Positions 1 through 64,000 of a stretch of 64,000 nt of DNA are shown here, piece after piece; the stretch's first letter is position 1, and every line of letters starts with the position of its first letter. Source of the DNA: Persephonella hydrogeniphila. GTDB lineage: Bacteria; Aquificota; Aquificia; Aquificales; Hydrogenothermaceae. The stretch lies in the NCBI RefSeq assembly GCF_900215515.1, contig NZ_OBEI01000001.1:434001-498000 (forward strand), in the 5' to 3' direction. Made by a program: the position numbers and the translations under genes. Under the pieces are notes generated by a model that did no database searches, was not told the origin of the DNA, and was given only the letters and a program-made list of their open reading frames with translations.

Positions 1-628
1 AAGATGCTGTTGGATTGAGAATTATATTCCTGATTTTGAATTTTTTCCCATCTTTGTACATATCTAAGGCTGCAAGATAAGAATACTGTACAACCTTATT
101 GAAATGTTCCTTTATATCTCTGTATGTGTAATGAAAAAGAAAACCTTTTAATCTACCGATTTTACCATCAATGGTCAGATACTCGTGTACATTTCCACCT
201 TCCCATTTTGGGTTTGCAGATTTCCGTACAAGTCGCAAATTCCAGTCAGGTTGCCATGCGTAGTTCAGAGGCTTTCCCAGATATACAGTTTTTCTGTTTA
301 TTAAATATCCATCTGCTTCAGGCTTTCCTATTGCTTTTATTATTTCTTCTTTTAACTCTTCTGAAACAACCTCATCACAATCAAGGAATAAAATCCAGTC
401 CTGAGAGCATTTTTCTAAAGCTGAATTTTTCTGATCTTTATACCCTTTCCATTCTTCAATGAAAACTTTTGCTCCGTATCCTTTTGCGATTTCTACTGTT
501 TTATCTGTTGAACCGGAATCAACAACAATTATCTCAGATGCTATATCTTTTATAGACTCTAAAGTTTTCCCTATATTTTCCTCTTCATTATAGGATATCA
601 ACGCAACAGAAAGGGGTAGTCTGTTCAT
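1..628 (-). CDS. Family 2 glycosyltransferase, LPS-core type (partial, 3' end outside window)
   Basis: The reading frame is open from an ATG at 628 to the window edge, 209 codons, so the C-terminus is missing. The protein starts with a GT-A (family 2) signature: a first beta strand followed by SYNEEENIG, a VDSGSTDKT nucleotide-binding turn near residue 37, and a DCDE metal-binding motif near residue 83. The later W..NLRLVRK and GGNVHEYL segments are typical of the WaaE/KdtX-like glycosyltransferases that add a sugar to the LPS inner core at the cytoplasmic face of the inner membrane. That substrate is inferred from family resemblance only. It ends its own block: the next gene, moaA, lies 68 nt upstream on the same strand. 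Confidence 0.85.
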   Translation of the reverse strand, partial: MNRLPLSVALISYNEEENIGKTLESIKDIASEIIVVDSGSTDKTVEIAKGYGAKVFIEEWKGYKDQKNSALEKCSQDWILFLDCDEVVSEELKEEIIKAIGKPEADGYLINRKTVYLGKPLNYAWQPDWNLRLVRKSANPKWEGGNVHEYLTIDGKIGRLKGFLFHYTYRDIKEHFNKVVQYSYLAALDMYKDGKKFKIRNIILNPTAS

Positions 629-696
629 ATTTTTATATAACCTGATATTTTAAATAGGCTAAAATTATATTATATATTCAGATAAAAAGATACCAA

Positions 697-1665
697 CTAC
701 CCCCCTATACTTGTCATTATCCTTCTGCAGTCTGAGAATGCATACCCTGATTTAACTATTTTCTGGTTGGAAATCTCTTTTTCTATTAAAACCTTTTTAA
801 TAAATCTGTCTAATTCTTCATCTGTTCCGTACCTTACCACAGGTTTGGCATCAATCTCTTCATCTGTTCTGAGGCACAGCTTTATATGTCCCTCTGCTGT
901 TAATCTCAGTTTGGAACAACCATCACAGAAAGGGTTTGAGATAGGTGTTATAAATCCAACTTTTGTTCCTAATTTTGGTATTTTGTACACTCTGGCTGCT
1001 CCACTACCTATTGATATTGCAGGAACCAACTTTCCGTATTTTTCTTCTATCTGATTTTTAATTCTTTCCAGTGGTTGAACCTTGTCCTCAGACCAGTCTA
1101 TAAGCTCTCCCCCTATAGGCATCATCTCTATAAATCTGACCTCCACCCCATAGGCGGCACCAAACTCTACAAAATCAAGTGCTTCGTCTTCGTTCAGTCC
1201 TTTTACTATTACTGCATTTACTTTTATCGGGTCATATCCTAATTCTTTCGATACCCTTATCCCTTCAATAACATCTTCAAGTCTACCTTTTGTAATCTGA
1301 TAAAAAAGTTCAGGCTTAAGGCTATCTATAGATATATTAAGCCTATCAAGTCCCGCTTTTCTCAGTCTTTCTGCATGCTTGGATAAGGTTATAGCATTTG
1401 TTGTCATTGATATATCATTTATCTGGGGAATATCTTTTAACATCTTTACAAGTTCTTCAAGCTGTGGTCTTACAAGAGGTTCTCCTCCTGTTATCCTTAC
1501 TTTTCTGAGGCCATACTTTGTCATAGCTTTAACAAGTCTTGCTATCTCCTCATACCTTAAAATCTCATCATGGGGTACAAACTCCGAGTTATCTGGACGA
1601 CAGTAAAAACATTTGAGATTACATTTATCTGTTACAGAAACCCTCAGGTAGGATATCTCGTTCAT
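697..1665 (-). CDS. moaA: GTP 3',8-cyclase MoaA (molybdenum cofactor biosynthesis)
   Basis: Radical-SAM enzyme that, with MoaC, converts GTP to cyclic pyranopterin monophosphate, the first step of molybdenum cofactor synthesis. The 322-residue length is normal. The N-terminal SAM [4Fe-4S] cluster motif CNLKCFYC gives C15, C19 and C22. The second, substrate-side cluster is visible as CDGCSKLRLTAEGHIKLC near residues 248-265. The protein ends in the characteristic GG tail (SIGG) required for activity. ATG start with the purine-rich site AAGGAGAAGG just upstream. A 9-bp inverted repeat lies in the leader. No other moa gene is in the window, so the gene is solitary here. Confidence 0.95.
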   Translation of the reverse strand: MNEISYLRVSVTDKCNLKCFYCRPDNSEFVPHDEILRYEEIARLVKAMTKYGLRKVRITGGEPLVRPQLEELVKMLKDIPQINDISMTTNAITLSKHAERLRKAGLDRLNISIDSLKPELFYQITKGRLEDVIEGIRVSKELGYDPIKVNAVIVKGLNEDEALDFVEFGAAYGVEVRFIEMMPIGGELIDWSEDKVQPLERIKNQIEEKYGKLVPAISIGSGAARVYKIPKLGTKVGFITPISNPFCDGCSKLRLTAEGHIKLCLRTDEEIDAKPVVRYGTDEELDRFIKKVLIEKEISNQKIVKSGYAFSDCRRIMTSIGG

Positions 1666-1678
1666 CTTCCTTCTCCTT

Positions 1679-1737
1679 ACCGTTATTACTTTTAAGATAT
1701 AACAAAATTTTCAATATGGCAAGAAAGAAATAACGGT
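1679..1737 (-). repeat. Inverted repeat in the moaA leader
   Basis: Perfect 9-bp arms ACCGTTATT (1679-1687) and AATAACGGT (1729-1737) are separated by 41 bases. The moaA-proximal arm ends at the ribosome binding site. It could be an RNA stem or a protein-binding site. It does not look like the Moco riboswitch of enterobacterial moaA. The function is unknown. Confidence 0.4.
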
Positions 1738-1784
1738 TTTTAATGTAGGAATTTTGGGAATGATATTCATTGATACTGATCAAA

Positions 1785-2390
1785 TTATATTTTTTGAATG
1801 ACTACAAATTTTCTTTCTGGAAGTCCGTAAAACTTCATAGATAGGGTGTAAGGTTTAATCTCCTCTTCTATCTTTTTACCTTTCATCACTATCAGAAAAC
1901 CACCGTTTTTTAAAATTCTTTTTCCCCATTTTAAAACATCAAATATCTCTCCGGCTGCTCTGCTCACAACTATATCAAACTTTTCTTCTACTTCTTCAGC
2001 TCTCTGGCAAAACACCCTATATTCTATATTTAACTCTCTTTTAAGCATCTCTAAGAATATACATTTTTTCTGAACTGCTTCTATCAGAGATATATCTACC
2101 TTATCCCCATAGTAGATTTTCAGAGGAACTCCCGGAAAACCTGCACCTGAGCCTAAATCTGCGATTTTTTTCCCTTCAGGCTGTATTCCTGTTCTTTCAA
2201 AAAGTTTAACCAGTGTTAGACTGTCTAAAAAATGTTTTGTAATGATTTCTTCCTTTTTCCTTATAGATGTGAGGTTATAAACTTTATTCCATTTTGAGAG
2301 GGTATTTAGATAGATCTCAAATTTTTTCAGCTGATCTTCGTTTAGATGAATATTATTTTTCTCTGCAAGCTCTTTAAGTTTCTCTATCAT
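1785..2390 (-). CDS. rsmG: 16S rRNA (guanine-527-N7) methyltransferase RsmG (GidB)
   Basis: SAM-dependent methyltransferase that makes m7G527 in 16S rRNA. The 201-residue protein has the family SAM-binding motif ADLGSGAGFPGVPLKI near residues 77-92, an upstream YNLTSIR segment, and a downstream VVSRAAGE motif matching the conserved SRA element of GidB. The ATG start at 2390 overlaps the stop of the DNA glycosylase gene in an ATGA arrangement, indicating translational coupling in the rodZ-ogg-rsmG operon. In many bacteria gidB lies by the replication origin. Here there is no dnaA, parAB or mnmG neighbour and no cluster of DnaA boxes. Confidence 0.93.
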   Translation of the reverse strand: MIEKLKELAEKNNIHLNEDQLKKFEIYLNTLSKWNKVYNLTSIRKKEEIITKHFLDSLTLVKLFERTGIQPEGKKIADLGSGAGFPGVPLKIYYGDKVDISLIEAVQKKCIFLEMLKRELNIEYRVFCQRAEEVEEKFDIVVSRAAGEIFDVLKWGKRILKNGGFLIVMKGKKIEEEIKPYTLSMKFYGLPERKFVVIQKI

Positions 2391-3055
2391 TTCAATACTT
2401 TTCCTGTTTTTATATAAAAGATATAAAGATCAAGCTCAGCCTGTGTAAGTCCCAGGTCTGCTGATATTTTTTCAAGTGCCTCTTCACACTCAAGGTAAAC
2501 TTTTTTTGTGATAGTTTTTCTTGGTTTTACCAGTCCCTTTTCAAACAAAAATCTTGATATATGTCTGTCTATTATAGCCACATCATCAAAACCTATATTT
2601 CTTAAAAAATGGCTTGCTTCTTTGTATCCATATCCATAAATCTCTTTTACCAGTTTTTCCCTTGCTTTTTTACCGTCGTCTTCCCTTGATATTTCTATAA
2701 GAAAATCCTCTTTATCCCTCAGTTTTATTATTCTCTCTGCTCGCTGGGCTGCAAATCTATGACCTTTTTTTCTTATAACCTCAAAAAGTTTTTCAAATGG
2801 ATATTTTTTAAAACCTTCAATTCCTACTTCTTTTTGTATTTTTATTCCCATTACGGCAGAGGAATTTGCTGTCAAAATACAGAATGATGCTTCTGAAAGT
2901 ATGTCGGCCTGATAAGGCTGGATATCTACAAAAGGTCTAAAATCAAAAGTGGTAAGGTTTTTTTCTTTTAGATTTTTGAACTCTTTGATTCGCTGTTTTA
3001 CATATTTTTCTACTTCTTTTTTAGCTTGTTCTATCTCTTCCCTTGCAGGTATCAA
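2387..3055 (-). CDS. ogg: 8-oxoguanine DNA glycosylase/AP lyase, Ogg2 (archaeal-type) family
   Basis: Base-excision repair enzyme of the helix-hairpin-helix GPD superfamily that removes 8-oxoguanine and nicks the abasic site. The diagnostic Ogg2 block YGYKEASHFLRNIG (about residues 144-157) carries the presumed catalytic lysine, and VAIIDRHI supplies the catalytic aspartate. The length of 222 residues fits Ogg2, which lacks the extra N-terminal domain of eukaryotic Ogg1. The start is a TTG overlapping the rodZ-like stop (TTGA), with GGAAGAGAG upstream. Ogg2 enzymes are best known from archaea and some thermophilic bacteria, which fits a thermophilic Aquificota host. Confidence 0.88.
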   Translation of the reverse strand: MIPAREEIEQAKKEVEKYVKQRIKEFKNLKEKNLTTFDFRPFVDIQPYQADILSEASFCILTANSSAVMGIKIQKEVGIEGFKKYPFEKLFEVIRKKGHRFAAQRAERIIKLRDKEDFLIEISREDDGKKAREKLVKEIYGYGYKEASHFLRNIGFDDVAIIDRHISRFLFEKGLVKPRKTITKKVYLECEEALEKISADLGLTQAELDLYIFYIKTGKVLK

Positions 3056-3783
3056 CTCTCTTCCTTAGCCAGATTATAACCGTTGTAGAAGACTCCCTCA
3101 CTGTCGACAAATAGATTGTGAATCACTTTTCTTTCAAAATCAACCTGTTTATTATCAAATATGAGAACAAGGCTATTTGCGTTTCCTATAGTTTCAAATT
3201 TTATTTTGTCCTTGAATGAGAGATTTATCCTCTGTCCTTTTTTCAGTTTTATCACTTTTTCATTTCCATCGATATAAGCTGTTATCCACACATGATCCTT
3301 TGCTTTTAAACCTATATATTCTACTTTTTTACTGCTTTTGTTTTTGACTACAGGCAGGTCGTTTCTTTCTACTGTATAATCTCCGATTAATGCAAAGAAA
3401 TTTTCAAGATCGTTTTTTTCCTCTTTTTTTTCTGAGAAATTAAGCATTACAAATAGAGAACTTAGGGAAAAAACAAACATAGTTTTGAAAAATCTAATAA
3501 ATATATTCTCTTTCTCCTGTGAATCTTTCTGCTGCTTTTTCTTCGTTTTTTTAGGTGCTTCATCAAAATCTTTTTGGAGCTGGATGTCAAGCTGTAAATA
3601 ATCCATCAGTATTTTCATAAGGAAGTACGCATAGGGGTCTTTCCTGAGATAGTTTTCATCTTCCTCAAGTCTTCTGATAATATCTATAGGTATCTTGGTA
3701 ACTTTATGAACTTCTTCTCTGGAGAGCCCCCTTTTTTCCCTTTCCTCTTTACAAAGTTTTCCTGCTGTGATTAGATCAGTCAA
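3052..3783 (-). CDS. RodZ-like helix-turn-helix membrane protein
   Basis: The 243-residue protein has a Cro/RodZ-type helix-turn-helix at about residues 5-60 (CKEEREKRGLSREEV, then TKIPIDIIRRLEE), a basic lysine/glutamine linker, one membrane segment at about residues 96-114, and a beta-rich C-terminal part. That last part has WITAYIDG, KLKKGQRINLSFKDKI and IGNANSLVLIFDNK, matching the DUF4115-like periplasmic domain of RodZ. RodZ anchors MreB and shapes the cell, so this role is inferred. The start is a TTG at 3783 directly behind an 8-bp hairpin, with only a weak AGGG as ribosome site. A good promoter lies just upstream. Confidence 0.75.
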   Translation of the reverse strand: MTDLITAGKLCKEEREKRGLSREEVHKVTKIPIDIIRRLEEDENYLRKDPYAYFLMKILMDYLQLDIQLQKDFDEAPKKTKKKQQKDSQEKENIFIRFFKTMFVFSLSSLFVMLNFSEKKEEKNDLENFFALIGDYTVERNDLPVVKNKSSKKVEYIGLKAKDHVWITAYIDGNEKVIKLKKGQRINLSFKDKIKFETIGNANSLVLIFDNKQVDFERKVIHNLFVDSEGVFYNGYNLAKEES

Positions 3784-3806
3784 TACTAATACCCTAAGTT
3801 AGTATT
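3782..3806 (-). repeat. Hairpin covering the 5' end and start of the rodZ-like mRNA
   Basis: Perfect 8-bp arms AATACTAA and TTAGTATT flank a 9-nt loop (3790-3798) that contains the only AGGG purine stretch before the TTG start codon. The T-rich run lies 5' rather than 3' of the hairpin on the minus strand, so it is not an intrinsic terminator of queH. The predicted transcription start falls at the outer edge of the hairpin. Confidence 0.5.
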
Positions 3807-3812
3807 AAAAAA

Positions 3813-3842
3813 AGTATACCATCATTTTTTAAAATATATCAA
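3813..3842 (-). promoter_or_regulatory. Predicted housekeeping promoter of the rodZ-ogg-rsmG operon
   Basis: Minus-strand hexamers TTGATA (3837-3842) and TATACT (3813-3818) are separated by 18 nt. The -35 element lies inside the last codons of queH. The predicted start, near 3806, would give a leader of about 23 nt. Confidence 0.55.
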
Positions 3843-5080
3843 ATATTTACAGTATGTTTTTCAGAAAACCTTTTTCCAATGTTTCCAATTGTTTTTGCTC
3901 CATAGATAGCTATGCCTGTCTCCCCTTTAAGTATCGCCTGCCGGTTATCATCTATAGCCTTTTTTATATCGCTGTAACTGAATCCTTCACTCCCGTCTGC
4001 AAGTGTATCCGAGTGGAACTCTAAAATAGTACAGGCGTCTAAATTTCCTATAAACAGATTCTGGGATCTTCCATTTTCTTCAAACTCTGCCTTTAGCTGG
4101 AGCTCTACTTTTGCATTTTCTTTCAGCATATTTCCGTATTCTTTTCCAATTATAAATATAGGATGTGTAAAAAGTCTTGGCATCTCCAAAGATATCTCTT
4201 TTAGTGATGTATCTAAAATCCATATCTGTGCATTTGATTTATTCAGTTTTACTATCTTTTTATCTGTATCACTGATAATCTCTTTTACTTTTGCCCTGAG
4301 AACTCCTTTTATAGAATGTGAAAACCACAAGACTGTATGAGGTACCGGTTCTTTATTTATCTTTAAAGAAGAGGATAAAGCTCTCCAGTTCACAAAATTA
4401 AAGCTTTCCTCTGTGCATTTTAATCCAAGATTTTCAGCGTATTTTCTAATACTCTTTATAAAAGTTAATTCTTCTCTGCTTCCAGGAAGTCTTCCTCTAC
4501 CATAAGAAACAAGTTCTTTTATATACTCCCCTTTTTTCTGCTGAAACAGTGCATACATACAGCCACAGTAGTTCTGGTGGTAGAGCTGATACTCTCTGGA
4601 AAGTTTATTCATCTTTTCTATTCCGCCATTTTTTCTGAAATCTACAGATAAAAATTCTAGCTGGTATTTTGAGGCTACACTCTCTCCAACAGATTTTAAA
4701 ATTTCAAAATCTTTTTTAGGGCTCATCATCAGGACAGTTGTTATGGAATCAAAACCTCTCTCTTTTGCAAACTGGGCTGTCTTTTCTAATCTTAAATCGT
4801 GGCATACTGTACACCTTTCTCCCCTTTCCGGTTCATTTTCAAGACCTTTTACAGTATCAAGCCATATTTCCAGTTCATAAGGGGCAAGATGGCATTTTAT
4901 ACCAAGGTCGTTGCATACCCTCTCTGTTTCTATCCATCTTAGGAGGTACTCTTCTTCCGGATGGATATTTGGGTCATAAAAGTAACCCTCAATGTATGAG
5001 TCAGGAAATTCTTCTTTTAACTTTCTAAGTGCATACACCGCATCTACACCACAACATATATGAACAAGTATTTTTTTCAT
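3839..5080 (-). CDS. queH: Epoxyqueuosine reductase QueH
   Basis: Catalyses the last step of queuosine synthesis in tRNA, reducing epoxyqueuosine, as the non-homologous replacement of QueG. The N-terminal half (about residues 1-195) shows the DUF208/QueH pattern: ILVHICCGVD with adjacent cysteines at 9 and 10, YFYDPNIHPEEEY, GERCTVCHDLRL with a CxxC near residues 89-92, MMSPKKD, and YCGCMYA near residue 173. These are the cysteines that bind the iron-sulfur cluster and second metal site in the family. Residues 196-413 form a C-terminal extension without a motif I recognise. Long QueH forms exist, so this is not proof of fusion. The start overlaps the HNH-protein stop (ATGA). Confidence 0.88.
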   Translation of the reverse strand: MKKILVHICCGVDAVYALRKLKEEFPDSYIEGYFYDPNIHPEEEYLLRWIETERVCNDLGIKCHLAPYELEIWLDTVKGLENEPERGERCTVCHDLRLEKTAQFAKERGFDSITTVLMMSPKKDFEILKSVGESVASKYQLEFLSVDFRKNGGIEKMNKLSREYQLYHQNYCGCMYALFQQKKGEYIKELVSYGRGRLPGSREELTFIKSIRKYAENLGLKCTEESFNFVNWRALSSSLKINKEPVPHTVLWFSHSIKGVLRAKVKEIISDTDKKIVKLNKSNAQIWILDTSLKEISLEMPRLFTHPIFIIGKEYGNMLKENAKVELQLKAEFEENGRSQNLFIGNLDACTILEFHSDTLADGSEGFSYSDIKKAIDDNRQAILKGETGIAIYGAKTIGNIGKRFSEKHTVNI

Positions 5081-5580
5081 TCTTCCTCCTCTAAGTACCT
5101 TTTTAGAAGCTCTTCAACCATACTTGATACAGTTTTACCCTTTTTTTCAGCAATCTCAAACAGCTTCTCTTTCACCTCTGGATTTATAGATACAGTTAAT
5201 ATATCCCTTTTATCTGTCTTTTTCAGCTTTTTTTCTTTTCTTATACTGCTTACCCACTTGAGATTATCTGCACTGTTATTGTCTTTATTTCCGTCAATAT
5301 GTACCAGATATTTTTTTCCTTCTTTATTTTCAACAAAATACTCACCTACAAGCCTGTGGACATAAAAGAGCTTCTTTTTCCCTCTGTTGCTAAGCTGGAT
5401 TGTGTGGAAACCTTTTTTGTTTTTAAATGTTTTCATTCTAAACTGTTTATAGCTGTCTGGGAGTAGACCATATTTCAATCCTCTGTACACGAACCCTTTA
5501 TTACTGATGGCATAATCTGGAAAATCTTCTATCTGCTTAAGAATTTCTCCATCAAATCTGTAAATAAATTTTCCTTTCAT
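5077..5580 (-). CDS. NUMOD4/HNH-like protein fused to a ribbon-helix-helix domain
   Basis: The 167-residue protein seems to have three parts. Residues 16-60 resemble NUMOD4 (DFPDYAISNKGFVYR), a DNA-contact motif of homing endonucleases. Residues 74-111 match an HNH_3-type core (VHRLVGEYF, then VHIDGNKDNNSADNLKWVS, with H75, H94 and N107). Residues 126-163 form a ribbon-helix-helix fold (ILTVSINPEVKEKLFEIAEK, then SSMVEELLKRYL), a domain of small repressors. No intron or intein is apparent in queH, with which it overlaps by 4 nt (ATGA). It may be a domesticated homing nuclease or a DNA-binding regulator; nuclease activity is not shown. The ATG is preceded by CGGAGGAGAG. A perfect inverted repeat lies upstream. 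Confidence 0.7.
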   Translation of the reverse strand: MKGKFIYRFDGEILKQIEDFPDYAISNKGFVYRGLKYGLLPDSYKQFRMKTFKNKKGFHTIQLSNRGKKKLFYVHRLVGEYFVENKEGKKYLVHIDGNKDNNSADNLKWVSSIRKEKKLKKTDKRDILTVSINPEVKEKLFEIAEKKGKTVSSMVEELLKRYLEEEE

Positions 5581-5607
5581 CTCTCCTCCGATTATTTTAA
5601 ATGTACA

Positions 5608-5632
5608 TTATTATTGTATATTGCAATAATAA
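5608..5632. promoter_or_regulatory. 9-bp inverted repeat upstream of the HNH/RHH gene (candidate operator)
   Basis: Perfect arms TTATTATTG (5608-5616) and CAATAATAA (5624-5632) with a 7-nt spacer, 28 nt upstream of the gene start. Ribbon-helix-helix proteins usually bind such palindromes and repress their own promoter. Autoregulation is an inference. Confidence 0.45.
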
Positions 5633-5776
5633 ATATAATAGACATTATATTTGCAGTAAAGGATTTTTCCACAGAAAAAAGGAAAACCACACTTTTTATT
5701 TACGGAATTTTTCAGGAAATTTTTATAAAATTTCTGTATGCCGAAAGTTATGAAAAAGTAGTATGATATTATTGAG

Positions 5777-6733
5777 ATGATTAGATTATTTGTGAGAGAA
5801 GAGCAGAATATAAAGATAGTTAATGTAGAAGATCTATCTGTAAAATGTGAAAACCCTCAGAATGTTTTATGGATAGATATTATATCTCCCACACAGCAGG
5901 AGCTTGATTGGGTTTCTAAAGAGTTTGAGGTTGAGTTCCCATCAAAACAGGAAACTCAGGAGATAGAGATAAGCTCCAGATATTTTGAAGATGAAGAAAC
6001 AATAACAATCAATGCTTACTTTCTTATCACATCAGAGGGAGAAACTCCTTACAACGAAACAGTCACTTTTATTTTGAAGAAAAACCATCTGATAACAGTC
6101 AGATATAAAGAACTGAAAACATTTAAAGAGCTTGTAAAAAAGCTTATGCTCAATCCAAGTGCATACGAAGATGGATACTACATATTTGCCGGGATATTAG
6201 AGATAAGGATTGATACAGATGCAGACACTTTAGAGTTTATAACAAGAGAGATATCAAAATTAGGAAAAATTGTTTTTACAGGAATAGATATAACTGAAGA
6301 GATCTTAGAATCGATATCCTTTTATGAAGAAATGAATATGACTATCAGAGAAAATCTCATTGATAAACAGAGAGTTCTTTCCTCTTTACTAAAATCCTAT
6401 AAAATTCCTAAAGAAGTAAGGGAAGAACTGAGAATAATGATAAAAGATGTTAACTCTCTGATAGAGTACACAACATTTAACTTTGAAAGATTAGATTACC
6501 TGCAGAACACATTCCTTGGACTTCTGAATATACAGCAAAATCAGGTGATTAAAATCTTTACTATAATGTCGGTTATTTTTCTTCCGCCTACACTTATAGC
6601 AAGTATATACGGAATGAACTTCCAGTTCATGCCTGAGCTCAGCTGGAAATATGGATACCCATTTGCTATACTGCTTATGATAATATCCGCACTTATACCC
6701 CTGTTTATCTTTAAGAAAAAGGGCTGGCTTTAA
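5777..6733 (+). CDS. corA: CorA-family divalent cation (Mg2+/Co2+) channel
   Basis: Inner-membrane homopentameric magnesium channel. The 318-residue protein has a long acidic and helical cytoplasmic domain (about 1-250), then two C-terminal membrane helices. The signature GMN motif sits at residues 279-281 (SIYGMNFQFMPEL), between TM1 (IKIFTIMSVIFLPPTLIASI) and TM2 (FAILLMIISALIPLFIF), and the protein ends in a basic KKKGWL tail typical of CorA. I see no convincing Shine-Dalgarno before the ATG at 5777; TATGAT lies only 9 nt upstream, so a very short leader is possible. The small membrane-protein gene follows after 48 nt. Confidence 0.92.
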   Translation: MIRLFVREEQNIKIVNVEDLSVKCENPQNVLWIDIISPTQQELDWVSKEFEVEFPSKQETQEIEISSRYFEDEETITINAYFLITSEGETPYNETVTFILKKNHLITVRYKELKTFKELVKKLMLNPSAYEDGYYIFAGILEIRIDTDADTLEFITREISKLGKIVFTGIDITEEILESISFYEEMNMTIRENLIDKQRVLSSLLKSYKIPKEVREELRIMIKDVNSLIEYTTFNFERLDYLQNTFLGLLNIQQNQVIKIFTIMSVIFLPPTLIASIYGMNFQFMPELSWKYGYPFAILLMIISALIPLFIFKKKGWL

Positions 6734-6781
6734 GGAGAATTTTATTATATTTTTATACTTATCAAACTGTAGGAGAGGGAT

Positions 6782-7141
6782 ATGTCTGAACTTTCTAAGC
6801 CAGTTGATACCTCCATAGAAGAAAAAGAAGAAGCAAAAAAATCCATATCAGAGTACTACACATACGAAGATTTCCTACTGAACAGAAAAGTAACCATTCT
6901 GTACGGAATTACATTCTTTTTTATTTTCTTATCTGCTGTGGTTTCTGAAATCTTATCACTTGTTTTCGATGAAGGTCTTCTCAGTCCAGTTCAGGTGGTA
7001 TTCCATTCTGTCGCATTTGTCGGTTATGTTATCACATTTTACTATGTATACAAAAAACAGGATTACATAGAAAAGAAAAATACAGAGATATTTAAAAAGC
7101 AGGAAAAGATAGATCAAGAAGAGTTAAAAAGATTCCAGTGA
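6782..7141 (+). CDS. Small protein with two membrane segments, unknown function
   Basis: I do not recognise this 119-residue protein. It has an acidic N-terminus with the segment SEYYTYEDFLLNRK, two hydrophobic stretches at about residues 38-60 (VTILYGITFFFIFLSAVVSE) and 72-95 (VVFHSVAFVGYVITFYYVY), and a charged lysine/glutamate-rich C-terminal tail likely to be helical. GGAGAGGG precedes the ATG. It follows corA at 48 nt and is probably co-transcribed. Its stop abuts the sigma-28 promoter of flgK, so it is the last gene before the flagellar block. Confidence 0.7.
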   Translation: MSELSKPVDTSIEEKEEAKKSISEYYTYEDFLLNRKVTILYGITFFFIFLSAVVSEILSLVFDEGLLSPVQVVFHSVAFVGYVITFYYVYKKQDYIEKKNTEIFKKQEKIDQEELKRFQ

Positions 7142-7143
7142 TT

Positions 7144-7170
7144 GAAATATTTTCTGTTTTCTGCCGATAA
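7144..7170 (+). promoter_or_regulatory. Sigma-28 (FliA) promoter of flgK
   Basis: The -10 box GCCGATAA (7163-7170) is identical to the sigma-28 consensus. The -35 region GAAATATT (7144-7151) is a partial match to TAAAGTTT at the canonical 11-nt spacing. The predicted start is about 25 nt upstream of the flgK ATG. Confidence 0.8.
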
Positions 7171-7202
7171 TGTATCTAAAGAATAGTTTATGAGGTGCTG
7201 TA

Positions 7203-8660
7203 ATGTCTCTTTTCTTTGCCCTTTCGATGGCAGGACAGTCTCTCCTTACCCATAAGAGGGCTATGGATAATGTTAATAAAAATATGAGTAATATGTACTC
7301 TGAAGGTTATGCCAGAAGAGTAAATCATCTGTCAGATATGCCTGCCAGCAGTGTAGAGCTAAAAAAGATAGAAAGAGTTTTCGATCAATCTCTGTTTAAC
7401 AGATATATACTGGCAAATAACCAGAAAACAGGTTATGAAGGATATCAGGACATACTCCAGCAGATAGAAGCCCTGTACAACGACATAATGGGTTCCGGTC
7501 TTGCTTCTGAACTTAACGACTTTTTTAATTCATTTAATGATGTTGCTGTCAATCCAGATGACCTTGCAGCAAGAAACTCTGTTATCTCAAAAGCAACAGC
7601 TCTCGTAGGTAGAATAAGGAACGATTATGAAACCCTTGAAGATATTAAAGAAAAAACATCACTTTCTGTAAAAGATAATATTCAGCATTTGAACAACCTG
7701 ACAAAACAACTTGCATACGTTAACAAAAATATAAAGTTTTTCTCTTACGATGAAGTCAGACTGAATGAGTTTTTAGATGAAAGGGATAGACTGATTAAAG
7801 AGATATCATCTCTTATTGACACAAAAATAAGAATAAATGAGGACAATACTGTAGACGTTTTTACCTCTAAAGGATTTTCTCTTGTTTTATACGATCAGGT
7901 TAGCAATATAACATTTGATACAGATTCAGATGGAAATCCTGTAGTCAGAGTTTCAGGAAATGATGTGACAGATATACTGGGAAACGGGAAAATCGGAGGT
8001 TATATAAAGGGAATAAAAAAGGTAAATGAAGCTATAAATCAGCTCAACGACTTTACAACAACTCTTGCACTTATAGTAAATAAGCAACATAGACAGGGGT
8101 ATGATCTTAACGGAAACACAGATATAGATTTTTTTGGAATAGATCCTTCAAGTTCTTTAACAAACATAAATGCAACAAATATAGTTGTTAATATAACAGA
8201 CCCTAAGCAGATCGCAGCTGCCTCAGATCCTACATACACAAACTCTGACAATACAAATATAAAGAAGATAATAAACCTAAAAGAAAGTATAAACGGAGTT
8301 TTAACAGCTGCAGAAGAAACAGACCTTTTTGCAGATAATACAATTACAATTGGGGGGATAACCTACATATTAAATGATACAAATAATTACAATCTTATAA
8401 AAGAAAAATCGTTTCACGAGTTTTACAGCTCACATATGGTAGCACCTGTTTCCTCTGAACTTTCAAAAATAAAAACACTGGCTCAAGATTCTGCATTTTT
8501 AGCAGAAAATATAGATCAGAAGATAAAAGAGATGTCCAGTGTTAATATCGATGAGGAACTTATTAATCTGACTAAACTTCAGAGAGCTTACGAAGCATCA
8601 GCAAAAATAATCAATGTAACAGATGAGCTTTTACAAACGGTTCTCAGTTTGGTTAAATAG
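7203..8660 (+). CDS. flgK: Flagellar hook-associated protein 1, FlgK
   Basis: First hook-filament junction protein, exported by the flagellar type III system. The N-terminus (SLFFALSMAGQSLLTHKRAMDNVNKNMSN...) has the heptad-rich start of axial proteins, with the NxNxxN pattern degenerate. The C-terminus (SSVNIDEELINLTKLQRAYEASAKIINVTDELLQTVLSL) is the diagnostic FlgK end that packs against the N-terminal helix. At 485 residues it is somewhat shorter than enterobacterial FlgK, as expected when the variable middle domain is reduced. It has its own sigma-28 promoter and the ribosome site GAGGTG. It is followed by a c-di-GMP protein and then flgL. Confidence 0.92.
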   Translation: MSLFFALSMAGQSLLTHKRAMDNVNKNMSNMYSEGYARRVNHLSDMPASSVELKKIERVFDQSLFNRYILANNQKTGYEGYQDILQQIEALYNDIMGSGLASELNDFFNSFNDVAVNPDDLAARNSVISKATALVGRIRNDYETLEDIKEKTSLSVKDNIQHLNNLTKQLAYVNKNIKFFSYDEVRLNEFLDERDRLIKEISSLIDTKIRINEDNTVDVFTSKGFSLVLYDQVSNITFDTDSDGNPVVRVSGNDVTDILGNGKIGGYIKGIKKVNEAINQLNDFTTTLALIVNKQHRQGYDLNGNTDIDFFGIDPSSSLTNINATNIVVNITDPKQIAAASDPTYTNSDNTNIKKIINLKESINGVLTAAEETDLFADNTITIGGITYILNDTNNYNLIKEKSFHEFYSSHMVAPVSSELSKIKTLAQDSAFLAENIDQKIKEMSSVNIDEELINLTKLQRAYEASAKIINVTDELLQTVLSLVK

Positions 8661-8677
8661 ATTTTATCTATTATAAT
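8649..8677 (+). promoter_or_regulatory. Predicted promoter of the GGDEF-EAL gene
   Basis: TTGGTT (8649-8654) and a perfect TATAAT (8672-8677) are separated by 17 nt. The -35 element overlaps the last flgK codons. This is a housekeeping-type promoter, unlike the sigma-28 sites of the flanking flagellar genes. Confidence 0.6.
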
Positions 8678-8690
8678 ATTAGAATATTAT
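8673..8690. repeat. 8-bp palindrome overlapping the -10 box of the GGDEF-EAL gene
   Basis: ATAATATT and AATATTAT arms are separated by AG. The repeat covers most of the -10 element and the predicted start site, which is a suitable place for a repressor operator. The AT-only composition means chance is possible. Confidence 0.4.
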
Positions 8691-8712
8691 CTATACTGGA
8701 AGATTAACTATT

Positions 8713-11700
8713 ATGTTATCTTTTTTAACCTGTGCCCATATTAAAGATAGTGAAAAAGAACAGACATTTATAAAAAACTTTTCCTGTGAGTTGGAAAATT
8801 TACTCGGTGAAAAAATTGATCTGTTTATTCCAGAAAACTATATAGAAGAGATCAAATATTTATCAGAAAATGAAGTAGATATATATTTTACTGATCCTTT
8901 CACAGCCTATCAAAAATTCAAGGAAGGATTTATTCCTTTCAAAAAGAAAGATGAAACAGAAGAATTTTTTGTTCTTGCAGGAATATCTGACTTTGATAAA
9001 GATAAAGTCTTAACTATATCAACACCTTATCTTAAAGGATATTTTATACTGTCAATGTTGTTAGAAGAATTAGACTTATTAAAAGAACATATTATTTATA
9101 CAAATTCTCATGAGGAAGCTATTGAAAAAGTCAAAGAAAATGAAGCTGATTTTGCTCTTTTATACGGCAGTGCGGTTTCAAAACTAATAAATAAGGATAA
9201 TCAATTCAAAATAATAAAGAAAATAAAATCCCCACTAAACCATTACTTAATGGTGAAAAAAGAGCTATATATCCAGTATAAAGCCAGATTAAAAAATTTA
9301 AAATACTTTCAAGAGGTAAAACCGGAAGAGTTCTTAAATGAGCTACATGTAAGTTTAAATCCAGAAAATATATCGAATGTACGGCAGTTTTACGATATAG
9401 CTAAACTCGTTTACGAAAATAAATATATAGGTATTATGATTTACAGAGATAAAATTCTTCATATAAACAAGCTGGTAGAAGATATAACCGGCTTTTCCCT
9501 AAAAGAACTTAAAGAGTTAGAGATATACCAGATTATAGATGATACAGAAAATGTAAAAGAAAAAATAAAAGAAAATATCCAGAGGAGAGTTAACGGAGAG
9601 TTTTTTTCGTGTGTATACCCTGTAGTAAAACTTAACACAAAAAATAAATCCATTAGATATGTTAGAGCTATAGACAGAACAATTCTTTACAAGAATAAAT
9701 ATTGCGGACTTTTTATATTTCAAGATATATCTAAGGAAATCAGATATCAAAAACTATACAAAGTACTTAGAAATATAAACAAAGTCATAACAACAGCCCT
9801 CACTGAAGAAGAGCTATACGAAGCAATCTGTGACTCTTTAATAAAAAAGCTAGACATAAAATCTGCCTTTATTACAGATATCGATAGGAAGAATAATCAG
9901 CTAAAAATCAAATACGGCTGTAAGGAAAGCACAGAATATCTAAAAGATATAACAAGTATAAACGAAAGACTCTCCCAAAAGGCATACAAAGAGGGAAAAA
10001 TAATTATAGTGCCGTATATAGAAAAATCGAATACAGAAAGTATAAAATCCTGTGCTGCAATACCACTTTTCAAAAAAGGAAAGATAGTATCTATACTGAA
10101 TATATACTCAAACTTTCCATACTTTTTTGATGAAGAAACTAAAAATCTACTTGAAGAGATTCAGTATGATATATCTTTTGCTCTTGGCAGAATAGATGCT
10201 ATAAGAGACAGCATAATACTGAAGCAATCTATTGAAAACTCTACAGAATGGCTCTTGATGACAGATTACACAGGAAAAATACTGTATGTAAACGACTTTG
10301 TATTAAAGCTAACAGGGTATAAAAAGGAAGAAATTTTAGGGGAAACCCCCAGAATTTTTAAATCAGGATACCAATCTAAACAATTTTACAGGGAATTATG
10401 GGATACGATCTTATCTGGAAAAGAGTTTAACGGAATTATAGTTAACAGAAAAAAGAACGGTGAATTATTTTACCTTGATATGAAAATAGTCCCGGTAGAA
10501 CTACCGGGAGGCATAAAACGTTTTGTTTCTATAGGTAGAGACATCACAAAAGAGAAACTGCTTTCTGAAGAAAATGAAATGCTTAGATACTACGATATAC
10601 TCACGGGCTTATACAACTACAATGGTTTTGTAGCACAGGTAGAGGAGTATATAAGTAACAACCCGAACAAACCTGCTATTCTGTTTTTGTTAGATATTGC
10701 AGATTTCTCATATATAAATAAAACATATGGAATGATTTTTGGGGACAAAATACTAAAAAAAGTGGCAGATCTTCTAAAAGGGTATATCGGAGAAAAATGT
10801 ATCATAGGAAAAATTGGTGGAGACGAGTTTGCAATATTCTGTACAGAGATAAAAGATAAGAATGACATATTTGAACTTACAGAAAGTATAAAAAATCTTT
10901 TTCAGACAAAAAATATAAAAGCAGGTGATATATCTATAAAAATCCAGTTCCACGGAGGAGCATCTGTATATCCGGATGATGGGAAAAATTTTTACACTTT
11001 ACACGAAAGTGCCAGTGTAGCTTTAAAAGAAGCAAAAGAAGAAAAGAAAAACCAGATAAAAATATTCAATTTAGAACTCGGTAGAAAAGCTAAAAGATAC
11101 ATAAAATTCGAAGAGATCATAGAAGAAGCTATTGAAAGAAATTTATTTGTATTTCATTACCAGCCTTACTTTGATATAAAAAGCAACAAAATAGGAGGCT
11201 TTGAAGCTCTTGTCAGAATACGGTACAAAAATAAGCTTTACTATCCCGTAGATTTTATAAGCATACTGGAAAATTCTCCACACCTTGAAAAATTTGAAAA
11301 ATGGGCAGTAAAGGAAGCCGTCTCAAAAATAAAAAAGTGGAGAAAACCTGTTCATATAAACCTGTCAGACCGGTCTTTTAGAAGATCTAATTTTATAAAA
11401 ATAATAGAAAAATACACAAAAGAACTGGAACAGCCTCTGATTCTGGAAATAATAGAAAGGATATATATAAAAGATATAAAAAAATCCAGAGAAACTATTG
11501 AGAAACTAAGAAAATGCCAAAATATAAATATAGCTATAGACGACTTCGGGACAGGACATTCTACTCTTGCTTACCTTAAAGATTTTGATGTTGATATGTT
11601 AAAAATAGATATGTCTTTTATAAAAGAGATAACAGTTAACAGAAAAACAAAAGCATTAGTAGAGGGAATAGTTCATTTAGCAAGATCTTTAGGACTTAAA

Positions 11701-11841
11701 ACAGTTGCTGAAGGGGTGGAAATAACTGAACAGTTACATATTTTAGAGGATATTGGAGTTGATTATGTTCAGGGATTTCTCCTTTCAAAACCTTTACCAG
11801 AAGAGGAAATAGATAAAAAGTTCTTTGATAAGATTGGATAA
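8713..11841 (+). CDS. PhnD-like/PAS/GAF/PAS/GGDEF/EAL cyclic-di-GMP enzyme
   Basis: The 1042-residue multidomain protein makes and/or degrades c-di-GMP. Residues 1-220 resemble a periplasmic phosphonate-binding (PhnD-type) fold, but there is no signal peptide and no membrane helix, so the domain would be cytoplasmic. A PAS-like domain (about 225-345), a GAF-like domain (350-490) and a second PAS domain (505-625, with GYKKEEILGETPRIFKSG) follow. The GGDEF domain keeps an intact GGDEF motif; the residues before it (GEKCIIGKI) lack the RxxD inhibitory site. The EAL domain keeps FEALVRI, DDFGTG, LKID, VAEGVE and QGF, so phosphodiesterase residues look complete. It sits between flgK and flgL, suggesting control of motility versus attachment. 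Confidence 0.9.
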   Translation: MLSFLTCAHIKDSEKEQTFIKNFSCELENLLGEKIDLFIPENYIEEIKYLSENEVDIYFTDPFTAYQKFKEGFIPFKKKDETEEFFVLAGISDFDKDKVLTISTPYLKGYFILSMLLEELDLLKEHIIYTNSHEEAIEKVKENEADFALLYGSAVSKLINKDNQFKIIKKIKSPLNHYLMVKKELYIQYKARLKNLKYFQEVKPEEFLNELHVSLNPENISNVRQFYDIAKLVYENKYIGIMIYRDKILHINKLVEDITGFSLKELKELEIYQIIDDTENVKEKIKENIQRRVNGEFFSCVYPVVKLNTKNKSIRYVRAIDRTILYKNKYCGLFIFQDISKEIRYQKLYKVLRNINKVITTALTEEELYEAICDSLIKKLDIKSAFITDIDRKNNQLKIKYGCKESTEYLKDITSINERLSQKAYKEGKIIIVPYIEKSNTESIKSCAAIPLFKKGKIVSILNIYSNFPYFFDEETKNLLEEIQYDISFALGRIDAIRDSIILKQSIENSTEWLLMTDYTGKILYVNDFVLKLTGYKKEEILGETPRIFKSGYQSKQFYRELWDTILSGKEFNGIIVNRKKNGELFYLDMKIVPVELPGGIKRFVSIGRDITKEKLLSEENEMLRYYDILTGLYNYNGFVAQVEEYISNNPNKPAILFLLDIADFSYINKTYGMIFGDKILKKVADLLKGYIGEKCIIGKIGGDEFAIFCTEIKDKNDIFELTESIKNLFQTKNIKAGDISIKIQFHGGASVYPDDGKNFYTLHESASVALKEAKEEKKNQIKIFNLELGRKAKRYIKFEEIIEEAIERNLFVFHYQPYFDIKSNKIGGFEALVRIRYKNKLYYPVDFISILENSPHLEKFEKWAVKEAVSKIKKWRKPVHINLSDRSFRRSNFIKIIEKYTKELEQPLILEIIERIYIKDIKKSRETIEKLRKCQNINIAIDDFGTGHSTLAYLKDFDVDMLKIDMSFIKEITVNRKTKALVEGIVHLARSLGLKTVAEGVEITEQLHILEDIGVDYVQGFLLSKPLPEEEIDKKFFDKIG

Positions 11842-11847
11842 AAACAT

Positions 11848-11870
11848 ATTATTTATTAATAATAAATAAT
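11848..11870. repeat. AT-rich inverted repeat abutting the flgL promoter
   Basis: Perfect 10-bp arms ATTATTTATT and AATAAATAAT with a 3-nt loop end exactly where the flgL sigma-28 -35 element begins. It may be a weak terminator of the preceding gene or an upstream element for RNA polymerase. Confidence 0.35.
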
Positions 11871-11897
11871 TAAAATTTTAAAGTATAATACCGATAA
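11871..11897 (+). promoter_or_regulatory. Sigma-28 (FliA) promoter of flgL
   Basis: TAAAATTT (11871-11878), 11 nt, then ACCGATAA (11890-11897): near-consensus FliA elements at the exact canonical spacing, 33 nt upstream of the preferred flgL ATG. Confidence 0.85.
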
Positions 11898-11930
11898 TGA
11901 ATGCAAATGTAAAAAGGTCAGGTGATTGGG

Positions 11931-13202
11931 ATGAGAATTCCTGATATAGCGTTTTTTGACACTTTCATAAAATACGACAGGTTAAGAGAAAAAGATTTAG
12001 ATAGATATACCAGAGAGCTTGCTTCTGGCAAAAAAATACTAACTCCATCTGATAACACTGTAGACAATATCAGATCTCTTAGATTTAAGAGACTAACAAG
12101 TGATATACAGGCATACAACAGAAATATAGACATGGTAAAAACCAGTCTTGATGTTGCAGAGAGTACACTTGGCAATATTGTTGATGCGGCACAGGAAACA
12201 AGAGTAGAGATAATCCAGCTGTTGAACACAGGGGTTTTAGATGAGGAAGATGCAAATGTTTTGAGAGACTACTTTGATTCAATGAGAAATTACATAATAA
12301 AACAGGCAAATGTAAAAATCGGTGATTCTGGTCTTTTTGGCGGAGTAAAAACACAGATAGACGCTTTTGATACAAGAGGTATATATCAGGGAGAGTTTGT
12401 TGAGACAACAGTTCCTATATCAAAAGGAGTTGAACTCAACACAACATTTAATGGCGTCGAGTATCTGGGAACTATACAATCAGGCGTGTGGAACGATACA
12501 AACTCTAACAACATTGTAGATCCCGATGAAGTTTCCAATAAGATTGGAATAGTAAAAGCATTAGATGATATTATTCAGATAATAGATTCAGGAGAATTAT
12601 ACAAACTCCACGGTTATTTTTCTGATATGGGATACAACAGTAGCAGTGATCCCCTTGTAGCTCCTACAGAAAGTGGAACACTGACCATCAGATATGGAAG
12701 TTACACACTGAACATTAATTATGATGGAGATACAGCAGATCCAACCAATCCTTCTACATTAGATGAGCTGGTAAATGCTATAAACAGTGACCCTACAAAT
12801 CAAGATATTGAAGCTTTTGTATTTCAGGATAGAGATGGAGTTTACAGATTGGGATTGGTTGCCAAAAATGACCCTTCTACTCCTATAGAAGTGTCAGACA
12901 GTAGCGGTGCTCTGATGAAGAGATTAGGCAGTGTCTCCCCTATATTAGAAACATTTGATAAAGGATTTAAAGGTGTTTCTGCCCATCGTTCTATTATAGG
13001 AACACAGATTAATGTTGCTGATAATATCAAATCCCAGAATGAGCTTGTAAATGTACTGTATTCTGAGCTCATATCTAAAATAGAAGATACAGACTATGCA
13101 GGCGTTATATCTGAGCTTGAAAAATCGAAAACAGCATACCAGGCTTTACTTGCTTCTATAGCCCAGAATAAAGATCTGAGCCTACTGAAATTTTACGATT
13201 AA
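11931..13202 (+). CDS. flgL: Flagellar hook-associated protein 3, FlgL
   Basis: Second hook-filament junction protein, 423 residues from the ATG at 11931. The N-terminus (PDIAFFDTFIKYDRLREKDLDRYTRELASGKKILTPSDN) has the flagellin-like GK(R)I.pSDd pattern, and the C-terminus (YSELISKIEDTDYAGVISELEKSKTAYQALLASIAQ) is typical of FlgL. A GTG at 11922 would add three residues, but it is part of the Shine-Dalgarno GGTGAT, so ATG is preferred. The stop overlaps by 4 nt the stop of the convergent 98-residue gene. Expression from the sigma-28 promoter places it in the late flagellar class. Confidence 0.9.
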   Translation: MRIPDIAFFDTFIKYDRLREKDLDRYTRELASGKKILTPSDNTVDNIRSLRFKRLTSDIQAYNRNIDMVKTSLDVAESTLGNIVDAAQETRVEIIQLLNTGVLDEEDANVLRDYFDSMRNYIIKQANVKIGDSGLFGGVKTQIDAFDTRGIYQGEFVETTVPISKGVELNTTFNGVEYLGTIQSGVWNDTNSNNIVDPDEVSNKIGIVKALDDIIQIIDSGELYKLHGYFSDMGYNSSSDPLVAPTESGTLTIRYGSYTLNINYDGDTADPTNPSTLDELVNAINSDPTNQDIEAFVFQDRDGVYRLGLVAKNDPSTPIEVSDSSGALMKRLGSVSPILETFDKGFKGVSAHRSIIGTQINVADNIKSQNELVNVLYSELISKIEDTDYAGVISELEKSKTAYQALLASIAQNKDLSLLKFYD

Positions 13203-13495
13203 AGGGAGTTTTTCAGATATCTAATACCTGCTGTTGTTTTCCGTTCCATATTGGAGATATCAGATAGTGTTATCTTCTTCAGTTTCTCCACCAACTGTAC
13301 AATCTCATTTATATCTTTCTGGATAACATCTATTTTTTTACTGTCATTTTCCAGATCTATATTTTCTAAAGATCTCCTTATTTCTACAATCAATCTGTCC
13401 AAATCTTTATTATCTATACTTTCTGGATTTTCAAGAAATCTGTTTAACACTCTTTTATGCTTTGATAGAAGCTTCAATAGTTCATCAAGTTCCAT
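13199..13495 (-). CDS. Small helical flagellar protein, possibly FliT-like chaperone
   Basis: I do not recognise this 98-residue protein by a specific motif. It is almost wholly helical and charged (for example DELLKLLSKHKRVLNRFLEN), with no signal or membrane segment. Its start overlaps the fliS stop by 11 nt, and it ends the flaG-fliD-fliS operon. That is the position of fliT, the FliD chaperone, in many bacteria, so a FliT- or FlgN-like export chaperone is the best guess from context. It is convergent with flgL, sharing 4 nt. Confidence 0.65.
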   Translation of the reverse strand: MELDELLKLLSKHKRVLNRFLENPESIDNKDLDRLIVEIRRSLENIDLENDSKKIDVIQKDINEIVQLVEKLKKITLSDISNMERKTTAGIRYLKNSL

Positions 13496-13862
13496 TTAAC
13501 TTTTCTCTGGCTTCTTTAAATCCTTCATAAATGGGAGTTAGTACTTCTATTACATTCTGTATAGTTTCTTTATCGTTTTTCAAGTTTGCTTTTACTAATT
13601 CTTCTAATACAAAAGAGTAGATGTCGTTCAGATTTTTAGCTATCTCTCCGCCATTCTCCAGATCTAAAGATGCCTGAAGTACCAGTACAGCATCAGTGAC
13701 CTTTGTTATGTTTTCAGCTTTTAAAGCTATATTTCCCTCATCTATAGCCATTTTAGCTATGTTTAACTTGCTTAAAATTTCCTCAAATGTAGTCAGAAGT
13801 AAGTCTTCCTTTGAATCTACATGGTTAAGGTTTTGCTGATAAGCTGCATACGGATTTGTCAT
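13485..13862 (-). CDS. fliS: Flagellin export chaperone FliS
   Basis: Cytoplasmic chaperone that caps the C-terminal helix of flagellin before export. The 125-residue helical bundle begins MTNPYAAYQQNLNHVDSKEDLLLTTFEEILSKL, matching the FliS family start (N.Y..Y..N.v.t..p..Ll.mLydg). The mid-protein ITKVTDAVLVLQASLDLENGGEIAKNL matches the conserved helix 2/3 block with the LxxSLD-type core. The ribosome site AGGAGATAGCG is adjacent to the ATG. It is 17 nt downstream of fliD in the same operon. Confidence 0.92.
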   Translation of the reverse strand: MTNPYAAYQQNLNHVDSKEDLLLTTFEEILSKLNIAKMAIDEGNIALKAENITKVTDAVLVLQASLDLENGGEIAKNLNDIYSFVLEELVKANLKNDKETIQNVIEVLTPIYEGFKEAREKLNGT

Positions 13863-13879
13863 CGCTATCTCCTGTACGT

Positions 13880-15223
13880 TTATTTTTCATTTATTTGGAA
13901 AGATAATCCTTTTGCAAAGTTTTCTATCCTCAACTGCAGAGACTGCATCTCTGCCAGATATGTGTTAAGTCTGGCAAATCTTATCCTCATATTCTCTATT
14001 TCTCTGTTTATAGATTCTGTCATAGATTCTATTCTTTCCTGAATAGATGAGATTTTTTCTGAGTATTTCTGGTCTGTCAGATACAGCGAGTCTGAATAGG
14101 CATTTAGATAGTTTTCTAAAGCTCTACCTAAACCCTGAAGTATCTCTTTTGCGTCATCTCTTTTTATAAACTCATTAAAAGCGTCTTCATTTAGTTTTAG
14201 AAGACCTTTTGTTGTTTCAACATCTCCTTCCGTATCTATAAGTCCGTATTTACCTAAATATGATGATATCATCCCAAATATAGAGGTGGCTATCGTGTTA
14301 AGGCTTGCTTCTCCCTGTAATGGTTGTCCCCTACCTGTAGCAAGTCTTATGACTGTTTTTAGCTGGTTGTACCCGTCTAATATAGACTCAAGTTTTTCTT
14401 TTACACCTGAGTAATCGTCTGAGATAGTAAGCTCTGTAGTCCCTGTATCTTTCAGTGTTATAGTTACGCCGTTTATTATACCTGATAGAGTGTTTGATGA
14501 GCTTGAAAATGTAACTCCGTCTATTACTACTTCAGCATTTTGTGCAGCTACCGTTTCATAGGTTTTCGTACTGTCTTCGCTAAATATACCTGCTGTATCA
14601 TCTCCAGGATTAAGAGAGTCATCTATCCCTGTTATAGCGTTGTCTGTTCCTGTATTTTTTGATTTTATTATCAGCTGATAGTCAGGTGAAGAGGAAGTGC
14701 CGAGATTAATTATTGTTGCTTCTAAATCTTCAGACTGATTTATCTCTTCCATTATCTGTCTTAATGATTTGTTGTTGTAGTCTATGATAAGACTGTTTGC
14801 AGAACCGTCTTTTAGATAGTTTATCGTTAGACTACCATTTTCTGTAAATTTCTGGTCTATATCTGTTATAGGATTTACAGTTCCTATTTTCCATTTATTA
14901 GCTATGGCAATACTGTTGACTGTTATTGAGTAGGTTCCGTCTACTGCATCATTAGATACTGTCGCATCGGCTACATCAGGATTAGATAGAGAAGCCTTTT
15001 TAGTTTCGTAAGTTGTCTCTAATGTTAAATCAAGAGCAGGAGATGTTAATGCAGAAAGTTTGTCATAAATGGCGGATAAAGCCTGCTTCTTTTTCTGTAT
15101 ATCCTCTATCTGCTGGTTCATTAGATTTACAGGTATTAGCTTCAGTTCTTTGTATTTCTCTAAATAGGACTGATAATCAAATCCCTGTCCTGTGACGTTG
15201 GTTATAGAAAATTCTCCAGCCAT
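13880..15223 (-). CDS. fliD: Flagellar filament capping protein FliD
   Basis: Cap protein that guides flagellin folding at the filament tip. From the ATG at 15223 it has 447 residues. An upstream in-frame GTG at 15232 lies in the ribosome binding site GGTGAT, so the shorter start is preferred. The N-terminal FliD_N region (about 10-110) ends with YETKKASLSNPDVADATVSN and YSITVNSIA. The FliD_C region follows with AEVVIDGVTFSSSSNTLSGIINGVTITLKD and a long C-terminal coiled coil (YSEKISSIQERIESMTESI). It sits between flaG and fliS, the standard order. Confidence 0.92.
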   Translation of the reverse strand: MAGEFSITNVTGQGFDYQSYLEKYKELKLIPVNLMNQQIEDIQKKKQALSAIYDKLSALTSPALDLTLETTYETKKASLSNPDVADATVSNDAVDGTYSITVNSIAIANKWKIGTVNPITDIDQKFTENGSLTINYLKDGSANSLIIDYNNKSLRQIMEEINQSEDLEATIINLGTSSSPDYQLIIKSKNTGTDNAITGIDDSLNPGDDTAGIFSEDSTKTYETVAAQNAEVVIDGVTFSSSSNTLSGIINGVTITLKDTGTTELTISDDYSGVKEKLESILDGYNQLKTVIRLATGRGQPLQGEASLNTIATSIFGMISSYLGKYGLIDTEGDVETTKGLLKLNEDAFNEFIKRDDAKEILQGLGRALENYLNAYSDSLYLTDQKYSEKISSIQERIESMTESINREIENMRIRFARLNTYLAEMQSLQLRIENFAKGLSFQINEK

Positions 15224-15232
15224 CTTAATCAC

Positions 15233-15613
15233 CTACACCTTTTCATTAAAAAGTAAACCAGCAACCTCATCTAAGTATTTGGCTATCTTCAACATTACTT
15301 CTGGAGGTATCTGCCTTATTACTTCTTTTGTTTCCTTGTCTACGATTTTTATCACCCTTATACCTGTATCTTCGTCAACTTCTACTTTTAGTTGAGAGTT
15401 TAACATCTCGAACTTTTTATTCAGGTCTTCTATTGATTTTTTTAGTACCTCAGGAGGTACATTTTTAGCCTCTTGCTGGTTTTCTATCTTCTGAGTTTGA
15501 TCTTTTTGCTGATCTTGCTGAACTTTTTGAACCTGCTTTTTATCAAGGGCTTCTACATTTTGAGAGTTCATATTGATACTTGCCTGGGTTCCTGAGATGG
15601 CTTTAATATCCAT
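15233..15613 (-). CDS. flaG: FlaG-family flagellar protein
   Basis: The 126-residue protein has a low-complexity glutamine/lysine-rich N-terminal half and the FlaG domain at about residues 58-122: LNKKFEMLNSQLKVEVDEDTG, then IVDKETKEVIRQIPPEVMLKIAKYLDEVAGLL. The IRQIPPE block is the family hallmark. FlaG limits filament length in some Gram-negatives, but the mechanism is unclear. First gene of flaG-fliD-fliS; 10 nt separate its stop from the fliD start. Confidence 0.9.
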   Translation of the reverse strand: MDIKAISGTQASINMNSQNVEALDKKQVQKVQQDQQKDQTQKIENQQEAKNVPPEVLKKSIEDLNKKFEMLNSQLKVEVDEDTGIRVIKIVDKETKEVIRQIPPEVMLKIAKYLDEVAGLLFNEKV

Positions 15614-15639
15614 CGCTATTCCTCTCTTTTTTTCTTATT

Positions 15640-15668
15640 AATTTATCCCTTTAAAACCCCTCTGGCAA
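15640..15668 (-). promoter_or_regulatory. Possible promoter of flaG-fliD-fliS
   Basis: Minus-strand TTGCCA (15663-15668), 17 nt, TAAATT (15640-15645). The -10 box is only a fair match. No sigma-28 element is recognisable here, unlike at fliC. Confidence 0.4.
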
Positions 15669-15689
15669 TTCAGAGAAGCTTTAAAGGAA

Positions 15690-15706
15690 GGGGGAGAAAA
15701 TCCCCC
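15690..15706 (-). terminator. Intrinsic terminator of fliC
   Basis: The minus-strand hairpin GGGGGA-TTTTC-TCCCCC lies 9 nt after the fliC stop and is followed by TTCCTTT. The U-tract is imperfect, so some read-through into flaG is likely. Confidence 0.7.
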
Positions 15707-15714
15707 AGTTTTTA

Positions 15715-17232
15715 CTATCTGAGAAGCTGTAGTACAAGCTGTGGAAGCTGATTTGCCTGAGCAAGCATTGCCATACCAGACTGCATAAGTGTTTGTTGTT
15801 TTGTGAAGTTTGCCATCTCTTTAGCAAAGTCTACGTTTCTGATACGTGATTCAGCTTCCCTTGTTTGAACTGCACTGAACTCGTTATTTTGAATAATTGT
15901 TTCAAGGTTTATTTGTATAGAACCAAGGTCTGCTCTCATTTTATCAACTTTCTTGATTATAGCGTTTATCAGTTTCATTGTGTATTCTGCATTTTCGTTT
16001 GTATCGACTTTTGCGTTTGCTCTGAGACTTTCATGTGTCGCTGTTCCTGTTGCCGCAATACCAAGACCTCCTGTAGGAGAAGATACTCCTGTAAAGTCGT
16101 AGGCAAAAGATTCTGCACTGAGTACTGTCAGGTCACCTACTTTAACAGCTGAGCCTGTGTTACCTCCCGATACCGAACCTGATGCATCTTCAATAAGCGT
16201 CCCTAAATCAATTGTTGTTCCTGAACCTGCTGTAACTTCTAATGCTATTGTTTCTCCTTCCGTTTCTAAAACAAGCTTTCCACCTTCATCTTTAGCTACA
16301 AGATTAAGGTTGTTTTCTTTCGCTTTTGTGTTTATATCATCGATAAGCTGTGTAAGTGATAAGGATGTTCCAGAAGCATATGTCAGTGTAAAGTCTGCTG
16401 TAGTCTCAGGCCCAACGTATACATCAATTGTAAGACCACCTGTTCCTATAGATACCGTGGAGAAGGCAGTACCAGCAACACTTTTGTTTGTTGCTGAAGC
16501 TTCTATTCCTTTTGCCTGCAGGTCTGCATTTTTGTTTATAGCATCTGCGAGAGTCTTAGCATCTATCATCTGTCCAGATGTAAATGCAGCACTTAAATCA
16601 ACTCCCTGAACTGTAATTGTGTCACTTGCACTGTTATATTCAAAATCAGTAGCAGTTATCAAACTTGACAGTGTTTTTGTAGCATCGCTTGTTGACTGTC
16701 CATCTCCTTTTACGGCATAAGCACCTAAATCTGCAGCTGTTGCACTATCAATAGATATAGAAAGTTTCTGATCAGCTCTCGGTCCGTAATGAATGTACTG
16801 GTTCTTGAAATCTCCATTCAGAAGTTTTTTTCCGTTAAACTCTGTAGCTTTTGCGATTCTGTCTATAGCATCAATAAGCTGATTTATATCTCCCTGTAGA
16901 GCTTTCCTGTTAAGAGAAGCGTTAGTATCGTTAGCTGCTTGCTCTGCTTTTGTGTAGATAGTAACGAGCTTGTCGTAAATCTGTGCAAGTGATGTTTCGG
17001 CTATCTGCGCTGCAGATATTCCGTCCTGTGAGTTTCTAACACCTTGATCAAGTGCGCTTGCAACCAGATTCAACTGGTCTGCGATAAACAGTCCTGCTGC
17101 ATCATCTTTGGCAGAGTTAATTCTGTAACCTGTCTCTAATCTTTCAAGGGATGTGTTCAGATTTCTTTCTGTTTTCAGGATGTTTACATGTCCGAACTCC
17201 GCCTGAAAGTTATAGTTAATTCTCAGTGCCAT
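15715..17232 (-). CDS. fliC: Flagellin FliC
   Basis: Major filament protein, 505 residues. The N-terminal D0/D1 block (MALRINYNFQAEFGHVNILK, then LERLETGYRINSAKDDAAGL, FIADQL and NSQDGISAAQIAE) and the C-terminal block (AESRIRNVDFAKEMANFTKQ, then QSGMAMLAQANQLPQLVLQL) are canonical. The central region (about 190-390) is rich in Ser, Thr, Ala and Gly, offering many hydroxyl acceptor sites. The pseudaminate-type operon and Maf glycosyltransferase directly upstream imply O-glycosylation. The ribosome site GGAGGT (17241-17246) pairs with part of the sigma-28 promoter sequence. Confidence 0.96.
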   Translation of the reverse strand: MALRINYNFQAEFGHVNILKTERNLNTSLERLETGYRINSAKDDAAGLFIADQLNLVASALDQGVRNSQDGISAAQIAETSLAQIYDKLVTIYTKAEQAANDTNASLNRKALQGDINQLIDAIDRIAKATEFNGKKLLNGDFKNQYIHYGPRADQKLSISIDSATAADLGAYAVKGDGQSTSDATKTLSSLITATDFEYNSASDTITVQGVDLSAAFTSGQMIDAKTLADAINKNADLQAKGIEASATNKSVAGTAFSTVSIGTGGLTIDVYVGPETTADFTLTYASGTSLSLTQLIDDINTKAKENNLNLVAKDEGGKLVLETEGETIALEVTAGSGTTIDLGTLIEDASGSVSGGNTGSAVKVGDLTVLSAESFAYDFTGVSSPTGGLGIAATGTATHESLRANAKVDTNENAEYTMKLINAIIKKVDKMRADLGSIQINLETIIQNNEFSAVQTREAESRIRNVDFAKEMANFTKQQTLMQSGMAMLAQANQLPQLVLQLLR

Positions 17233-17240
17233 GACTAAGT

Positions 17241-17280
17241 ACCTCCGATTTTGTTTTTGTTGAGTTTTATTATCGGAGGT
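17241..17280 (-). promoter_or_regulatory. Inverted repeat that can sequester the fliC ribosome binding site
   Basis: Perfect 9-bp arms: ACCTCCGAT (minus strand, 17280-17272) overlaps the sigma-28 -10 box, and ATCGGAGGT (17249-17241) includes the Shine-Dalgarno. The loop is 22 nt. RNA starting at the sigma-28 promoter lacks the first arm; RNA reading through from the upstream glycosylation operon contains both. Confidence 0.6.
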
Positions 17281-17296
17281 GAAAAATAATTTTTTA
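17270..17296 (-). promoter_or_regulatory. Sigma-28 (FliA) promoter of fliC
   Basis: Minus-strand TAAAAAAT (17289-17296), exactly 11 nt, then TCCGATAA (17270-17277). The -10 matches 7 of 8 positions of GCCGATAA. The predicted start, near 17263, gives a leader of about 30 nt that contains the ribosome binding site. Confidence 0.85.
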
Positions 17297-17298
17297 GG

Positions 17299-19152
17299 TT
17301 AATTAATAATTTCTTCCGGAATGGCTTTAATATTGGACAGGATAGAAATTATATAATCTTTGTAATCTCTAATTATTTCCTTTTTGTCTTTTTCTGAAGC
17401 AAGTTTAAGTATCTTAATAATAGTCTGGATTTTGGAGAACTCCTCCTGATTAAACAGTATATCCGTAAGATAATCGAGATAAACTCCCCAGAATGCAAAC
17501 TCTTCAAGTATATGTATTACTTTTTCTGGAGAATTTTCTTCTCTTATAAGACTAATAGTTTTTTCTATTTTAGGTAAGACTTCTGTTTTTATTCTTCCTA
17601 TTTCTGAATTCTGCATATGAACATCTATCTTTTCAAAGTTCCCCCTTATTTTTTTGATTATACTTTTTTTGTCAAGTTTTCTAGGGAGTATACTGCTTAT
17701 AGCTGACTTTTTTAGAGTTATACTTCCTTCTATTTTTGCTCCATCAGAGAAGTTGTATACCTTTAGATCCTTTACATATTCCTTCCCTTTCCTTATCTGC
17801 TCCTCGAAAATCTTTTTTGAGATATAGTAATCCTTCCGTGAGTAAACAACTCCTCCATAGTTACCCTCTACTTCTATTGTAGCCTCGCTTAGAGTTTTTA
17901 AATCACCTTCCTTATCTGTATACCCTTCTGTGTGAAATCTATCTCTGTATTTTGTACCTAAATCTACTCCAAATAATAAAAATCTGTTCGCTTTTATGTT
18001 TAAAAGCAGGGAAAATAAAGTATTCAGTACTGTTGCTCCGTTTTCCACCTCAACTTTTATCTGGTCTTTTATATTAAGCAGATTTTTGAACATCCCGTAA
18101 TGGAAGATTAAAGTTTCTTTAAATTTTTCATTAAACTCTGGATCTGTAAAAATAGGAGCAAAGATATATATCTTTTTCAGCATATCTTCGTCCAGATTAC
18201 TTATAAATCTGACCATATTCTTCTGTGCATCCGCTATAACTGTAAAGTCTGGGATTATTCCATTCTTGACAAGTGTTCTGGTTGCTGTGGTCAAAGATAT
18301 GATTACCGCTTTATCCTGTATCTTTTTCAATATTTCTATATCTTGATCGAGAGAGGGACCTGAGCCAACTATAACAAATGGTGTTTTGTTTTTTTCGAAA
18401 AGGTTTTTCGTTTTTATGCTCAGTAAATACCTATTATTTTTTCTTTTTATATTTTCTTTAAAGAACTTGACCCGATTATATGCAGCTTCATAGGGTATTG
18501 TGACAGTTTTCATCTCATAAATGTGCTTCATATACGCTTCTAACTGCTTTATATGGTTGTCTTCATAAGATTTTAGGTAAGAAACAAAAGAAAACATCGA
18601 AAAGTACAGAAGCATATGCTTATTTAGTGTTTCCTGATTTATAGAAAAAGTCAGGTTTATCTTAGACTCTCTGGCAAGTTTATCTAAATCAACAGATAAC
18701 AGAAACAGATAAACAAGCTCTAAATGAGGTTCGTAAATTATCACCTGTTTTAAGTTCGGGAAAAATTTAGCCTTATTTTCTAAAAGTTCTTTTATATGGA
18801 AAAATGGAAGTGTCCCGAAAACAATAAGACCTTCAGTGTGATAAATAAGTTTCTCTTTAGGAGGATTTAGATTGTCTGCATATGCTATAAGTTCTTGAGG
18901 AAAATTTACTTTCATTATATGAGTCCATATTACACCTATGGCTTTTTCTCTTTCTTCTATCTTTTTTTTTGCCTTTTCTACAATGTTTTCTATCCTGTTT
19001 CCGTGAAAAATAATATCAAAATCTTCTTTTTTCAGGATTATCTCAAGATTTTTTTCAATATCAGGCAGCTTTTGGAGAAGTTTATTTAGAATGTTTGGGC
19101 TTATCTTCTGTAGAAGTTCCAAATTTTTGCGCAGATATTCTTTGTTCAACAT
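17299..19152 (-). CDS. Motility-associated factor (Maf/DUF115) flagellin glycosyltransferase
   Basis: The 617-residue protein has the Maf/DUF115 core: FVIVGSGPSLDQDIEILKKI near residue 265, AVIISLTTATRTLVKNGIIPDFTVIADAQ, and a later FLLFGVDLGTKYRDRFHTEG block. Maf proteins transfer CMP-activated nonulosonic acids (pseudaminic or legionaminic) to Ser/Thr of flagellin in the cytoplasm before export; the family fold resembles MptE-like pyrophosphokinase and sialyltransferases. Its ATG overlaps the pseI stop (TAATG on the minus strand). It is the last gene of the ten-gene operon and lies 66 nt from fliC, its probable acceptor. Confidence 0.9.
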   Translation of the reverse strand: MLNKEYLRKNLELLQKISPNILNKLLQKLPDIEKNLEIILKKEDFDIIFHGNRIENIVEKAKKKIEEREKAIGVIWTHIMKVNFPQELIAYADNLNPPKEKLIYHTEGLIVFGTLPFFHIKELLENKAKFFPNLKQVIIYEPHLELVYLFLLSVDLDKLARESKINLTFSINQETLNKHMLLYFSMFSFVSYLKSYEDNHIKQLEAYMKHIYEMKTVTIPYEAAYNRVKFFKENIKRKNNRYLLSIKTKNLFEKNKTPFVIVGSGPSLDQDIEILKKIQDKAVIISLTTATRTLVKNGIIPDFTVIADAQKNMVRFISNLDEDMLKKIYIFAPIFTDPEFNEKFKETLIFHYGMFKNLLNIKDQIKVEVENGATVLNTLFSLLLNIKANRFLLFGVDLGTKYRDRFHTEGYTDKEGDLKTLSEATIEVEGNYGGVVYSRKDYYISKKIFEEQIRKGKEYVKDLKVYNFSDGAKIEGSITLKKSAISSILPRKLDKKSIIKKIRGNFEKIDVHMQNSEIGRIKTEVLPKIEKTISLIREENSPEKVIHILEEFAFWGVYLDYLTDILFNQEEFSKIQTIIKILKLASEKDKKEIIRDYKDYIISILSNIKAIPEEIIN

Positions 19153-20186
19153 TAATCTATTAACTCCCAGCTTAATGGTGTACCTTTCTTTATATCTTTT
19201 CGTGCTCTTTTACCTAAAATTTGAGGTAGATATTTTGGGTGCAGACCATAACCGGGTCTTATAGATCGGACATTTTCTTCTGTAAAAATCTCCCCTTTTT
19301 TAATATCTTTAACTGCAAATAAGGAACGAGATCCTTTTCTTAAATTTTCCAGCTTTTCTGACAACCCGTACGAAACTCTTCCTAAAGCTTTTTCTACATT
19401 CCTGATAGCTTGAACCATCTGCCTAAATTCGTCTTTGTCTAAAGAAAAAAAGCTATCTTCTGTTTTTATTTTTTTATCTAATATAAAATGTTTTTCTATA
19501 ACTCTTGCACCTAAAGCTACTGCAGCTATAGGAACCTCTATCCCAAGTGTGTGATCAGATAAACCTACCTCAACATTAAAAGTTTCTTTCATATTTGGAA
19601 TGGTGTTGAGATTAACCTCCTCTAATGGAGTCGGGTATGCCGATGTGCATTTCAACAAAATTATCTGATCATTACCTGTTCTTTTACATGCCTCAATTGC
19701 TTCCTGTATATCACATAAAGTAGCCACCCCTGTAGATATTATCACCGGCTTTCCTTTGCTTGCTACATATTCTATTAATGGAATATCTGTTATTTCCGGA
19801 GATGCTATTTTGTATGCAGGAATATTTAACTTCTCTAAAAAATCAACAGCTGTTTTATCAAAAGGTGCAGAAAAGAATATAAGATTTAATTTTTCCGCAA
19901 GCTCTTTTAACTCATAATGCCATTCCCAAGGTGTGTATGCTTTTTTATAAAGCTGATATAAAGTTTGTCCATCCCAGTATGTACCGTGTTTTATTTGAAA
20001 GTACTCATTATCACAATCTATAGTTATTGTGTCCGGTGTGTACGTTTGGAGTTTAACAGCGTCAGCACCAGCTTCTTTCATTGCATAGATTGTCTCTTTT
20101 GCTAAGTTTAAATCTTGCTTATGGTTAGCTGACAGCTCCGCAACTATAAAGACTTTTTCTTTTAAATCAAAATCAGCTATTTTCAT
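19152..20186 (-). CDS. pseI: Pseudaminic acid synthase PseI (NeuB family)
   Basis: Condenses 2,4-diacetamido-2,4,6-trideoxy-L-altrose with phosphoenolpyruvate to pseudaminic acid. The 344-residue protein has the NeuB-type TIM barrel (AELSANHKQDLNLAKETI, KLQTYTPDTITI, FFSAPFDKTAVDFLEKL, AYKIASPEI, STGVAT, LKCTSAYPTPLEEVNL, EVGLSDHTLG and ARVIEKHFILDK). It ends in the antifreeze-like SAF domain (AVKDIKKGEIFTEENVRSIRPGYGLHPK). KLQTYTPDT, the LDKxIKTEDSxFS block and the RPGYGLHPK region resemble Campylobacter PseI more closely than sialic acid synthase. The start overlaps the WbqC-like stop by 4 nt. Confidence 0.93.
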   Translation of the reverse strand: MKIADFDLKEKVFIVAELSANHKQDLNLAKETIYAMKEAGADAVKLQTYTPDTITIDCDNEYFQIKHGTYWDGQTLYQLYKKAYTPWEWHYELKELAEKLNLIFFSAPFDKTAVDFLEKLNIPAYKIASPEITDIPLIEYVASKGKPVIISTGVATLCDIQEAIEACKRTGNDQIILLKCTSAYPTPLEEVNLNTIPNMKETFNVEVGLSDHTLGIEVPIAAVALGARVIEKHFILDKKIKTEDSFFSLDKDEFRQMVQAIRNVEKALGRVSYGLSEKLENLRKGSRSLFAVKDIKKGEIFTEENVRSIRPGYGLHPKYLPQILGKRARKDIKKGTPLSWELID

Positions 20187-20971
20187 TGGTAAAACTCCAT
20201 AAACTTTTTCCTGTAATCAAGACAGTAAATAGGGTTTCTTCTTCCCTTTCTTATTATTTCCAAAGCATCTTTAAAACCCACATTAAAAAGTAAATCAATA
20301 ATTCCCATAAAAGGTAAAAATTTTCCGTAAAGTTGCGTGTATACTGGATGCTCATAATTATGGTAATAAACTTTTATATTGTTTTTTTCTAATTCTCCCC
20401 CCGGATACTCTTTTTCTATGTAAGATGCAGAACCTTGAGGAGATATATAGATGTTACAGTTTATATGCTTGCATATATTTGCCAGTCTATTATCTTTCTT
20501 GCCAGTTATATTCTTTATATGTGAACTTCGCATCGTTTTAGTGGCTATACCTATACTGTCTTTTATTTTTTCTATGAAATTTATATTAAAATCACCTAAA
20601 TATTTAAAGGGCGACTCTATCAATTCGCGAATAAAACTGAAAACCTCATTAAAATAAGGAGCTTTTTTATAGTTTAGTTCTATAGCCCTTAAATGTTTTT
20701 TTCTCCAATCGGTGGTATCATCTATAACGGCATCTTTTATAAGGGTTTTTCGAGAATCTTTTACTTTTTTTACAGGGATAGTCAAAAATAATTCCCCTTT
20801 ATCTGTTTTTATTCTGTTTCTTACTTGCCAGCTTCTTTTTACTAACTGGACATCATCTAAGTAAACAAAAATGTCTACACTATCTATCAGATCAAAATAT
20901 CCAAGCCAAGGATTATAAGTCGGCTGCATTATTGCACATTTAAGTATATTCTTTTCGTTCTCTGACAGCAT
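20183..20971 (-). CDS. WbqC-family protein
   Basis: The 262-residue protein has the WbqC signature IMQPTYNPWLGYFDLIDSVDIFVYLDDVQ near its start, then KRSWQVRNRIKTDKGELFLTIPVKK and a C-terminal YLSPQGSASYI-like block (YISPQGSASYIEKEY). WbqC-like proteins occur in O-antigen and flagellar glycan loci. Their reaction is not established; some are annotated as putative sugar-modifying (acyl- or aminoacyl-transferring) enzymes. The start overlaps the beta-propeller gene by 32 nt with a fair GAAGG ribosome site. The location between pseI and pseG-type genes points to decoration of the nonulosonate. Confidence 0.82.
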   Translation of the reverse strand: MLSENEKNILKCAIMQPTYNPWLGYFDLIDSVDIFVYLDDVQLVKRSWQVRNRIKTDKGELFLTIPVKKVKDSRKTLIKDAVIDDTTDWRKKHLRAIELNYKKAPYFNEVFSFIRELIESPFKYLGDFNINFIEKIKDSIGIATKTMRSSHIKNITGKKDNRLANICKHINCNIYISPQGSASYIEKEYPGGELEKNNIKVYYHNYEHPVYTQLYGKFLPFMGIIDLLFNVGFKDALEIIRKGRRNPIYCLDYRKKFMEFYQ

Positions 20972-21848
20972 ACCCTATACCTTCTTTTCCATAGGAATTA
21001 CCATTGTACAGCATAAACTCAAAGTACTTATTCTTTATTATTACTGAATAAGCCTGCATCTCTGCATCCCAATTTGAACGGGGAGGAGAGTAGTGGTGAT
21101 TATTAATTCTTTTCCATCTCACGCCATCATCTGACTCTGCATAACCTATCTGGTAATTTTCACCAGTTTTTTTATAAGAAAATAACATCTTGTACTTTCC
21201 ATCTTTCCAGACAAAGGGTCTTGCAAGTGCATTCTCATCTTTTTCTAAAGGGATAGCCACTTTACCTGTTTGAAACCAGTTTACTCCATCTTTAGATTCT
21301 GCATATTTGATATCATACTGTGGTAAGTCTGGATTTATCCATCTAATTCCTGATACATACCACATTCTAAATTGTTCTCCTTCCTTCATAACAAATGGAG
21401 CAGTAAGTATAGAAATAGGTTCATTATCATTTCTGCTTAAAATTGGAACTTTTTTAATTCTCTTAAATAAATACTCTGACTCTTTTACCGCCAATCCCGG
21501 CATTAACTCCATCCTAACACTTGAGCGAGGACGCCATCCTATATAATACAAATAAGTAACATTTTCAGTTTTAAGTATACAGGCAGGTGTTACCCCAGAA
21601 TCATCAAAACATCCTAAATCTCCTGGCTTTAATACAGGTTCTTTACTGTATTCGAGAACAGTAATTTTGTCATTGTTTAGTTCAATTACAGCAAATCCTA
21701 TATAGGATCTGTTTTCTTTATTTCTTCCGGAAAAGTATATTTTATACAAATTATCTTTTATATGCTCCGGGGTAGGTAACATACTATGGGTTTGCATCCA
21801 CCATATTTTTTTTTGTGGAACAATGATCAATCCTTTATTTACCCACAT
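20940..21848 (-). CDS. Five-bladed beta-propeller (GH43/32-like) protein
   Basis: The 302-residue protein (from the ATG at 21848) has repeated blade motifs of the GH43/GH32/GH68 superfamily: KIYFSGRNKENRSYIGFAVI, YLYYIGWRP, FRMWYVSG, IKYAESKDGVNW, YKMLFSYKK and IGYAESDDGVRWKR, and FEFMLYNGNSYGKEGIGYAV. Such proteins sit in flagellin and LPS glycan clusters with no proven reaction; they may be hydrolases, transferases or phosphorylases on sugar intermediates. An in-frame ATG at 21863 overlaps the upstream stop but lacks a ribosome site, whereas GAGGG precedes the ATG at 21848, so the latter is preferred. Confidence 0.75.
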   Translation of the reverse strand: MWVNKGLIIVPQKKIWWMQTHSMLPTPEHIKDNLYKIYFSGRNKENRSYIGFAVIELNNDKITVLEYSKEPVLKPGDLGCFDDSGVTPACILKTENVTYLYYIGWRPRSSVRMELMPGLAVKESEYLFKRIKKVPILSRNDNEPISILTAPFVMKEGEQFRMWYVSGIRWINPDLPQYDIKYAESKDGVNWFQTGKVAIPLEKDENALARPFVWKDGKYKMLFSYKKTGENYQIGYAESDDGVRWKRINNHHYSPPRSNWDAEMQAYSVIIKNKYFEFMLYNGNSYGKEGIGYAVRERKEYT

Positions 21849-21859
21849 GGTATAAACCC

Positions 21860-22555
21860 TCATAAAGAAAAATACATTTTTTTCAAACGTATAGCCAATT
21901 TATCATCGGACTTAAGAATTTTTGAACTTTCAGTTAAAACAACAGAACCATCTGGAATATCTCTTGTTACCAGAGCACCCATAGTTATAAATACATCATC
22001 GCCAACTTTTATAAAATCTTTTAATGTTGCATTAACTCCTATAAAACATCTTTTACCTATAGTACAGTGCCCTGATACAACAACATGGGAACTTATGTAA
22101 GTATGGTCTCCTATCGAAGAACCATGCCCTATATGGTTACCACTCCACAACACTACATTATTACCAATCTTTACATTATGCTGTATTGTTTGATTCTCTA
22201 AAATAAAACAGTTATCTCCAATTGATACACCTCTTTTTAGATTAACCAGATTAGAAGAAACATAGGATACTAACCTGTAACCCTTATCTTTCATCTCATA
22301 ATATTTTTGTTCTCTTATCCTGTTTAATTTTCTGTAAGATAGGGCTACATGTGCACCATACTCAGTAGGTGGATAGTATTTTTCAATCTGACTAAATTTT
22401 ATCAGGGGCAATCCTAAGAAGTTATCACTATCAATGAATTCATCATCAGCTACAAAAGCAACTACTTCATAGGGACTATCATCTGTAAAGTAGTAATAAG
22501 CTAATTCTGCAATTTCTCCCGTTCCGAATATAACAATTTTGTCAGTATTTTGCAT
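21860..22555 (-). CDS. PglD/NeuD-like left-handed beta-helix acyltransferase
   Basis: The 231-residue protein has an N-terminal nucleotide-sugar-binding Rossmann-like part (IVIFGTGEIAELAYYYF). A left-handed parallel beta-helix follows at about 105-205 with hexapeptide repeats (VSIGDNCFILENQTI, VKIGNNVVLWSGNHIGHGSS, and CTIGKRCFIGVNATL). The first H in GNHIGHGSSIGDH is positioned like the catalytic histidine of PglD. It probably transfers an acetyl or other acyl group to an amino-sugar. No GNAT-type PseH is present, so this may supply the 4-N-acylation step between PseC and PseG, which is an inference. It overlaps pseG by 55 nt and has the strong ribosome site AGGAGGAG. Confidence 0.85.
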   Translation of the reverse strand: MQNTDKIVIFGTGEIAELAYYYFTDDSPYEVVAFVADDEFIDSDNFLGLPLIKFSQIEKYYPPTEYGAHVALSYRKLNRIREQKYYEMKDKGYRLVSYVSSNLVNLKRGVSIGDNCFILENQTIQHNVKIGNNVVLWSGNHIGHGSSIGDHTYISSHVVVSGHCTIGKRCFIGVNATLKDFIKVGDDVFITMGALVTRDIPDGSVVLTESSKILKSDDKLAIRLKKMYFSL

Positions 22556-23490
22556 ATTTTTTCTCCTCCTTTTGTTGGTAAATTGTAATTAAATGTTGAA
22601 GATAAGAGCTTTTCTACAGATATAGAAAGTTCTTCTATACTGTCACAGTACTTTAGAGGTAAAAATTTTTCTAATTTCTTGTGGTAGGTTTTAAACCTTT
22701 TATCCTGACTCCACACTATAACTGGAGTGTTCAAAGATAATGCTTCGTACTTTGTTAAACCTGTAGAGGTTATAACAAGTTTTGCTTTTTTTAGAAGATA
22801 TAAAAAATTTTGATACTCCATTAGATTCAGGACATGAATATTTTGATTATGGAACATATCCCTTATTCTTTTATCAGGAGTAATAATTTTATACTCAAAT
22901 TTATTCAGATAGGGATCGGATGTAACGAAATCAAGTAGATTATACATATCTTTAGAATATGATCCTCCCAAAGATATTAAGATAAAATCCTCCTTTTTTA
23001 CTTTTTTTGATTTTAAGGTATTTATGGTATAAGAATAGATAAAGTACTCTTCACCCAGTAAAAATTTATTGCCTAGGGTTGTTATAAATTTTTCTTCTTT
23101 AGCCAAGAAATAAGGGATTATTATCAGATCACTTTTAGTACTGACATTTTTATGAAGACAATCTTCTTTAAAGATCCCATCGATTAGCACAACATTTTTG
23201 TTTGCAATTTTTAGATTGTTTATAATAGAAACAAGATCATATTTACTTTCTTTTATATATAATTCTGTAGAGAGATCAAACAGAACAACATCTAAGTTTT
23301 CAGATAAAATTCTATTTATAAATTCAGTCTGATCTTTGTTTTTATATACGGTTTCATAAAAAAAGTTTGGAAACTCTTTGTAAAATATTCCTGATCTATT
23401 CAGATATTCTGATAGAGCTTTCATTCTGTATTTATGTCCTGTACCTATTTTATAATTGTAATCATACAATAACCCTACTTTTGGTATCAT
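22501..23490 (-). CDS. pseG: PseG-type UDP-sugar hydrolase
   Basis: Predicted to release UDP from UDP-2,4-diacetamido-2,4,6-trideoxy-beta-L-altrose, the step before PseI. The 329-residue GT-B fold protein has the family N-terminal loop GTGHKYRMKALSEYL (residues 17-31), which contains the GxGHxxR motif with the catalytic histidine. It also has VLFDLSTELY, VVLIDGIF, FILISLGGSYSKD at the second domain start, and KKAKLVITSTGLTKYEALSLNTPVIV, the UDP-binding block of MurG/PseG. It is divergent from well-known PseG in several spots, so the exact substrate is uncertain. The start overlaps the spsF-like stop (ATGA). Confidence 0.82.
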   Translation of the reverse strand: MIPKVGLLYDYNYKIGTGHKYRMKALSEYLNRSGIFYKEFPNFFYETVYKNKDQTEFINRILSENLDVVLFDLSTELYIKESKYDLVSIINNLKIANKNVVLIDGIFKEDCLHKNVSTKSDLIIIPYFLAKEEKFITTLGNKFLLGEEYFIYSYTINTLKSKKVKKEDFILISLGGSYSKDMYNLLDFVTSDPYLNKFEYKIITPDKRIRDMFHNQNIHVLNLMEYQNFLYLLKKAKLVITSTGLTKYEALSLNTPVIVWSQDKRFKTYHKKLEKFLPLKYCDSIEELSISVEKLLSSTFNYNLPTKGGEKICKILTKLLYSEREKLQN

Positions 23491-24320
23491 AAATATCTCT
23501 TCACAAAATCTTTTAATTTGCTAAACCCATATACCTCAAGAAGTTTAATAGCTTCTTTAATCTCTTCCTGTAAATTTGAAAATCTTTTTTTCTGTACTTC
23601 ATGTTTGTTTATAAACAAAGGCCACTCTTTTTTGATTAATAAATTTAATGCATCTAATGAAGAAAAGAATTCATTTTTGTAATACAAACTATCAAATATA
23701 TAACAAAGTAAAGCGTAATCATGAATAGTATCAAGAGTTAGCCTGATTTCTGGGTGAAAATAGATTTCAGGTGCTTTATAATCTCCTATTCTAAAAATGT
23801 TTGGGTTATCTCTTATGTAGGTAGTCACATGTTCTTTGTAGTAAGCATCTTCCGCATTTTTGAAACTCTTCTCAAGAGCTTCAAAATTTATTACTTCAAC
23901 TCCCAATCCCAGTGGAAATGGTTTTGTGATAGAGTTTGAGGTATAATCAACTTTAGATTTTAGATGGTATGAGACAGTATTATCTATTATATCCCAATCT
24001 ATACATGGGCAATCTGAAGTTATCCTGATAATTATATCTAATCCATTTTCTTTAGCTGCACGATAATATCTGCTTAAAACATCGTCTCTACTTCCTCTAA
24101 ACCACTTTACTTCTTCTTTTTCTGCTATTTCTGTTATTATTTCATCTTCTTTATCTACAGTAGTGGCGACTATAACTTCATCCAGAGATTTAGACTTTTT
24201 TGTTCTTCTTATTACTTGCTGTAAAACAGTTATATCACTATCATAGGGAAGTTTTCTCAGTACTTTTTGAGGTAATCTTATTGAAGAAGTTCTGGCCTGA
24301 ATAATTGCTCCTATTTTCAT
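23487..24320 (-). CDS. SpsF-like cytidylyltransferase (predicted nonulosonate activation)
   Basis: The 277-residue nucleotidyltransferase starts KIGAIIQARTSSIRLPQKVLRKL, the nucleotide-binding loop of the SpsF/CMP-KDO synthetase superfamily. It continues with EVIVATTVDKEDEIITEIAEKE, WFRGSRDDVLSRYYRAA, IIRITSDCPCID (metal site) and LTLDTIHDY. Canonical PseF proteins are relatives, but COG1861-type SpsF lengths and motifs fit better here. It would activate the sugar with CTP to give CMP-nonulosonate for the Maf transferase. It overlaps pseG by 4 nt. Confidence 0.85.
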   Translation of the reverse strand: MKIGAIIQARTSSIRLPQKVLRKLPYDSDITVLQQVIRRTKKSKSLDEVIVATTVDKEDEIITEIAEKEEVKWFRGSRDDVLSRYYRAAKENGLDIIIRITSDCPCIDWDIIDNTVSYHLKSKVDYTSNSITKPFPLGLGVEVINFEALEKSFKNAEDAYYKEHVTTYIRDNPNIFRIGDYKAPEIYFHPEIRLTLDTIHDYALLCYIFDSLYYKNEFFSSLDALNLLIKKEWPLFINKHEVQKKRFSNLQEEIKEAIKLLEVYGFSKLKDFVKRYL

Positions 24321-24329
24321 TTTTCACTC

Positions 24330-25013
24330 TCATTTAACAGCAAAGACCAAGAAATGATCTATTATCTTGTCTTCATTAAACAGATTTTGAAAAGTTCGAC
24401 CTATTTTTATATCTTTGAAAAAGATCGAAAAATATTTTTTTATTTCGTTTTCATTCTCAAAATAAAAGAACTTTTCTCCATATCTAAAATCATCTTTTCT
24501 CTGCACCAAAAATATATTTTTTGATATATAGTGTCCACCCTTTTTTATTCCGTGCTTTTCTCCAACAGTAGAAAGTATAAGTTTACCCTCAGGTTTTAAA
24601 ACTCTTCTGTATTCATTCAGGGCTTTTTTTAAGTTTTCCTCGTTGTCTTCATAATGTATTACATTCCAGCTGACAATATAATCAAAGAAATTATCAGGAA
24701 ATGGAATATTTGTATTACTCCCGGTACGTAATTTTATGTCGATACCATATTTTGAAAAATGTTTATAAACTTGCTGGCAGATCTCATCCGATATTTCTAC
24801 TCCAAAAATATCCATACCAAGTTCACTATATAAGATAAAATTTTCTCCATTTCCAAATCCTATATCCAATATTTTTTTATTTTTTACAGGCAGTTTACCT
24901 ACATATTCACCTTTGAATATTCTTATTAATTCTTCAGATGGGTATGCTTTTAATTTGTCTACCTCTTTGGTATAAAAATCTGTCCAATCTTTAACAGCTC
25001 TCTCATAGTCCAT
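24330..25013 (-). CDS. SAM-dependent methyltransferase of the nonulosonate operon
   Basis: The 227-residue class I methyltransferase has motif I ILDIGFGNGENFILYSELG near residue 48, NTNIPFPDNFFDYIVSWNVIHY (motifs II/III) and YRRVLKPEGKLILSTVG. It is most like methyltransferase domain 11/25 enzymes that act on small molecules. A TTG at 25025 would extend it by four residues, but GGAG lies six nt before the ATG at 25013, one nt after the pseC stop, so ATG is preferred. An O- or N-methyl group on the flagellar sugar is a plausible product, as methylated pseudaminic acid derivatives are known in Campylobacter. Confidence 0.82.
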   Translation of the reverse strand: MDYERAVKDWTDFYTKEVDKLKAYPSEELIRIFKGEYVGKLPVKNKKILDIGFGNGENFILYSELGMDIFGVEISDEICQQVYKHFSKYGIDIKLRTGSNTNIPFPDNFFDYIVSWNVIHYEDNEENLKKALNEYRRVLKPEGKLILSTVGEKHGIKKGGHYISKNIFLVQRKDDFRYGEKFFYFENENEIKKYFSIFFKDIKIGRTFQNLFNEDKIIDHFLVFAVK

Positions 25014-25014
25014 C

Positions 25015-26165
25015 TTAATCTCCAAATTGTTTAAAAACTTTTTTTACTACATACTCAATATCTTTATTACTCATAGCCGGATAAATCGGCAAGCTTATTT
25101 CTCTTTTATAAAAATCCTCTGCTTCAGGACAAATTCCTTTTCTGTATCCTAATTTCTCATAGTAAGGATGCCAATAAACAGGTATATAATGAACCTGAAC
25201 TCCTATTCCTAATTTCCTTAAATTATCGAAAATTTTCTCCTTTATTTTTAGATATTTATCTTTTAGTCTTATAGGATAGAGATGGTAAGAATGTGATGCG
25301 TACTCTTTTTCTACTGGAATATCAAAAAAAGGGTTATCTCTGAAAGCTTCATTGTATAACTGTGCTATCTCTCTCCTCCTTTCTACAAATCTATCTAATT
25401 TTTTCAGTTGAGAAATTCCAAGAGCTGCCTGTATATCTGTCATTCTGTAGTTGTAACCTAAGAACTGCATCTCGTAGTACCACTCTCCTTCCTGTTTGTG
25501 AACAAACCTCCCTTTATCTTTCGTTATGCCATGGTTTCTGAACATCAAGAGTTTTTCGTATACATCTTGATCGTTTGTCAAAACTGCTCCACCTTCTCCT
25601 GTTGTTATGTGTTTAACAGGATGGAAACTAAACACCGTCACATCAGAATATCTGCAACTTCCTATTTTCTCATTTTCATATTTTGCCCCTAAGGCATGAC
25701 AGGCATCTTCAACTACTTTCAGGTTATATTTATCTGCGATTTTTTTTACATTTTTCATATCCACAGGATGTCCAGCATAATGGACTACAGATATAGCTTT
25801 TGTGTTTTTTGTTGTCTTTTCTTCAATTTTAGAAACATCTATATTACCTGTTTCTAACTCAATATCTACGAAAATAGGCTTTGCTCCAAGATACAATCCC
25901 GCATTTGAAGTAGCTGCAAATGTGATAGGAGTTGTAATAAACTCATCACCCTTGGTTAGCCCAATTGAAAAATACGCCCCGTGAAGAGCAGATGTTCCGC
26001 TATTAAAAACGACGGCATACTTTGCACCACAATAATCTGCCAATTTTCTCTCAAACTCTGATATCTTAGGACCCTGAGTTATATAATCAGATTTTAAGAC
26101 TTTGATTACAGCTTTTATATCTTCTTCATCTATGAACTGTCTTCCGTAAGGAATGTGGATTTCCA

Positions 26166-26166
<1 letters not shown>
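25015..26166 (-). CDS. pseC: PseC-type UDP-4-keto-sugar aminotransferase
   Basis: PLP-dependent DegT/DnrJ/EryC1 family aminotransferase that places the 4-amino group on UDP-4-keto-6-deoxy-L-AltNAc. Key elements are GRQFIDEEDIKAVIKVLKSDYITQGP, FNSGTSALHGAY, VHYAGHPVD, VEDACHALGAKY and FSFHPVKHITTGEGGAV with the Schiff-base lysine. The C-terminal Y..HPYYEKLGY block is shared with PseC. The length is 383 residues from the ATG at 26166, which shares a base with the pseB stop (TGATG). AGGTGG lies 7 nt upstream; the TTG at 26169 is less likely. Confidence 0.92.
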
Positions 26167-27203
<1,037 letters not shown>

Positions 27204-27208
27204 TCAGA

Positions 27209-27237
27209 AATATATACTCTGTAAAGATAAAATTCAA
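27209..27237 (-). promoter_or_regulatory. Predicted promoter of the nonulosonate operon
   Basis: Minus-strand TTGAAT (27232-27237), 17 nt, TATATT (27209-27214). The predicted start, near 27202, lies about 44 nt upstream of pseB. It is a housekeeping rather than a sigma-28 promoter. Confidence 0.6.
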
Positions 27238-27372
27238 TAAAAAGATTTTTTTTAACGAAAAAATTAATAATTAACTTTAGTTTGTTAGATTTAAAAACCC
27301 AGATTTATAATAAAATCAGGTTAGTTATTGTTAACCGAGGAATTTACTATTACTTTTATTAATGTAAATCAA

Positions 27373-27401
27373 TTTAAATAAAATTCGAATAAGTTTATAA
27401 T
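27373..27401 (+). promoter_or_regulatory. Predicted promoter of the sulfide:quinone oxidoreductase-like gene
   Basis: TTTAAA (27373-27378), 17 nt, perfect TATAAT (27396-27401), leaving a leader of about 36 nt with the ribosome site GGAGG. A short inverted repeat, GGTTA and TAACC with an 8-nt spacer, lies upstream near 27322-27339 and could be an operator. Confidence 0.5.
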
Positions 27402-27443
27402 TTATTTTAGGAATTTAACAATAATCTTAATGGAGGATTTATT

Positions 27444-28868
27444 ATGGCAAAGGTAGTGGTTGTAGGGGCAGGATTTGCTGGACATTATGCAGCGTTAATT
27501 TTGGCAGATGCCCTTAAAGGAAAGGGTAACCATGAAATCACCGTTATCAGCCGTGTTCCCAAATTTACTTACATACCTTCTCTTGTTTGGGTTGGTGTTG
27601 GCCAGATGAAATCTGAAGATGTTCAGTTTGATTTAAAGCCTGTATACGACAAAGTTGGAATTAATTTTGTTCATGGTGCTGTTACAGAAGTTCATCCAGA
27701 TGATCAGTACGTTGTTGTTGAGAAACCTGACGGTGGTACACAGCAGGTAAATTACGATTATATTATCATGGCAACCGGTCCGTACCTTAATTTTGAGGGT
27801 ACTCCAGGGCTCGGTCCTGATAAAGGATTTACGCACTCTATCTGTACACCTCCACATGCAACAAAAGCAGCAGCTGCTTATCTTGAGCTTGTAAGCAGAA
27901 TGGAAAAAGGAGAAAAGGTAAAAATTGTTATAGGAACAGGTCATGGAGCTGCCACACGTCAGGGAGCTGCTTTCGAATATATCTCCAACGTTCATAACGA
28001 CCTTGTAGACAGAGGTCTTAGGGATAGAGCTGAGATCCTATGGCTATCTAATGAACCTGCACTTGGTGATTTTGGTATAGACGGACTTGAGATGAAATAC
28101 GGTGGTGAGATCTTCACATCCGAAGATATGGTACAGTTCCTGTTTGAAAAATATGGAATCAAATGGCAGATCAGATCTCATGTGAAACAGGTAGATGAGA
28201 AAAAGATATATACAATAGATTTAGATGGAAATGAAAACGAGATAGAGTATGATTTTGCTATGCTTATTCCTCAGTTTAAAGCTCAGCCTATCAAATGGAT
28301 AGATAAAGATGGCAATGATATAACAGATAAAATGTGTAACCCTGCAGGATTTGTTAAAGTCGACGCTGTATACGGTAAGAAATGGGATGAATTAGATGGT
28401 CCAGACTGGCCAAGAACTTACCAGAACCCAACATACAAAAATGTGTTTGCAGCAGGTATCGCATTTGCCCCTCCAGGACCGCTATCAAAACCTCAGCAGG
28501 CTCCAGATGGTTCTCCAATAGCACCTGCTCCTCCAAGAACAGGATATACAGCTGAGCTTTCTGGAAAAGCAGCAGCACTGAATATTGTTGATATGATAGA
28601 AGGAAGAGAACCTTCCCATACAGCTTCAATGGCTGAAACACCGGGATTGTGTGTTGCTTCACTTAAGCATCATCTACTTACCGGTGAAGCTGTTACTATT
28701 GCTATTTATCCTGTTGCAAGAAATAGAGCAGCTTATCCTGAATACGGTAGAGACCTTGATAACTGTGTTGCAGAGATAGGTCTCGCTGGAGCATGGTTCA
28801 AGTGGTTCCTGCACCATGCCTTCCTATACAAACTTCAGGCTAAGCCCGGATGGAAAATGATACCTTAA
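27444..28868 (+). CDS. sqr: Sulfide:quinone oxidoreductase-like flavoprotein
   Basis: The 474-residue FAD-dependent disulfide-oxidoreductase-like protein starts with the dinucleotide motif VVVGAGFAGHYAA (residues 5-17). It then has FTYIPSLVWVGVGQ, typical of the SQR family, IMATGPYLNF, and KNVFAAGIAFAPPG, the second FAD site. Cysteines are C134, C298, C403 and C441. The position of the Cys in the type I GASCxGPAYE motif is occupied by GAATRQGAAFEY here, so it is not a classical three-cysteine type I enzyme. It most likely oxidises sulfide at the membrane and reduces quinone, but another flavocytochrome-like substrate is possible. It has its own promoter and a GGAGG site, and is followed by a small ORF and terminator. 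Confidence 0.8.
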   Translation: MAKVVVVGAGFAGHYAALILADALKGKGNHEITVISRVPKFTYIPSLVWVGVGQMKSEDVQFDLKPVYDKVGINFVHGAVTEVHPDDQYVVVEKPDGGTQQVNYDYIIMATGPYLNFEGTPGLGPDKGFTHSICTPPHATKAAAAYLELVSRMEKGEKVKIVIGTGHGAATRQGAAFEYISNVHNDLVDRGLRDRAEILWLSNEPALGDFGIDGLEMKYGGEIFTSEDMVQFLFEKYGIKWQIRSHVKQVDEKKIYTIDLDGNENEIEYDFAMLIPQFKAQPIKWIDKDGNDITDKMCNPAGFVKVDAVYGKKWDELDGPDWPRTYQNPTYKNVFAAGIAFAPPGPLSKPQQAPDGSPIAPAPPRTGYTAELSGKAAALNIVDMIEGREPSHTASMAETPGLCVASLKHHLLTGEAVTIAIYPVARNRAAYPEYGRDLDNCVAEIGLAGAWFKWFLHHAFLYKLQAKPGWKMIP

Positions 28869-28893
28869 TTAGAAAACAAAGGAGGGTTAAGAT

Positions 28894-29016
28894 ATGGATA
28901 GAAAAAGACAGATGATGGAAAAGATGTGGAAATACAGAAAAAATCTCCTTGTGCAGGCTATAAGATTTGTGGTTTTAGGTCTGCACTTCAATAAATTAGT
29001 TAAAAAAGTTCATTAG
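28894..29016 (+). CDS. 40-residue basic amphipathic peptide downstream of sqr
   Basis: The small ORF begins with ATG at 28894, eight nt behind the strong ribosome site GGAGG. It ends in TAG at 29016, 5 nt before a terminator hairpin. The peptide starts MDRKRQMMEKMWKYRKN, continues with a short hydrophobic helix (LLVQAIRFVVLGLHF) and ends in KLVKKVH. It is basic (about a third Lys, Arg and His) and could lie on the membrane surface. It is in the same transcription unit as the sqr-like gene, with 25 nt between stop and start. The function is unknown; a small partner of the flavoprotein is one possibility. Confidence 0.65.
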   Translation: MDRKRQMMEKMWKYRKNLLVQAIRFVVLGLHFNKLVKKVH

Positions 29017-29021
29017 TAGTA

Positions 29022-29047
29022 ATGCCCCCTTTATGGGGGCATTTTTT
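29022..29047 (+). terminator. Intrinsic terminator of the sqr unit
   Basis: Perfect 8-bp stem ATGCCCCC (29022-29029) and GGGGGCAT (29035-29042) with a 5-nt loop, then a T-run. It works only for the plus strand. It ends next to the convergent clpS stop. Confidence 0.9.
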
Positions 29048-29318
29048 ATATGATTACTTCAACAGATAGATCTATTTCTTCTAAAACATTTTGAACATAA
29101 AGAGCTTCCTCTAAATCCCCTTCAAAAACTACCGCTTTACCCTTTGTATGTATCTCCCATGTAAGGGCTTCTGCTGTGGCAAGATCACACTTTATAGCTT
29201 TCATTAGCTGATATATAACCTCTTCAAATGTATGCCAGTCATCATTGTATACTATTACCTTTGCTGGTATTCCTATTTCGGTCTTCTTTTCTTCCTGAAC
29301 TTCAAAGCCAATTCCCAT
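29046..29318 (-). CDS. clpS: ATP-dependent Clp protease adaptor ClpS
   Basis: N-recognin adaptor that delivers N-degron substrates to ClpA-type unfoldases. The 90-residue protein has the family block VIVYNDDWHTFEEVIYQLMKAI (residues 18-40, with the NDD hydrophobic-pocket motif), then ATAEALTWEIHTKGKAVVFEG. The N-terminal extension before the core (about 17 residues) is acidic and flexible as usual. It follows nadD with 3 nt between the stop and this start, so it is co-transcribed. No clpA is in the window. Confidence 0.93.
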   Translation of the reverse strand: MGIGFEVQEEKKTEIGIPAKVIVYNDDWHTFEEVIYQLMKAIKCDLATAEALTWEIHTKGKAVVFEGDLEEALYVQNVLEEIDLSVEVII

Positions 29319-29321
29319 TTT

Positions 29322-29945
29322 TCAGCCTCTGTAAAGTTTTTTATTAAAAATATAATCTTCAACTTCAGGTAGTACAAGATATTTTATAGACCTGTTATTC
29401 TTTATTCTATTCCTTATCTCTGTTGATGAAATATCTATTCTTCTCTGATCAAAAAAGTACACATACCCAGATTTTTCAGTTAAATTGTTGCTTTGCACCA
29501 GTTTTAACTGAGGAAATTTATTTTTTAAAAACAGCTTTATATCTTCTAATCTGTCCTTTCCTCTACCTAAAACTATAAAACTGGTTATTTTTACTAATTC
29601 TTCTGGATTTTTCCATTTATCAAGGGTTAAGAAAGCATCTGTCCCAACTATAAAAAATGGAAATACTCCTCTTTCTCTATACGTTTTAATGGTATCAATA
29701 GTGTAAGATTTTCCTTTCCTTTTTATCTCAATATCATCTATATAGAAATATCTGTTGTATTTTATAGATAACCGGAGCATGTTTATTCTGTCTTCTGCCG
29801 GTGCCCTACTTTCTGGTTTTAAAGGAGAGTGATATGCAGGTATAAAAATAATCTTTTCAAAACCAAAATACTCACGGATATCTTCAGCTATCCTGAGATG
29901 ACCTATATGAACAGGATCAAAACTTCCACCGTATAATCCAATCAT
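29322..29945 (-). CDS. nadD: Nicotinate-nucleotide adenylyltransferase NadD
   Basis: Adenylates nicotinate mononucleotide in NAD synthesis. The 207-residue protein starts with the nucleotidyltransferase motif IGLYGGSFDPVHIGHLRIAEDI carrying HIGH, has FIPAYHSPLK, FFIVGTDAFLTLDKW and the C-terminal ISSTEIRNRIKNN (the ISxxxIR motif). An upstream ATG at 29972 exists, but it lies inside the htrA terminator stem, so the ATG at 29945 is preferred. TATAAT ends 6 nt before that ATG and there is no ribosome binding site, which suggests a leaderless message. Confidence 0.92.
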   Translation of the reverse strand: MIGLYGGSFDPVHIGHLRIAEDIREYFGFEKIIFIPAYHSPLKPESRAPAEDRINMLRLSIKYNRYFYIDDIEIKRKGKSYTIDTIKTYRERGVFPFFIVGTDAFLTLDKWKNPEELVKITSFIVLGRGKDRLEDIKLFLKNKFPQLKLVQSNNLTEKSGYVYFFDQRRIDISSTEIRNRIKNNRSIKYLVLPEVEDYIFNKKLYRG

Positions 29946-29951
29946 AAGTTT

Positions 29952-29957
29952 ATTATA
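29952..29957 (-). promoter_or_regulatory. -10 element predicting leaderless nadD mRNA
   Basis: Perfect TATAAT on the minus strand with six bases (AAACTT) to the nadD ATG. No clear -35 box: the region upstream is the htrA terminator hairpin. The transcription start is expected at or next to the start codon. Confidence 0.4.
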
Positions 29958-29959
29958 AA

Positions 29960-29983
29960 AGAAAAGCCCCATTAGTGGGGCTT
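29960..29983 (-). terminator. Intrinsic terminator of htrA/degQ
   Basis: The minus-strand stem AAGCCCC and GGGGCTT with a 6-nt loop is followed by TTCTTTT, starting 3 nt after the htrA stop codon. It separates htrA from nadD-clpS. Confidence 0.85.
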
Positions 29984-29986
29984 ATA

Positions 29987-31396
29987 TTATTTTTCAGATT
30001 TTACTATAGGCATTACAGTAAAGATCTTAGAACTTCCTCTCTGAACAAAGAGTAACACAGAATCTTCCCCTTTCTTTTCAGCTTTTTTGATCTCTTTCCA
30101 GAAATCTTTCGCCGATCTTACAGGTTTCCTGTTTATTGTCAGGATCACATCACCACTTCTTATACCGGCCTCTTCAGCGACAGAACCGTATTTTACTCCT
30201 AAAACAAACACACCGTAAGGGACTTTTGGAATTCTATACCTTTCTACAAGATCAGGAGTTATATCCTTCACTATAAGTCCGTATTTTGCTTCCATTTCCT
30301 GCATACTGGCAGGACTTACCTCTTCTCCTTCCCATGATGCAGTTGTCACATATATATCTTTTTTCTTTCCATCTCTTACTACAGTAATCTTTACTTTTGT
30401 TCCTGGAGGATTTCTCATTATATATTTCTGCAACTGGGATACCTTTGATACAGGTTTGTCATTTACAGCAACAATTATATCTCCTGATTTTATACCTGCT
30501 TTCTCTGCAGGCCCCCCTTTCATAACCTGAGCTACGAGAACACCTTTTTTGACACCAAAATGTTTCGCAAGTTCTGGCGTTAAAGGCTGTATAATTACAC
30601 CTATCTTACTTCTCTTTACCTTACCGTATTTGAGTATCTGTTCCATCACCCATTTAGCCTGATTTATAGGAACAGCAAACCCCAGTCCTTGAGCTCCCAT
30701 TATAATGGCTGTGTTAATACCGATAACTTCACCTTTAAGGTTGATTAAAGGCCCTCCTGAGTTTCCAGGATTTATTGCAGCATCTGTCTGTATGAAGCCT
30801 TCTCCCGGATGTCCAGGCATCTCCCTATCAAGGGCAGAAATGATACCCATAGTTACTGTACCTGTTAGACCGAGAGGGTTTCCAATCGCTATTACTGTCA
30901 TTCCCGGTTTTAGTTTGTCAGAATCACCTAACTTTAACATATGTTTCTTTGCATACTCCTGAATACCTTCTTTAAAGGGAACCGCAATCACAGCAACATC
31001 GCTCATCTTGTCAGTTCCTATTACTTTTGCATCGAGAACAATATCGTTCTTAAACTGTACTTTTATGTTCTGGGCGTTCTCAACAACATGGTTGTTTGTC
31101 AACAGGTAAACAAGCTTCTTCTTTTCATCTACCTTTACTATAAAGCCTGAACCAAGACCTTCCTGTCTTTCTTTGAACTCCGGAACATTTGGAACACCGA
31201 AAAAATCTCCGAAAGGACTACCTGCAAACGGATTAACTACCTTTACTTCCTTTATTGTAAAGATAGTAGCAACTCCAGGGGATGTTTCCTCAACCAGTTT
31301 TATCCTCTCATTTTCTATCTGCTGCATAAGAGAGGTTGCATGGCTTATACCAATTAGAAAAAGAAAAAAGAAAATCGGATAATAAAGCCTTCTCAT
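29987..31396 (-). CDS. degQ: Periplasmic serine protease HtrA/DegQ
   Basis: Envelope quality-control protease and chaperone. The 469-residue precursor has a signal peptide (about residues 1-20, ending ISHA) and a trypsin-like domain with the catalytic triad H103 (LLTNNHVVENA), D133 (MSDVAVIAV) and S213 (GNSGGPLINL). Two PDZ domains follow at about 250-340 (GVLVAQVMKGGPAEKAGIKSGD) and 360-465 (GVFVLGVKYGSVAEEAGIRSGD). The two-PDZ layout matches DegP/DegQ rather than DegS; the Q-linker insertion is short. ATG with GGAGG upstream; divergent from the HAD gene. Confidence 0.94.
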   Translation of the reverse strand: MRRLYYPIFFFLFLIGISHATSLMQQIENERIKLVEETSPGVATIFTIKEVKVVNPFAGSPFGDFFGVPNVPEFKERQEGLGSGFIVKVDEKKKLVYLLTNNHVVENAQNIKVQFKNDIVLDAKVIGTDKMSDVAVIAVPFKEGIQEYAKKHMLKLGDSDKLKPGMTVIAIGNPLGLTGTVTMGIISALDREMPGHPGEGFIQTDAAINPGNSGGPLINLKGEVIGINTAIIMGAQGLGFAVPINQAKWVMEQILKYGKVKRSKIGVIIQPLTPELAKHFGVKKGVLVAQVMKGGPAEKAGIKSGDIIVAVNDKPVSKVSQLQKYIMRNPPGTKVKITVVRDGKKKDIYVTTASWEGEEVSPASMQEMEAKYGLIVKDITPDLVERYRIPKVPYGVFVLGVKYGSVAEEAGIRSGDVILTINRKPVRSAKDFWKEIKKAEKKGEDSVLLFVQRGSSKIFTVMPIVKSEK

Positions 31397-31449
31397 CTAT
31401 CAATCCTCCAGAAATGTATTTTAGTTATTAATCTAATACTACTTTCAGC

Positions 31450-31479
31450 TTGTGAAAATACAGTGAAAGTAATTATAAT
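31450..31479 (+). promoter_or_regulatory. Promoter predicting leaderless HAD phosphatase mRNA
   Basis: TTGTGA (31450-31455), 18 nt, perfect TATAAT (31474-31479). Only six bases separate the -10 box from the ATG at 31486, so transcription should begin at the start codon. The -35 region overlaps a repeat (CTTTCA and TGAAAG) shared with the divergent htrA promoter zone. Confidence 0.6.
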
Positions 31480-31485
31480 ACTTTT

Positions 31486-32280
31486 ATGCATATAAAAGGA
31501 TTTTTAATAGATTTAGATGGTGTTCTGACAAAGGACGAAAACTTCAGTCCTATAGACGGAGCTGTTGAGTTTATTGATTTTTTGAAAAAAAAAGATATAC
31601 CATTCATAATTGCAACAAGCAACTCTAGGTACCCCCCTGAAGAAATCATAAAAAAAATGCAACAAAATGGATTCAAAGTTGATACAAAAGATATAGTAAC
31701 TCCGCTCACTGTAGCCCCTTATATTTTAAAAAAAGAGAAGATAGAAAAGATATATATCATAGGTTCTGAAAATCTTAAACAGTACATAAAAAGCAAAGGT
31801 TTTAAAGTTACAGAATCTCCCGATGTAGATGCTGTTCTTGTAGGACTTGATAAAAATTTCAATTTTATGAAAATGAAGGTAGGAACAACAGCTTTAAAAA
31901 TTTATGGAGCAAAATTGTATGCTTTGAACAAAAATATAATATCTAAAGACGACGATGGCATGTTGTTTCCAGGAGTAGGAACTGTTGCAAAAATGTTCTC
32001 TACAGCCTGCCAGTGTAACGAAGATTTTAAGCATTTTGGAAAGATGGGAGAGGAGTATAACAGGGTAGTATTTGAAAAATTACCTTTAGAAAAAGAGAGT
32101 ATAGCAATGATCAGCGATGATATATTTGTTGATCTGGAGGGGTACAAATCTATAGGCCTAAAAACTATATTTGTTACTACAGGAAAGTACAGTCTTAAAG
32201 AGATTGAAAAAACTGAAAGTGTAGATATGGTAGTGGATAATCTTACGGAGATTATAGGGAGGATTTTTATTGATAAATAA
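31486..32280 (+). CDS. HAD-IIA (NagD-like) sugar-phosphate phosphatase
   Basis: The 264-residue haloacid dehalogenase-superfamily hydrolase has the nucleophile motif DLDGVLT (D9 and D11), motif II ATSNS near residue 44, and motif IV SDDIFVDLEGYKSIGLKTIFVTTGK. The mid-protein C2-type cap (IYIIGSENLKQYI, VDAVLVGLDKNFNF) is the NagD subclass. Substrates in the subclass include phosphoglycolate, 4-nitrophenyl phosphate and nucleotides; the one here is not deducible. It overlaps the downstream ubiA-like gene by 11 nt. There is no Shine-Dalgarno; the promoter position indicates a leaderless mRNA. Confidence 0.85.
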   Translation: MHIKGFLIDLDGVLTKDENFSPIDGAVEFIDFLKKKDIPFIIATSNSRYPPEEIIKKMQQNGFKVDTKDIVTPLTVAPYILKKEKIEKIYIIGSENLKQYIKSKGFKVTESPDVDAVLVGLDKNFNFMKMKVGTTALKIYGAKLYALNKNIISKDDDGMLFPGVGTVAKMFSTACQCNEDFKHFGKMGEEYNRVVFEKLPLEKESIAMISDDIFVDLEGYKSIGLKTIFVTTGKYSLKEIEKTESVDMVVDNLTEIIGRIFIDK

Positions 32281-33127
32281 ACTTAAGCTTTATGCACAGC
32301 TTGTAAAATTTGAACATACTATATTTGCTATTCCATTTGTGTTTGCTTCAATTTTTATTGTTCAAAAAGGCATACCTCCTTTAGAAAAAATTTTCTGGAT
32401 ACTGATTGCTGCGATTGCCGGAAGAACTGCTGGTATGGCGTTTAATAGATTTTTTGATCTACCATTTGACAAACTTAATCCACGCACAAAAAACTGGGTC
32501 TCTGTAACAGGAGCTGTAAAAGCAGGAGAAATTTTAGGACTTGCCGTTTTGTCCTCTGCTGTTTTGATTTTTTCAGCCTATAAATTGAACAAGCTTGCGT
32601 TTTATTTGTCTCCAGTAGCGATATTCCTTTTGATTATTTACCCTCTGGGAAAAAGATTTACAAATTTTGTACATCTTATTTTAGGAGCTGTTTATTTTAT
32701 TATCCCGATTGCTGTTTCTGTTGCTTTGAAGGGAGAAATAGATTTAGCTACTGTCTTTTTAGGTCTGGGTATGGCATTCTGGGTTGCAGGATTTGATATC
32801 TTTTACGCATTACAGGATATTGAGTTCGATAGGAAAGTAGGAGTACACTCTATACCTGCAAAATTCGGCATCAAGAAGGCGATCACATTTGCACGGGTTT
32901 TCCATTTTTTAACGTTTATATTCTTAGTCCTTACTGGGTATTTTGCACAGCTGGGAATTATTTACTATACTGGACTTGTACTGCTTACCGGTTTCTTAAT
33001 ATATGAGCACACTCTGATAAAAGAAAACGACCTATCTAAAATAAATGTGGCTTTTTTTACAGTAAACGGTTATATAAGCATACTGTACATGATTGTGGTG
33101 CTTTTGGATATTTTCGTGAAATTTTGA
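32270..33127 (+). CDS. UbiA-family prenyltransferase (quinone biosynthesis)
   Basis: The 285-residue integral membrane protein has about eight helices and both Asp-rich prenyl-diphosphate motifs: [15 protein letters not shown] (around residue 59) and [16 protein letters not shown] (around residue 175). It is closest in pattern to 4-hydroxybenzoate octaprenyltransferase UbiA and the related MqnP-type enzymes of the futalosine menaquinone pathway. Aquificota make menaquinone-type (thio)quinones, so MqnP is plausible. The start is TTG with GGGAGG upstream, overlapping the HAD stop. The ubiX and ubiE-like genes are elsewhere in this window. Confidence 0.88.
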
Positions 33128-33155
33128 TATATTAGCAGAAAAAAGGAGGGTCAAA

Positions 33156-33605
33156 ATGTCTTTTAAAGATGTTATGGAAATAAAGAAAATACTTCCCCAT
33201 AGATATCCTTTTTTGCTTATTGATAGAATTCTTGAATTAGATATAGAAAATCTGAGAGTAAAAGCATTGAAAAATGTGACTGTAAATGAAGAGTTTTTTA
33301 ACGGGCATTTTCCTGATTTTCCTGTTATGCCAGGAGTTTTAATAATAGAAGCTATGGCTCAGGCAGGAGCTTATCTCATGATAGAAAAAGCTAAAGCTGA
33401 AGGCGTAGAAGGTGATTTTACAGTTTTATTTGCTGGGATAGATAGTGCAAAATTCAGAAAACCTGTTGTCCCTGGAGATCAGATAATATTCGAAATAGAA
33501 GGAATAAATATAAAAAAGAGTATGGGAAAAATAAAGGGGGTTGCTAAGGTAGACGGAAATGTAGTTTGTGAAGCAGTTTTAATGGCAGCACTTAAAAAGA
33601 GTTAA
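33156..33605 (+). CDS. fabZ: 3-hydroxyacyl-ACP dehydratase FabZ
   Basis: Hot-dog-fold dehydratase of type II fatty acid elongation. The 149-residue protein has [40 protein letters not shown] with catalytic H51 and E65, and [12 protein letters not shown]. Very strong ribosome site AAAGGAGGG. It is 28 nt downstream of the ubiA-like gene in the same direction. Its last 14 bases overlap the end of the convergent membrane glycosyltransferase gene. Confidence 0.95.
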
Positions 33606-35133
33606 AGATCATCTTATGAGAAAATTTATATAACTTTTTTGCTTTTTCGTTTTCTGGATTCAGATACAAGGCCTGATTTAACAAAAATAATGCCTGCTCA
33701 TAACCTTTTAGTTTGATATATATTATAGCTTCCTCTGTATACAGGGAACTTTTTTTTATCTTATCTTCTGTTCTTTGAATCTTTTTTCTTATGCTACAAA
33801 CCTGGTAAGAATACGCTTTCCTATCCTTTTCTATATTTACAGTTTTAGCATCAACAGGAAAGAAAACAATTATTGAGAATAAAAATACAGGAAGTATATA
33901 TACAAGTTTTTTCTGCTTATTAACAGTTGCAAAACTGTTTAAAAATATGCCTGTATATACTATTAGAGGAAGTACAAGGGGAAGTCTATATCTATCTGTC
34001 ACAAAAAATAGTAAAACTGTAATGGTATACAGAATAAACAATAAATGAACAGGTAGGTACTTTTTATCTCTGATAGCAAACAAAAATCCTGATAAACCAA
34101 AAACAGATAAAACCCCAAAAGTAATCGAAAATCTCAAAAGCCTGTTTTTTTCTTTAATAAAGTTTTTATCTATATTGTTGGGAATATCATAATTGTTAAA
34201 AACAAGAAAAAGTTTTTTAAGCTCTAAAAATAGCCACTTATCAGGGTCAGAGATTATATAAGATAAAGCTTTATCGCGCCAGTACTTATTCACTTCAGAA
34301 GGTTTTAGTTTTTTACCCATTTCTTTTTCAGCCACTTTTCTTCCATCAAAGTAATGTCCAAAAGCAGAAGCCCTAATGTTTGGAACTCTGTAATAACCTC
34401 CCTGCGTGTAAGGAGAGTTACCTATATAGAAATGAATACCTCCTATTCCACTTACCAGAATAAAATCTCTAACAGCAGTGTAGTTCCTATAGGTAACTAT
34501 AGATAAAACAATAATAACAGGTATAACAAATAGCATCCCTTTTCTGATATCTTTTATTATCAAAAATACAAAAAAAGAAAAAAGAACAGGTAAAAAGTTT
34601 ATGTATATTAAAGAAGAAAAGATTAAAAAAAGACCTGATACTACAGGAAAGAATTTTTGATTTTTGTTAATTGCTTTTAGATAAAAATAGAACCCCCAAA
34701 AGATAAAAAATATACCTGATGTCGTTTTTAAGGCTGTAGTATCATAGACAACAAAAATATCTAAAAAACCAACAGACAAAGCTATAATGAAGGAGACTGT
34801 TTTATTTCCAAAAATCAGTTTTCCCATCAGGTATGCACAAACAGGAACTGTTGAACCTAAAAAAATGTTTATTATTCTGAGTATTTCAGGGGAGAAAATT
34901 CCGTTTAAAAAGCCATAGATTGGAGAAAAATAAAATACCTCTTCAGAGTATAGAAAGAAATTTTTATCTATAAACTTTCCAATAAAATAATAAAAATCTT
35001 CGTCTGTATTCGGAAAAGGGCACTCAGGGAGATTTACAATGATGAAATTTAAATATCTGAAAGAGAGTGCTGTAAAAAAAAGAAATAAGAGCAGGAAGAA
35101 CTCCCTGCTCTTTAACCAATTACTATCTACCAA
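33592..35133 (-). CDS. GT-C type membrane glycosyltransferase-like protein with TPR tail
   Basis: The 513-residue protein has about ten to twelve hydrophobic segments. The first periplasmic loop carries [20 protein letters not shown], an acidic pair typical of GT-C (PMT/ArnT-like) enzymes that use polyprenyl-phosphate sugars. [20 protein letters not shown] and a W-rich loop ([22 protein letters not shown]) resemble the large loop of that family. The C-terminal 45 residues look like one tetratricopeptide unit ([23 protein letters not shown]). It overlaps the 483-residue lipoprotein gene by 11 nt. It may glycosylate surface proteins such as its two lipoprotein neighbours; this is unproven. Confidence 0.7.
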
Positions 35134-36574
35134 CGCCTTGATAAATATCCTGTAAAAGATTTAGATCCTCTGTAAGTATTTCGTCTGCCACTGCTTTGAA
35201 TGGGTATACACATATATGGAGAGTCCCTTCTTCGTGCTCTTTAACGAAAAATACCAAACCGTCTTCCCAGTTTATATTTCCATCTCCATTTGTGTCATCA
35301 TTCTGATCTATAACTCCATCAAGATTGTAATCACATTCCCAGTTTTGATTACAACTTGCATAATGTTCTGTGTATTCCACCCAATAGTTTGTAGTATTCA
35401 GATAAGCATTTCTGTAACAACCATTCTGATCTATAGATTGAGTGTTTATACCTTTAGAACTTACTATTTTATCTATCGTCCCCTTCAATCCTGTGTATGA
35501 TACTGTATTTTGTGGACATGGGAAAGTATTTTGAAAGTCTGGATCCCATGCACAAATTTTCTGTCTTAAGAAATTAGAATTATTAAATGCAACCTCTACA
35601 AATATACCCTCCATAGTATTTGGTCCAGTTACATATGATTTTACAAATCTATTTTCGATATCACTTATAACATCTGTCCCGTCATCTTGGTATAGAGAGA
35701 ACGAATCTTGAGGAATATAGCTATCTGTATAACTACGGTAGGCATCATAAAGAGGATTTGTTCCATAAATGAAAACTATTCTGTACCATAAGTTGTTGTC
35801 ATTATCAGTATAAGGAGATAGAGGGATTCCATCTGTTTCTACAGCATTGTTAGAGATATTAGGTCCTATCAGCTGCAGTATGTAGTCAAATTTATCATAA
35901 AAAAAGCAGTATGTAGTATCCTGACAACTGTTATCTATATCTGGGTATAGATCTGCGCCTGTGTATAGATTACTTCCTTTTATAAGAAGATCATAGTCTT
36001 CCTTCCAGCCAGGTTTAGTTTCATCAACAGAGGCAGGAGTAAATATCCTTTTTTGTATTACAAAGTAATTAAAACTTTCTTGAGAATCTGTTTTAATCTT
36101 ATTAAACACGATTGGAGAAGGATTGTTTGAACTATCAACAAATTCCCACATTGCATGACCTATCATATTAATAACAAAGGAGTTATTTCCTTCAGCAAGG
36201 TGTAACTCAGTATAAATCTCGTCAAGCCTTGTTCCTACACAGAGTGTGCTTCCATCAATAATGTCATAACCGTCATATCCTTTAAGGTGCAGAAATCCCC
36301 TATCAGGAGCCACATTCTGTATCACAGCCTGATTGTTATTTGAAGTCAAAACTCCATTTATCCATCTTCCATCATTATCATAAAACTCATACTCTATGCA
36401 CTGGATATTCTGGGAAATAAACTGGGAGGATATATTCTTGCTTTTAAACTTAACAGATAGCGTTAGAGATGCATCTTTTTGGGAAGTACTGTTAGTATCT
36501 CCTGAGCCTGTACATGATAAATACAACATTGGAATTGCCATTACAATTAAAAACATTATATATCTAATCTTCAT
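35123..36574 (-). CDS. Lipoprotein with EF-hand/dockerin-like calcium loop
   Basis: The 483-residue protein begins with a lipoprotein signal (MKIRYIMFLIVMAIPMLYLS followed by the lipidated Cys at 21). It has no domain I can name with certainty. A tandem calcium-loop motif near the C-terminus (CDYNLDGVIDQNDD, then TNGDGNINWEDG) follows the DxNxDGxIDxxD pattern of dockerin/EF-hand repeats. Several cysteines suggest disulfides in an extracytoplasmic setting. It follows the 926-residue lipoprotein by 13 nt and overlaps the membrane glycosyltransferase by 11 nt. Confidence 0.7.
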   Translation of the reverse strand: MKIRYIMFLIVMAIPMLYLSCTGSGDTNSTSQKDASLTLSVKFKSKNISSQFISQNIQCIEYEFYDNDGRWINGVLTSNNNQAVIQNVAPDRGFLHLKGYDGYDIIDGSTLCVGTRLDEIYTELHLAEGNNSFVINMIGHAMWEFVDSSNNPSPIVFNKIKTDSQESFNYFVIQKRIFTPASVDETKPGWKEDYDLLIKGSNLYTGADLYPDIDNSCQDTTYCFFYDKFDYILQLIGPNISNNAVETDGIPLSPYTDNDNNLWYRIVFIYGTNPLYDAYRSYTDSYIPQDSFSLYQDDGTDVISDIENRFVKSYVTGPNTMEGIFVEVAFNNSNFLRQKICAWDPDFQNTFPCPQNTVSYTGLKGTIDKIVSSKGINTQSIDQNGCYRNAYLNTTNYWVEYTEHYASCNQNWECDYNLDGVIDQNDDTNGDGNINWEDGLVFFVKEHEEGTLHICVYPFKAVADEILTEDLNLLQDIYQGVGR

Positions 36575-36587
36575 CTTTTTTCCTCCC

Positions 36588-39368
36588 TTATTGAATTGTT
36601 ATAGTGGAGTCTGAAGATACACCGTAAACAATATCAATCTCTTTCTGTGTTGAATGACCTGTCTCATCAGTTACTATAATCTTTACTGTATATCTGTCTC
36701 CAGTAGATGGAGAAAGCTGGGTGAAATCTATAGTTATAGAATCACAACCATCTGTAGAATACACAGGATCATTAGATTGAACCGGTGAACCATTTATGTA
36801 CCATTCACATGTATAGTTTTGGTTTTCTGGTTCGGTTATATATGCGTAAACAGTAGATTGATCCTCGTCTATAACATACTGAGGATCAGCCCACAGGAAT
36901 ACACGGGGAGGTTTGTCCTGTACCTTGACAGTAAAAGTTTTTTCCACTGGCTGGGGATGGTTTCCGTCATTTACTTCAAGTTTTAGTATACACTCTGTAA
37001 CTCCAGCAGGAATATCGAAATCATAATAAACAAAATTTATGTTTCCAGTTCCTGTTCCTGTTTGCCACTGGGTAAACTGCCCAGTTCCGCAGTCGTAAAG
37101 TATTGTATAGCTGAGGTTATCTCCATCGTAATCATATATACTTCCATAGACATCCACATTTATGCTTGCGTTTGGAACAACCCGTGGTTGTGTGTAAAAA
37201 CTGTGTATACGTGGAAGAGCATTACCTGAATATACATCAACAGAACCTACATATATATTAGAACTTTGAGCTCCCTTTGAATCTTCAAACTGAATGAATA
37301 TTTCATAAATTCCATCCTGTAATCCAGTGGTGTCCACAGATATCAGTTGATTGGTAGAAGATTGGAGTTGTCCTGTTTCTGTTTTTACTGGACTTCCAGA
37401 GTTCACAAATTTTAGTACGTATGAAATTGGATAATCTCCTTCAACATCCCACACATAAATTTCAATCTTTACAGGATTACCTACTTTTACCACATCGGTT
37501 AACAGATCTCCATATCCATATGGAGGAATGTTATATACTTCAATATCCCTTAATATAGCTTTATTATTTGAATCTGCTGTTTCATTGTTTTCTACGTTTC
37601 CATTAACATTAAATGTAATAGGTGAAATGAGATTGTAATCAGAGTAAAGTTCTAAATCTATTCCACAAGGTACCAATGCAATGTACTTTCCTTGTGTATC
37701 TGTTTTTATAAATTGATAAAAATCCATATTTTGGGAAGATATCCATACGGAAACATTTTCTCTTCCTTCTCCTGAATTTTTATCAATAATTCTTCCTTCA
37801 ACAGAACATCCGTAAGGATTTGTTATAGTTATTGTTTTTTCACAATTTGATCCAAGGACTACTATTCCTCCACTCTGTCTAACATGAGTAAAAGGATTTT
37901 CAAAGATTATCTCACCTTCTGGAGGAAGGCAGTACTTTAGAGTCTCGGCATCTGCAGTTCCGTCAGATAAAGTATGCCCTCTCCAAAATTCTATACAATA
38001 GTTGTTTGTAGGTATAATAGATAGATAAGTAGAAACAGGATTTCCCTTATCGTCCTTTATAGTAATCTTACAGGAAACTGTATCTGCAGCTGGTTTTATA
38101 TAATCAAGATTTTTCCAGCTAAGTTCAGGATTTGTTACACTTATTACAGCATAAGCTTCATTGCTAACTGAACATATTTCAGACTCATCTGTATATATAT
38201 CATTTCCTTGACAGCTTACATCTTCAGGTTGATTATCCCCATTTACATCAATACACGCCGGACTATTGGAATTCTGGGTACAAGGATCGGCATCTATACA
38301 TCCATTTTTTATAATATAGTCCCAAGGAGTATCTATAGTATACTCATCTTCTCCTGCTTCGTAATATGTTACCGATCCACTCTTAACAAAAATCCCTTCG
38401 CCAGCTTTAACCCATGCACCTTTGTCAAAATCAAAAGCGTAAAAGGTAAACTGTACTCCTTCTCTGGAACTATCTTCATCTAAAGAGTTAAGTATATTTC
38501 TTAGTTTTATAATCTGGGTACAATCAACATTTCGTAAAATTCTGAAAAATTCACCAAGTTCATCTTTTGCTATCTGTGTAGAAACTGAAGTCTTAAATGG
38601 GTTTTCTCCTGTATTAGGATCCTTTATTTCAAAATAATCAAAACCAAAAGATACAAGTTCCCCACCACCGTCAAAATCTTCTCCTGGGAAACTCTGGTAA
38701 TCCTCAGGATTGGAAGGGGTATATCCCCTATATGATAGTTCAACAACATCAGTTCCAGATTGAAGTTTAGAAACAGGAATTGATACCTCAAAAAGGAGTT
38801 TTCCTGCAGACTGTACAGAGATATTCCTGTTGACAATGGATTTTATATTACCTCTTTCATCTTTGAAAAAGCCAACCCTAAAAACATTATTTTCAGATGA
38901 TGCAATATTAATTTCATTTAGATTTACTATTTGCTTCAGTGTAGTCTGCATATCTATTGATATAAAAAGATTTTTCAAATCTTCAGGTGATGAGTAATCG
39001 ATAGTTTTAGAACTCTCCGTATAACCTTCTTTTTGAGCTATTACAACAATTTTTCCACCATCTCTGGAAAGAGGAACAGAGATACCAAAAAATCCATCTT
39101 TTTCTGTTGTGTTTATCCTCCCCAGTTCATTACCATTCTTGTCTAAAGAAATAGCTGTGATTAATGCAGGTTTTTCTGTTGCTTGCTGTGTAGAGATCCC
39201 ATCAGTTTTTATTGTTCCTGAAATAGTCCCTTCTAAAGAGGTGATCTCTTCAGAAGGTGGTGAAGTAGAGGTACCTGTGCTGCCACCTCCCCCTTCAAAA
39301 CAGGAGTTCATAAAAATAGAGCCAATAACTCCAAAAGGTAAAATAAACAGCAAAGGGTTTTTTTTCAT
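36588..39368 (-). CDS. Large surface lipoprotein with Ig-like/regulatory beta domains
   Basis: The 926-residue protein has a lipoprotein signal ending FMNS-Cys23, followed by a glycine/serine-rich spacer. Visible parts are carboxypeptidase-regulatory-like beta domains (EGTISGTIKTDG, then GFFGISVPLSRDGGKIVVIAQKEGY; another at GCSVEGRIIDKNSGEGRENV). A calcium-loop-like DVNGDNQPED is near residue 373. The C-terminal third holds PKD/cadherin-like Ig repeats (VWDVEGDYPISYVLKF, IYDYDGDNLSYTILYD, then ADPQYVIDEDQ). It is probably an outer-surface adhesin or carbohydrate-contacting protein. It heads the three-gene operon. Confidence 0.72.
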   Translation of the reverse strand: MKKNPLLFILPFGVIGSIFMNSCFEGGGGSTGTSTSPPSEEITSLEGTISGTIKTDGISTQQATEKPALITAISLDKNGNELGRINTTEKDGFFGISVPLSRDGGKIVVIAQKEGYTESSKTIDYSSPEDLKNLFISIDMQTTLKQIVNLNEINIASSENNVFRVGFFKDERGNIKSIVNRNISVQSAGKLLFEVSIPVSKLQSGTDVVELSYRGYTPSNPEDYQSFPGEDFDGGGELVSFGFDYFEIKDPNTGENPFKTSVSTQIAKDELGEFFRILRNVDCTQIIKLRNILNSLDEDSSREGVQFTFYAFDFDKGAWVKAGEGIFVKSGSVTYYEAGEDEYTIDTPWDYIIKNGCIDADPCTQNSNSPACIDVNGDNQPEDVSCQGNDIYTDESEICSVSNEAYAVISVTNPELSWKNLDYIKPAADTVSCKITIKDDKGNPVSTYLSIIPTNNYCIEFWRGHTLSDGTADAETLKYCLPPEGEIIFENPFTHVRQSGGIVVLGSNCEKTITITNPYGCSVEGRIIDKNSGEGRENVSVWISSQNMDFYQFIKTDTQGKYIALVPCGIDLELYSDYNLISPITFNVNGNVENNETADSNNKAILRDIEVYNIPPYGYGDLLTDVVKVGNPVKIEIYVWDVEGDYPISYVLKFVNSGSPVKTETGQLQSSTNQLISVDTTGLQDGIYEIFIQFEDSKGAQSSNIYVGSVDVYSGNALPRIHSFYTQPRVVPNASINVDVYGSIYDYDGDNLSYTILYDCGTGQFTQWQTGTGTGNINFVYYDFDIPAGVTECILKLEVNDGNHPQPVEKTFTVKVQDKPPRVFLWADPQYVIDEDQSTVYAYITEPENQNYTCEWYINGSPVQSNDPVYSTDGCDSITIDFTQLSPSTGDRYTVKIIVTDETGHSTQKEIDIVYGVSSDSTITIQ

Positions 39369-39535
39369 AACTTTCCTCCCCTCTGAGAATGTTTAATAGG
39401 CTTTTATTAATATTTTTTAATGATATTATCGTTTGGATAAAGTTTTCAATACGACAAAAATGTATAAAAAAAGGAAAATTATTGAAAATAGCCAGCTTGA
39501 GAAGGTTATTCCTTTAAAAAATTGATGATAAAAGT

Positions 39536-40225
39536 TCAGATTAGCCCCTCCTGATTAAATGAGAAATACCCTTTTTTACCTATTATGATATGATCCAACA
39601 GTTCAAAACCCATTTTTAATGACAAATCTTTTATATTTTTTGTGAAAGAAATATCTTCAGTGGAAGGTTCAGGACTTCCTTCAGGATGATTGTGAACCAT
39701 AATTATTCCATAAGCATTGTATTTTAAAGCAGATATAAAAATATCTCTGGGCTTTATGTTGAGAACATTAAGAGAACCGACAGCAACTGTTTCCTCCCCT
39801 AAAAGTTGATTCATGGTATTTGTGTAAAGTACTATCATATTTTCCCTTTTTTCTCTGGACAACCATTTTAGGTAGGAATAAACATCTTCAGGACTATTAA
39901 ATACAAGTTTATCCTGTTCTTCCTCTATCCTCCTTAATATTTCTGCTACAGCAAGTATCTGTAAAGCTTTAGCTTTTCCTATACCTTTTATTTTTAAGAG
40001 ATCTTCTAAACTTATATTTTTTAAATCTGGTAATTTTTTGTCTCTTAAAATCTTATCTGCGAGACCTATAACATTGAGATCTTTAGTTCCCTGTCCTATA
40101 AGTATTGCAAGAAGTTCTCCATCTGAGAGAGATTTTATCCCATATCTGAGGGCTTTTTCCCTCGGGAGAAGGTCTTCAGGGAGCTCTTTTATCTTTTTTT
40201 TGTAGATATATTTTTTAAATTCCAT
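39536..40225 (-). CDS. radC: RadC/UPF0758 family JAB-domain protein
   Basis: The 229-residue protein has an N-terminal helix-hairpin-helix-like part (LPREKALRYGIKSLSDGELLAILIGQG, then LLKIKGIGKAKALQILAVAEI). A C-terminal JAB/MPN+ metal site follows: VHNHPEGSPEPSTEDISFTKNI gives the HxHP-x7-SxxD pattern. The older assignment to DNA repair in E. coli is not supported biochemically, and the role is unclear. It is upstream of the surface lipoprotein operon (167 nt away) and divergent from the cyclophilin gene. Confidence 0.9.
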   Translation of the reverse strand: MEFKKYIYKKKIKELPEDLLPREKALRYGIKSLSDGELLAILIGQGTKDLNVIGLADKILRDKKLPDLKNISLEDLLKIKGIGKAKALQILAVAEILRRIEEEQDKLVFNSPEDVYSYLKWLSREKRENMIVLYTNTMNQLLGEETVAVGSLNVLNIKPRDIFISALKYNAYGIIMVHNHPEGSPEPSTEDISFTKNIKDLSLKMGFELLDHIIIGKKGYFSFNQEGLI

Positions 40226-40300
40226 AGATTTTCCTTTTTACTTTACAGACTGATTTCAGTTATATTATGTAATAAATATACATCTTGCAAGGAGAAAGAG

Positions 40301-40873
40301 ATGAAAAAAGTATTATCTGTTATTTTTGCACTGTTTATAAGTTTACAATCTTTTGCAAAGGATAACCCTGTAGTTGTTATAAAAACAAATATGGGAGATA
40401 TATATGTAGAGCTTTATCCGGATAAAGCTCCAAAAACAGTGGAGAACTTTCTTACCTATGTAAAAGAAGGTTTCTATAACGGACTTATATTCCACAGAGT
40501 TGTTAAAGGTTTCGTTATTCAGGGAGGAGGTTTTGATAAAGATTTAAAGTACAAAAAACCTAACCATCCACCTGTAAAAAATGAATCAAATAATGGTCTT
40601 TCTAATCTTAGAGGAACGATTGCGATGGCACGTACTTCAGATCCCCACAGTGCTACAACACAGTTTTACATAAATCTCGCCGATAACACATTTTTAGATT
40701 ATGGCAGAAATCCTCAAAAATGGGGATACACAGTATTTGGGAAGGTTATAAAAGGGATGGATGTTGTTGACGAGATAGCACAGGTTCCTGTTATGAATGT
40801 AGGCTGGATGGTTAATGTTCCTGTTAGACCTGTTATTATCGAAAAAATAGAGATCGTGAAAAAGAAAAATTAA
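40301..40873 (+). CDS. Secreted cyclophilin-type peptidyl-prolyl isomerase
   Basis: The 190-residue protein has a signal peptide (about 1-19, MKKVLSVIFALFISLQSFA) and a cyclophilin domain: VVIKTNMGDIYVELYPDKAP, then LIFHRVVKGFVIQGG with the catalytic-site HR and QGG, RGTIAMAR and TQFYINLADN. It is probably periplasmic, like PpiA, and helps fold envelope proteins. The ribosome site AAGGAG precedes the ATG. Its stop overlaps the end of the convergent hyuB-like gene by 4 nt. Confidence 0.92.
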   Translation: MKKVLSVIFALFISLQSFAKDNPVVVIKTNMGDIYVELYPDKAPKTVENFLTYVKEGFYNGLIFHRVVKGFVIQGGGFDKDLKYKKPNHPPVKNESNNGLSNLRGTIAMARTSDPHSATTQFYINLADNTFLDYGRNPQKWGYTVFGKVIKGMDVVDEIAQVPVMNVGWMVNVPVRPVIIEKIEIVKKKN

Positions 40874-42432
40874 GAAGAAGGTCTTCCGTAGCCCCCTCCA
40901 CCGGGGGTTTCTATTATGATAATATCTCCTTTTTTCAGTTTCCTGTGGAATTTTGAACTTTCTACTATTTTTTTCCCGTTATGGATAACTATATTTCTTC
41001 CTACTTCTCCCGGTTCACCTCCAAAAAGACCGTAAGGTGGTATTCTCCTCCTTTCAGATATCACAGTGACCTCTGCATCTGTCAGAATCTTTATACTTCT
41101 TATAATTCCACTTCCACCCTTAAATAAACCGTTTCCACCAGAATTTTTCCTTATAGAGTACTTTTCGACTATAAATGGGTATTCAAATTCAAGAGCTTCT
41201 ATAGGCGTGTTCAGTGTATTAGTCATGTGTGACTGTATTGCAGATTCTCCATTTCCTTTAGAGGAACCTCCCATTCCTCCTCCTATAGTTTCATAGTATG
41301 TGAAGGGTTTTCCATTATCAGGATTTATTCCTCCAATAGTTATATTATTCATAGTCCCCTGACTTGCCGCCGGTATTTCCTCTGGTAATGCTTTTGAGAG
41401 AGCTCCTAAAACTACATCAACAATCCTCTGGGATGTTTCTACGTTTCCTGCAGATACCGGAGATGGGTGTGTACAGTCAACGACTGTTCCTTTTTTGGTT
41501 ATTATCTTTACTGGTTTAAAACAGCCAGTATTGGTTGGAATATCTTTTCCAGCTAAAGATCTGAAAACATAATAAACGGCGGATACAGTTATTGCCCTTA
41601 CAGCATTAATTCCCCCTTCGGTCTGTTTGTCACTGTCTGAAAAATCAACAACAGCTTCATCTCCCTTTATATCTATTCTTACGGATATCTTTATATCTTT
41701 GTTTTTTAAACCATCATCTTCCATATAATCTGTGAAAGTGTAAGTTCCGTCTGGTATCTGTTTTATCTTATTCCTCATTATTCTTTCTGAGTATTTATTA
41801 AGAGCATCCATATAAAAAGTAACTGTTTGTATAGAGTATTTCCCAACAAGTTCTTTTAATCTCTTTATACCTGTCAAATTTGCAGATATCTGGGCTAAGA
41901 AATCTCCTTCTCTTTCTTCTGGAGTTCTTGTATTTGTTTTTATAATTGAAAGAATTTCTTTGTCTATCTTTCCTCTTTTCATTATTTTTACAGGTGGTAT
42001 TATTATTCCTTCCTGAAAGATGGAACTGGAAAGTGGCATAGAGCCTGAAGATATTCCTCCAACATCTGCATGGTGTGCCCTATTTGCAACAAAAAATCTA
42101 AGTTCTCCCTCTATAAAAACAGGTGCCACAACGGTTATATCAGGTAAATGACTACCTCCTCTATAAGGGTCATTTAACACAACCATATCCCCTTCTTCAA
42201 AACTGGCAGATTCTATGGCAGATTTAACTGAAAGTGGCATTGAGCCCAGATGAACAGGTATATGTGCCGCCTGTGCAACAAGATCTCCTTCACTATCGAA
42301 GATAGCACAGGAAAAATCTCTTCTCTCTTTTATATTTGGTGAGAAAGATGTCCTCTGAAGTAAAACACCCATCTCTTCTGCTATGGCAGAAAATCTATTT
42401 TTGAAAACTTCAAGAAGAATAGGATCTACCAT
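40870..42432 (-). CDS. Hydantoinase B/oxoprolinase family protein
   Basis: The 520-residue protein matches the HyuB family throughout: NRFSAIAEEMGVLLQRTSFS, RDFSCAIFDSEGDLVAQAAHIPVHLGSMP, VVLNDPYRGGSHLPDI, ANRAHHADVGGISSGSMP, HPSPVSAGNVETSQRIVD, and the glycine-rich tail TPGGGGYG. It pairs with HyuA as the second subunit of ATP-dependent cyclic-amide hydrolases (5-oxoprolinase, N-methylhydantoinase) or the related carboxylases of acetone and acetophenone. The substrate cannot be told from sequence. No acetone carboxylase gamma subunit is near. A 29-residue membrane peptide gene lies between it and hyuA. Confidence 0.88.
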   Translation of the reverse strand: MVDPILLEVFKNRFSAIAEEMGVLLQRTSFSPNIKERRDFSCAIFDSEGDLVAQAAHIPVHLGSMPLSVKSAIESASFEEGDMVVLNDPYRGGSHLPDITVVAPVFIEGELRFFVANRAHHADVGGISSGSMPLSSSIFQEGIIIPPVKIMKRGKIDKEILSIIKTNTRTPEEREGDFLAQISANLTGIKRLKELVGKYSIQTVTFYMDALNKYSERIMRNKIKQIPDGTYTFTDYMEDDGLKNKDIKISVRIDIKGDEAVVDFSDSDKQTEGGINAVRAITVSAVYYVFRSLAGKDIPTNTGCFKPVKIITKKGTVVDCTHPSPVSAGNVETSQRIVDVVLGALSKALPEEIPAASQGTMNNITIGGINPDNGKPFTYYETIGGGMGGSSKGNGESAIQSHMTNTLNTPIEALEFEYPFIVEKYSIRKNSGGNGLFKGGSGIIRSIKILTDAEVTVISERRRIPPYGLFGGEPGEVGRNIVIHNGKKIVESSKFHRKLKKGDIIIIETPGGGGYGRPSS

Positions 42433-42433
42433 A

Positions 42434-42523
42434 TCACTCTCCGTAAAAAAGAAAAGCCGTTGTTATTCCCAGTATAAAAATCCATAGCCCAAAAGGAATA
42501 AAAAGTAGTTTACTTTTTTCCAT
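42434..42523 (-). CDS. 29-residue single-helix membrane peptide between hyuA and hyuB
   Basis: The small ORF starts at an ATG (42523) inside the last codons of hyuA, overlapping it by 14 nt, and stops one base before the hyuB ATG. The product starts MEKSKLLFIPFGLWI and is a single hydrophobic helix (about residues 5-27) with a charged N-terminus and an acidic end (YGE). The tight packing argues that it is translated by coupling. Without it, hyuA and hyuB would have a 77-nt gap, unlike other junctions in this genome. The function is unknown; it may tether the HyuAB complex to the membrane. Confidence 0.55.
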   Translation of the reverse strand: MEKSKLLFIPFGLWIFILGITTAFLFYGE

Positions 42524-44489
42524 CGTTATTTTTCAGTATCAGGTTTCCATAATTATCAACATAAGCTTCAAATAAAGGAGGTACAACAACAGTAGAAGAG
42601 TATTCAACAATCACCGAAGGTCCCTTTACCACATTACCGGCTTTTAGATTCTCTCTGTTATATACAGCTGTCTTTATTTTTTTACCTTCAAAAATCACTT
42701 CTTTATAAGAAATCAAACTATCTTCCTCCGGTTTTTCCATTCCTATTTCTATTTTCTCTATATCCGGTTTTTCTGTCTTTCCAACAGCTCTTACCCTTAA
42801 ATTTACAATTTCTATATCCTTATCAGATCTGTATCCATAAATCCTTTTATGCTCTTTGTGGAACTCCTCAATAAAATTTTCTGAAAAAGGAATAACTATC
42901 TCAAAAGACTGCCCTTTATATCTGAGATCCATATATCTATCTAATCTTACACTGTTTTTATCTATTCCTTCAGATATCAGCTCATCAAAAGCCTTCTTTT
43001 CAAGCATTTCAAATATCTTTTCAATATGGGGCAAATCCTGTTTATTTCCGTTTATCATAACAGTAAGGGAGTAATCCTTTATAACATCTGCCATAAGCAT
43101 ACCAAAGGCAGAAAATATTCCTGGATTTTTCGGTACAATCACTTCAGGTATCTTGAGATTTTCAGCAAGAAAAGAAGCATGAAGTCCGCCGGCTCCTCCA
43201 AAAGTAAAAAGTGAAAACTCCCTTGGGTCATAACCTCTTTCTACAGAAATAACCCTTATCGCCTTTTCCATCTTTATATTTGCTATCTGAAGGATACCTT
43301 CGGCAAGTTTTAAAGGCTCTATTCTCCATTTTTTACTGTAGTAATCAAAATAAAAATTAACTCTGTCTATGTCCAGTTCCATATTTCCGCCTAAGAAATA
43401 CTCAGGAATAAGTCTTCCAAGGTAAAGATTGGCATCTGTTACTGTCAGATTTTCTCCCTTACCATAACAAACAGGTCCCGGGTCTGCCCCTGCACTCTCT
43501 GGACCTACATTTAAGGAACCTCCCTCATCTAAGTAAGCTATGGAACCACCTCCTGCCCCTACCGTATGTATATCTATAACAGGAATTTTCAGTGGGTAAT
43601 CGGATATTTTCAGCTCTGTAGAAAAGGGAACCTCCCTATTTATCAATGATACATCTGTAGAAGTTCCTCCCATATCAAATGTTATCAGTTTTTCCTTACT
43701 TATTTTTTTCCCTAAAGTAAGAGCCCCTACAACACCCCCAGCAGGTCCAGAAAGCACAGTCCTGACAGGTTCCTTAGAAGCTGTTTCTGGAGATATAACA
43801 CCTCCGTTAGACTGAATTATTCTGAATTTGTCATTTTCAGAAATACTGCTTTTGATATTTTTCAGGTATCTGTCCATTTTAGGCATAACATAGCTGTTAA
43901 TAACGGTCGTTATGGATCTTTCATACTCCCTGAACTCAGGAACTATTTCATGTGAAACAGATACATAAAAACCTTCTGATAGTAACCTTTTTTTAAATAT
44001 CTTTTCATGTTCAGGGTTGAGAAAAGAAAAAAGAAAAGAAACAGCTACTGATTCTACTTTATGTTTTTTTAGCTTTTCTATGACCAGTTGTATATCTTCT
44101 TCCCTCAAATCCTGAATTATCTCGCCTTTTGCGTTTATACGACATTTTATACCGAATCTGAGTTCCTCAGGTATTAGATTGGGAGGTCTTTTGTAAAATA
44201 AATTGTAAAGCTCTTTCCTTTCCTGTCTTCCTATGTAGATAATATCTTCAAAACCCTCATTTGTTATAAAGGCTGTTTTTGCACCTTTCCTTTCAAGAAC
44301 TGTATTGGTTGCTACTGTAGAGCCGTGGGTTATATCTCTGTTTTTTCCTCCAATTATTCTGAGCCCTTTCAGAACAGCTTTAGATGGATCATCTGGAGTA
44401 GACAGTACTTTTAAAATCTGCCATTTCCCATCTTTTTTAAATACAAAATCTGTAAAAGTTCCTCCTGTATCTACTCCTATCTTAATCAC
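42510..44489 (-). CDS. Hydantoinase A/oxoprolinase family ATPase subunit
   Basis: The 659-residue protein has the HyuA actin-like ATPase motifs: IGVDTGGTFTDFVFK at the N-terminus, HGSTVATNTVLERKGAKTAFITNEGF, SGPAGGVVGAL, ITFDMGGTSTDVSL, VGAGGGSIAYLDEGGSLNVGPESAGADPGPVCYG and FGGAGGLHASFLAENL. It activates the substrate amide with ATP and works with HyuB. The start lies 7 nt after the upstream zinc-ribbon gene, forming one operon. The physiological substrate (5-oxoproline, hydantoin or a ketone) is not deducible. Confidence 0.9.
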   Translation of the reverse strand: MIKIGVDTGGTFTDFVFKKDGKWQILKVLSTPDDPSKAVLKGLRIIGGKNRDITHGSTVATNTVLERKGAKTAFITNEGFEDIIYIGRQERKELYNLFYKRPPNLIPEELRFGIKCRINAKGEIIQDLREEDIQLVIEKLKKHKVESVAVSFLFSFLNPEHEKIFKKRLLSEGFYVSVSHEIVPEFREYERSITTVINSYVMPKMDRYLKNIKSSISENDKFRIIQSNGGVISPETASKEPVRTVLSGPAGGVVGALTLGKKISKEKLITFDMGGTSTDVSLINREVPFSTELKISDYPLKIPVIDIHTVGAGGGSIAYLDEGGSLNVGPESAGADPGPVCYGKGENLTVTDANLYLGRLIPEYFLGGNMELDIDRVNFYFDYYSKKWRIEPLKLAEGILQIANIKMEKAIRVISVERGYDPREFSLFTFGGAGGLHASFLAENLKIPEVIVPKNPGIFSAFGMLMADVIKDYSLTVMINGNKQDLPHIEKIFEMLEKKAFDELISEGIDKNSVRLDRYMDLRYKGQSFEIVIPFSENFIEEFHKEHKRIYGYRSDKDIEIVNLRVRAVGKTEKPDIEKIEIGMEKPEEDSLISYKEVIFEGKKIKTAVYNRENLKAGNVVKGPSVIVEYSSTVVVPPLFEAYVDNYGNLILKNNDGKK

Positions 44490-44496
44490 TGCAGGC

Positions 44497-44970
44497 TTAT
44501 CTCTCCCAGTGGACTCTTATATACTTAGTTCCTTCTGGGTACTGGAAGTTTAGTTTCCCTTTATAAGCCTTATGCACAGATTCTCCTATTCTTCTGGCAA
44601 GATGTTCATAAGTTGTGGTTATAGTTATTTTGTTGCCTTCATCTTTTATCTCTATTATCCTTTCTAAAGGTCTGTATGCCATCTCTTCTTCTTCAACATT
44701 TTTAATAAGATTCAATATCTCATCTTTATGGGACTGCATAAAATCCCCTTCTAAAATGACAACACCTCCTTCATATCTGTCTTCTATCCTCCTGCAAGCT
44801 GGACATACCATCTTCTGAGCATCTGAAGGAGGAGGCTCCATCCACTGGAATATGCCTTCATGAAACACAACTCCACATCTTTCACAAACAGAAGGATCAT
44901 GATATTTTTCCTTTGTGAAGTAAGGATCGTGAATGTACTCTTTGATAAGTCTGTCTTTTCTGTTATTCAT
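44497..44970 (-). CDS. BCAM0308-type zinc-ribbon protein
   Basis: The 157-residue protein has an N-terminal zinc-ribbon-like motif: CERC (C29 and C32) followed by CPAC (C56 and C59), with [10 protein letters not shown] between. The C-terminal domain has [20 protein letters not shown] and a [25 protein letters not shown] segment resembling the archaeal/eukaryal Nmd3-like fold. Such proteins are conserved in bacteria but uncharacterised. It is the first gene of the hyu-type operon and is divergent from cysS. The link to hydantoinase function is from context only. Confidence 0.7.
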
Positions 44971-45050
44971 CTGTAGCCTCCTTTTATCTGTCTTATCAAT
45001 TATTAAATATAAAATGGGTTATAATTATAACAACAACCGGAGGTGGAGTG

Positions 45051-46535
45051 ATGAGTTTAAAGGTCTACAACACTCTTACTGGGAAGAAAGAAGAATTCGT
45101 TCCTATAAACCCAGGTGAAGTAAAGATATACACATGTGGAGTTACAGTATACGATGTTAACCATGTAGGACATGGAAGAAGTCTGATTGTATTTGACATG
45201 ATCAGAAGATACCTTAGATACCTTGGATACAATGTAAAGTTTGTAAGAAACTTTACCGATGTTGATGACAAGATAATAAACAGAGCCAAAAACGAGTGCC
45301 TGCCTTTTACTGTAATAGCTGACAGATATATAAAAGAGTACTTTCAAGATGCAGAGAATTTCAGAATAGAACCTGCAGATGTTGAACCAAGGGTAACTAC
45401 ACATATTCCAGATATAATAGAGTTTATACAGAAACTTATAGATAAAGGTTATGCCTATGAAGTTGAAGGAGATGTTTATTTTTCTGTAAGAAAGTTTAAA
45501 GATTACGGAAAGTTATCCAAGAGAAGCATTGATGAGCTTATAGCAGGGGCGAGAGTAGAACCGGGAGAGAAAAAGAAAGATCCTTTAGATTTTGCCCTTT
45601 GGAAGGCATCTAAGGCTGGAGAACCTTCATGGGATTCCCCGTGGGGTAAAGGAAGACCAGGATGGCATACAGAGTGCTGTGCCATGATATTTAAACATCT
45701 GGGAGAAACCATAGATATACACGGAGGAGGATTAGACCTTACATTTCCACATCACGAAAACGAACTTGCACAGGCAGAAGCTCTTTCTGATAAACCATTT
45801 GCACGGTACTGGATTCACAACGGTCTGGTCACAGTAAACGGACAAAAAATGTCCAAATCCCTTGGAAATTACATAACCCTTAAAGAGATTTACTCAAAAT
45901 ACGAACCTGATATTCTCAGACTGCTTGTTCTTTCTGTTCACTATAGAAGTCCCCTTGATTTCTCATGGGACAAGATGGAAGAAACAAAGAAAGCATACGA
46001 ACGGTTAAAAAACAGTATGGAAGAGTATGAAACACTGAAAAAACTTCCAGAAAATCCAGAGTTTGAAGGACATCTGTATGATGCTATTGCGAAAGCAGAG
46101 CAAGGCTTTTACGCTGCCATGAGCGATGATTTCAACACACCAGAAGCTCTTGCTTCTATATTTGGACTGGTAAGGGAGATGAACATCCTTAAAGATAAAG
46201 CTGTTAAAGAAGGAGGCATATCTAAAAAGGCGTTAGAATCTTACAGAGAGGCAAAAGAAGTAATACATAAAATCGGAAAAGATATATTTGGTCTTTTTGA
46301 TAGTCTACAACCATGTATAGAAAGAGATATAGGAGATATAGCTGTTGAAGCAACGGCAGAGCTTGGGGAGATGGAAAAAGAAGAGAAAGAACTAATAGAG
46401 ATGCTTATTGAGATAAGGAATATAGCGAGGAAACAGAAAAATTTTGAGATTGCAGATATGATCAGGGATAGACTCTCACAACAGGGAATAGTGCTTGAGG
46501 ATACTCCAGTAGGCACAAAATGGAAGAAAAAATAA
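45051..46535 (+). CDS. cysS: Cysteinyl-tRNA synthetase
   Basis: Charges tRNA-Cys. The 494-residue class I synthetase has the zinc ligand C29 (YTCGVTVYD) next to the HIGH-like HVGHGR (residues 38-43). It also has [34 protein letters not shown] with the further zinc ligands, and [15 protein letters not shown] (KMSKS). The C-terminal anticodon-binding region ends with [21 protein letters not shown]. The ATG at 45051 is preferred over a GTG three bases earlier because GGAGGTGG lies at the right distance. The next gene starts one base after the stop. Confidence 0.96.
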
Positions 46536-46536
46536 A

Positions 46537-47208
46537 ATGGCTCAAGAAAAATTAGCAGCAAAGATATTTGATAGTGTTGTTAAAAGATACGATAGATTTC
46601 TAAAGTTTACAACATTTGGACTTATAGACAGATGGCAAAATATTCTTGTGGAAAATACACCTGCAGGGGAAAACCCTTTAGATATAGGAACAGGAACAGG
46701 AGAGATTGTTAAAAAGATACACAAAAATTACCCTGATAGTATTCCCATAGGAGTTGATGTCTCCTTTAATATGCTTCTGAGGGCAAAAGAAAAAAACAAA
46801 GATCACAAAAATTTATTCATACAAGCCTCTGCGTATGAGCTTCCTTTTAAAAAATCTACAATTAGCTCCATATTTTTATCTCTGGTTTTCAGGCATCTTT
46901 CAGATGAAAAAGCTATTTTAGAGTTTGACAGAGTACTGAAAAATAGTGGATATATAGGGATACTTGATATATCAAAACCTCCAAAAATCATTTTTAATAC
47001 AATATTCTTCTTTGCCAACAGAATTTTCAGACCTGTAGGGGAAAGGATATTTTCAAGGGAAGAGTACGATTACTTTATGGATTCAGTTATAAAATCTAAA
47101 ACCCCCGAAGAGCTTGAAGACCTTTTCAAAAACCACGGTTACACAAAAAGTTTTATTAAGAAAGCATTCTTCGGGATGATAGTAATTGCTGTTTTCAGGA
47201 AAGTATAA
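46537..47208 (+). CDS. UbiE/MenG-type quinone methyltransferase
   Basis: The 223-residue class I methyltransferase has the UbiE start pattern (KIFDSVVKRYDRFLKFTTFGLIDRWQN), SAM motif I NPLDIGTGTGEIVKKIHKN, and the family block FLSLVFRHLSDEKAILEFDRVLKNSGYIGILDISKP. It most likely methylates a demethylmenaquinone-type quinone. It is translationally coupled to cysS. The nearby ubiA-like and ubiX genes could act in the same quinone route, though they are in separate transcription units. Confidence 0.85.
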   Translation: MAQEKLAAKIFDSVVKRYDRFLKFTTFGLIDRWQNILVENTPAGENPLDIGTGTGEIVKKIHKNYPDSIPIGVDVSFNMLLRAKEKNKDHKNLFIQASAYELPFKKSTISSIFLSLVFRHLSDEKAILEFDRVLKNSGYIGILDISKPPKIIFNTIFFFANRIFRPVGERIFSREEYDYFMDSVIKSKTPEELEDLFKNHGYTKSFIKKAFFGMIVIAVFRKV

Positions 47209-47253
47209 ATATTTAATGATATTATAATTTTAAAAACTCAAAGAGGTCAGGAA

Positions 47254-48249
47254 ATGAAAGAGTTTATAGTAAATGCACTGAAATACGACAAGAAAATAGT
47301 AACAACAGCTATAGAATCAGGTGCTGACTATATAATAATACCGAAAGAAAAAGAGAATGAAGCAAAAAAATTAGGTAGAGTCAAGTTTATACTTGCAGAC
47401 AAAGATGGAAACCTGTCTGACAATTTTGTTTTTGTAACAATCAACGACAAAAAAGATGAAGAAAAAGCTGCCCAGCTTGCAAAAGCCGGAAAAAAAGTGA
47501 TAGTAAGGACTACAGACTGGACTATAATTCCCCTGGAGAACCTTATCGCCCAATCAGAAAATATATATGCCGTAGTAAAGAATGCCGATGAAGCAAGTAT
47601 AGCTGTAGGTATTCTTGAAAAGGGAGTTAAAGGGGTTGTATTGGAGACAGAAGATCTGAACGAAATCAAGAGAGTTGCTTCTGTGATAAAAGAAACAACA
47701 GAAAAAATACAGCTTGTAAAAGCAAAAGTAACAGCAATTATCCCTGTTGGAATGGGAGATAGAGTTGCCGTTGATACTACTTCTCTGTTTAAGAAAGGGG
47801 AAGGAATGCTTGTAGGAAACTCTTCAGCAGGTATGATATTTGTCCATGCAGAAACAGAAGAATCTCCTTATGTTGCGTCGAGACCTTTTAGAGTCAATGC
47901 AGGTGCAGTCCATATGTATACAAGAGTTCCGGGAGGAAAAACCGTGTACCTGTGTGAATTGGAAGCAGGTAAAGAGGTGATGGCTTACGATATAGACGGA
48001 AATGGGAGAGCTGTAGTAGTAGGTAGGGCAAAAATAGAAAGAAGACCTATGCTTCTTGTGGAAGCAGAGTATGAAGGTAAAAAGCTAAGTGCAGTTCTAC
48101 AAAATGCAGAAACTATAAGACTCGTTAAAGGAGATGGCTCTCTTATATCTGTCGTTGATCTGAAAGAGGGAGATGAGATATTAGGCTATGTTGAAGAAGC
48201 AGGAAGACATTTCGGTATGAAGGTTGAGGAAACCATATTAGAGAAATAG
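47254..48249 (+). CDS. 3-dehydroquinate synthase II (archaeal type)
   Basis: The 331-residue protein matches the archaeal DHQ synthase II family rather than NAD-dependent AroB. It has YIIIPKEKENEAKKLG, VIVRTTDWTIIPLENLIA, GVKGVVLETEDLNEIKRV, ATAIIPVGMGDRVAVDTTSL-like (VTAIIPVGMGDRVAVD), GEGMLVGNSSAGMIFVHAETEESPYVASRPFRVNAGAVHMYTRVPGGKTVYLCEL, and EVMAYDIDGNGRAVVVGRAKIERRPMLLVEAE. In archaea it makes 3-dehydroquinate from 2-amino-3,7-dideoxy-threo-hept-6-ulosonate for aromatic amino acids. Its presence suggests the ADH pathway or an analogous early shikimate step. It has an AGAGGT site and is 45 nt after the methyltransferase. Confidence 0.9.
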   Translation: MKEFIVNALKYDKKIVTTAIESGADYIIIPKEKENEAKKLGRVKFILADKDGNLSDNFVFVTINDKKDEEKAAQLAKAGKKVIVRTTDWTIIPLENLIAQSENIYAVVKNADEASIAVGILEKGVKGVVLETEDLNEIKRVASVIKETTEKIQLVKAKVTAIIPVGMGDRVAVDTTSLFKKGEGMLVGNSSAGMIFVHAETEESPYVASRPFRVNAGAVHMYTRVPGGKTVYLCELEAGKEVMAYDIDGNGRAVVVGRAKIERRPMLLVEAEYEGKKLSAVLQNAETIRLVKGDGSLISVVDLKEGDEILGYVEEAGRHFGMKVEETILEK

Positions 48250-48257
48250 AGGATGCT

Positions 48258-49802
48258 ATGAATACAGCCTTTAAAGTAGGGCTTTTTGTTATTTTTATAT
48301 CAGCCCTTGCAGGCTATTTGATTATTACATTTAGCGGTAAAGAATTAGGAGTAAAAACAAACGAGTATATTCTATATTTTAACGCCGTTGAAGGACTTTC
48401 CCCCGGGGCAGACGTTCAGGTAAAAGGTGTAAAGGCAGGAAGAGTTGAGAAGATAGATTTTGAAGATAATAAAGTAAAAGTAACAATAGCTGTAAAGTCC
48501 AATATACCGGTATACAAAGACGCCAGAGCTTACGTCAGGACGTTGGGGCTTATGGGAGACAAATATATATATATAGATCCAGGACATCCATCTGCAGGAA
48601 AGCTGTCTGATAAAGGAGTAATAAGACACACAAAAGTTTACGCCACTACAGAAGAGGTCTTTTCTTCAGCTGAAGATGTAGCCCGTAAGATAGGGAAATT
48701 GGTTGACAGCTTGAATGAAGCCCTTGGAGAAGGTAATTTAAAAGAGATGATTCATAATATAAAGCTCCTTGCAAAGCATGCAGATCAGCTTGTGATGGAG
48801 AATAGAGAGAACATAAAAAAATCTATAGACAATATTACCCAAATCACAGAAAGCCTTAAAAAAGAACTGCCCTCTTTGATTAACAAAATCGATAAGGTAG
48901 CAGAAAATTTAGAGGCGATTACAGGAGAAAACAGAGAAGATATAAGAGAGCTGATAAAAAATCTAAAGGAGACATCTATAGCCCTAAGGGAAAAAACCCC
49001 AAAAGTTCTTGATGAGATAGGAGAAGCAGCAAAACTAATTAAAGGAACTGTAGGAGAAAATAGAGAGGATGTAAAAATAGCTATAAAAAAGATAAAAGAT
49101 GCTTCTGAAAAGTTGGACAGAATACTTTCAAAAATAGATGAAGGGCGGGGAACTCTTGGAAAGTTAGTAAATGATGACAGTCTGTATGATAATGCAAACT
49201 CAGGAATTAAAGAATTTGCAAAACCATTCTCTGTTATAAACAGAACAAAGCTTGACATTCTCCTGTATGGAGAGAAGCATACAGGAAACGAGGATGAAAA
49301 AGCAGGTATAGCAGGTATGTTGTCTCCCGGGAAAAACAGTTATATATACGTAGGACTGCTAACAAACAGCAACGGTACAGTTTCAAGGCAGGAGGATATA
49401 ACTTCGGGTAGCTCTACAACAAGAATAGTTAAAAGGGATTACGGAATACTGTTTGATGTTCAGTATGCCCACAGGATACTGAAGATATGGGAAAAGTCTT
49501 TATGGATAAGAGGTGGTTTGAAAGATTCTTCAGGAGATATAGGACTTGACCTGTATATGACCGACAACCTCGTTATAAAGGCAGACCTTTATAATTTTGA
49601 CAGGAAATACGGATATAATGAACCAGACAATCCACAGCTTGATGTAGGACTGACCTATAAACTGAATAACAATCCGTTTTTTGTAAAATTCGGAGGTTCA
49701 GATCTCCTGAATAGTGATGTTATAGGTTTTTATGTAGGAGCCGGCTTTATGTTTAGAGATGATGATATAAAATATTTACTGGGATCAGCTCCAAAACCTT
49801 AA
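48258..49802 (+). CDS. MCE/MlaD-type lipid transport protein with coiled coil and beta-rich C-terminus
   Basis: The 514-residue protein has an N-terminal membrane anchor (about residues 6-26, VGLFVIFISALAGYLIITF) and an MCE domain at about 35-115 (VEGLSPGADVQVKGVKAGRVEKIDF, then RTLGLMGDKYIYIDPG). A long helical/coiled-coil stretch (about 135-315) has repeated blocks of the type TGENREDIRELIKNLKE and VGENREDVKIAIKKIKD. A C-terminal 150-residue part has alternating aromatic/hydrophobic strands (IYVGLLT, GILFDVQYAHR, LWIRGGLKD, VGLTYKLNNNP and GFYVGAGFMF) that resemble outer-membrane beta strands. It may span the envelope in phospholipid transport. MlaE and MlaF are not adjacent. Confidence 0.83.
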   Translation: MNTAFKVGLFVIFISALAGYLIITFSGKELGVKTNEYILYFNAVEGLSPGADVQVKGVKAGRVEKIDFEDNKVKVTIAVKSNIPVYKDARAYVRTLGLMGDKYIYIDPGHPSAGKLSDKGVIRHTKVYATTEEVFSSAEDVARKIGKLVDSLNEALGEGNLKEMIHNIKLLAKHADQLVMENRENIKKSIDNITQITESLKKELPSLINKIDKVAENLEAITGENREDIRELIKNLKETSIALREKTPKVLDEIGEAAKLIKGTVGENREDVKIAIKKIKDASEKLDRILSKIDEGRGTLGKLVNDDSLYDNANSGIKEFAKPFSVINRTKLDILLYGEKHTGNEDEKAGIAGMLSPGKNSYIYVGLLTNSNGTVSRQEDITSGSSTTRIVKRDYGILFDVQYAHRILKIWEKSLWIRGGLKDSSGDIGLDLYMTDNLVIKADLYNFDRKYGYNEPDNPQLDVGLTYKLNNNPFFVKFGGSDLLNSDVIGFYVGAGFMFRDDDIKYLLGSAPKP

Positions 49803-49814
49803 AAGAGGTAAATT

Positions 49815-50498
49815 ATGGAAAAGGAAAACTTTTTAAAAGAGATACCTCTACTGGAAGGCATTCCAGAGGAAGAACTGAAAAAAATATCAAAATATTTTCA
49901 TCTAAAAGAGTACAAAAAAAATGAGTATATATTTTTTGAAGGGGATGAGGAACCTGGAATCTACATTGTTATTGATGGCATAGTAAAGCTGATTAAAGAG
50001 ACAACAGATGGAAAAACAGTTATACTCAGACTTGTAACTCCAAAAGAAGTTTTCGGTTGGCTTGTGATGGGAGATTCAAAACCTTCAAGCACTTACACAG
50101 CACAGGCACTCGTTGATACAAAGGTGCTGTACATATCAAATCAAGATTTTCTAAAACTACTAAATCTGTACCCTGCACTGGCAGTAAAAATAACATGTGA
50201 TGCCAGTAAAATGCTACTTGAAGCCTATGACAGATTAAAAAGTCTGGCAGCAGAAAAAGTAGAAGGCAGGATTGCAAATCTGCTTCTTGAACTTTCAAGA
50301 AAAATAGGGAGAGAAGAAGACGATAAGATAGTGATAAAAGCCCCGATAACCAGACAGGATCTTGCTGAGATGACAGGAACAACAGTTGAAACAGCTATTA
50401 GAATAATGAGTAAATGGAAAAAAGAGGGCATTGTTAACACAGAGAGGGGAAAGATAGAAATTCTTGATCCAGATTATTTAGAAGATCTTATAGCCTGA
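49815..50498 (+). CDS. Crp/Fnr-family transcriptional regulator
   Basis: The 227-residue protein has a cyclic-nucleotide-binding-like beta domain (about 10-120, EYIFFEGDEEPGIYIVIDGIVKLIK, then ILRLVTPKEVFGWLVMG). A long dimer helix and a C-terminal winged helix (about 150-220, ITRQDLAEMTGTTVETAIRIMSKWKKEGIV) follow. There is no N-terminal cysteine cluster, so it is not an oxygen-sensing FNR with an iron-sulfur centre. The cAMP-binding RxS motif is not evident, so the signal is unknown. It could regulate the adjacent efflux operon, which starts 122 nt downstream with its own promoter, but I see no palindromic Crp/Fnr-type site there. Confidence 0.88.
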   Translation: MEKENFLKEIPLLEGIPEEELKKISKYFHLKEYKKNEYIFFEGDEEPGIYIVIDGIVKLIKETTDGKTVILRLVTPKEVFGWLVMGDSKPSSTYTAQALVDTKVLYISNQDFLKLLNLYPALAVKITCDASKMLLEAYDRLKSLAAEKVEGRIANLLLELSRKIGREEDDKIVIKAPITRQDLAEMTGTTVETAIRIMSKWKKEGIVNTERGKIEILDPDYLEDLIA

Positions 50499-50535
50499 TT
50501 ATAATTATTTTTTGATTTTGGGGGTTGGGTAACTA

Positions 50536-50564
50536 TTGAAAAACTTTCTTTTCGATGATATAAT
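50536..50564 (+). promoter_or_regulatory. Predicted promoter of the tripartite efflux operon
   Basis: TTGAAA (50536-50541), exactly 17 nt, then perfect TATAAT (50559-50564). This is the best housekeeping promoter in the window. The leader to the tolC-like ATG is about 50 nt and contains GAGAGGTG. Confidence 0.75.
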
Positions 50565-50620
50565 TATATTCTAATATTCTTATAGAGATACAGAGACAAA
50601 AAAGATCTGAGAGGTGAAAA

Positions 50621-52009
50621 ATGAAAAAAATCAGCATAGTACTGCTGGTTATAGCAGTAACCCTTTCAGGATACTCAAAAGAGTTATCATTAGATGAAGC
50701 TATAAATATAGCTTTAAAAAACAGTTATCAGCTAAAAGCAGCAAAGAAAAAATTAAAAAGTAAAGAGTTGGAGTATAAAGCAACAAAAGGTATCAGATGG
50801 CCTACTATCACATTCAGCGAGATGTTTATGAGAACCAATATCCCAGGATGGGCTATGATGAATGAACTTAACCAGCACAGACTGACTATGAACAGTTCCT
50901 CAAAATATGTAGATATGACATCATTTAATATTCTTTACCCGGGGATGTTTCAACCTCCCCACTACCCTGAGTGGAATAACTGGCAAACAAAAATACAGTT
51001 TCAAGTTCCTATCTGGGCAGGAGGTAAGATAGGAACAGGAATTGAAATGAGAAAAAAGGAGTTTGAAGCAACAAAATTTGACCTACAAAGAACAAAACAG
51101 AAAGTTATATACGACGTAACAAAAGCTTATCTCGGAGCAGTTCTCGCAAAAGAAGGAATAAAACTGGCCAAACAGGCTTACAAAAGTGTAAAAAAACATT
51201 ACGAAACAGCTAAAGTGATGTACGATAACGGTCTTGCTATTTATGCAGATGTCTTGAGAGCTAAAGTTTACTTAACAAAAGTAAAAGCCAAAATAGCAGA
51301 AGCTGAAAACCAGTATCTGATAGCAAAAAGAGGCTTACTACTTGCTATGGGAGTCGACAATTTAGATCCGGCACAGATCGATGTAACAGGACAGTTAACC
51401 TTCAAAATGCCAGAAAAAGATATAAAATACTGGCAGGAAGTAGCCGTATCAGAAAGACCTGATCTGATAGCATTAAGAACAAGAGTAGAAACAGCCAGAA
51501 AGTACATAGACTTTCAAAAAGCAGATATGCTCCCTACAATAGGAGCATTCGGTTATTACCAGATGGATGACAGGTACAATCCTTTTGGAACAGATGGGAC
51601 AGGTTTTACACTGGGAGTTGCTCTTAACTGGAAGATATTTGATGGTTTTCAGGCTTACAACAAGTACAAAGCAGCAAAAGAAACTTACAAACAGTACTCA
51701 AACCTGAAGAAAGGTTTTGAGGAGTATATAAAATTCAGCGTTTTCAAAGCTTATAAAGAACTTAATACTGCCAGAAACAAATTAAAAGCAGCTGAAGAAA
51801 ACCTTAAATACGCAGAAGAAGTTCTAAAAATAACAGAAAAAAGATATAAGAATCAGATGGCTTCAATGATAGATTTATTAGATACACAAACGATGTACGA
51901 CCAGATAAAGTTTGAAAAGGCTAAAGCAACCTATGACGCAAATATCTCTCTATTAGAGCTTAAATACCAGTCTGGAAAACTAAAAGAAAACAACGGAGGA
52001 GATAAATAA
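50621..52009 (+). CDS. TolC-family outer-membrane efflux protein
   Basis: The 462-residue protein has a signal peptide (about 1-19, ending SGYSK) and two OEP repeats. The first is LSLDEAINIALKNSYQLKAAKKKLKSKE; the second has VAVSERPDLIALRTRVETARKYIDFQKADMLPTIGAFGYY. The C-terminal helix has AAEENLKYAEEVLKITEKRYKNQMASMIDLLDTQTMYDQIKFEKAKATYDANISLLELKYQSGKL, the classic TolC ending. It forms the exit duct for the HlyD-like adaptor and RND pump that follow. It overlaps the adaptor gene by one base (TAATG). Confidence 0.92.
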   Translation: MKKISIVLLVIAVTLSGYSKELSLDEAINIALKNSYQLKAAKKKLKSKELEYKATKGIRWPTITFSEMFMRTNIPGWAMMNELNQHRLTMNSSSKYVDMTSFNILYPGMFQPPHYPEWNNWQTKIQFQVPIWAGGKIGTGIEMRKKEFEATKFDLQRTKQKVIYDVTKAYLGAVLAKEGIKLAKQAYKSVKKHYETAKVMYDNGLAIYADVLRAKVYLTKVKAKIAEAENQYLIAKRGLLLAMGVDNLDPAQIDVTGQLTFKMPEKDIKYWQEVAVSERPDLIALRTRVETARKYIDFQKADMLPTIGAFGYYQMDDRYNPFGTDGTGFTLGVALNWKIFDGFQAYNKYKAAKETYKQYSNLKKGFEEYIKFSVFKAYKELNTARNKLKAAEENLKYAEEVLKITEKRYKNQMASMIDLLDTQTMYDQIKFEKAKATYDANISLLELKYQSGKLKENNGGDK

Positions 52010-53175
52010 TGAAAAGCATAATAAGATTTGTTGTTTTCTTCGTGATACCTATAGCTGTTTTCATCCTGTGGATTGGAGGATATCTCAGTCCCAGAGTAGA
52101 ACCGGGGTACGCTAAAGAAGAAGTAAAACAGGCAGTAAAACTGCCTACTATGGTAGTAGAACCTGTAAAGGTAGAAAAAACATACCAGATAGATGGTTCT
52201 GTAATATCAAACAACAACGCAAAAGTAGCAACAAAACTTATGGCAAAAATACTGAAAATAAACGTAAAAGAAGGAGATTATGTCAAAAAAGGTCAACTGC
52301 TTGCAGTTTTAGATGACAGTGAGATCAAACAGAATATAAAAGAAGCTAAAGCTGGACTTGAAGAGCTTGCGAAAGCCAGAGAAGAAGCCCTTTCGGGATT
52401 AAAGGCGGCTGAAGCCGGTTATGCATTTGCAAAAAGAACATACGAAAGATTTAAAAATCTGTACAAAGAAAACGCAGTATCAAAACAGCAACTTGAAGAG
52501 ATAGAAACAAAGATGATAGGAGCAAAAGCTCAGGTAGACGCGATAAAGGCAAAGCTCAAGCAGTTAGATGCAAAAGAGAAACAGGTAAAAGCAAAACTGA
52601 AATACGCAAAAATCATGCAGAGCTATGCATATGTAAAAGCTCCGTTTGATGGTGTGATTATCAAGAAGATGAATGATATTGGGGATATGGCAGCTCCCGG
52701 AATGCCAATATTCATCATAGGAGATAAAAACTTAAAATTTATGTCAATGGTTGATGAGTCTCTCATAAACACAGTAAATGTAGGAGACACTGTAAAGGTA
52801 AATATAAAAACAATAAATAAAGAGTATCTGGCAAAAATAGTAGAAAAATCAAACAGTATAGATCCAATGAACAGAACATTTACAGTTAAAGCAAAGCTTC
52901 CACAGGATAAAGCCTTAAAGCCGGGAATGTATGGAAAACTGATTATCAAGACCGGAGAAGAGGAAAAAATACTGATACCTAAATCTGCGATTATAAAATG
53001 GGGTCAGCTTGATGCTGTGTTTGTGGTAGACAAAGAAGGAGTGGCACATCTGAATTTTATCAAAGTCGGTGAAGAGTTAGACGGAAAAGTAGAAGTTATA
53101 TCTGGATTAAAACCAGGTACAGAGATTGTTTCTTCAGGTGTTGAAAAGGCATGTGAAGGCTGTAAGGTTCGTTAA
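52009..53175 (+). CDS. RND efflux periplasmic adaptor (HlyD/AcrA family)
   Basis: The 388-residue membrane-fusion protein has one N-terminal membrane helix (about 4-24, FVVFFVIPIAVFILWIGG). The lipoyl half-motifs are LKINVKEGDYVKKGQLLAVLDDSEIKQ and YVKAPFDGVIIKKMNDIGDMAAPGMPIFIIGD, and they flank a helical hairpin (about 110-195). The beta-barrel domain (PGMYGKLIIKTGEEEKILIPKSAI) and the membrane-proximal domain follow. Near the C-terminus, KACEGCKVR gives a CxxC that is unusual and might bind metal. Start coupling with the tolC-like gene places it in the operon. Confidence 0.92.
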   Translation: MKSIIRFVVFFVIPIAVFILWIGGYLSPRVEPGYAKEEVKQAVKLPTMVVEPVKVEKTYQIDGSVISNNNAKVATKLMAKILKINVKEGDYVKKGQLLAVLDDSEIKQNIKEAKAGLEELAKAREEALSGLKAAEAGYAFAKRTYERFKNLYKENAVSKQQLEEIETKMIGAKAQVDAIKAKLKQLDAKEKQVKAKLKYAKIMQSYAYVKAPFDGVIIKKMNDIGDMAAPGMPIFIIGDKNLKFMSMVDESLINTVNVGDTVKVNIKTINKEYLAKIVEKSNSIDPMNRTFTVKAKLPQDKALKPGMYGKLIIKTGEEEKILIPKSAIIKWGQLDAVFVVDKEGVAHLNFIKVGEELDGKVEVISGLKPGTEIVSSGVEKACEGCKVR

Positions 53176-53198
53176 ACCACTGATAGCGGAGGTTAATA

Positions 53199-56100
53199 AT
53201 GGCTAAGATAAAAAAAGAGTATGGAATGGCAGGTAAAATCGCAAAAGCATTTGTTAATTCACCACTGACTCCTCTGCTTGTTTTAGCCTCTCTTCTAATG
53301 GGTCTGTTTGCAGTTTTAACAACCCCCAGAGATGAAGAACCCCAGATCGTTGTTCCAATGATAGATATTATGGTTCCGGTTCCAGGAGCTCAGGCTGAGG
53401 ATATAGACAAGATGATAACTAAACCCCTTGAAAAAATAATGTGGGAGATCCCGGGAGTAGAGTACGTTTATTCATACGCAGGAGATGGATTCGGTATAAC
53501 AACAGTTAGATTTTATGTAGGATCTAATCCAGAAGATGCACTTGTTAGACTTTACAGTAAACTAAATTCCAACATGTACAGAATGCCCCCTGGAACGATG
53601 CAGCCAATTGTAAAACCAAAGTCTATTGATGATGTTCCTATACTATCCCTTACCTTCTACAGCAATAAATACAGTTCCTATGAAATAAGAAGATTTGTTG
53701 AACAGGTAGAGGATGAACTTAAACAGCTGACAAATGTTTCAGAAACAACAATAATAGGTTCCAAGCCTAAAACAATATATGTGTACTTTGATCCGGTTAA
53801 ACTTAATGCATACAATCTAATGCTTCCTCAGGTAGTTCAGGCTCTACAACAGGCAAATTTCACACTCCCTTCTGGAGAGTTTGATGAAAATAATTACAGA
53901 GTCAAAGTAAGAACAGGGGAATTTTTAAAATCTGTTGAGGATGTAAAAAATGTTGTTGTTACCGTTTATAACGGCAAACCTATCTTTATAAAAGATGTTG
54001 CAGATATTTTTGAAGGGGAAGGAGAGGTTACAAATTACGTACAGTTTGGATACGGTGTTCACGGCGAAGGAAGTAGAAATGAGATTTTTAATGCTGTTAC
54101 TCTTGCTATAGCAAAAAAGACAGGAAGTAATGCAGTTGTTGTAGCAGACACGATACTGAAAAAATTAGAGGATATGAAAGGAAAGGTTATACCTGATGAT
54201 CTGTATGTAAAAGTCACAAGAAACTACGGTGAAACAGCTACAGAAAAAGCTAATGAGCTAATTGAACACCTTCTTATAGCTACTTTTTCTATTGTTCTTC
54301 TTATAGCCGTTACGCTGGGATGGAGAGAATCCTTAATAGTTGCTGTTACAATACCTGTCACACTTGCGATTGCTTTATTCCTCAGCGAGCTGTACGGATA
54401 TTCTCTGAACAGGGTTACACTTTTTGCCCTGATATTCTCCATAGGTATACTGGTAGACAACTCTATTGTCGTCCTTGAAAACATACACAGATGGTTTGAG
54501 ATGAGAAAGCTGCCTCCTGATGAGGCGGCTGTTGTAGCTACAGATGAAGTAGGTAATCCGACTATACTGGCAACATTTGCAGTTATTGTTGCCCTATTAC
54601 CGATGGCTTTCGTTACCGGAATGATGGGACCTTATATGAGACCTATTCCTATAAACTCTTCTGTAGCTATGTTTTTCTCTATGCTTGTAGCTTTTATCCT
54701 TACTCCTTACCTTGCCATCAGATGGCTAAAACACGAAGCAAAAGAGTTGACACCTGAAGACCTTGAAAAAGAAGAAGAACAAACAGCTGGATTCCTTGCA
54801 AAACTATTTGAAAAGATATATATGCCACTTTTCAAAAGCAGATTAAAAAGATGGGTATTTCTATTTGCTATGGGAATGCTGCTTGTTGTTTCTGTCGGAC
54901 TTCTTGTTAAAAGGGCAGTCCTTGTTAAGATGCTTCCTTATGACAATAAAAGTGAGCTTTTTATAGTTTTAGATATGCCTGAAGGAACAACAGTTGAAAA
55001 AACTTATGCCGTTGCAAAAAAACTTGCAGATTATGTGAAAAATGTAAATGAGGTAGAAAATTACGTTATATATGCAGGAGTTCCTGCTCCATTTGATTTT
55101 AACGGACTTGCAAGACATTATTACCTGAGAGAAGCCCCATACTACGCTATGATAAAGGTTAATCTAATTGGAAAACACGAGAGAAAAGCCCAATCCCACG
55201 AGATAGCAGAAAGAATAAGAGATGATATCTACAAAATAGCAAAAGAAAACGGTGCAAAATATGTAGCTGTTGTTGAGCCACCTCCGGGACCACCTGTTCT
55301 GTCTCCTATAGTAGCAGAGGTTTATGGACCAGACTACAAAGTTCAGTTGGAGATAGCGAAAAAAATTAAAAAGATATTTGAAGAAACTCCGGGAATAATA
55401 GATGTCGGGATATATGCAAATCTACCTCAGAGAGAATACATACTTAAGATAGACAGAGAAAAAGTAAAAAAATACCAGCTAAACGAAGAAGTTATTGTTA
55501 AAACAATGAGAGTTGCCCTTGCAGGACATGCTGTTGGATTTATTCATTCAGGAAAAGATCTTCATCCTGTGAATATAGTAGTAAGACTGAATGATGAAAG
55601 CAGAGATTCCCTCGAAAAATTACTGTCTATGAAAATACCAACACCTAAAGGAGGTATTCCTATAAGCACATTCGTAGAGGTTGAGAAGGGAAGCTCACAC
55701 AACGACATATACAGAAAAAATCTCCAGAAAGTTGTTTATGTAATAGCAAATATAAACGATACTATTGGTTCTCCCGTTTATCCTATACTTGACCTGTGGG
55801 ATAAGATTAAAAGTATAAAAACTCCAGATGGAAAAGGGATAACAGAGCTTTTGACACACCAGCCGGAGCTCGAAGACAAATATTATGTAAAATGGGACGG
55901 AGAATGGCAGATAACATACGAAACATTTAGAGATATGGGAATAGCCTTTGCTGTAGCAATCGTTGTCCTTTATATGCTACTTGTCGGTTGGTTTGGCTCA
56001 TTCAGAATGCCTGCAGTTATAATGTCTCCTATACCTTTCACACTTGTGGGTATAGTTCCGGGACACTGGTTGATGGGAGCATTCTTTACAGCAACATCAA

Positions 56101-56456
56101 TGATAGGATTTATAGCCCTTGCAGGTATTATTCTGAGAAACTCGATTCTTCTTGTCCAGTTTGCAGAAGACAAGCTCAAAGAAGGTTATTCTGTAGAAGA
56201 AGCACTTCTTGAGGCTGGAATCGTAAGAACAAGACCGATACTTCTGACAGCTGCTGCCATTATAGTAGGTGCTTTTGTTATTATATTCGACCCTATATTT
56301 AACGGACTCGCAATAGCTCTTATATTTGGAACAGGTGCATCTACACTGATTACACTTGTTGTAGTTCCTGTTCTGTACTACATGATAGAAAGAAAGAGAG
56401 CTTTAACCCTTGGTATGACACCTGCAGTTCCTATAGACGAAAAACCGGAAAAATAG
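53199..56456 (+). CDS. RND-superfamily efflux permease (HAE1/AcrB type)
   Basis: The 1085-residue inner-membrane proton-driven pump has 12 predicted helices and two large periplasmic loops. It shows PGAQAEDIDKMITKPLEKIMWEIPGVEYVYSYA, VTLGWRESLIVAVTIPVTLAIALFL, and the TM4 segment FALIFSIGILVDNSIVVLENI, which carries one Asp followed by Asn instead of the Asp-Asp pair of AcrB. The second half repeats with MLLVGWFGSFRMPAVIMSPIPFTLVG, IGFIALAGIILRNSILLVQF and RTRPILLTAAAIIVGAFV. The substrate is unknown; the set with adaptor and TolC completes a tripartite pump. It starts 23 nt after the adaptor. Confidence 0.94.
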   Translation: MAKIKKEYGMAGKIAKAFVNSPLTPLLVLASLLMGLFAVLTTPRDEEPQIVVPMIDIMVPVPGAQAEDIDKMITKPLEKIMWEIPGVEYVYSYAGDGFGITTVRFYVGSNPEDALVRLYSKLNSNMYRMPPGTMQPIVKPKSIDDVPILSLTFYSNKYSSYEIRRFVEQVEDELKQLTNVSETTIIGSKPKTIYVYFDPVKLNAYNLMLPQVVQALQQANFTLPSGEFDENNYRVKVRTGEFLKSVEDVKNVVVTVYNGKPIFIKDVADIFEGEGEVTNYVQFGYGVHGEGSRNEIFNAVTLAIAKKTGSNAVVVADTILKKLEDMKGKVIPDDLYVKVTRNYGETATEKANELIEHLLIATFSIVLLIAVTLGWRESLIVAVTIPVTLAIALFLSELYGYSLNRVTLFALIFSIGILVDNSIVVLENIHRWFEMRKLPPDEAAVVATDEVGNPTILATFAVIVALLPMAFVTGMMGPYMRPIPINSSVAMFFSMLVAFILTPYLAIRWLKHEAKELTPEDLEKEEEQTAGFLAKLFEKIYMPLFKSRLKRWVFLFAMGMLLVVSVGLLVKRAVLVKMLPYDNKSELFIVLDMPEGTTVEKTYAVAKKLADYVKNVNEVENYVIYAGVPAPFDFNGLARHYYLREAPYYAMIKVNLIGKHERKAQSHEIAERIRDDIYKIAKENGAKYVAVVEPPPGPPVLSPIVAEVYGPDYKVQLEIAKKIKKIFEETPGIIDVGIYANLPQREYILKIDREKVKKYQLNEEVIVKTMRVALAGHAVGFIHSGKDLHPVNIVVRLNDESRDSLEKLLSMKIPTPKGGIPISTFVEVEKGSSHNDIYRKNLQKVVYVIANINDTIGSPVYPILDLWDKIKSIKTPDGKGITELLTHQPELEDKYYVKWDGEWQITYETFRDMGIAFAVAIVVLYMLLVGWFGSFRMPAVIMSPIPFTLVGIVPGHWLMGAFFTATSMIGFIALAGIILRNSILLVQFAEDKLKEGYSVEEALLEAGIVRTRPILLTAAAIIVGAFVIIFDPIFNGLAIALIFGTGASTLITLVVVPVLYYMIERKRALTLGMTPAVPIDEKPEK

Positions 56457-56463
56457 GATAGAA

Positions 56464-56485
56464 GCCCCCTTTCGGGGGCATTTTA
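56464..56485 (+). terminator. Hairpin after the RND permease (weak terminator)
   Basis: GCCCCC (56464-56469) and GGGGGC (56474-56479) with a 4-nt loop, followed by ATTTTAAAGG. The short U-tract runs straight into the next gene's ribosome site, so partial read-through is likely. Confidence 0.6.
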
Positions 56486-56496
56486 AAGGAGGAAAG

Positions 56497-57345
56497 ATGA
56501 AAAGAAGTTTTGTTTTTTTAGCCTGTGTGTTATTTCTTTTGAGCTTCTGGGCAAAAGGGGCAGAATTCAGATACGGAAAAGGTAATTTTTCCGTTGAAAG
56601 CGATATATTAGGAAGCTCAGATAAAGTAGAGGAAGATATCTCTACCTATTCTATATCTGAAGAACATAAAAATATTTTCGGAAGTAGACTGTTTTATGGA
56701 TTTAATCTTACATTTTTAAGCTCTAAGAAAGAACAGAAGATAATAGATCTGTACAACACATCTTACGATCCTACCCCTGGATACAAACCAAAAATGAGCT
56801 ATAAATTAGAAGGATTTGATGGTCAGATAGATATAGGTTTTGATCTGCTGAGCTCAGAAAAAGGTTATTTAGGTTTTTCAGGTCTACTGGGAATTTCCCT
56901 TCCTTACATAAAAAATTACAACTCTGACAACAATAATAACCTTACAAAACAGGCGATACCAGACTCGAAAACAAAAATAAAGACCTACAGAGTTGGCGGT
57001 TCGATAAAGGCAGGATATGAGATCTTCCCACGAATACAGATTTTTGGTTTTATCTCTTATGCATATCAGACAGGAAAAGTTGAGAATGACTGCTGGAATA
57101 TAGATGCTTCAGTCAATGGAACGTATTTTACAGCAGGAGGAGGTATAAAAGCTTTCCTTGTAAAAAAGAAGATGAAAATACTTTTTGTACCTATCTCTCC
57201 ACAACTTTATCTGACAGCCGGATATAAATATGATAAATGGACAGTTAAAGATGCAAAAATAAATAACATTGCATTAAATGTTAGTAAAGATGATATTATT
57301 ATAACAGACAGTTACGGATTTTTAGGTGTAGGATACTCTTTTTGA
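56497..57345 (+). CDS. Outer-membrane beta-barrel protein, unknown function
   Basis: The 282-residue protein has a signal peptide (about 1-21, MKRSFVFLACVLFLLSFWAKG, then AEF). Alternating hydrophobic/polar strands follow (KGNFSVESDIL, SRLFYGFNLTFLSS, FDGQIDIGFDLLSS, GYLGFSGLLGISLPYI, YRVGGSIKAGYEI, FGFISYAYQTGKV, LYLTAGYKYDKW and YGFLGVGYSF). The C-terminal aromatic (GVGYSF) is the usual BAM-recognition end of outer-membrane proteins. It lacks a recognised family motif. It has AGGAGG and follows the RND permease by 40 nt behind a weak terminator, so it may be partly co-expressed with the pump. Confidence 0.75.
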   Translation: MKRSFVFLACVLFLLSFWAKGAEFRYGKGNFSVESDILGSSDKVEEDISTYSISEEHKNIFGSRLFYGFNLTFLSSKKEQKIIDLYNTSYDPTPGYKPKMSYKLEGFDGQIDIGFDLLSSEKGYLGFSGLLGISLPYIKNYNSDNNNNLTKQAIPDSKTKIKTYRVGGSIKAGYEIFPRIQIFGFISYAYQTGKVENDCWNIDASVNGTYFTAGGGIKAFLVKKKMKILFVPISPQLYLTAGYKYDKWTVKDAKINNIALNVSKDDIIITDSYGFLGVGYSF

Positions 57346-57369
57346 GAGATATTCCTGCACCTGTTGTTT

Positions 57370-58206
57370 TTAAATATTTTTCTTTATTTCTATCATAAGT
57401 CTGTAGATCTCATTTTTGGAGATATTAAATCTATCTGATAGTTCTTTAACTATCTCTTTAGATTTTTTCCTTTCTTTTAAAAGTTTTATTATTTCGCTCT
57501 GAATATCTTCCATTGCATCATCTTCTTCCAATACAGGGTGAACAACTATTACAAACTCTCCTTTTTGAAGGCTTTTTTCTTCTTCTAATTTTTTAATTAT
57601 ATCCTCAGCTTTACCCCTAAAAAAACGTTCGTGGATTTTTGTAAGTTCTTTTGCAACTACCACCTCAGATTCAGGAGTTATCTCTTTAATAAGATTTAAC
57701 GTTGGTATAATCCGTTTGGGACTTTCATAAAGTATAAAGGTGTATCCTGTTTTTATGTATTCTTCCAAAAGCTCCCTTTTTCTTTTTTCCTTCTTAGGTA
57801 AAAAACCACAGAATAAAAACCTATCTGAAGGAAGACCAGATGCAGAAAGGGCAACAGCACCGGCAAAAGCTCCAGGAACAGGAATAACTTTTATACCGCT
57901 TTCCCATGCAAGCTTTACGACTCTATATCCCGGATCTGATATACATGGAGTTCCTGCATCAGATACAAGAGCTACATCCTTTCCACCTTTAAGAATATTC
58001 AATATCTCTTCTGCCGCTTCTTTTTCTATATGCTCGTAATAAGGAACGAGTTTTTTACCTGTTATTCCGAAATGGGAGAGAAGTTTTTTCGTAACTCTGG
58101 TATCCTCACAGGCTATTATATCAACATCTTTTAATACCTCTAAAGCCCTGAAAGTTATATCTTTCAGATTTCCTATAGGAGTTGCAACAACATATAAACT
58201 TCCCAT
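57370..58206 (-). CDS. rsmI: 16S rRNA (cytidine-1402-2'-O)-methyltransferase RsmI
   Basis: Tetrapyrrole-methylase-fold enzyme that 2'-O-methylates C1402 of 16S rRNA. The 278-residue protein has LYVVATPIGNLKDITFRALEVLKDVDIIACEDTRVTKKLL, VALVSDAGTPCISDPGYRVVKLAWESG, PGAFAGAVALSASGLPSDRFLFCGFLPKK, LYESPKRII and a C-terminal helix-turn-helix-like end (FNISKNEIYRLMIEIKK). The ATG at 58206 shares one base with the stop of the upstream DUF4139-like gene (TGATG); a GTG three bases earlier is less likely. Confidence 0.94.
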   Translation of the reverse strand: MGSLYVVATPIGNLKDITFRALEVLKDVDIIACEDTRVTKKLLSHFGITGKKLVPYYEHIEKEAAEEILNILKGGKDVALVSDAGTPCISDPGYRVVKLAWESGIKVIPVPGAFAGAVALSASGLPSDRFLFCGFLPKKEKRKRELLEEYIKTGYTFILYESPKRIIPTLNLIKEITPESEVVVAKELTKIHERFFRGKAEDIIKKLEEEKSLQKGEFVIVVHPVLEEDDAMEDIQSEIIKLLKERKKSKEIVKELSDRFNISKNEIYRLMIEIKKNI

Positions 58207-59003
58207 CACCTGAAAAGCTTTTTTATACTAATTGAGCCTTGGAAAACACCGTTTCTGTATATGAAAACTTTTCCTGAAGGTAGATTTTTTGTTTCCTCTT
58301 TGGAGTTTATTCTCTTTTTGATAAAAAGAAGTTTTTTTGTGGTATGGGGAGGTAGAGTAACATCTTTTAATGTTTTAAAACCGTTTTCAAAAGATATATC
58401 TATCTTCCTGAAATCGACGGATGTACTGTTCTCAATAGTGATAAATCCCTTCAAAAGTTTTATTCCGTCTATTTCTGTAAGTATATAGCTTATGTTCCAT
58501 TTAATTCCTTTTATTGGATATCTTACTTTAAAAACCTGAGATCTGGCTTCCTGAGAGTTTACTTTTAGCGTCAGCTGGGGAGAGAAAAGTTCTTCCCATT
58601 TTAAATGGGATGATATCCTTGAAGGAAATTCCGGCAGTGTTGTAACGATATATCCTTTCTTGCTGTTTAATGCTATGAATTTACCTTTTATTTCTACGAC
58701 CACTCCCCTTATTATCCTTCCTTCTCCCTCTATAGTAATAAACTTACCTACAAGATTTCTCCTCCAATCAAGATCAGCTTTATCAATAATAAAACCTGTG
58801 ATACTGAGATTATCTGCATGGACATCAACCGCATCAACAACAGCTGTAGGAAGAATAGATATAGGACCTATAATATTCTCCCCTTCTGCAACCATAAACT
58901 CTTCTTCCTGTATATAAGTAGAGTATTTACCTTCAGTAAGTATCAGACCATCTCCGTAAGAAAAAGAAAATAGAAAGAAAAACAGAGCAATCAGCTTTCT
59001 CAT
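58206..59003 (-). CDS. Secreted DUF4139-like protein
   Basis: The 265-residue protein has a signal peptide (about residues 1-17, ending FSYG) and an all-beta look. The segment [47 protein letters not shown] resembles the DUF4139 core, in which a tyrosine-containing segment is followed by W..SY. The C-terminus has [18 protein letters not shown]. The family is found in envelope proteins of unknown role. ATG at 59003 with GAGAGGTGAT; a GTG at 59009 is part of that site. It is divergent from leuS and coupled to rsmI. Confidence 0.65.
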
Positions 59004-59070
59004 AATCACCTCTCAACCTTATCTTTTGTGGTTTATAATAATATCACAATATTTATCTGGAGGATTAGTG

Positions 59071-60909
59071 TTGAAAAAGGAGTACAACTTTAAAGAAATA
59101 GAAGAGAAACTTTTAGAAGAGTGGGAAAAGTCTGATATTTTTAAAACAGAAGAAGATACAAATAAAGAAAAATTTTATGTGTTGGAGATGTTTCCGTATC
59201 CTTCAGGCAGAATACATATGGGACACGTAAGAAACTACGCTATAGGAGATGTTGTAAACAGATACCTTAAGATGAAAGGGAAAAATACACTTCATCCTAT
59301 GGGATGGGATGCTTTTGGAATGCCTGCAGAAAACGCAGCGATAAAAAGTGGAGTTCATCCGGCAAAATGGACTTACGAAAATATAGACCATATGAAAAAA
59401 GAGCTTAAAAGGTTAGGTTTTTCTTACGATTGGGATAGAGAAGTAACCACATGTGATCCTGAGTACTACAGATGGAACCAGTGGATATTCCTTAAAATGT
59501 ATGAAAAAGGAGTGGCTTACAGAAAATCTGCAGTTGTTAACTGGTGCCCCCATGATATGACAGTTCTTGCAAATGAACAGGTGATAGAAGGAAAATGCTG
59601 GAGATGTGATACTCCTGTGGTTCAGAAAGAAATACCATCATGGTTTCTCAGAATAACAGATTATGCAGAAGTTCTTCTTGATGATCTTGAACAGCTTAAG
59701 GGAAAGTGGCCTGAAGCTGTTATAACGATGCAAAAAAACTGGATAGGAAAATCTACAGGAGCAACAATAAAATTTCCTGTTGAAGATTCCACAGCAACAA
59801 TAGAAGTTTTTACAACAAGACCAGACACAGTTTACGGTGTTACATTTATGGCACTGGCTCCTGAACATCCTATGGCTGTAGAACTTGCTAAAGGAACAGA
59901 TCAGGAAGAAGAAGTACTAAGATTTGTTGAAAAATATCTCAGTATGTCTACACGGGAAAGAAGTATAGTAGAAGAAAAAGAGGGTGTATTTACAGGAAGA
60001 TACGCAGTTAATCCGGTAAATGGAGAAAAAATACCTATATGGATAGCAAACTACATATTATGGGGATACGGTACAGGAGCAATAATGGCCGTTCCCGCAC
60101 ACGATGAAAGAGATCACCAGTTTGCAAAAAAATACGGTCTTCCTATAAAGCCTGTTATAAAACCTTTAGAAGGAGAATGGGATTTTGAGGAAAAAGCCTA
60201 TGAGGAAGATGGAATAATGATAAATTCAGATGGCTTTGATGGTATGAACTCATCTGAAGCCAGAGAAAAAATAACACAGATGATAGAAGAAAAAGGTTTT
60301 GGAGAAAAAACTGTAAATTTCAGATTAAGGGACTGGAATATCTCAAGACAGAGATACTGGGGAACACCTATTCCTATAATATACTGTGATGAGTGTGGAA
60401 CAGTTCCTGTACCGGAAAAAGATCTACCTGTTGTTTTACCGGAAAATGTTGAGTTTACAGGTATGGGAAATCCACTTCAGAGTGTTGAAGAGTTTGTCAA
60501 TACAGAATGTCCAAGATGTGGAAAGCCTGCCAGAAGAGAAACAGATACAATGGATACATTTATAGACAGCTCATGGTATTTTCTGAGGTACTGCGATCCC
60601 CACAATGACAAAGCCCCCTTTGATAAAGAAAAAGCAGACTACTGGATGCCTGTTGATCTGTATATAGGAGGGATAGAACATGCTGTTCTGCACCTTCTGT
60701 ACTCAAGATTTTTTACAAAATTTCTCAGAGAAATAGGTCTTGTGGATATTGAAGAACCTTTCAGTAAACTTCTTACACAGGGAATGGTGCTGAAAAAATG
60801 GATAAAAATAGAAAAACTGTTAGAAATCTTAGGAGTTGATGAAAATATTACAGTTGAAGAGCTAAAAGAAAAGATAAAAAAATTATCAAAAGAGGGAAAA
60901 GATGAATAA
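59071..60909 (+). CDS. leuS: Leucyl-tRNA synthetase alpha subunit (split enzyme)
   Basis: N-terminal part of a two-subunit LeuRS, 612 residues. It carries the class I HIGH motif as HMGH ([19 protein letters not shown]), the zinc domain ([21 protein letters not shown]), and the CP1 editing domain ([36 protein letters not shown]). It also has [20 protein letters not shown], and [17 protein letters not shown] and [18 protein letters not shown] of the catalytic core. The KMSKS loop is absent and lies in beta. Start: GGAGG at 59059-59063 favours the TTG at 59071 (a GTG at 59068 is possible). It ends with a helical tail ([15 protein letters not shown]) not found in single-chain LeuRS. It overlaps beta by 8 nt. 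Confidence 0.95.
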
Positions 60910-61768
60910 AACCCTAAAGGAATTTTTAGAAGAGAACCATCTTACAGTTAATGATAACGCAAAACTTCTTTTTGAGAAATTAGATCTTGATACAGATATA
61001 CTCAAAGAGCTTGAAGAAAAGTACGGAAAGTCTGACAAAATGTCAAAATCAAAACACAACACTGTAGATCCTGATGAGATGATAGAAAAGTACGGTGCAG
61101 ATACAGTCAGACTTTATATACTGTTTGCAGCTCCACCTCAGAATAGCTTTGACTGGGTAGACAGTGGGATAGAAGGAGCACACAGGTTTTTGAAGAGGGT
61201 ATGGAATTTCGTAATAGACAAGGCAGAAGATATAAAGAATGTGAGGTATACAAAAGAAGATTTTAAAAATCTGAATGAAGAAGACCAGAAATTAAGGAGA
61301 AAACTCCATCAAACAATTAAAAAAGTTAATGACGATATTAACAGAGAATACCAGTTCAACACTGCTATAGCGGCGATAATGGAGTTCTTTAACGAACTTT
61401 CTTCGTATAAAGGAAACAACCTTAAGCTTATCAAAGAGAGTATAGAAAATATGGTACTTCTGTTATCACCATTTACTCCATTTATAGCAGATACTCTGTG
61501 GAGAGAAATAGGAAATGAAGGCTTTACCATCAATCAGCCATTTCCAGAACCAGATGAAGAAGCTTTAATAGAAAAAACAAAAGAGATACCTGTACAGGTA
61601 AACGGTAAAGTAAGAGCCAAAATAACTGTTCCTTCAGATGCAGATGAAGAAACCGTCAAAAAATTAGCATTTGAGAATGAAAATGTCAAAAGATGGACAG
61701 AAGGTAAAGATATTGTTAAAGTTATTTTTATAAAAGGGAAGATACTGAATATAGTAGTAAAGGGGTAA
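60902..61768 (+). CDS. leuS: Leucyl-tRNA synthetase beta subunit (split enzyme)
   Basis: C-terminal part of the heterodimeric LeuRS, 288 residues, close to the length of the A. aeolicus beta subunit. After a 45-residue N-terminal extension, the catalytic loop appears as [53 protein letters not shown]. The anticodon-binding helical domain follows ([31 protein letters not shown], then [18 protein letters not shown]). The C-terminal domain ends with [20 protein letters not shown]. The ATG start is within the alpha gene and the two are translated by coupling. Both subunits are needed for activity. Confidence 0.95.
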
Positions 61769-61771
61769 AAA

Positions 61772-62206
61772 ATGGCTTTTAAAAAAATCCTTATCGGATA
61801 TGACGGCTCAGATGCAAGTAAAAAAGCCCTAAAGAAAGCTATAGATCTGGCAAAGATGTGCGGGGCGGAACTTCATATAGTAGGTGTGGTAAGACCTTTT
61901 GAGTTTGCTGCCATAGATTATATACCGCCTGAAGAGATTGAAGAGTATGAAAAGGAAGAAATATCAAAAGAAGAGAGGTTCCTTAAGGAAGCAAAGGATA
62001 TAGCTGAAGAAAATGGTGTAAAGGCGATAACAAAGGTTATGGAAGGAGAACCGGCAGAAGAGTTAATGGCTTATGCTGATGGAAATAATTGTGATCTGAT
62101 AGTAGTAGGTCACAGAGGTGTAGGTGGTTTTAAAAGAATGATTCTGGGAACCACAGCAGGTAATCTGGTAAAATACGCAAACCAGTCTGTTTTAGTTGTG
62201 AAATAA
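61772..62206 (+). CDS. Universal stress protein (UspA family)
   Basis: The 144-residue single Usp domain starts FKKILIGYDGSDASKKALKKAI. It carries the ATP-binding motif GHRGVGGFKRMILGTTAGNLV (the GxxG-x9-GT pattern), and ends with the conserved strand QSVLVVK. The ATP-binding form suggests an MJ0577-like switch rather than the non-binding UspA type. It starts 3 nt after the leuS beta stop and so belongs to the leuS operon. Its stop abuts the convergent dedA stop. Confidence 0.9.
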   Translation: MAFKKILIGYDGSDASKKALKKAIDLAKMCGAELHIVGVVRPFEFAAIDYIPPEEIEEYEKEEISKEERFLKEAKDIAEENGVKAITKVMEGEPAEELMAYADGNNCDLIVVGHRGVGGFKRMILGTTAGNLVKYANQSVLVVK

Positions 62207-62773
62207 TCAGTCCTTTTTTAGTTTATCTAAAATTTTGGGGTATACAAGGACAAAGAAAAGAAAAAGAACAATAACGGCGACTGCGATAAAGTAATACTCT
62301 TTGGCTTCTCCAAAAAAATGCTCTGCAGCTTTTCCGAAAAAATAACCTACCGAGAGGTATATAATAGCCCAGAAAAAAAGAGATATAAGATTAAAAAATA
62401 TGAATTTCCACGTTCCAAAACCTGTAGCCCCCATAAGCATCATGGGGATCATTCTCATGCCGTAAAGAAATCTGATTATAAAGATAGACAGAATCCCGTA
62501 TCTGTGTAACAGCCTTTTTGCTCTCATATACTCCTTTCTCGTATGTCTGTTCCTCAGAAGAATCTGTCTGCCTTTCCACCTTCCTACAAAAAAGTATATA
62601 ATCTCATGAAGAAAAGCACCTGCCATGGCTGCAATGAGAGATATATAAGGATTGAGTAGTTTTAATTTTATAAAAAAACCAACAATTAATAGAAATAACT
62701 CCCCTTCTAAAAAAGTACCAACAAATACAGCTATATACCCGTAGTTCTGTAAAAACTGCTCGAGGCTCTCTAT
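62207..62773 (-). CDS. DedA/SNARE-associated family membrane protein, apparent AUA start
   Basis: The reading frame is open from a TAA at 62774-62776. It begins with the DedA N-terminal pattern IESLEQFLQNYGYIAVF, then VGTFLEGELFLLIVGF, and continues into the core R..hxRnrHTRKE..RAKRLLHRYG, IIRFLYGMRMIPMMLMGATGFGTWKF. No ATG, GTG or TTG occurs in frame before codon 50 (62626), and starting there would delete the conserved GTFLEGE segment. An ATA at 62771-62773 lies 7 nt after a perfect GGAGGT (62781-62786), so initiation at AUA is likely (188 residues). A sequencing error is the alternative. DedA proteins act as undecaprenyl-phosphate or phospholipid translocases; this subgroup is not assigned. 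Confidence 0.7.
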   Translation of the reverse strand: MESLEQFLQNYGYIAVFVGTFLEGELFLLIVGFFIKLKLLNPYISLIAAMAGAFLHEIIYFFVGRWKGRQILLRNRHTRKEYMRAKRLLHRYGILSIFIIRFLYGMRMIPMMLMGATGFGTWKFIFFNLISLFFWAIIYLSVGYFFGKAAEHFFGEAKEYYFIAVAVIVLFLFFVLVYPKILDKLKKD

Positions 62774-62832
62774 TTAATCTACCTCCATTTCTATTAGGAT
62801 ATTATTATAACTTATAGGGCTCTTGATTATGG

Positions 62833-62838
62833 CATAAT
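62833..62838 (+). promoter_or_regulatory. Extended -10 element predicting leaderless ubiX mRNA
   Basis: TGGCATAAT: a TG extension plus CATAAT, six bases upstream of the ubiX ATG. No ribosome binding site is present. No good -35 box, as expected for an extended -10 promoter. Confidence 0.4.
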
Positions 62839-62844
62839 TGATTT

Positions 62845-63423
62845 ATGGAAAAAATAGTTCTGTGCATTACAGGAGCAAGCGGTTTTATATACGGTGAGAG
62901 ACTTCTCAGAGAGCTTTGTAGAGATCATTTTGTCTATCTTGTTATATCAGACAGTGCTTTTAAGGTGATGGAAGAGGAGACAGACAGAAGAAGAGACGAT
63001 TTTCTAAAAAATTTACCGGACAATGTACATTTTTTTTCTCAGGGAGAGATAGATGCACCCATATCGAGCGGTTCAAGGCTGATAGAAACAAAAGGAGTTA
63101 TTGTTGCCCCATGCTCTACAGGAACTCTCGGGGCAGTAGCTGGAGGGATCTCAAATAATCTTATACACAGGGTGTGTGATGTTGCCCTTAAAGAGAGAAA
63201 AAAGGTTTATCTTCTTTTGAGGGAGATGCCTCTATCTTTGATACAGATAAAAAATATGGAGAAGGTTACTCTGTCTGGAGGAACTGTTGCCGTAGCATCA
63301 CCGGGATTTTACACAAAGCCAGAAAGTGTAGATGATATGATCAACTTTGTTGTAGGAAAAGTCCTTGATTTTTTCGATATAAACCACAACCTTTACAGAA
63401 GGTGGAAAGATGAAGATCTCTGA
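62845..63423 (+). CDS. ubiX: Flavin prenyltransferase UbiX
   Basis: Makes prenylated FMN, the cofactor of UbiD-type decarboxylases in quinone and aromatic metabolism. The 192-residue flavoprotein starts KIVLCITGASGFIYGERLLREL and has LVISDSAFKVMEEE, APISSGSRLIETKGVIVAPCSTGTLGAVAGGISNNLIHRVCDVALKERKKVYLLLREMPLSLIQIKNME (the VAPCS..TLa.ia.G...nLl.Ra.dv.LKErr.lvl..Re.Pl core). It has no Shine-Dalgarno and may be leaderless. The next gene starts 14 nt inside its end. No ubiD gene is in the window. Confidence 0.92.
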   Translation: MEKIVLCITGASGFIYGERLLRELCRDHFVYLVISDSAFKVMEEETDRRRDDFLKNLPDNVHFFSQGEIDAPISSGSRLIETKGVIVAPCSTGTLGAVAGGISNNLIHRVCDVALKERKKVYLLLREMPLSLIQIKNMEKVTLSGGTVAVASPGFYTKPESVDDMINFVVGKVLDFFDINHNLYRRWKDEDL

Positions 63424-64000
63424 GTGTATAGAACTTTTCCTTTCTTATATATCTGACAAATCAGAACATACTATAAAAAACTACAGATCTGATCTGAACC
63501 AGTTTAAAGATATAGTAGGAGATAAAGATGTTGAAAAGATAACAAAGGCAGACATAGCAAAATTTAGGATGGTTTTACAGTCCCATAAGAAAAAATCCTC
63601 CACAATAGCGAGGAAGCTTGCCTGTCTTAACTCTTTCTTTGAGTATCTGATCGATTTAGAGATAGTCAGTTCATCCCCTATAACAAGATCCCACAGACCA
63701 AAAATATCCCAGAAAATACCATCTTCCCTCTCCCATGAAGAGATAAAAAGAGTGATAAATGGAACAAAAACGCTAATGGAAAGGGTTATTGTTGTTCTTA
63801 TGCTGACGACAGGTCTGAGATCTTCCGAGCTTTTGGGTATAAAAAGAGGAAATATCCTGATTGAGCATGAGGGAAAGATATACACAACTGAATCTATATA
63901 CACAATAGAGATAAAAGATGAAGATATTCTGTATATTAGGGTTGAAGGTAAAGGAGGAAAAGAGAGAGAAGTTCCTATAACAGGAGAGCCTATGAAACTG
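63410..64000 (+). CDS. Tyrosine recombinase XerC/XerD-like (partial, 3' end outside window)
   Basis: The reading frame is open from the ATG at 63410 to the window edge, 197 codons. The N-terminal SAM-like core-binding domain (ISECIELFLSYISDKSEHTIKNYRSDLNQF) and KSSTIARKLACLNSFFEYLI match phage-integrase N-domain/Xer. The start of the catalytic domain shows TTGLRSSELLGIKRGNI with the first catalytic arginine, followed by VEGKGGKEREVPIT. The remaining catalytic His, Arg and Tyr are beyond the window. It overlaps ubiX by 14 nt, so it looks like a resident chromosome-dimer-resolution gene rather than a mobile integrase. Confidence 0.88.
   Translation, partial: MKISECIELFLSYISDKSEHTIKNYRSDLNQFKDIVGDKDVEKITKADIAKFRMVLQSHKKKSSTIARKLACLNSFFEYLIDLEIVSSSPITRSHRPKISQKIPSSLSHEEIKRVINGTKTLMERVIVVLMLTTGLRSSELLGIKRGNILIEHEGKIYTTESIYTIEIKDEDILYIRVEGKGGKEREVPITGEPMKL

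What the first reader, a model, noticed from the sequence alone, without database searches (positions are those of the whole stretch)
17241..17296. Flagellin promoter element doubles as an anti-ribosome-site arm: read-through mRNA may be silenced
The sigma-28 promoter of fliC (TAAAAAAT-N11-TCCGATAA) contains ACCTCCGAT, a perfect 9-bp complement of ATCGGAGGT, which holds the fliC Shine-Dalgarno. RNA started at the sigma-28 promoter begins after the first arm and leaves the site free. RNA reading through from the ten-gene glycosylation operon, which ends 66 nt upstream without an obvious terminator, would fold the site into a hairpin. The arrangement could ensure that flagellin is made only when sigma-28 is active, although the sugar genes are transcribed constantly. 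The complementarity and promoter match are seen directly; the regulatory logic is inference.
Basis: partly seen in the sequence, partly recalled or inferred. Interest (0 to 1): 0.75.

Follow-up and report, generated by a model that had tools for sequence, protein, structure and literature searches.

The report
Flagellin promoter hides an anti-ribosome-site arm
In a heat-loving bacterium and many distant relatives, the start signal for the flagellin gene also encodes a short sequence that should fold over and block the gene's ribosome-binding site, but only in RNA copied through from the upstream gene, so flagellin is probably made only from its own promoter.

Summary
A near-consensus sigma-28 promoter (TAAA-N15-TCCGATAA, 17296-17270, minus strand) carries ACCTCCGAT (17280-17272), a perfect 9-bp complement of ATCGGAGGT (17249-17241), which holds the fliC Shine-Dalgarno (SD). 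The predicted sigma-28 start lies in the loop. In a read-through RNA the SD is predicted about 99% paired even at 70 C; in the sigma-28 RNA it is mostly free.

In this genome alone the stem is only unusual (chance about 0.7% per gene). The weight comes from about 100 other flagellin promoters. Complementarity between promoter spacer and SD region exceeds species-swapped pairings in Hydrogenothermaceae, Desulfurobacteriaceae and a Campylobacterota group, with many compensatory changes (covariation 0.266 vs 0.153+-0.015 shuffled). Arms shift register between families. Stems are stronger where the upstream gene points the same way (genus means p=0.006) and not above chance in Aquificaceae.

Read-through silencing, as for phage T4 lysozyme, is the best reading. 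It is unmeasured, and two facts fit poorly: five divergently arranged Persephonella keep the arm, and Sulfurihydrogenibium-like genomes lack it. pcrA and dnaN show the same layout at sigma-70-like promoters. New variant of a known kind.

The parts
15715..17232 (-). fliC (flagellin, 505 aa), the gene whose SD is sequestered; only flagellin in the genome
   Evidence: Flagellin_N and Flagellin_C in Pfam; one match in the own genome
17241..17249 (-). right arm ATCGGAGGT, contains the fliC Shine-Dalgarno GGAGG
   Evidence: sequence; folded to the left arm in the read-through RNA
17250..17271 (-). 22-nt loop AATAAAACTCAACAAAAACAAA; the sigma-28 transcript is expected to start inside it (about 17265-17262)
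   Evidence: position relative to the -10; start inferred, not mapped
17272..17280 (-). left (anti-SD) arm ACCTCCGAT, overlapping the last 3 spacer bases and the first 6 bases of the -10
   Evidence: perfect 9-bp complement of the right arm; covariation in relatives
17270..17277 (-). sigma-28 -10 element TCCGATAA
   Evidence: near-consensus; the TAAA-N14/15-NCCGATAA form recurs in nearly all of 92 flagellin promoters
17293..17296 (-). sigma-28 -35 element TAAA, 15 nt from the -10
17299..19152 (-). upstream co-directional gene (motility accessory factor, MptE-like, 617 aa), likely source of read-through RNA; its stop codon lies 18 nt before the left arm
   Evidence: PF01973; no terminator-like site before fliC
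17299..27158 (-). ten-gene run of sugar/flagellin-glycosylation genes ending just before fliC
   Evidence: ORF lists; Pfam for three of them

Best explanation
The sigma-28 promoter of fliC carries an anti-Shine-Dalgarno arm placed just upstream of its own start point. RNA started at sigma-28 lacks the arm and presents a free SD. RNA arriving from the upstream gene contains the arm and folds into a hairpin that hides the SD, so flagellin is not translated from it. Flagellin synthesis would thus stay tied to sigma-28, which in known systems becomes active when the hook is complete, although no terminator separates fliC from its co-directional neighbour. Shown: the arms, their predicted folding, conservation and covariation, and the association with gene orientation. 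Inferred: the start point, the existence of read-through RNA and the translational silencing.
For: Exact arms and promoter. SD unpaired probability at 70 C 0.01 in read-through RNA against 0.6-0.8 in sigma-28 RNA. Left arm against own versus swapped right arm: Hydrogenothermaceae p=0.002, Desulfurobacteriaceae p=0.0004, Campylobacterota group n=17 p=0.0002; one sequence per genus (Hydrogenothermaceae + Desulfurobacteriaceae) mean z=-3.9, median p=0.0005; the region upstream of -35 gives no signal and a reversed left arm no significant one there. Fixed-register count on 38 promoters: covariation 0.266 vs 0.153+-0.015 shuffled, 0/500, every slid register lower, 6 pairs with changes on both sides. 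Register shifts between families, so neither the -10 nor the SD motif alone explains the complementarity. Stems stronger with a co-directional upstream gene (genus means p=0.006; Aquificaceae p=0.0003). No csrA in 41 Hydrogenothermaceae genomes. Exact precedent: T4 gene e (PMC3014915).
Against: No RNA or protein data. Five Persephonella with fliC divergent from sulfide:quinone reductase and no same-strand gene in between keep a 7-9 bp arm, somewhat weaker. Sulfurihydrogenibium-like genomes (g9) have a co-directional neighbour and no arm; L087 likewise. Within Persephonella the arms hardly vary, so there is no covariation there (p=0.43); with one sequence per genus Hydrogenothermaceae alone is not significant (p=0.2). 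In the own genome a stem this strong has about 0.7% chance per gene. RNAalifold gave no consensus structure on the 38-sequence alignment, in which many pairs are broken.
Confidence: 0.7

Rival explanations
1. Translational coupling: the hairpin hides the SD until a ribosome finishing the upstream gene opens it, so flagellin on the long RNA is translated in step with the upstream gene rather than silenced.
For: In Desulfurobacteriaceae the promoter and left arm often lie inside the upstream ORF and its stop codon falls between the arms, so ribosomes would pass through the left arm. Such hairpins seem to exist here: L159:7449 has its upstream stop codon between 10-bp arms.
Against: In the window the stop codon is 18 nt before the left arm, by estimate beyond the front edge of a terminating ribosome. 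The arms are kept whether the stop lies before, inside or after the left arm, while the sigma-28 start is always placed in the loop.
Confidence: 0.12
2. By-product: the -10 element supplies CCGAT and the SD supplies GGAGG, and the remaining matches are chance or inherited; no function in RNA.
For: Chance of such a stem is about 0.7% per gene; arms nearly invariant within Persephonella; kept where no upstream same-strand gene exists.
Against: Own pairings beat species-swapped ones in three lineages and covariation extends outside both motifs. Other sigma-28-like matches in the same genome lack the CC.
Confidence: 0.1
3. A DNA-level inverted repeat bound by a repressor or activator of fliC.
For: A 9-bp inverted repeat overlapping the -10 would be a natural operator.
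Against: Arm sequences differ strongly between species while complementarity is kept, registers shift, and the right arm always contains the SD; a protein site would conserve sequence.
Confidence: 0.04
4. A second promoter further upstream gives a structured fliC leader that acts as a thermometer or other riboswitch-like control.
For: Divergent Persephonella keep the arm behind a 200-400 nt intergenic region that could hold another promoter.
Against: Sigma-70-like matches there are no more frequent than in shuffled sequence overall; the stem is predicted stable up to 75 C.
Confidence: 0.04

Closest known systems
Phage T4 late genes e, soc, 49 and I-TevI (start-site-dependent RBS sequestration; PMC3014915)
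   Same: Long RNA from upstream promoters hides the RBS in a hairpin; a stage-specific sigma promoter overlaps the 5' strand of the hairpin, so its own RNA lacks that strand and is translated; arms recur in related phages.
   Different: Here a chromosomal flagellin gene and a host sigma-28; shared by several cellular lineages; the effect is not measured (about 100-fold for T4 lysozyme).
IS10/Tn10 and IS50 transposase protection from outside promoters (from memory; not found in the paper library)
   Same: An inverted repeat around the element's own promoter hides the SD only in read-through RNA.
   Different: Protects against random insertion next to promoters; here the neighbour is a fixed gene. 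A DDE transposase in this same genome shows the same layout (L180:14851, 12 bp).
E. coli pyrC start-site switching (from memory)
   Same: Start point decides whether a hairpin hides the SD of a cellular gene.
   Different: Start sites a few bases apart at one promoter, set by nucleotide pools; no read-through.
CsrA-FliW control of flagellin mRNA (Bacillus, Campylobacter; PMC4894983)
   Same: Post-transcriptional control at the flagellin SD.
   Different: Needs CsrA, which was not found in any of 41 Hydrogenothermaceae genomes.

Membership tests
T4 gene e-type start-site-dependent RBS sequestration | Hairpin in the long RNA sequesters the SD | tested here: met
   Predicted only: SD unpaired 0.00 at 37 C and 0.01 at 70 C in read-through RNA
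T4 gene e-type start-site-dependent RBS sequestration | Own promoter placed so that its RNA lacks the 5' strand of the hairpin | tested here: met
   Left arm overlaps the sigma-28 -10, so any start downstream of the -10 excludes it; start itself not mapped
T4 gene e-type start-site-dependent RBS sequestration | Arms kept in relatives through compensatory change | tested here: met
   (0/500 shuffles); not in Aquificaceae
T4 gene e-type start-site-dependent RBS sequestration | Read-through RNA exists and is poorly translated | not testable with these tools
   No RNA or protein data; only indirect support from gene orientation
Sigma-28 (FliA) class promoter | TAAA-N15-GCCGATAA upstream of a late flagellar gene | tested here: met
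   TAAA-N15-TCCGATAA before fliC
CsrA-FliW control | csrA gene present | tested here: not met
   0 of 41 genomes, positive controls found
Intrinsic terminator | Stem followed by a T run | tested here: not met
   Right arm followed by ACTTAGTCATG; none found by scan
RNA thermometer | SD-masking stem in the normal transcript that melts near growth temperature | tested here: not met
   Left arm absent from the predicted sigma-28 RNA; stem predicted stable at 75 C

The most novel reading that the evidence does not exclude
Anti-SD arms embedded in promoters are a general chromosomal device in these bacteria, used at sigma-28 and sigma-70-type promoters (fliC, pcrA, dnaN), that makes a gene deaf to transcription from its neighbour: a bacterial class of long, deliberately untranslated mRNA isoforms that insulates genes without terminators.
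Probability: 0.3. Interest if true: 0.75.

Novelty: new variant of a known kind. Interest (0 to 1): 0.6.

Why it matters
Flagellin is costly and, in known systems, should not be made before the hook is finished; sigma-28 control would fail if read-through RNA from a co-directional neighbour were translated. A promoter that also encodes its own read-through silencer would solve this without a terminator or a protein, in lineages some of which lack CsrA. The layout gives a simple sequence signature (anti-SD just upstream of the start point) with which to search genomes for translationally insulated genes, and it implies that RNA abundance overstates expression for such genes.

Tried and rejected
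CsrA-FliW: csrA absent in the family. Terminator: no T run. Genome-wide search for SD-masking stems: the raw excess over shuffles mostly disappears with gene-swapped controls (score >=22: 10 vs 6.4+-2.2; >=26: 4 vs 1.07+-0.8). Two of its top hits have other explanations: L163 is a pair of divergent SDs, L159 has a stop codon between the arms. Upstream promoters in divergent Persephonella: not above shuffles overall. RNAalifold on the 38 sequences: no consensus. Within-Persephonella covariation: none. The other sigma-28-like matches are mostly not recognisable promoters, so they are a weak control for the CC. The upstream-gene calls are mechanical (longest ORF); one (L003) was corrected by eye.

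Full report
WHAT IS THERE. On the minus strand, fliC (17232-15715, flagellin by Pfam; the only flagellin of the genome) is preceded by a near-perfect sigma-28 promoter: TAAA (17296-17293), 15 nt, TCCGATAA (17277-17270). The -10 and the three bases before it contain ACCTCCGAT (17280-17272), an exact complement of ATCGGAGGT (17249-17241), which holds the SD. The stop codon of the upstream gene is 66 nt before the ATG and 2 nt before the -35; no terminator-like site lies between. The upstream gene is MptE-like/motility accessory factor, the last of ten co-directional sugar genes. Four matches of the named MAG collection share contig lengths with genomes of genus g1 and are titled Persephonella, so the window is from Persephonella or a very near relative.

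FOLDING. The stem dominates the read-through RNA (z -4.1 to -4.6). With longer context and at 70 C the SD is unpaired with probability 0.01 in read-through RNA, against about 0.6-0.8 in RNA starting after the -10, depending on the fragment folded. At 37 C the sigma-28 RNA is itself partly structured around the SD (unpaired 0.2-0.4), so the contrast is clearest at high temperature.

IS IT CHANCE? In 850 kb of this genome, stems as strong as fliC's arise in roughly 0.7% of genes when upstream regions are swapped between genes. One genome therefore gives only modest evidence.

RELATIVES. I collected 92 distinct flagellin upstream regions from Hydrogenothermaceae (f1), Aquificaceae (f2), Desulfurobacteriaceae (f5), two small groups and Campylobacterota MAGs, and later extended the Campylobacterota set to 17. 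Nearly all have TAAA-N14/15-NCCGATAA. The duplex energy of spacer plus -10 with the region from the start to the ATG was compared with the same after exchanging arms between species: f1 p=0.002, f5 p=0.0004, Campylobacterota p=0.0002, f2 p=0.20. With one sequence per genus, f1+f5 gives mean z -3.9 (median p 0.0005), f5 alone p about 0.01, f1 alone p about 0.2. Arms taken from upstream of the -35 give nothing; a reversed left arm gives nothing significant in f1, f5 or Campylobacterota, but p=0.007 in f2, a warning that the test is not perfectly calibrated.

COVARIATION. The arms change together, in places outside both the -10 and the SD: L221 TTTTTGCCTCC/GGAGGCAGAAA, L224 TTTTTGTCTCC/GGAGGCAAAAA, L226 TTTGAACTTCC/GGAGGTTCAAA, L227 TTCGAACCTCC/GGAGGTCCGAA, L223 TTCTAACC(A)TCC/GGAGGTTAGAA, L060 GGCCTACCTCC/GGAGGTAGGCC, L139 CCTTCTTCTTCC/GGAAGAAGGAGG, L127 AACCTCCT/AGGAGGTT. 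Counted in a fixed register on 38 sequences (Campylobacterota, f5 and genus g2; f5 and g2 were chosen because they use this register): covariation 0.266 against 0.153+-0.015, 44 doubly changed cells against 22.6+-4.0, no shuffle as high, all slid registers lower. These shuffles do not keep relatedness, so 0/500 is not a probability. Persephonella itself uses the other side of the SD (GAT with ATC) and varies too little to covary.

GENE ORDER. Read-through needs a co-directional neighbour. Genus means of stem energy are stronger with a co-directional than with an opposite-strand upstream gene (19 vs 8 means, p=0.006); the same holds inside Aquificaceae (p=0.0003, not corrected for relatedness) and inside Persephonella (p=0.017), but not for f1 as a whole (p=0.77). 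The two Campylobacterota loci with an opposite-strand gene are weak (-4.6 and -9.0). Exceptions go both ways: five Persephonella with fliC divergent from sulfide:quinone reductase keep 7-9 bp arms, while Sulfurihydrogenibium-like g9 has a co-directional gene and no arm. In the PcrA tree the divergent arrangement is scattered, including G027/G028 very near co-directional G018, so recent exchange of the locus may explain the retained arms; this is inference.

MECHANISM. Best supported: read-through silencing with release by sigma-28 initiation, as established for T4 lysozyme, where long transcripts fold and are translated about 100-fold less and late-promoter transcripts lack the 5' strand (PMC3014915). 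Translational coupling is the main rival, above all in Desulfurobacteriaceae, where the upstream stop falls between the arms. In the window the stop is 18 nt before the left arm, too far, by estimate, for a terminating ribosome to open it. CsrA control is excluded in this family by absence of csrA.

BEYOND fliC. In the same genome the strongest SD-masking stems include a DDE transposase (12 bp, L180:14851), pcrA/uvrD (10 bp, L151:8637) and dnaN (10 bp, L155:3805), each with a -10-like box directly or shortly after the left arm. At pcrA three relatives keep the layout with a changed arm (TCTCCTCCGG-TATAAT...CCGGAGGAGA becomes ACTCCCTCCGG-TATAAT...CTGGAGGGAGT in L188). dnaN keeps a full or near-full arm in four Persephonella and a shorter one in a fifth. 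This is suggestive, not statistically tested.

NOVELTY. Full-text searches found no report of such an arm at flagellin promoters; the library misses most subscription journals. The mechanism is of a known kind; the setting (cellular flagellin, sigma-28, three lineages in two phyla as grouped here) appears new.

Noticed in passing
L151:6550-8637 (-) (G000:C1:166553-168637), and L188, L189, L192: pcrA/uvrD has a 10-bp anti-SD arm abutting TATAAT, so its own RNA would lack the arm; relatives keep the pairing with compensatory changes.
   Followed up: partly
L155:2711-3805 (-) (G000:C1:322714-323805), and L248, L250, L251, L252: dnaN (TTG start) shows the same layout: ACTTCCAGAT, then TGTTAAAAT, then ATCTGGAGGT; variants keep pairing in several Persephonella.
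   Followed up: partly
L180:14851-15744 (+): DDE transposase (DDE_Tnp_1_3) with a 12-bp stem hiding its SD and a -10-like TAAAAT between the arms, like known insertion-sequence protection from outside promoters.
   Followed up: no
L159:7449-8528 (+): 10-bp stem hiding the SD of an unidentified 359-aa protein, with the stop codon of the upstream gene between the arms: a candidate translational-coupling hairpin.
   Followed up: no
window 17299-27158 and 27444; L006-L010: In several Persephonella the ten-gene glycosylation run is absent and fliC lies next to a divergent sulfide:quinone reductase gene like the one at window 27444; the island and flagellin locus seem to be exchanged between close relatives.
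   Followed up: partly
41 Hydrogenothermaceae genomes: No csrA homologue in any of them, so CsrA-FliW control of flagellin is missing in the family.
   Followed up: yes
window 59026-61768: Leucyl-tRNA synthetase is split into two overlapping ORFs; as far as I recall this is known for Aquificales.
   Followed up: no
L009/L048, L272 (G029): G029 hits to fliC, pcrA and dnaN are reported with stops inside the match, which looks like an error-rich assembly; its arm variant (TACTCCGAT/GTCGGAGGT) should be treated with care.
   Followed up: no
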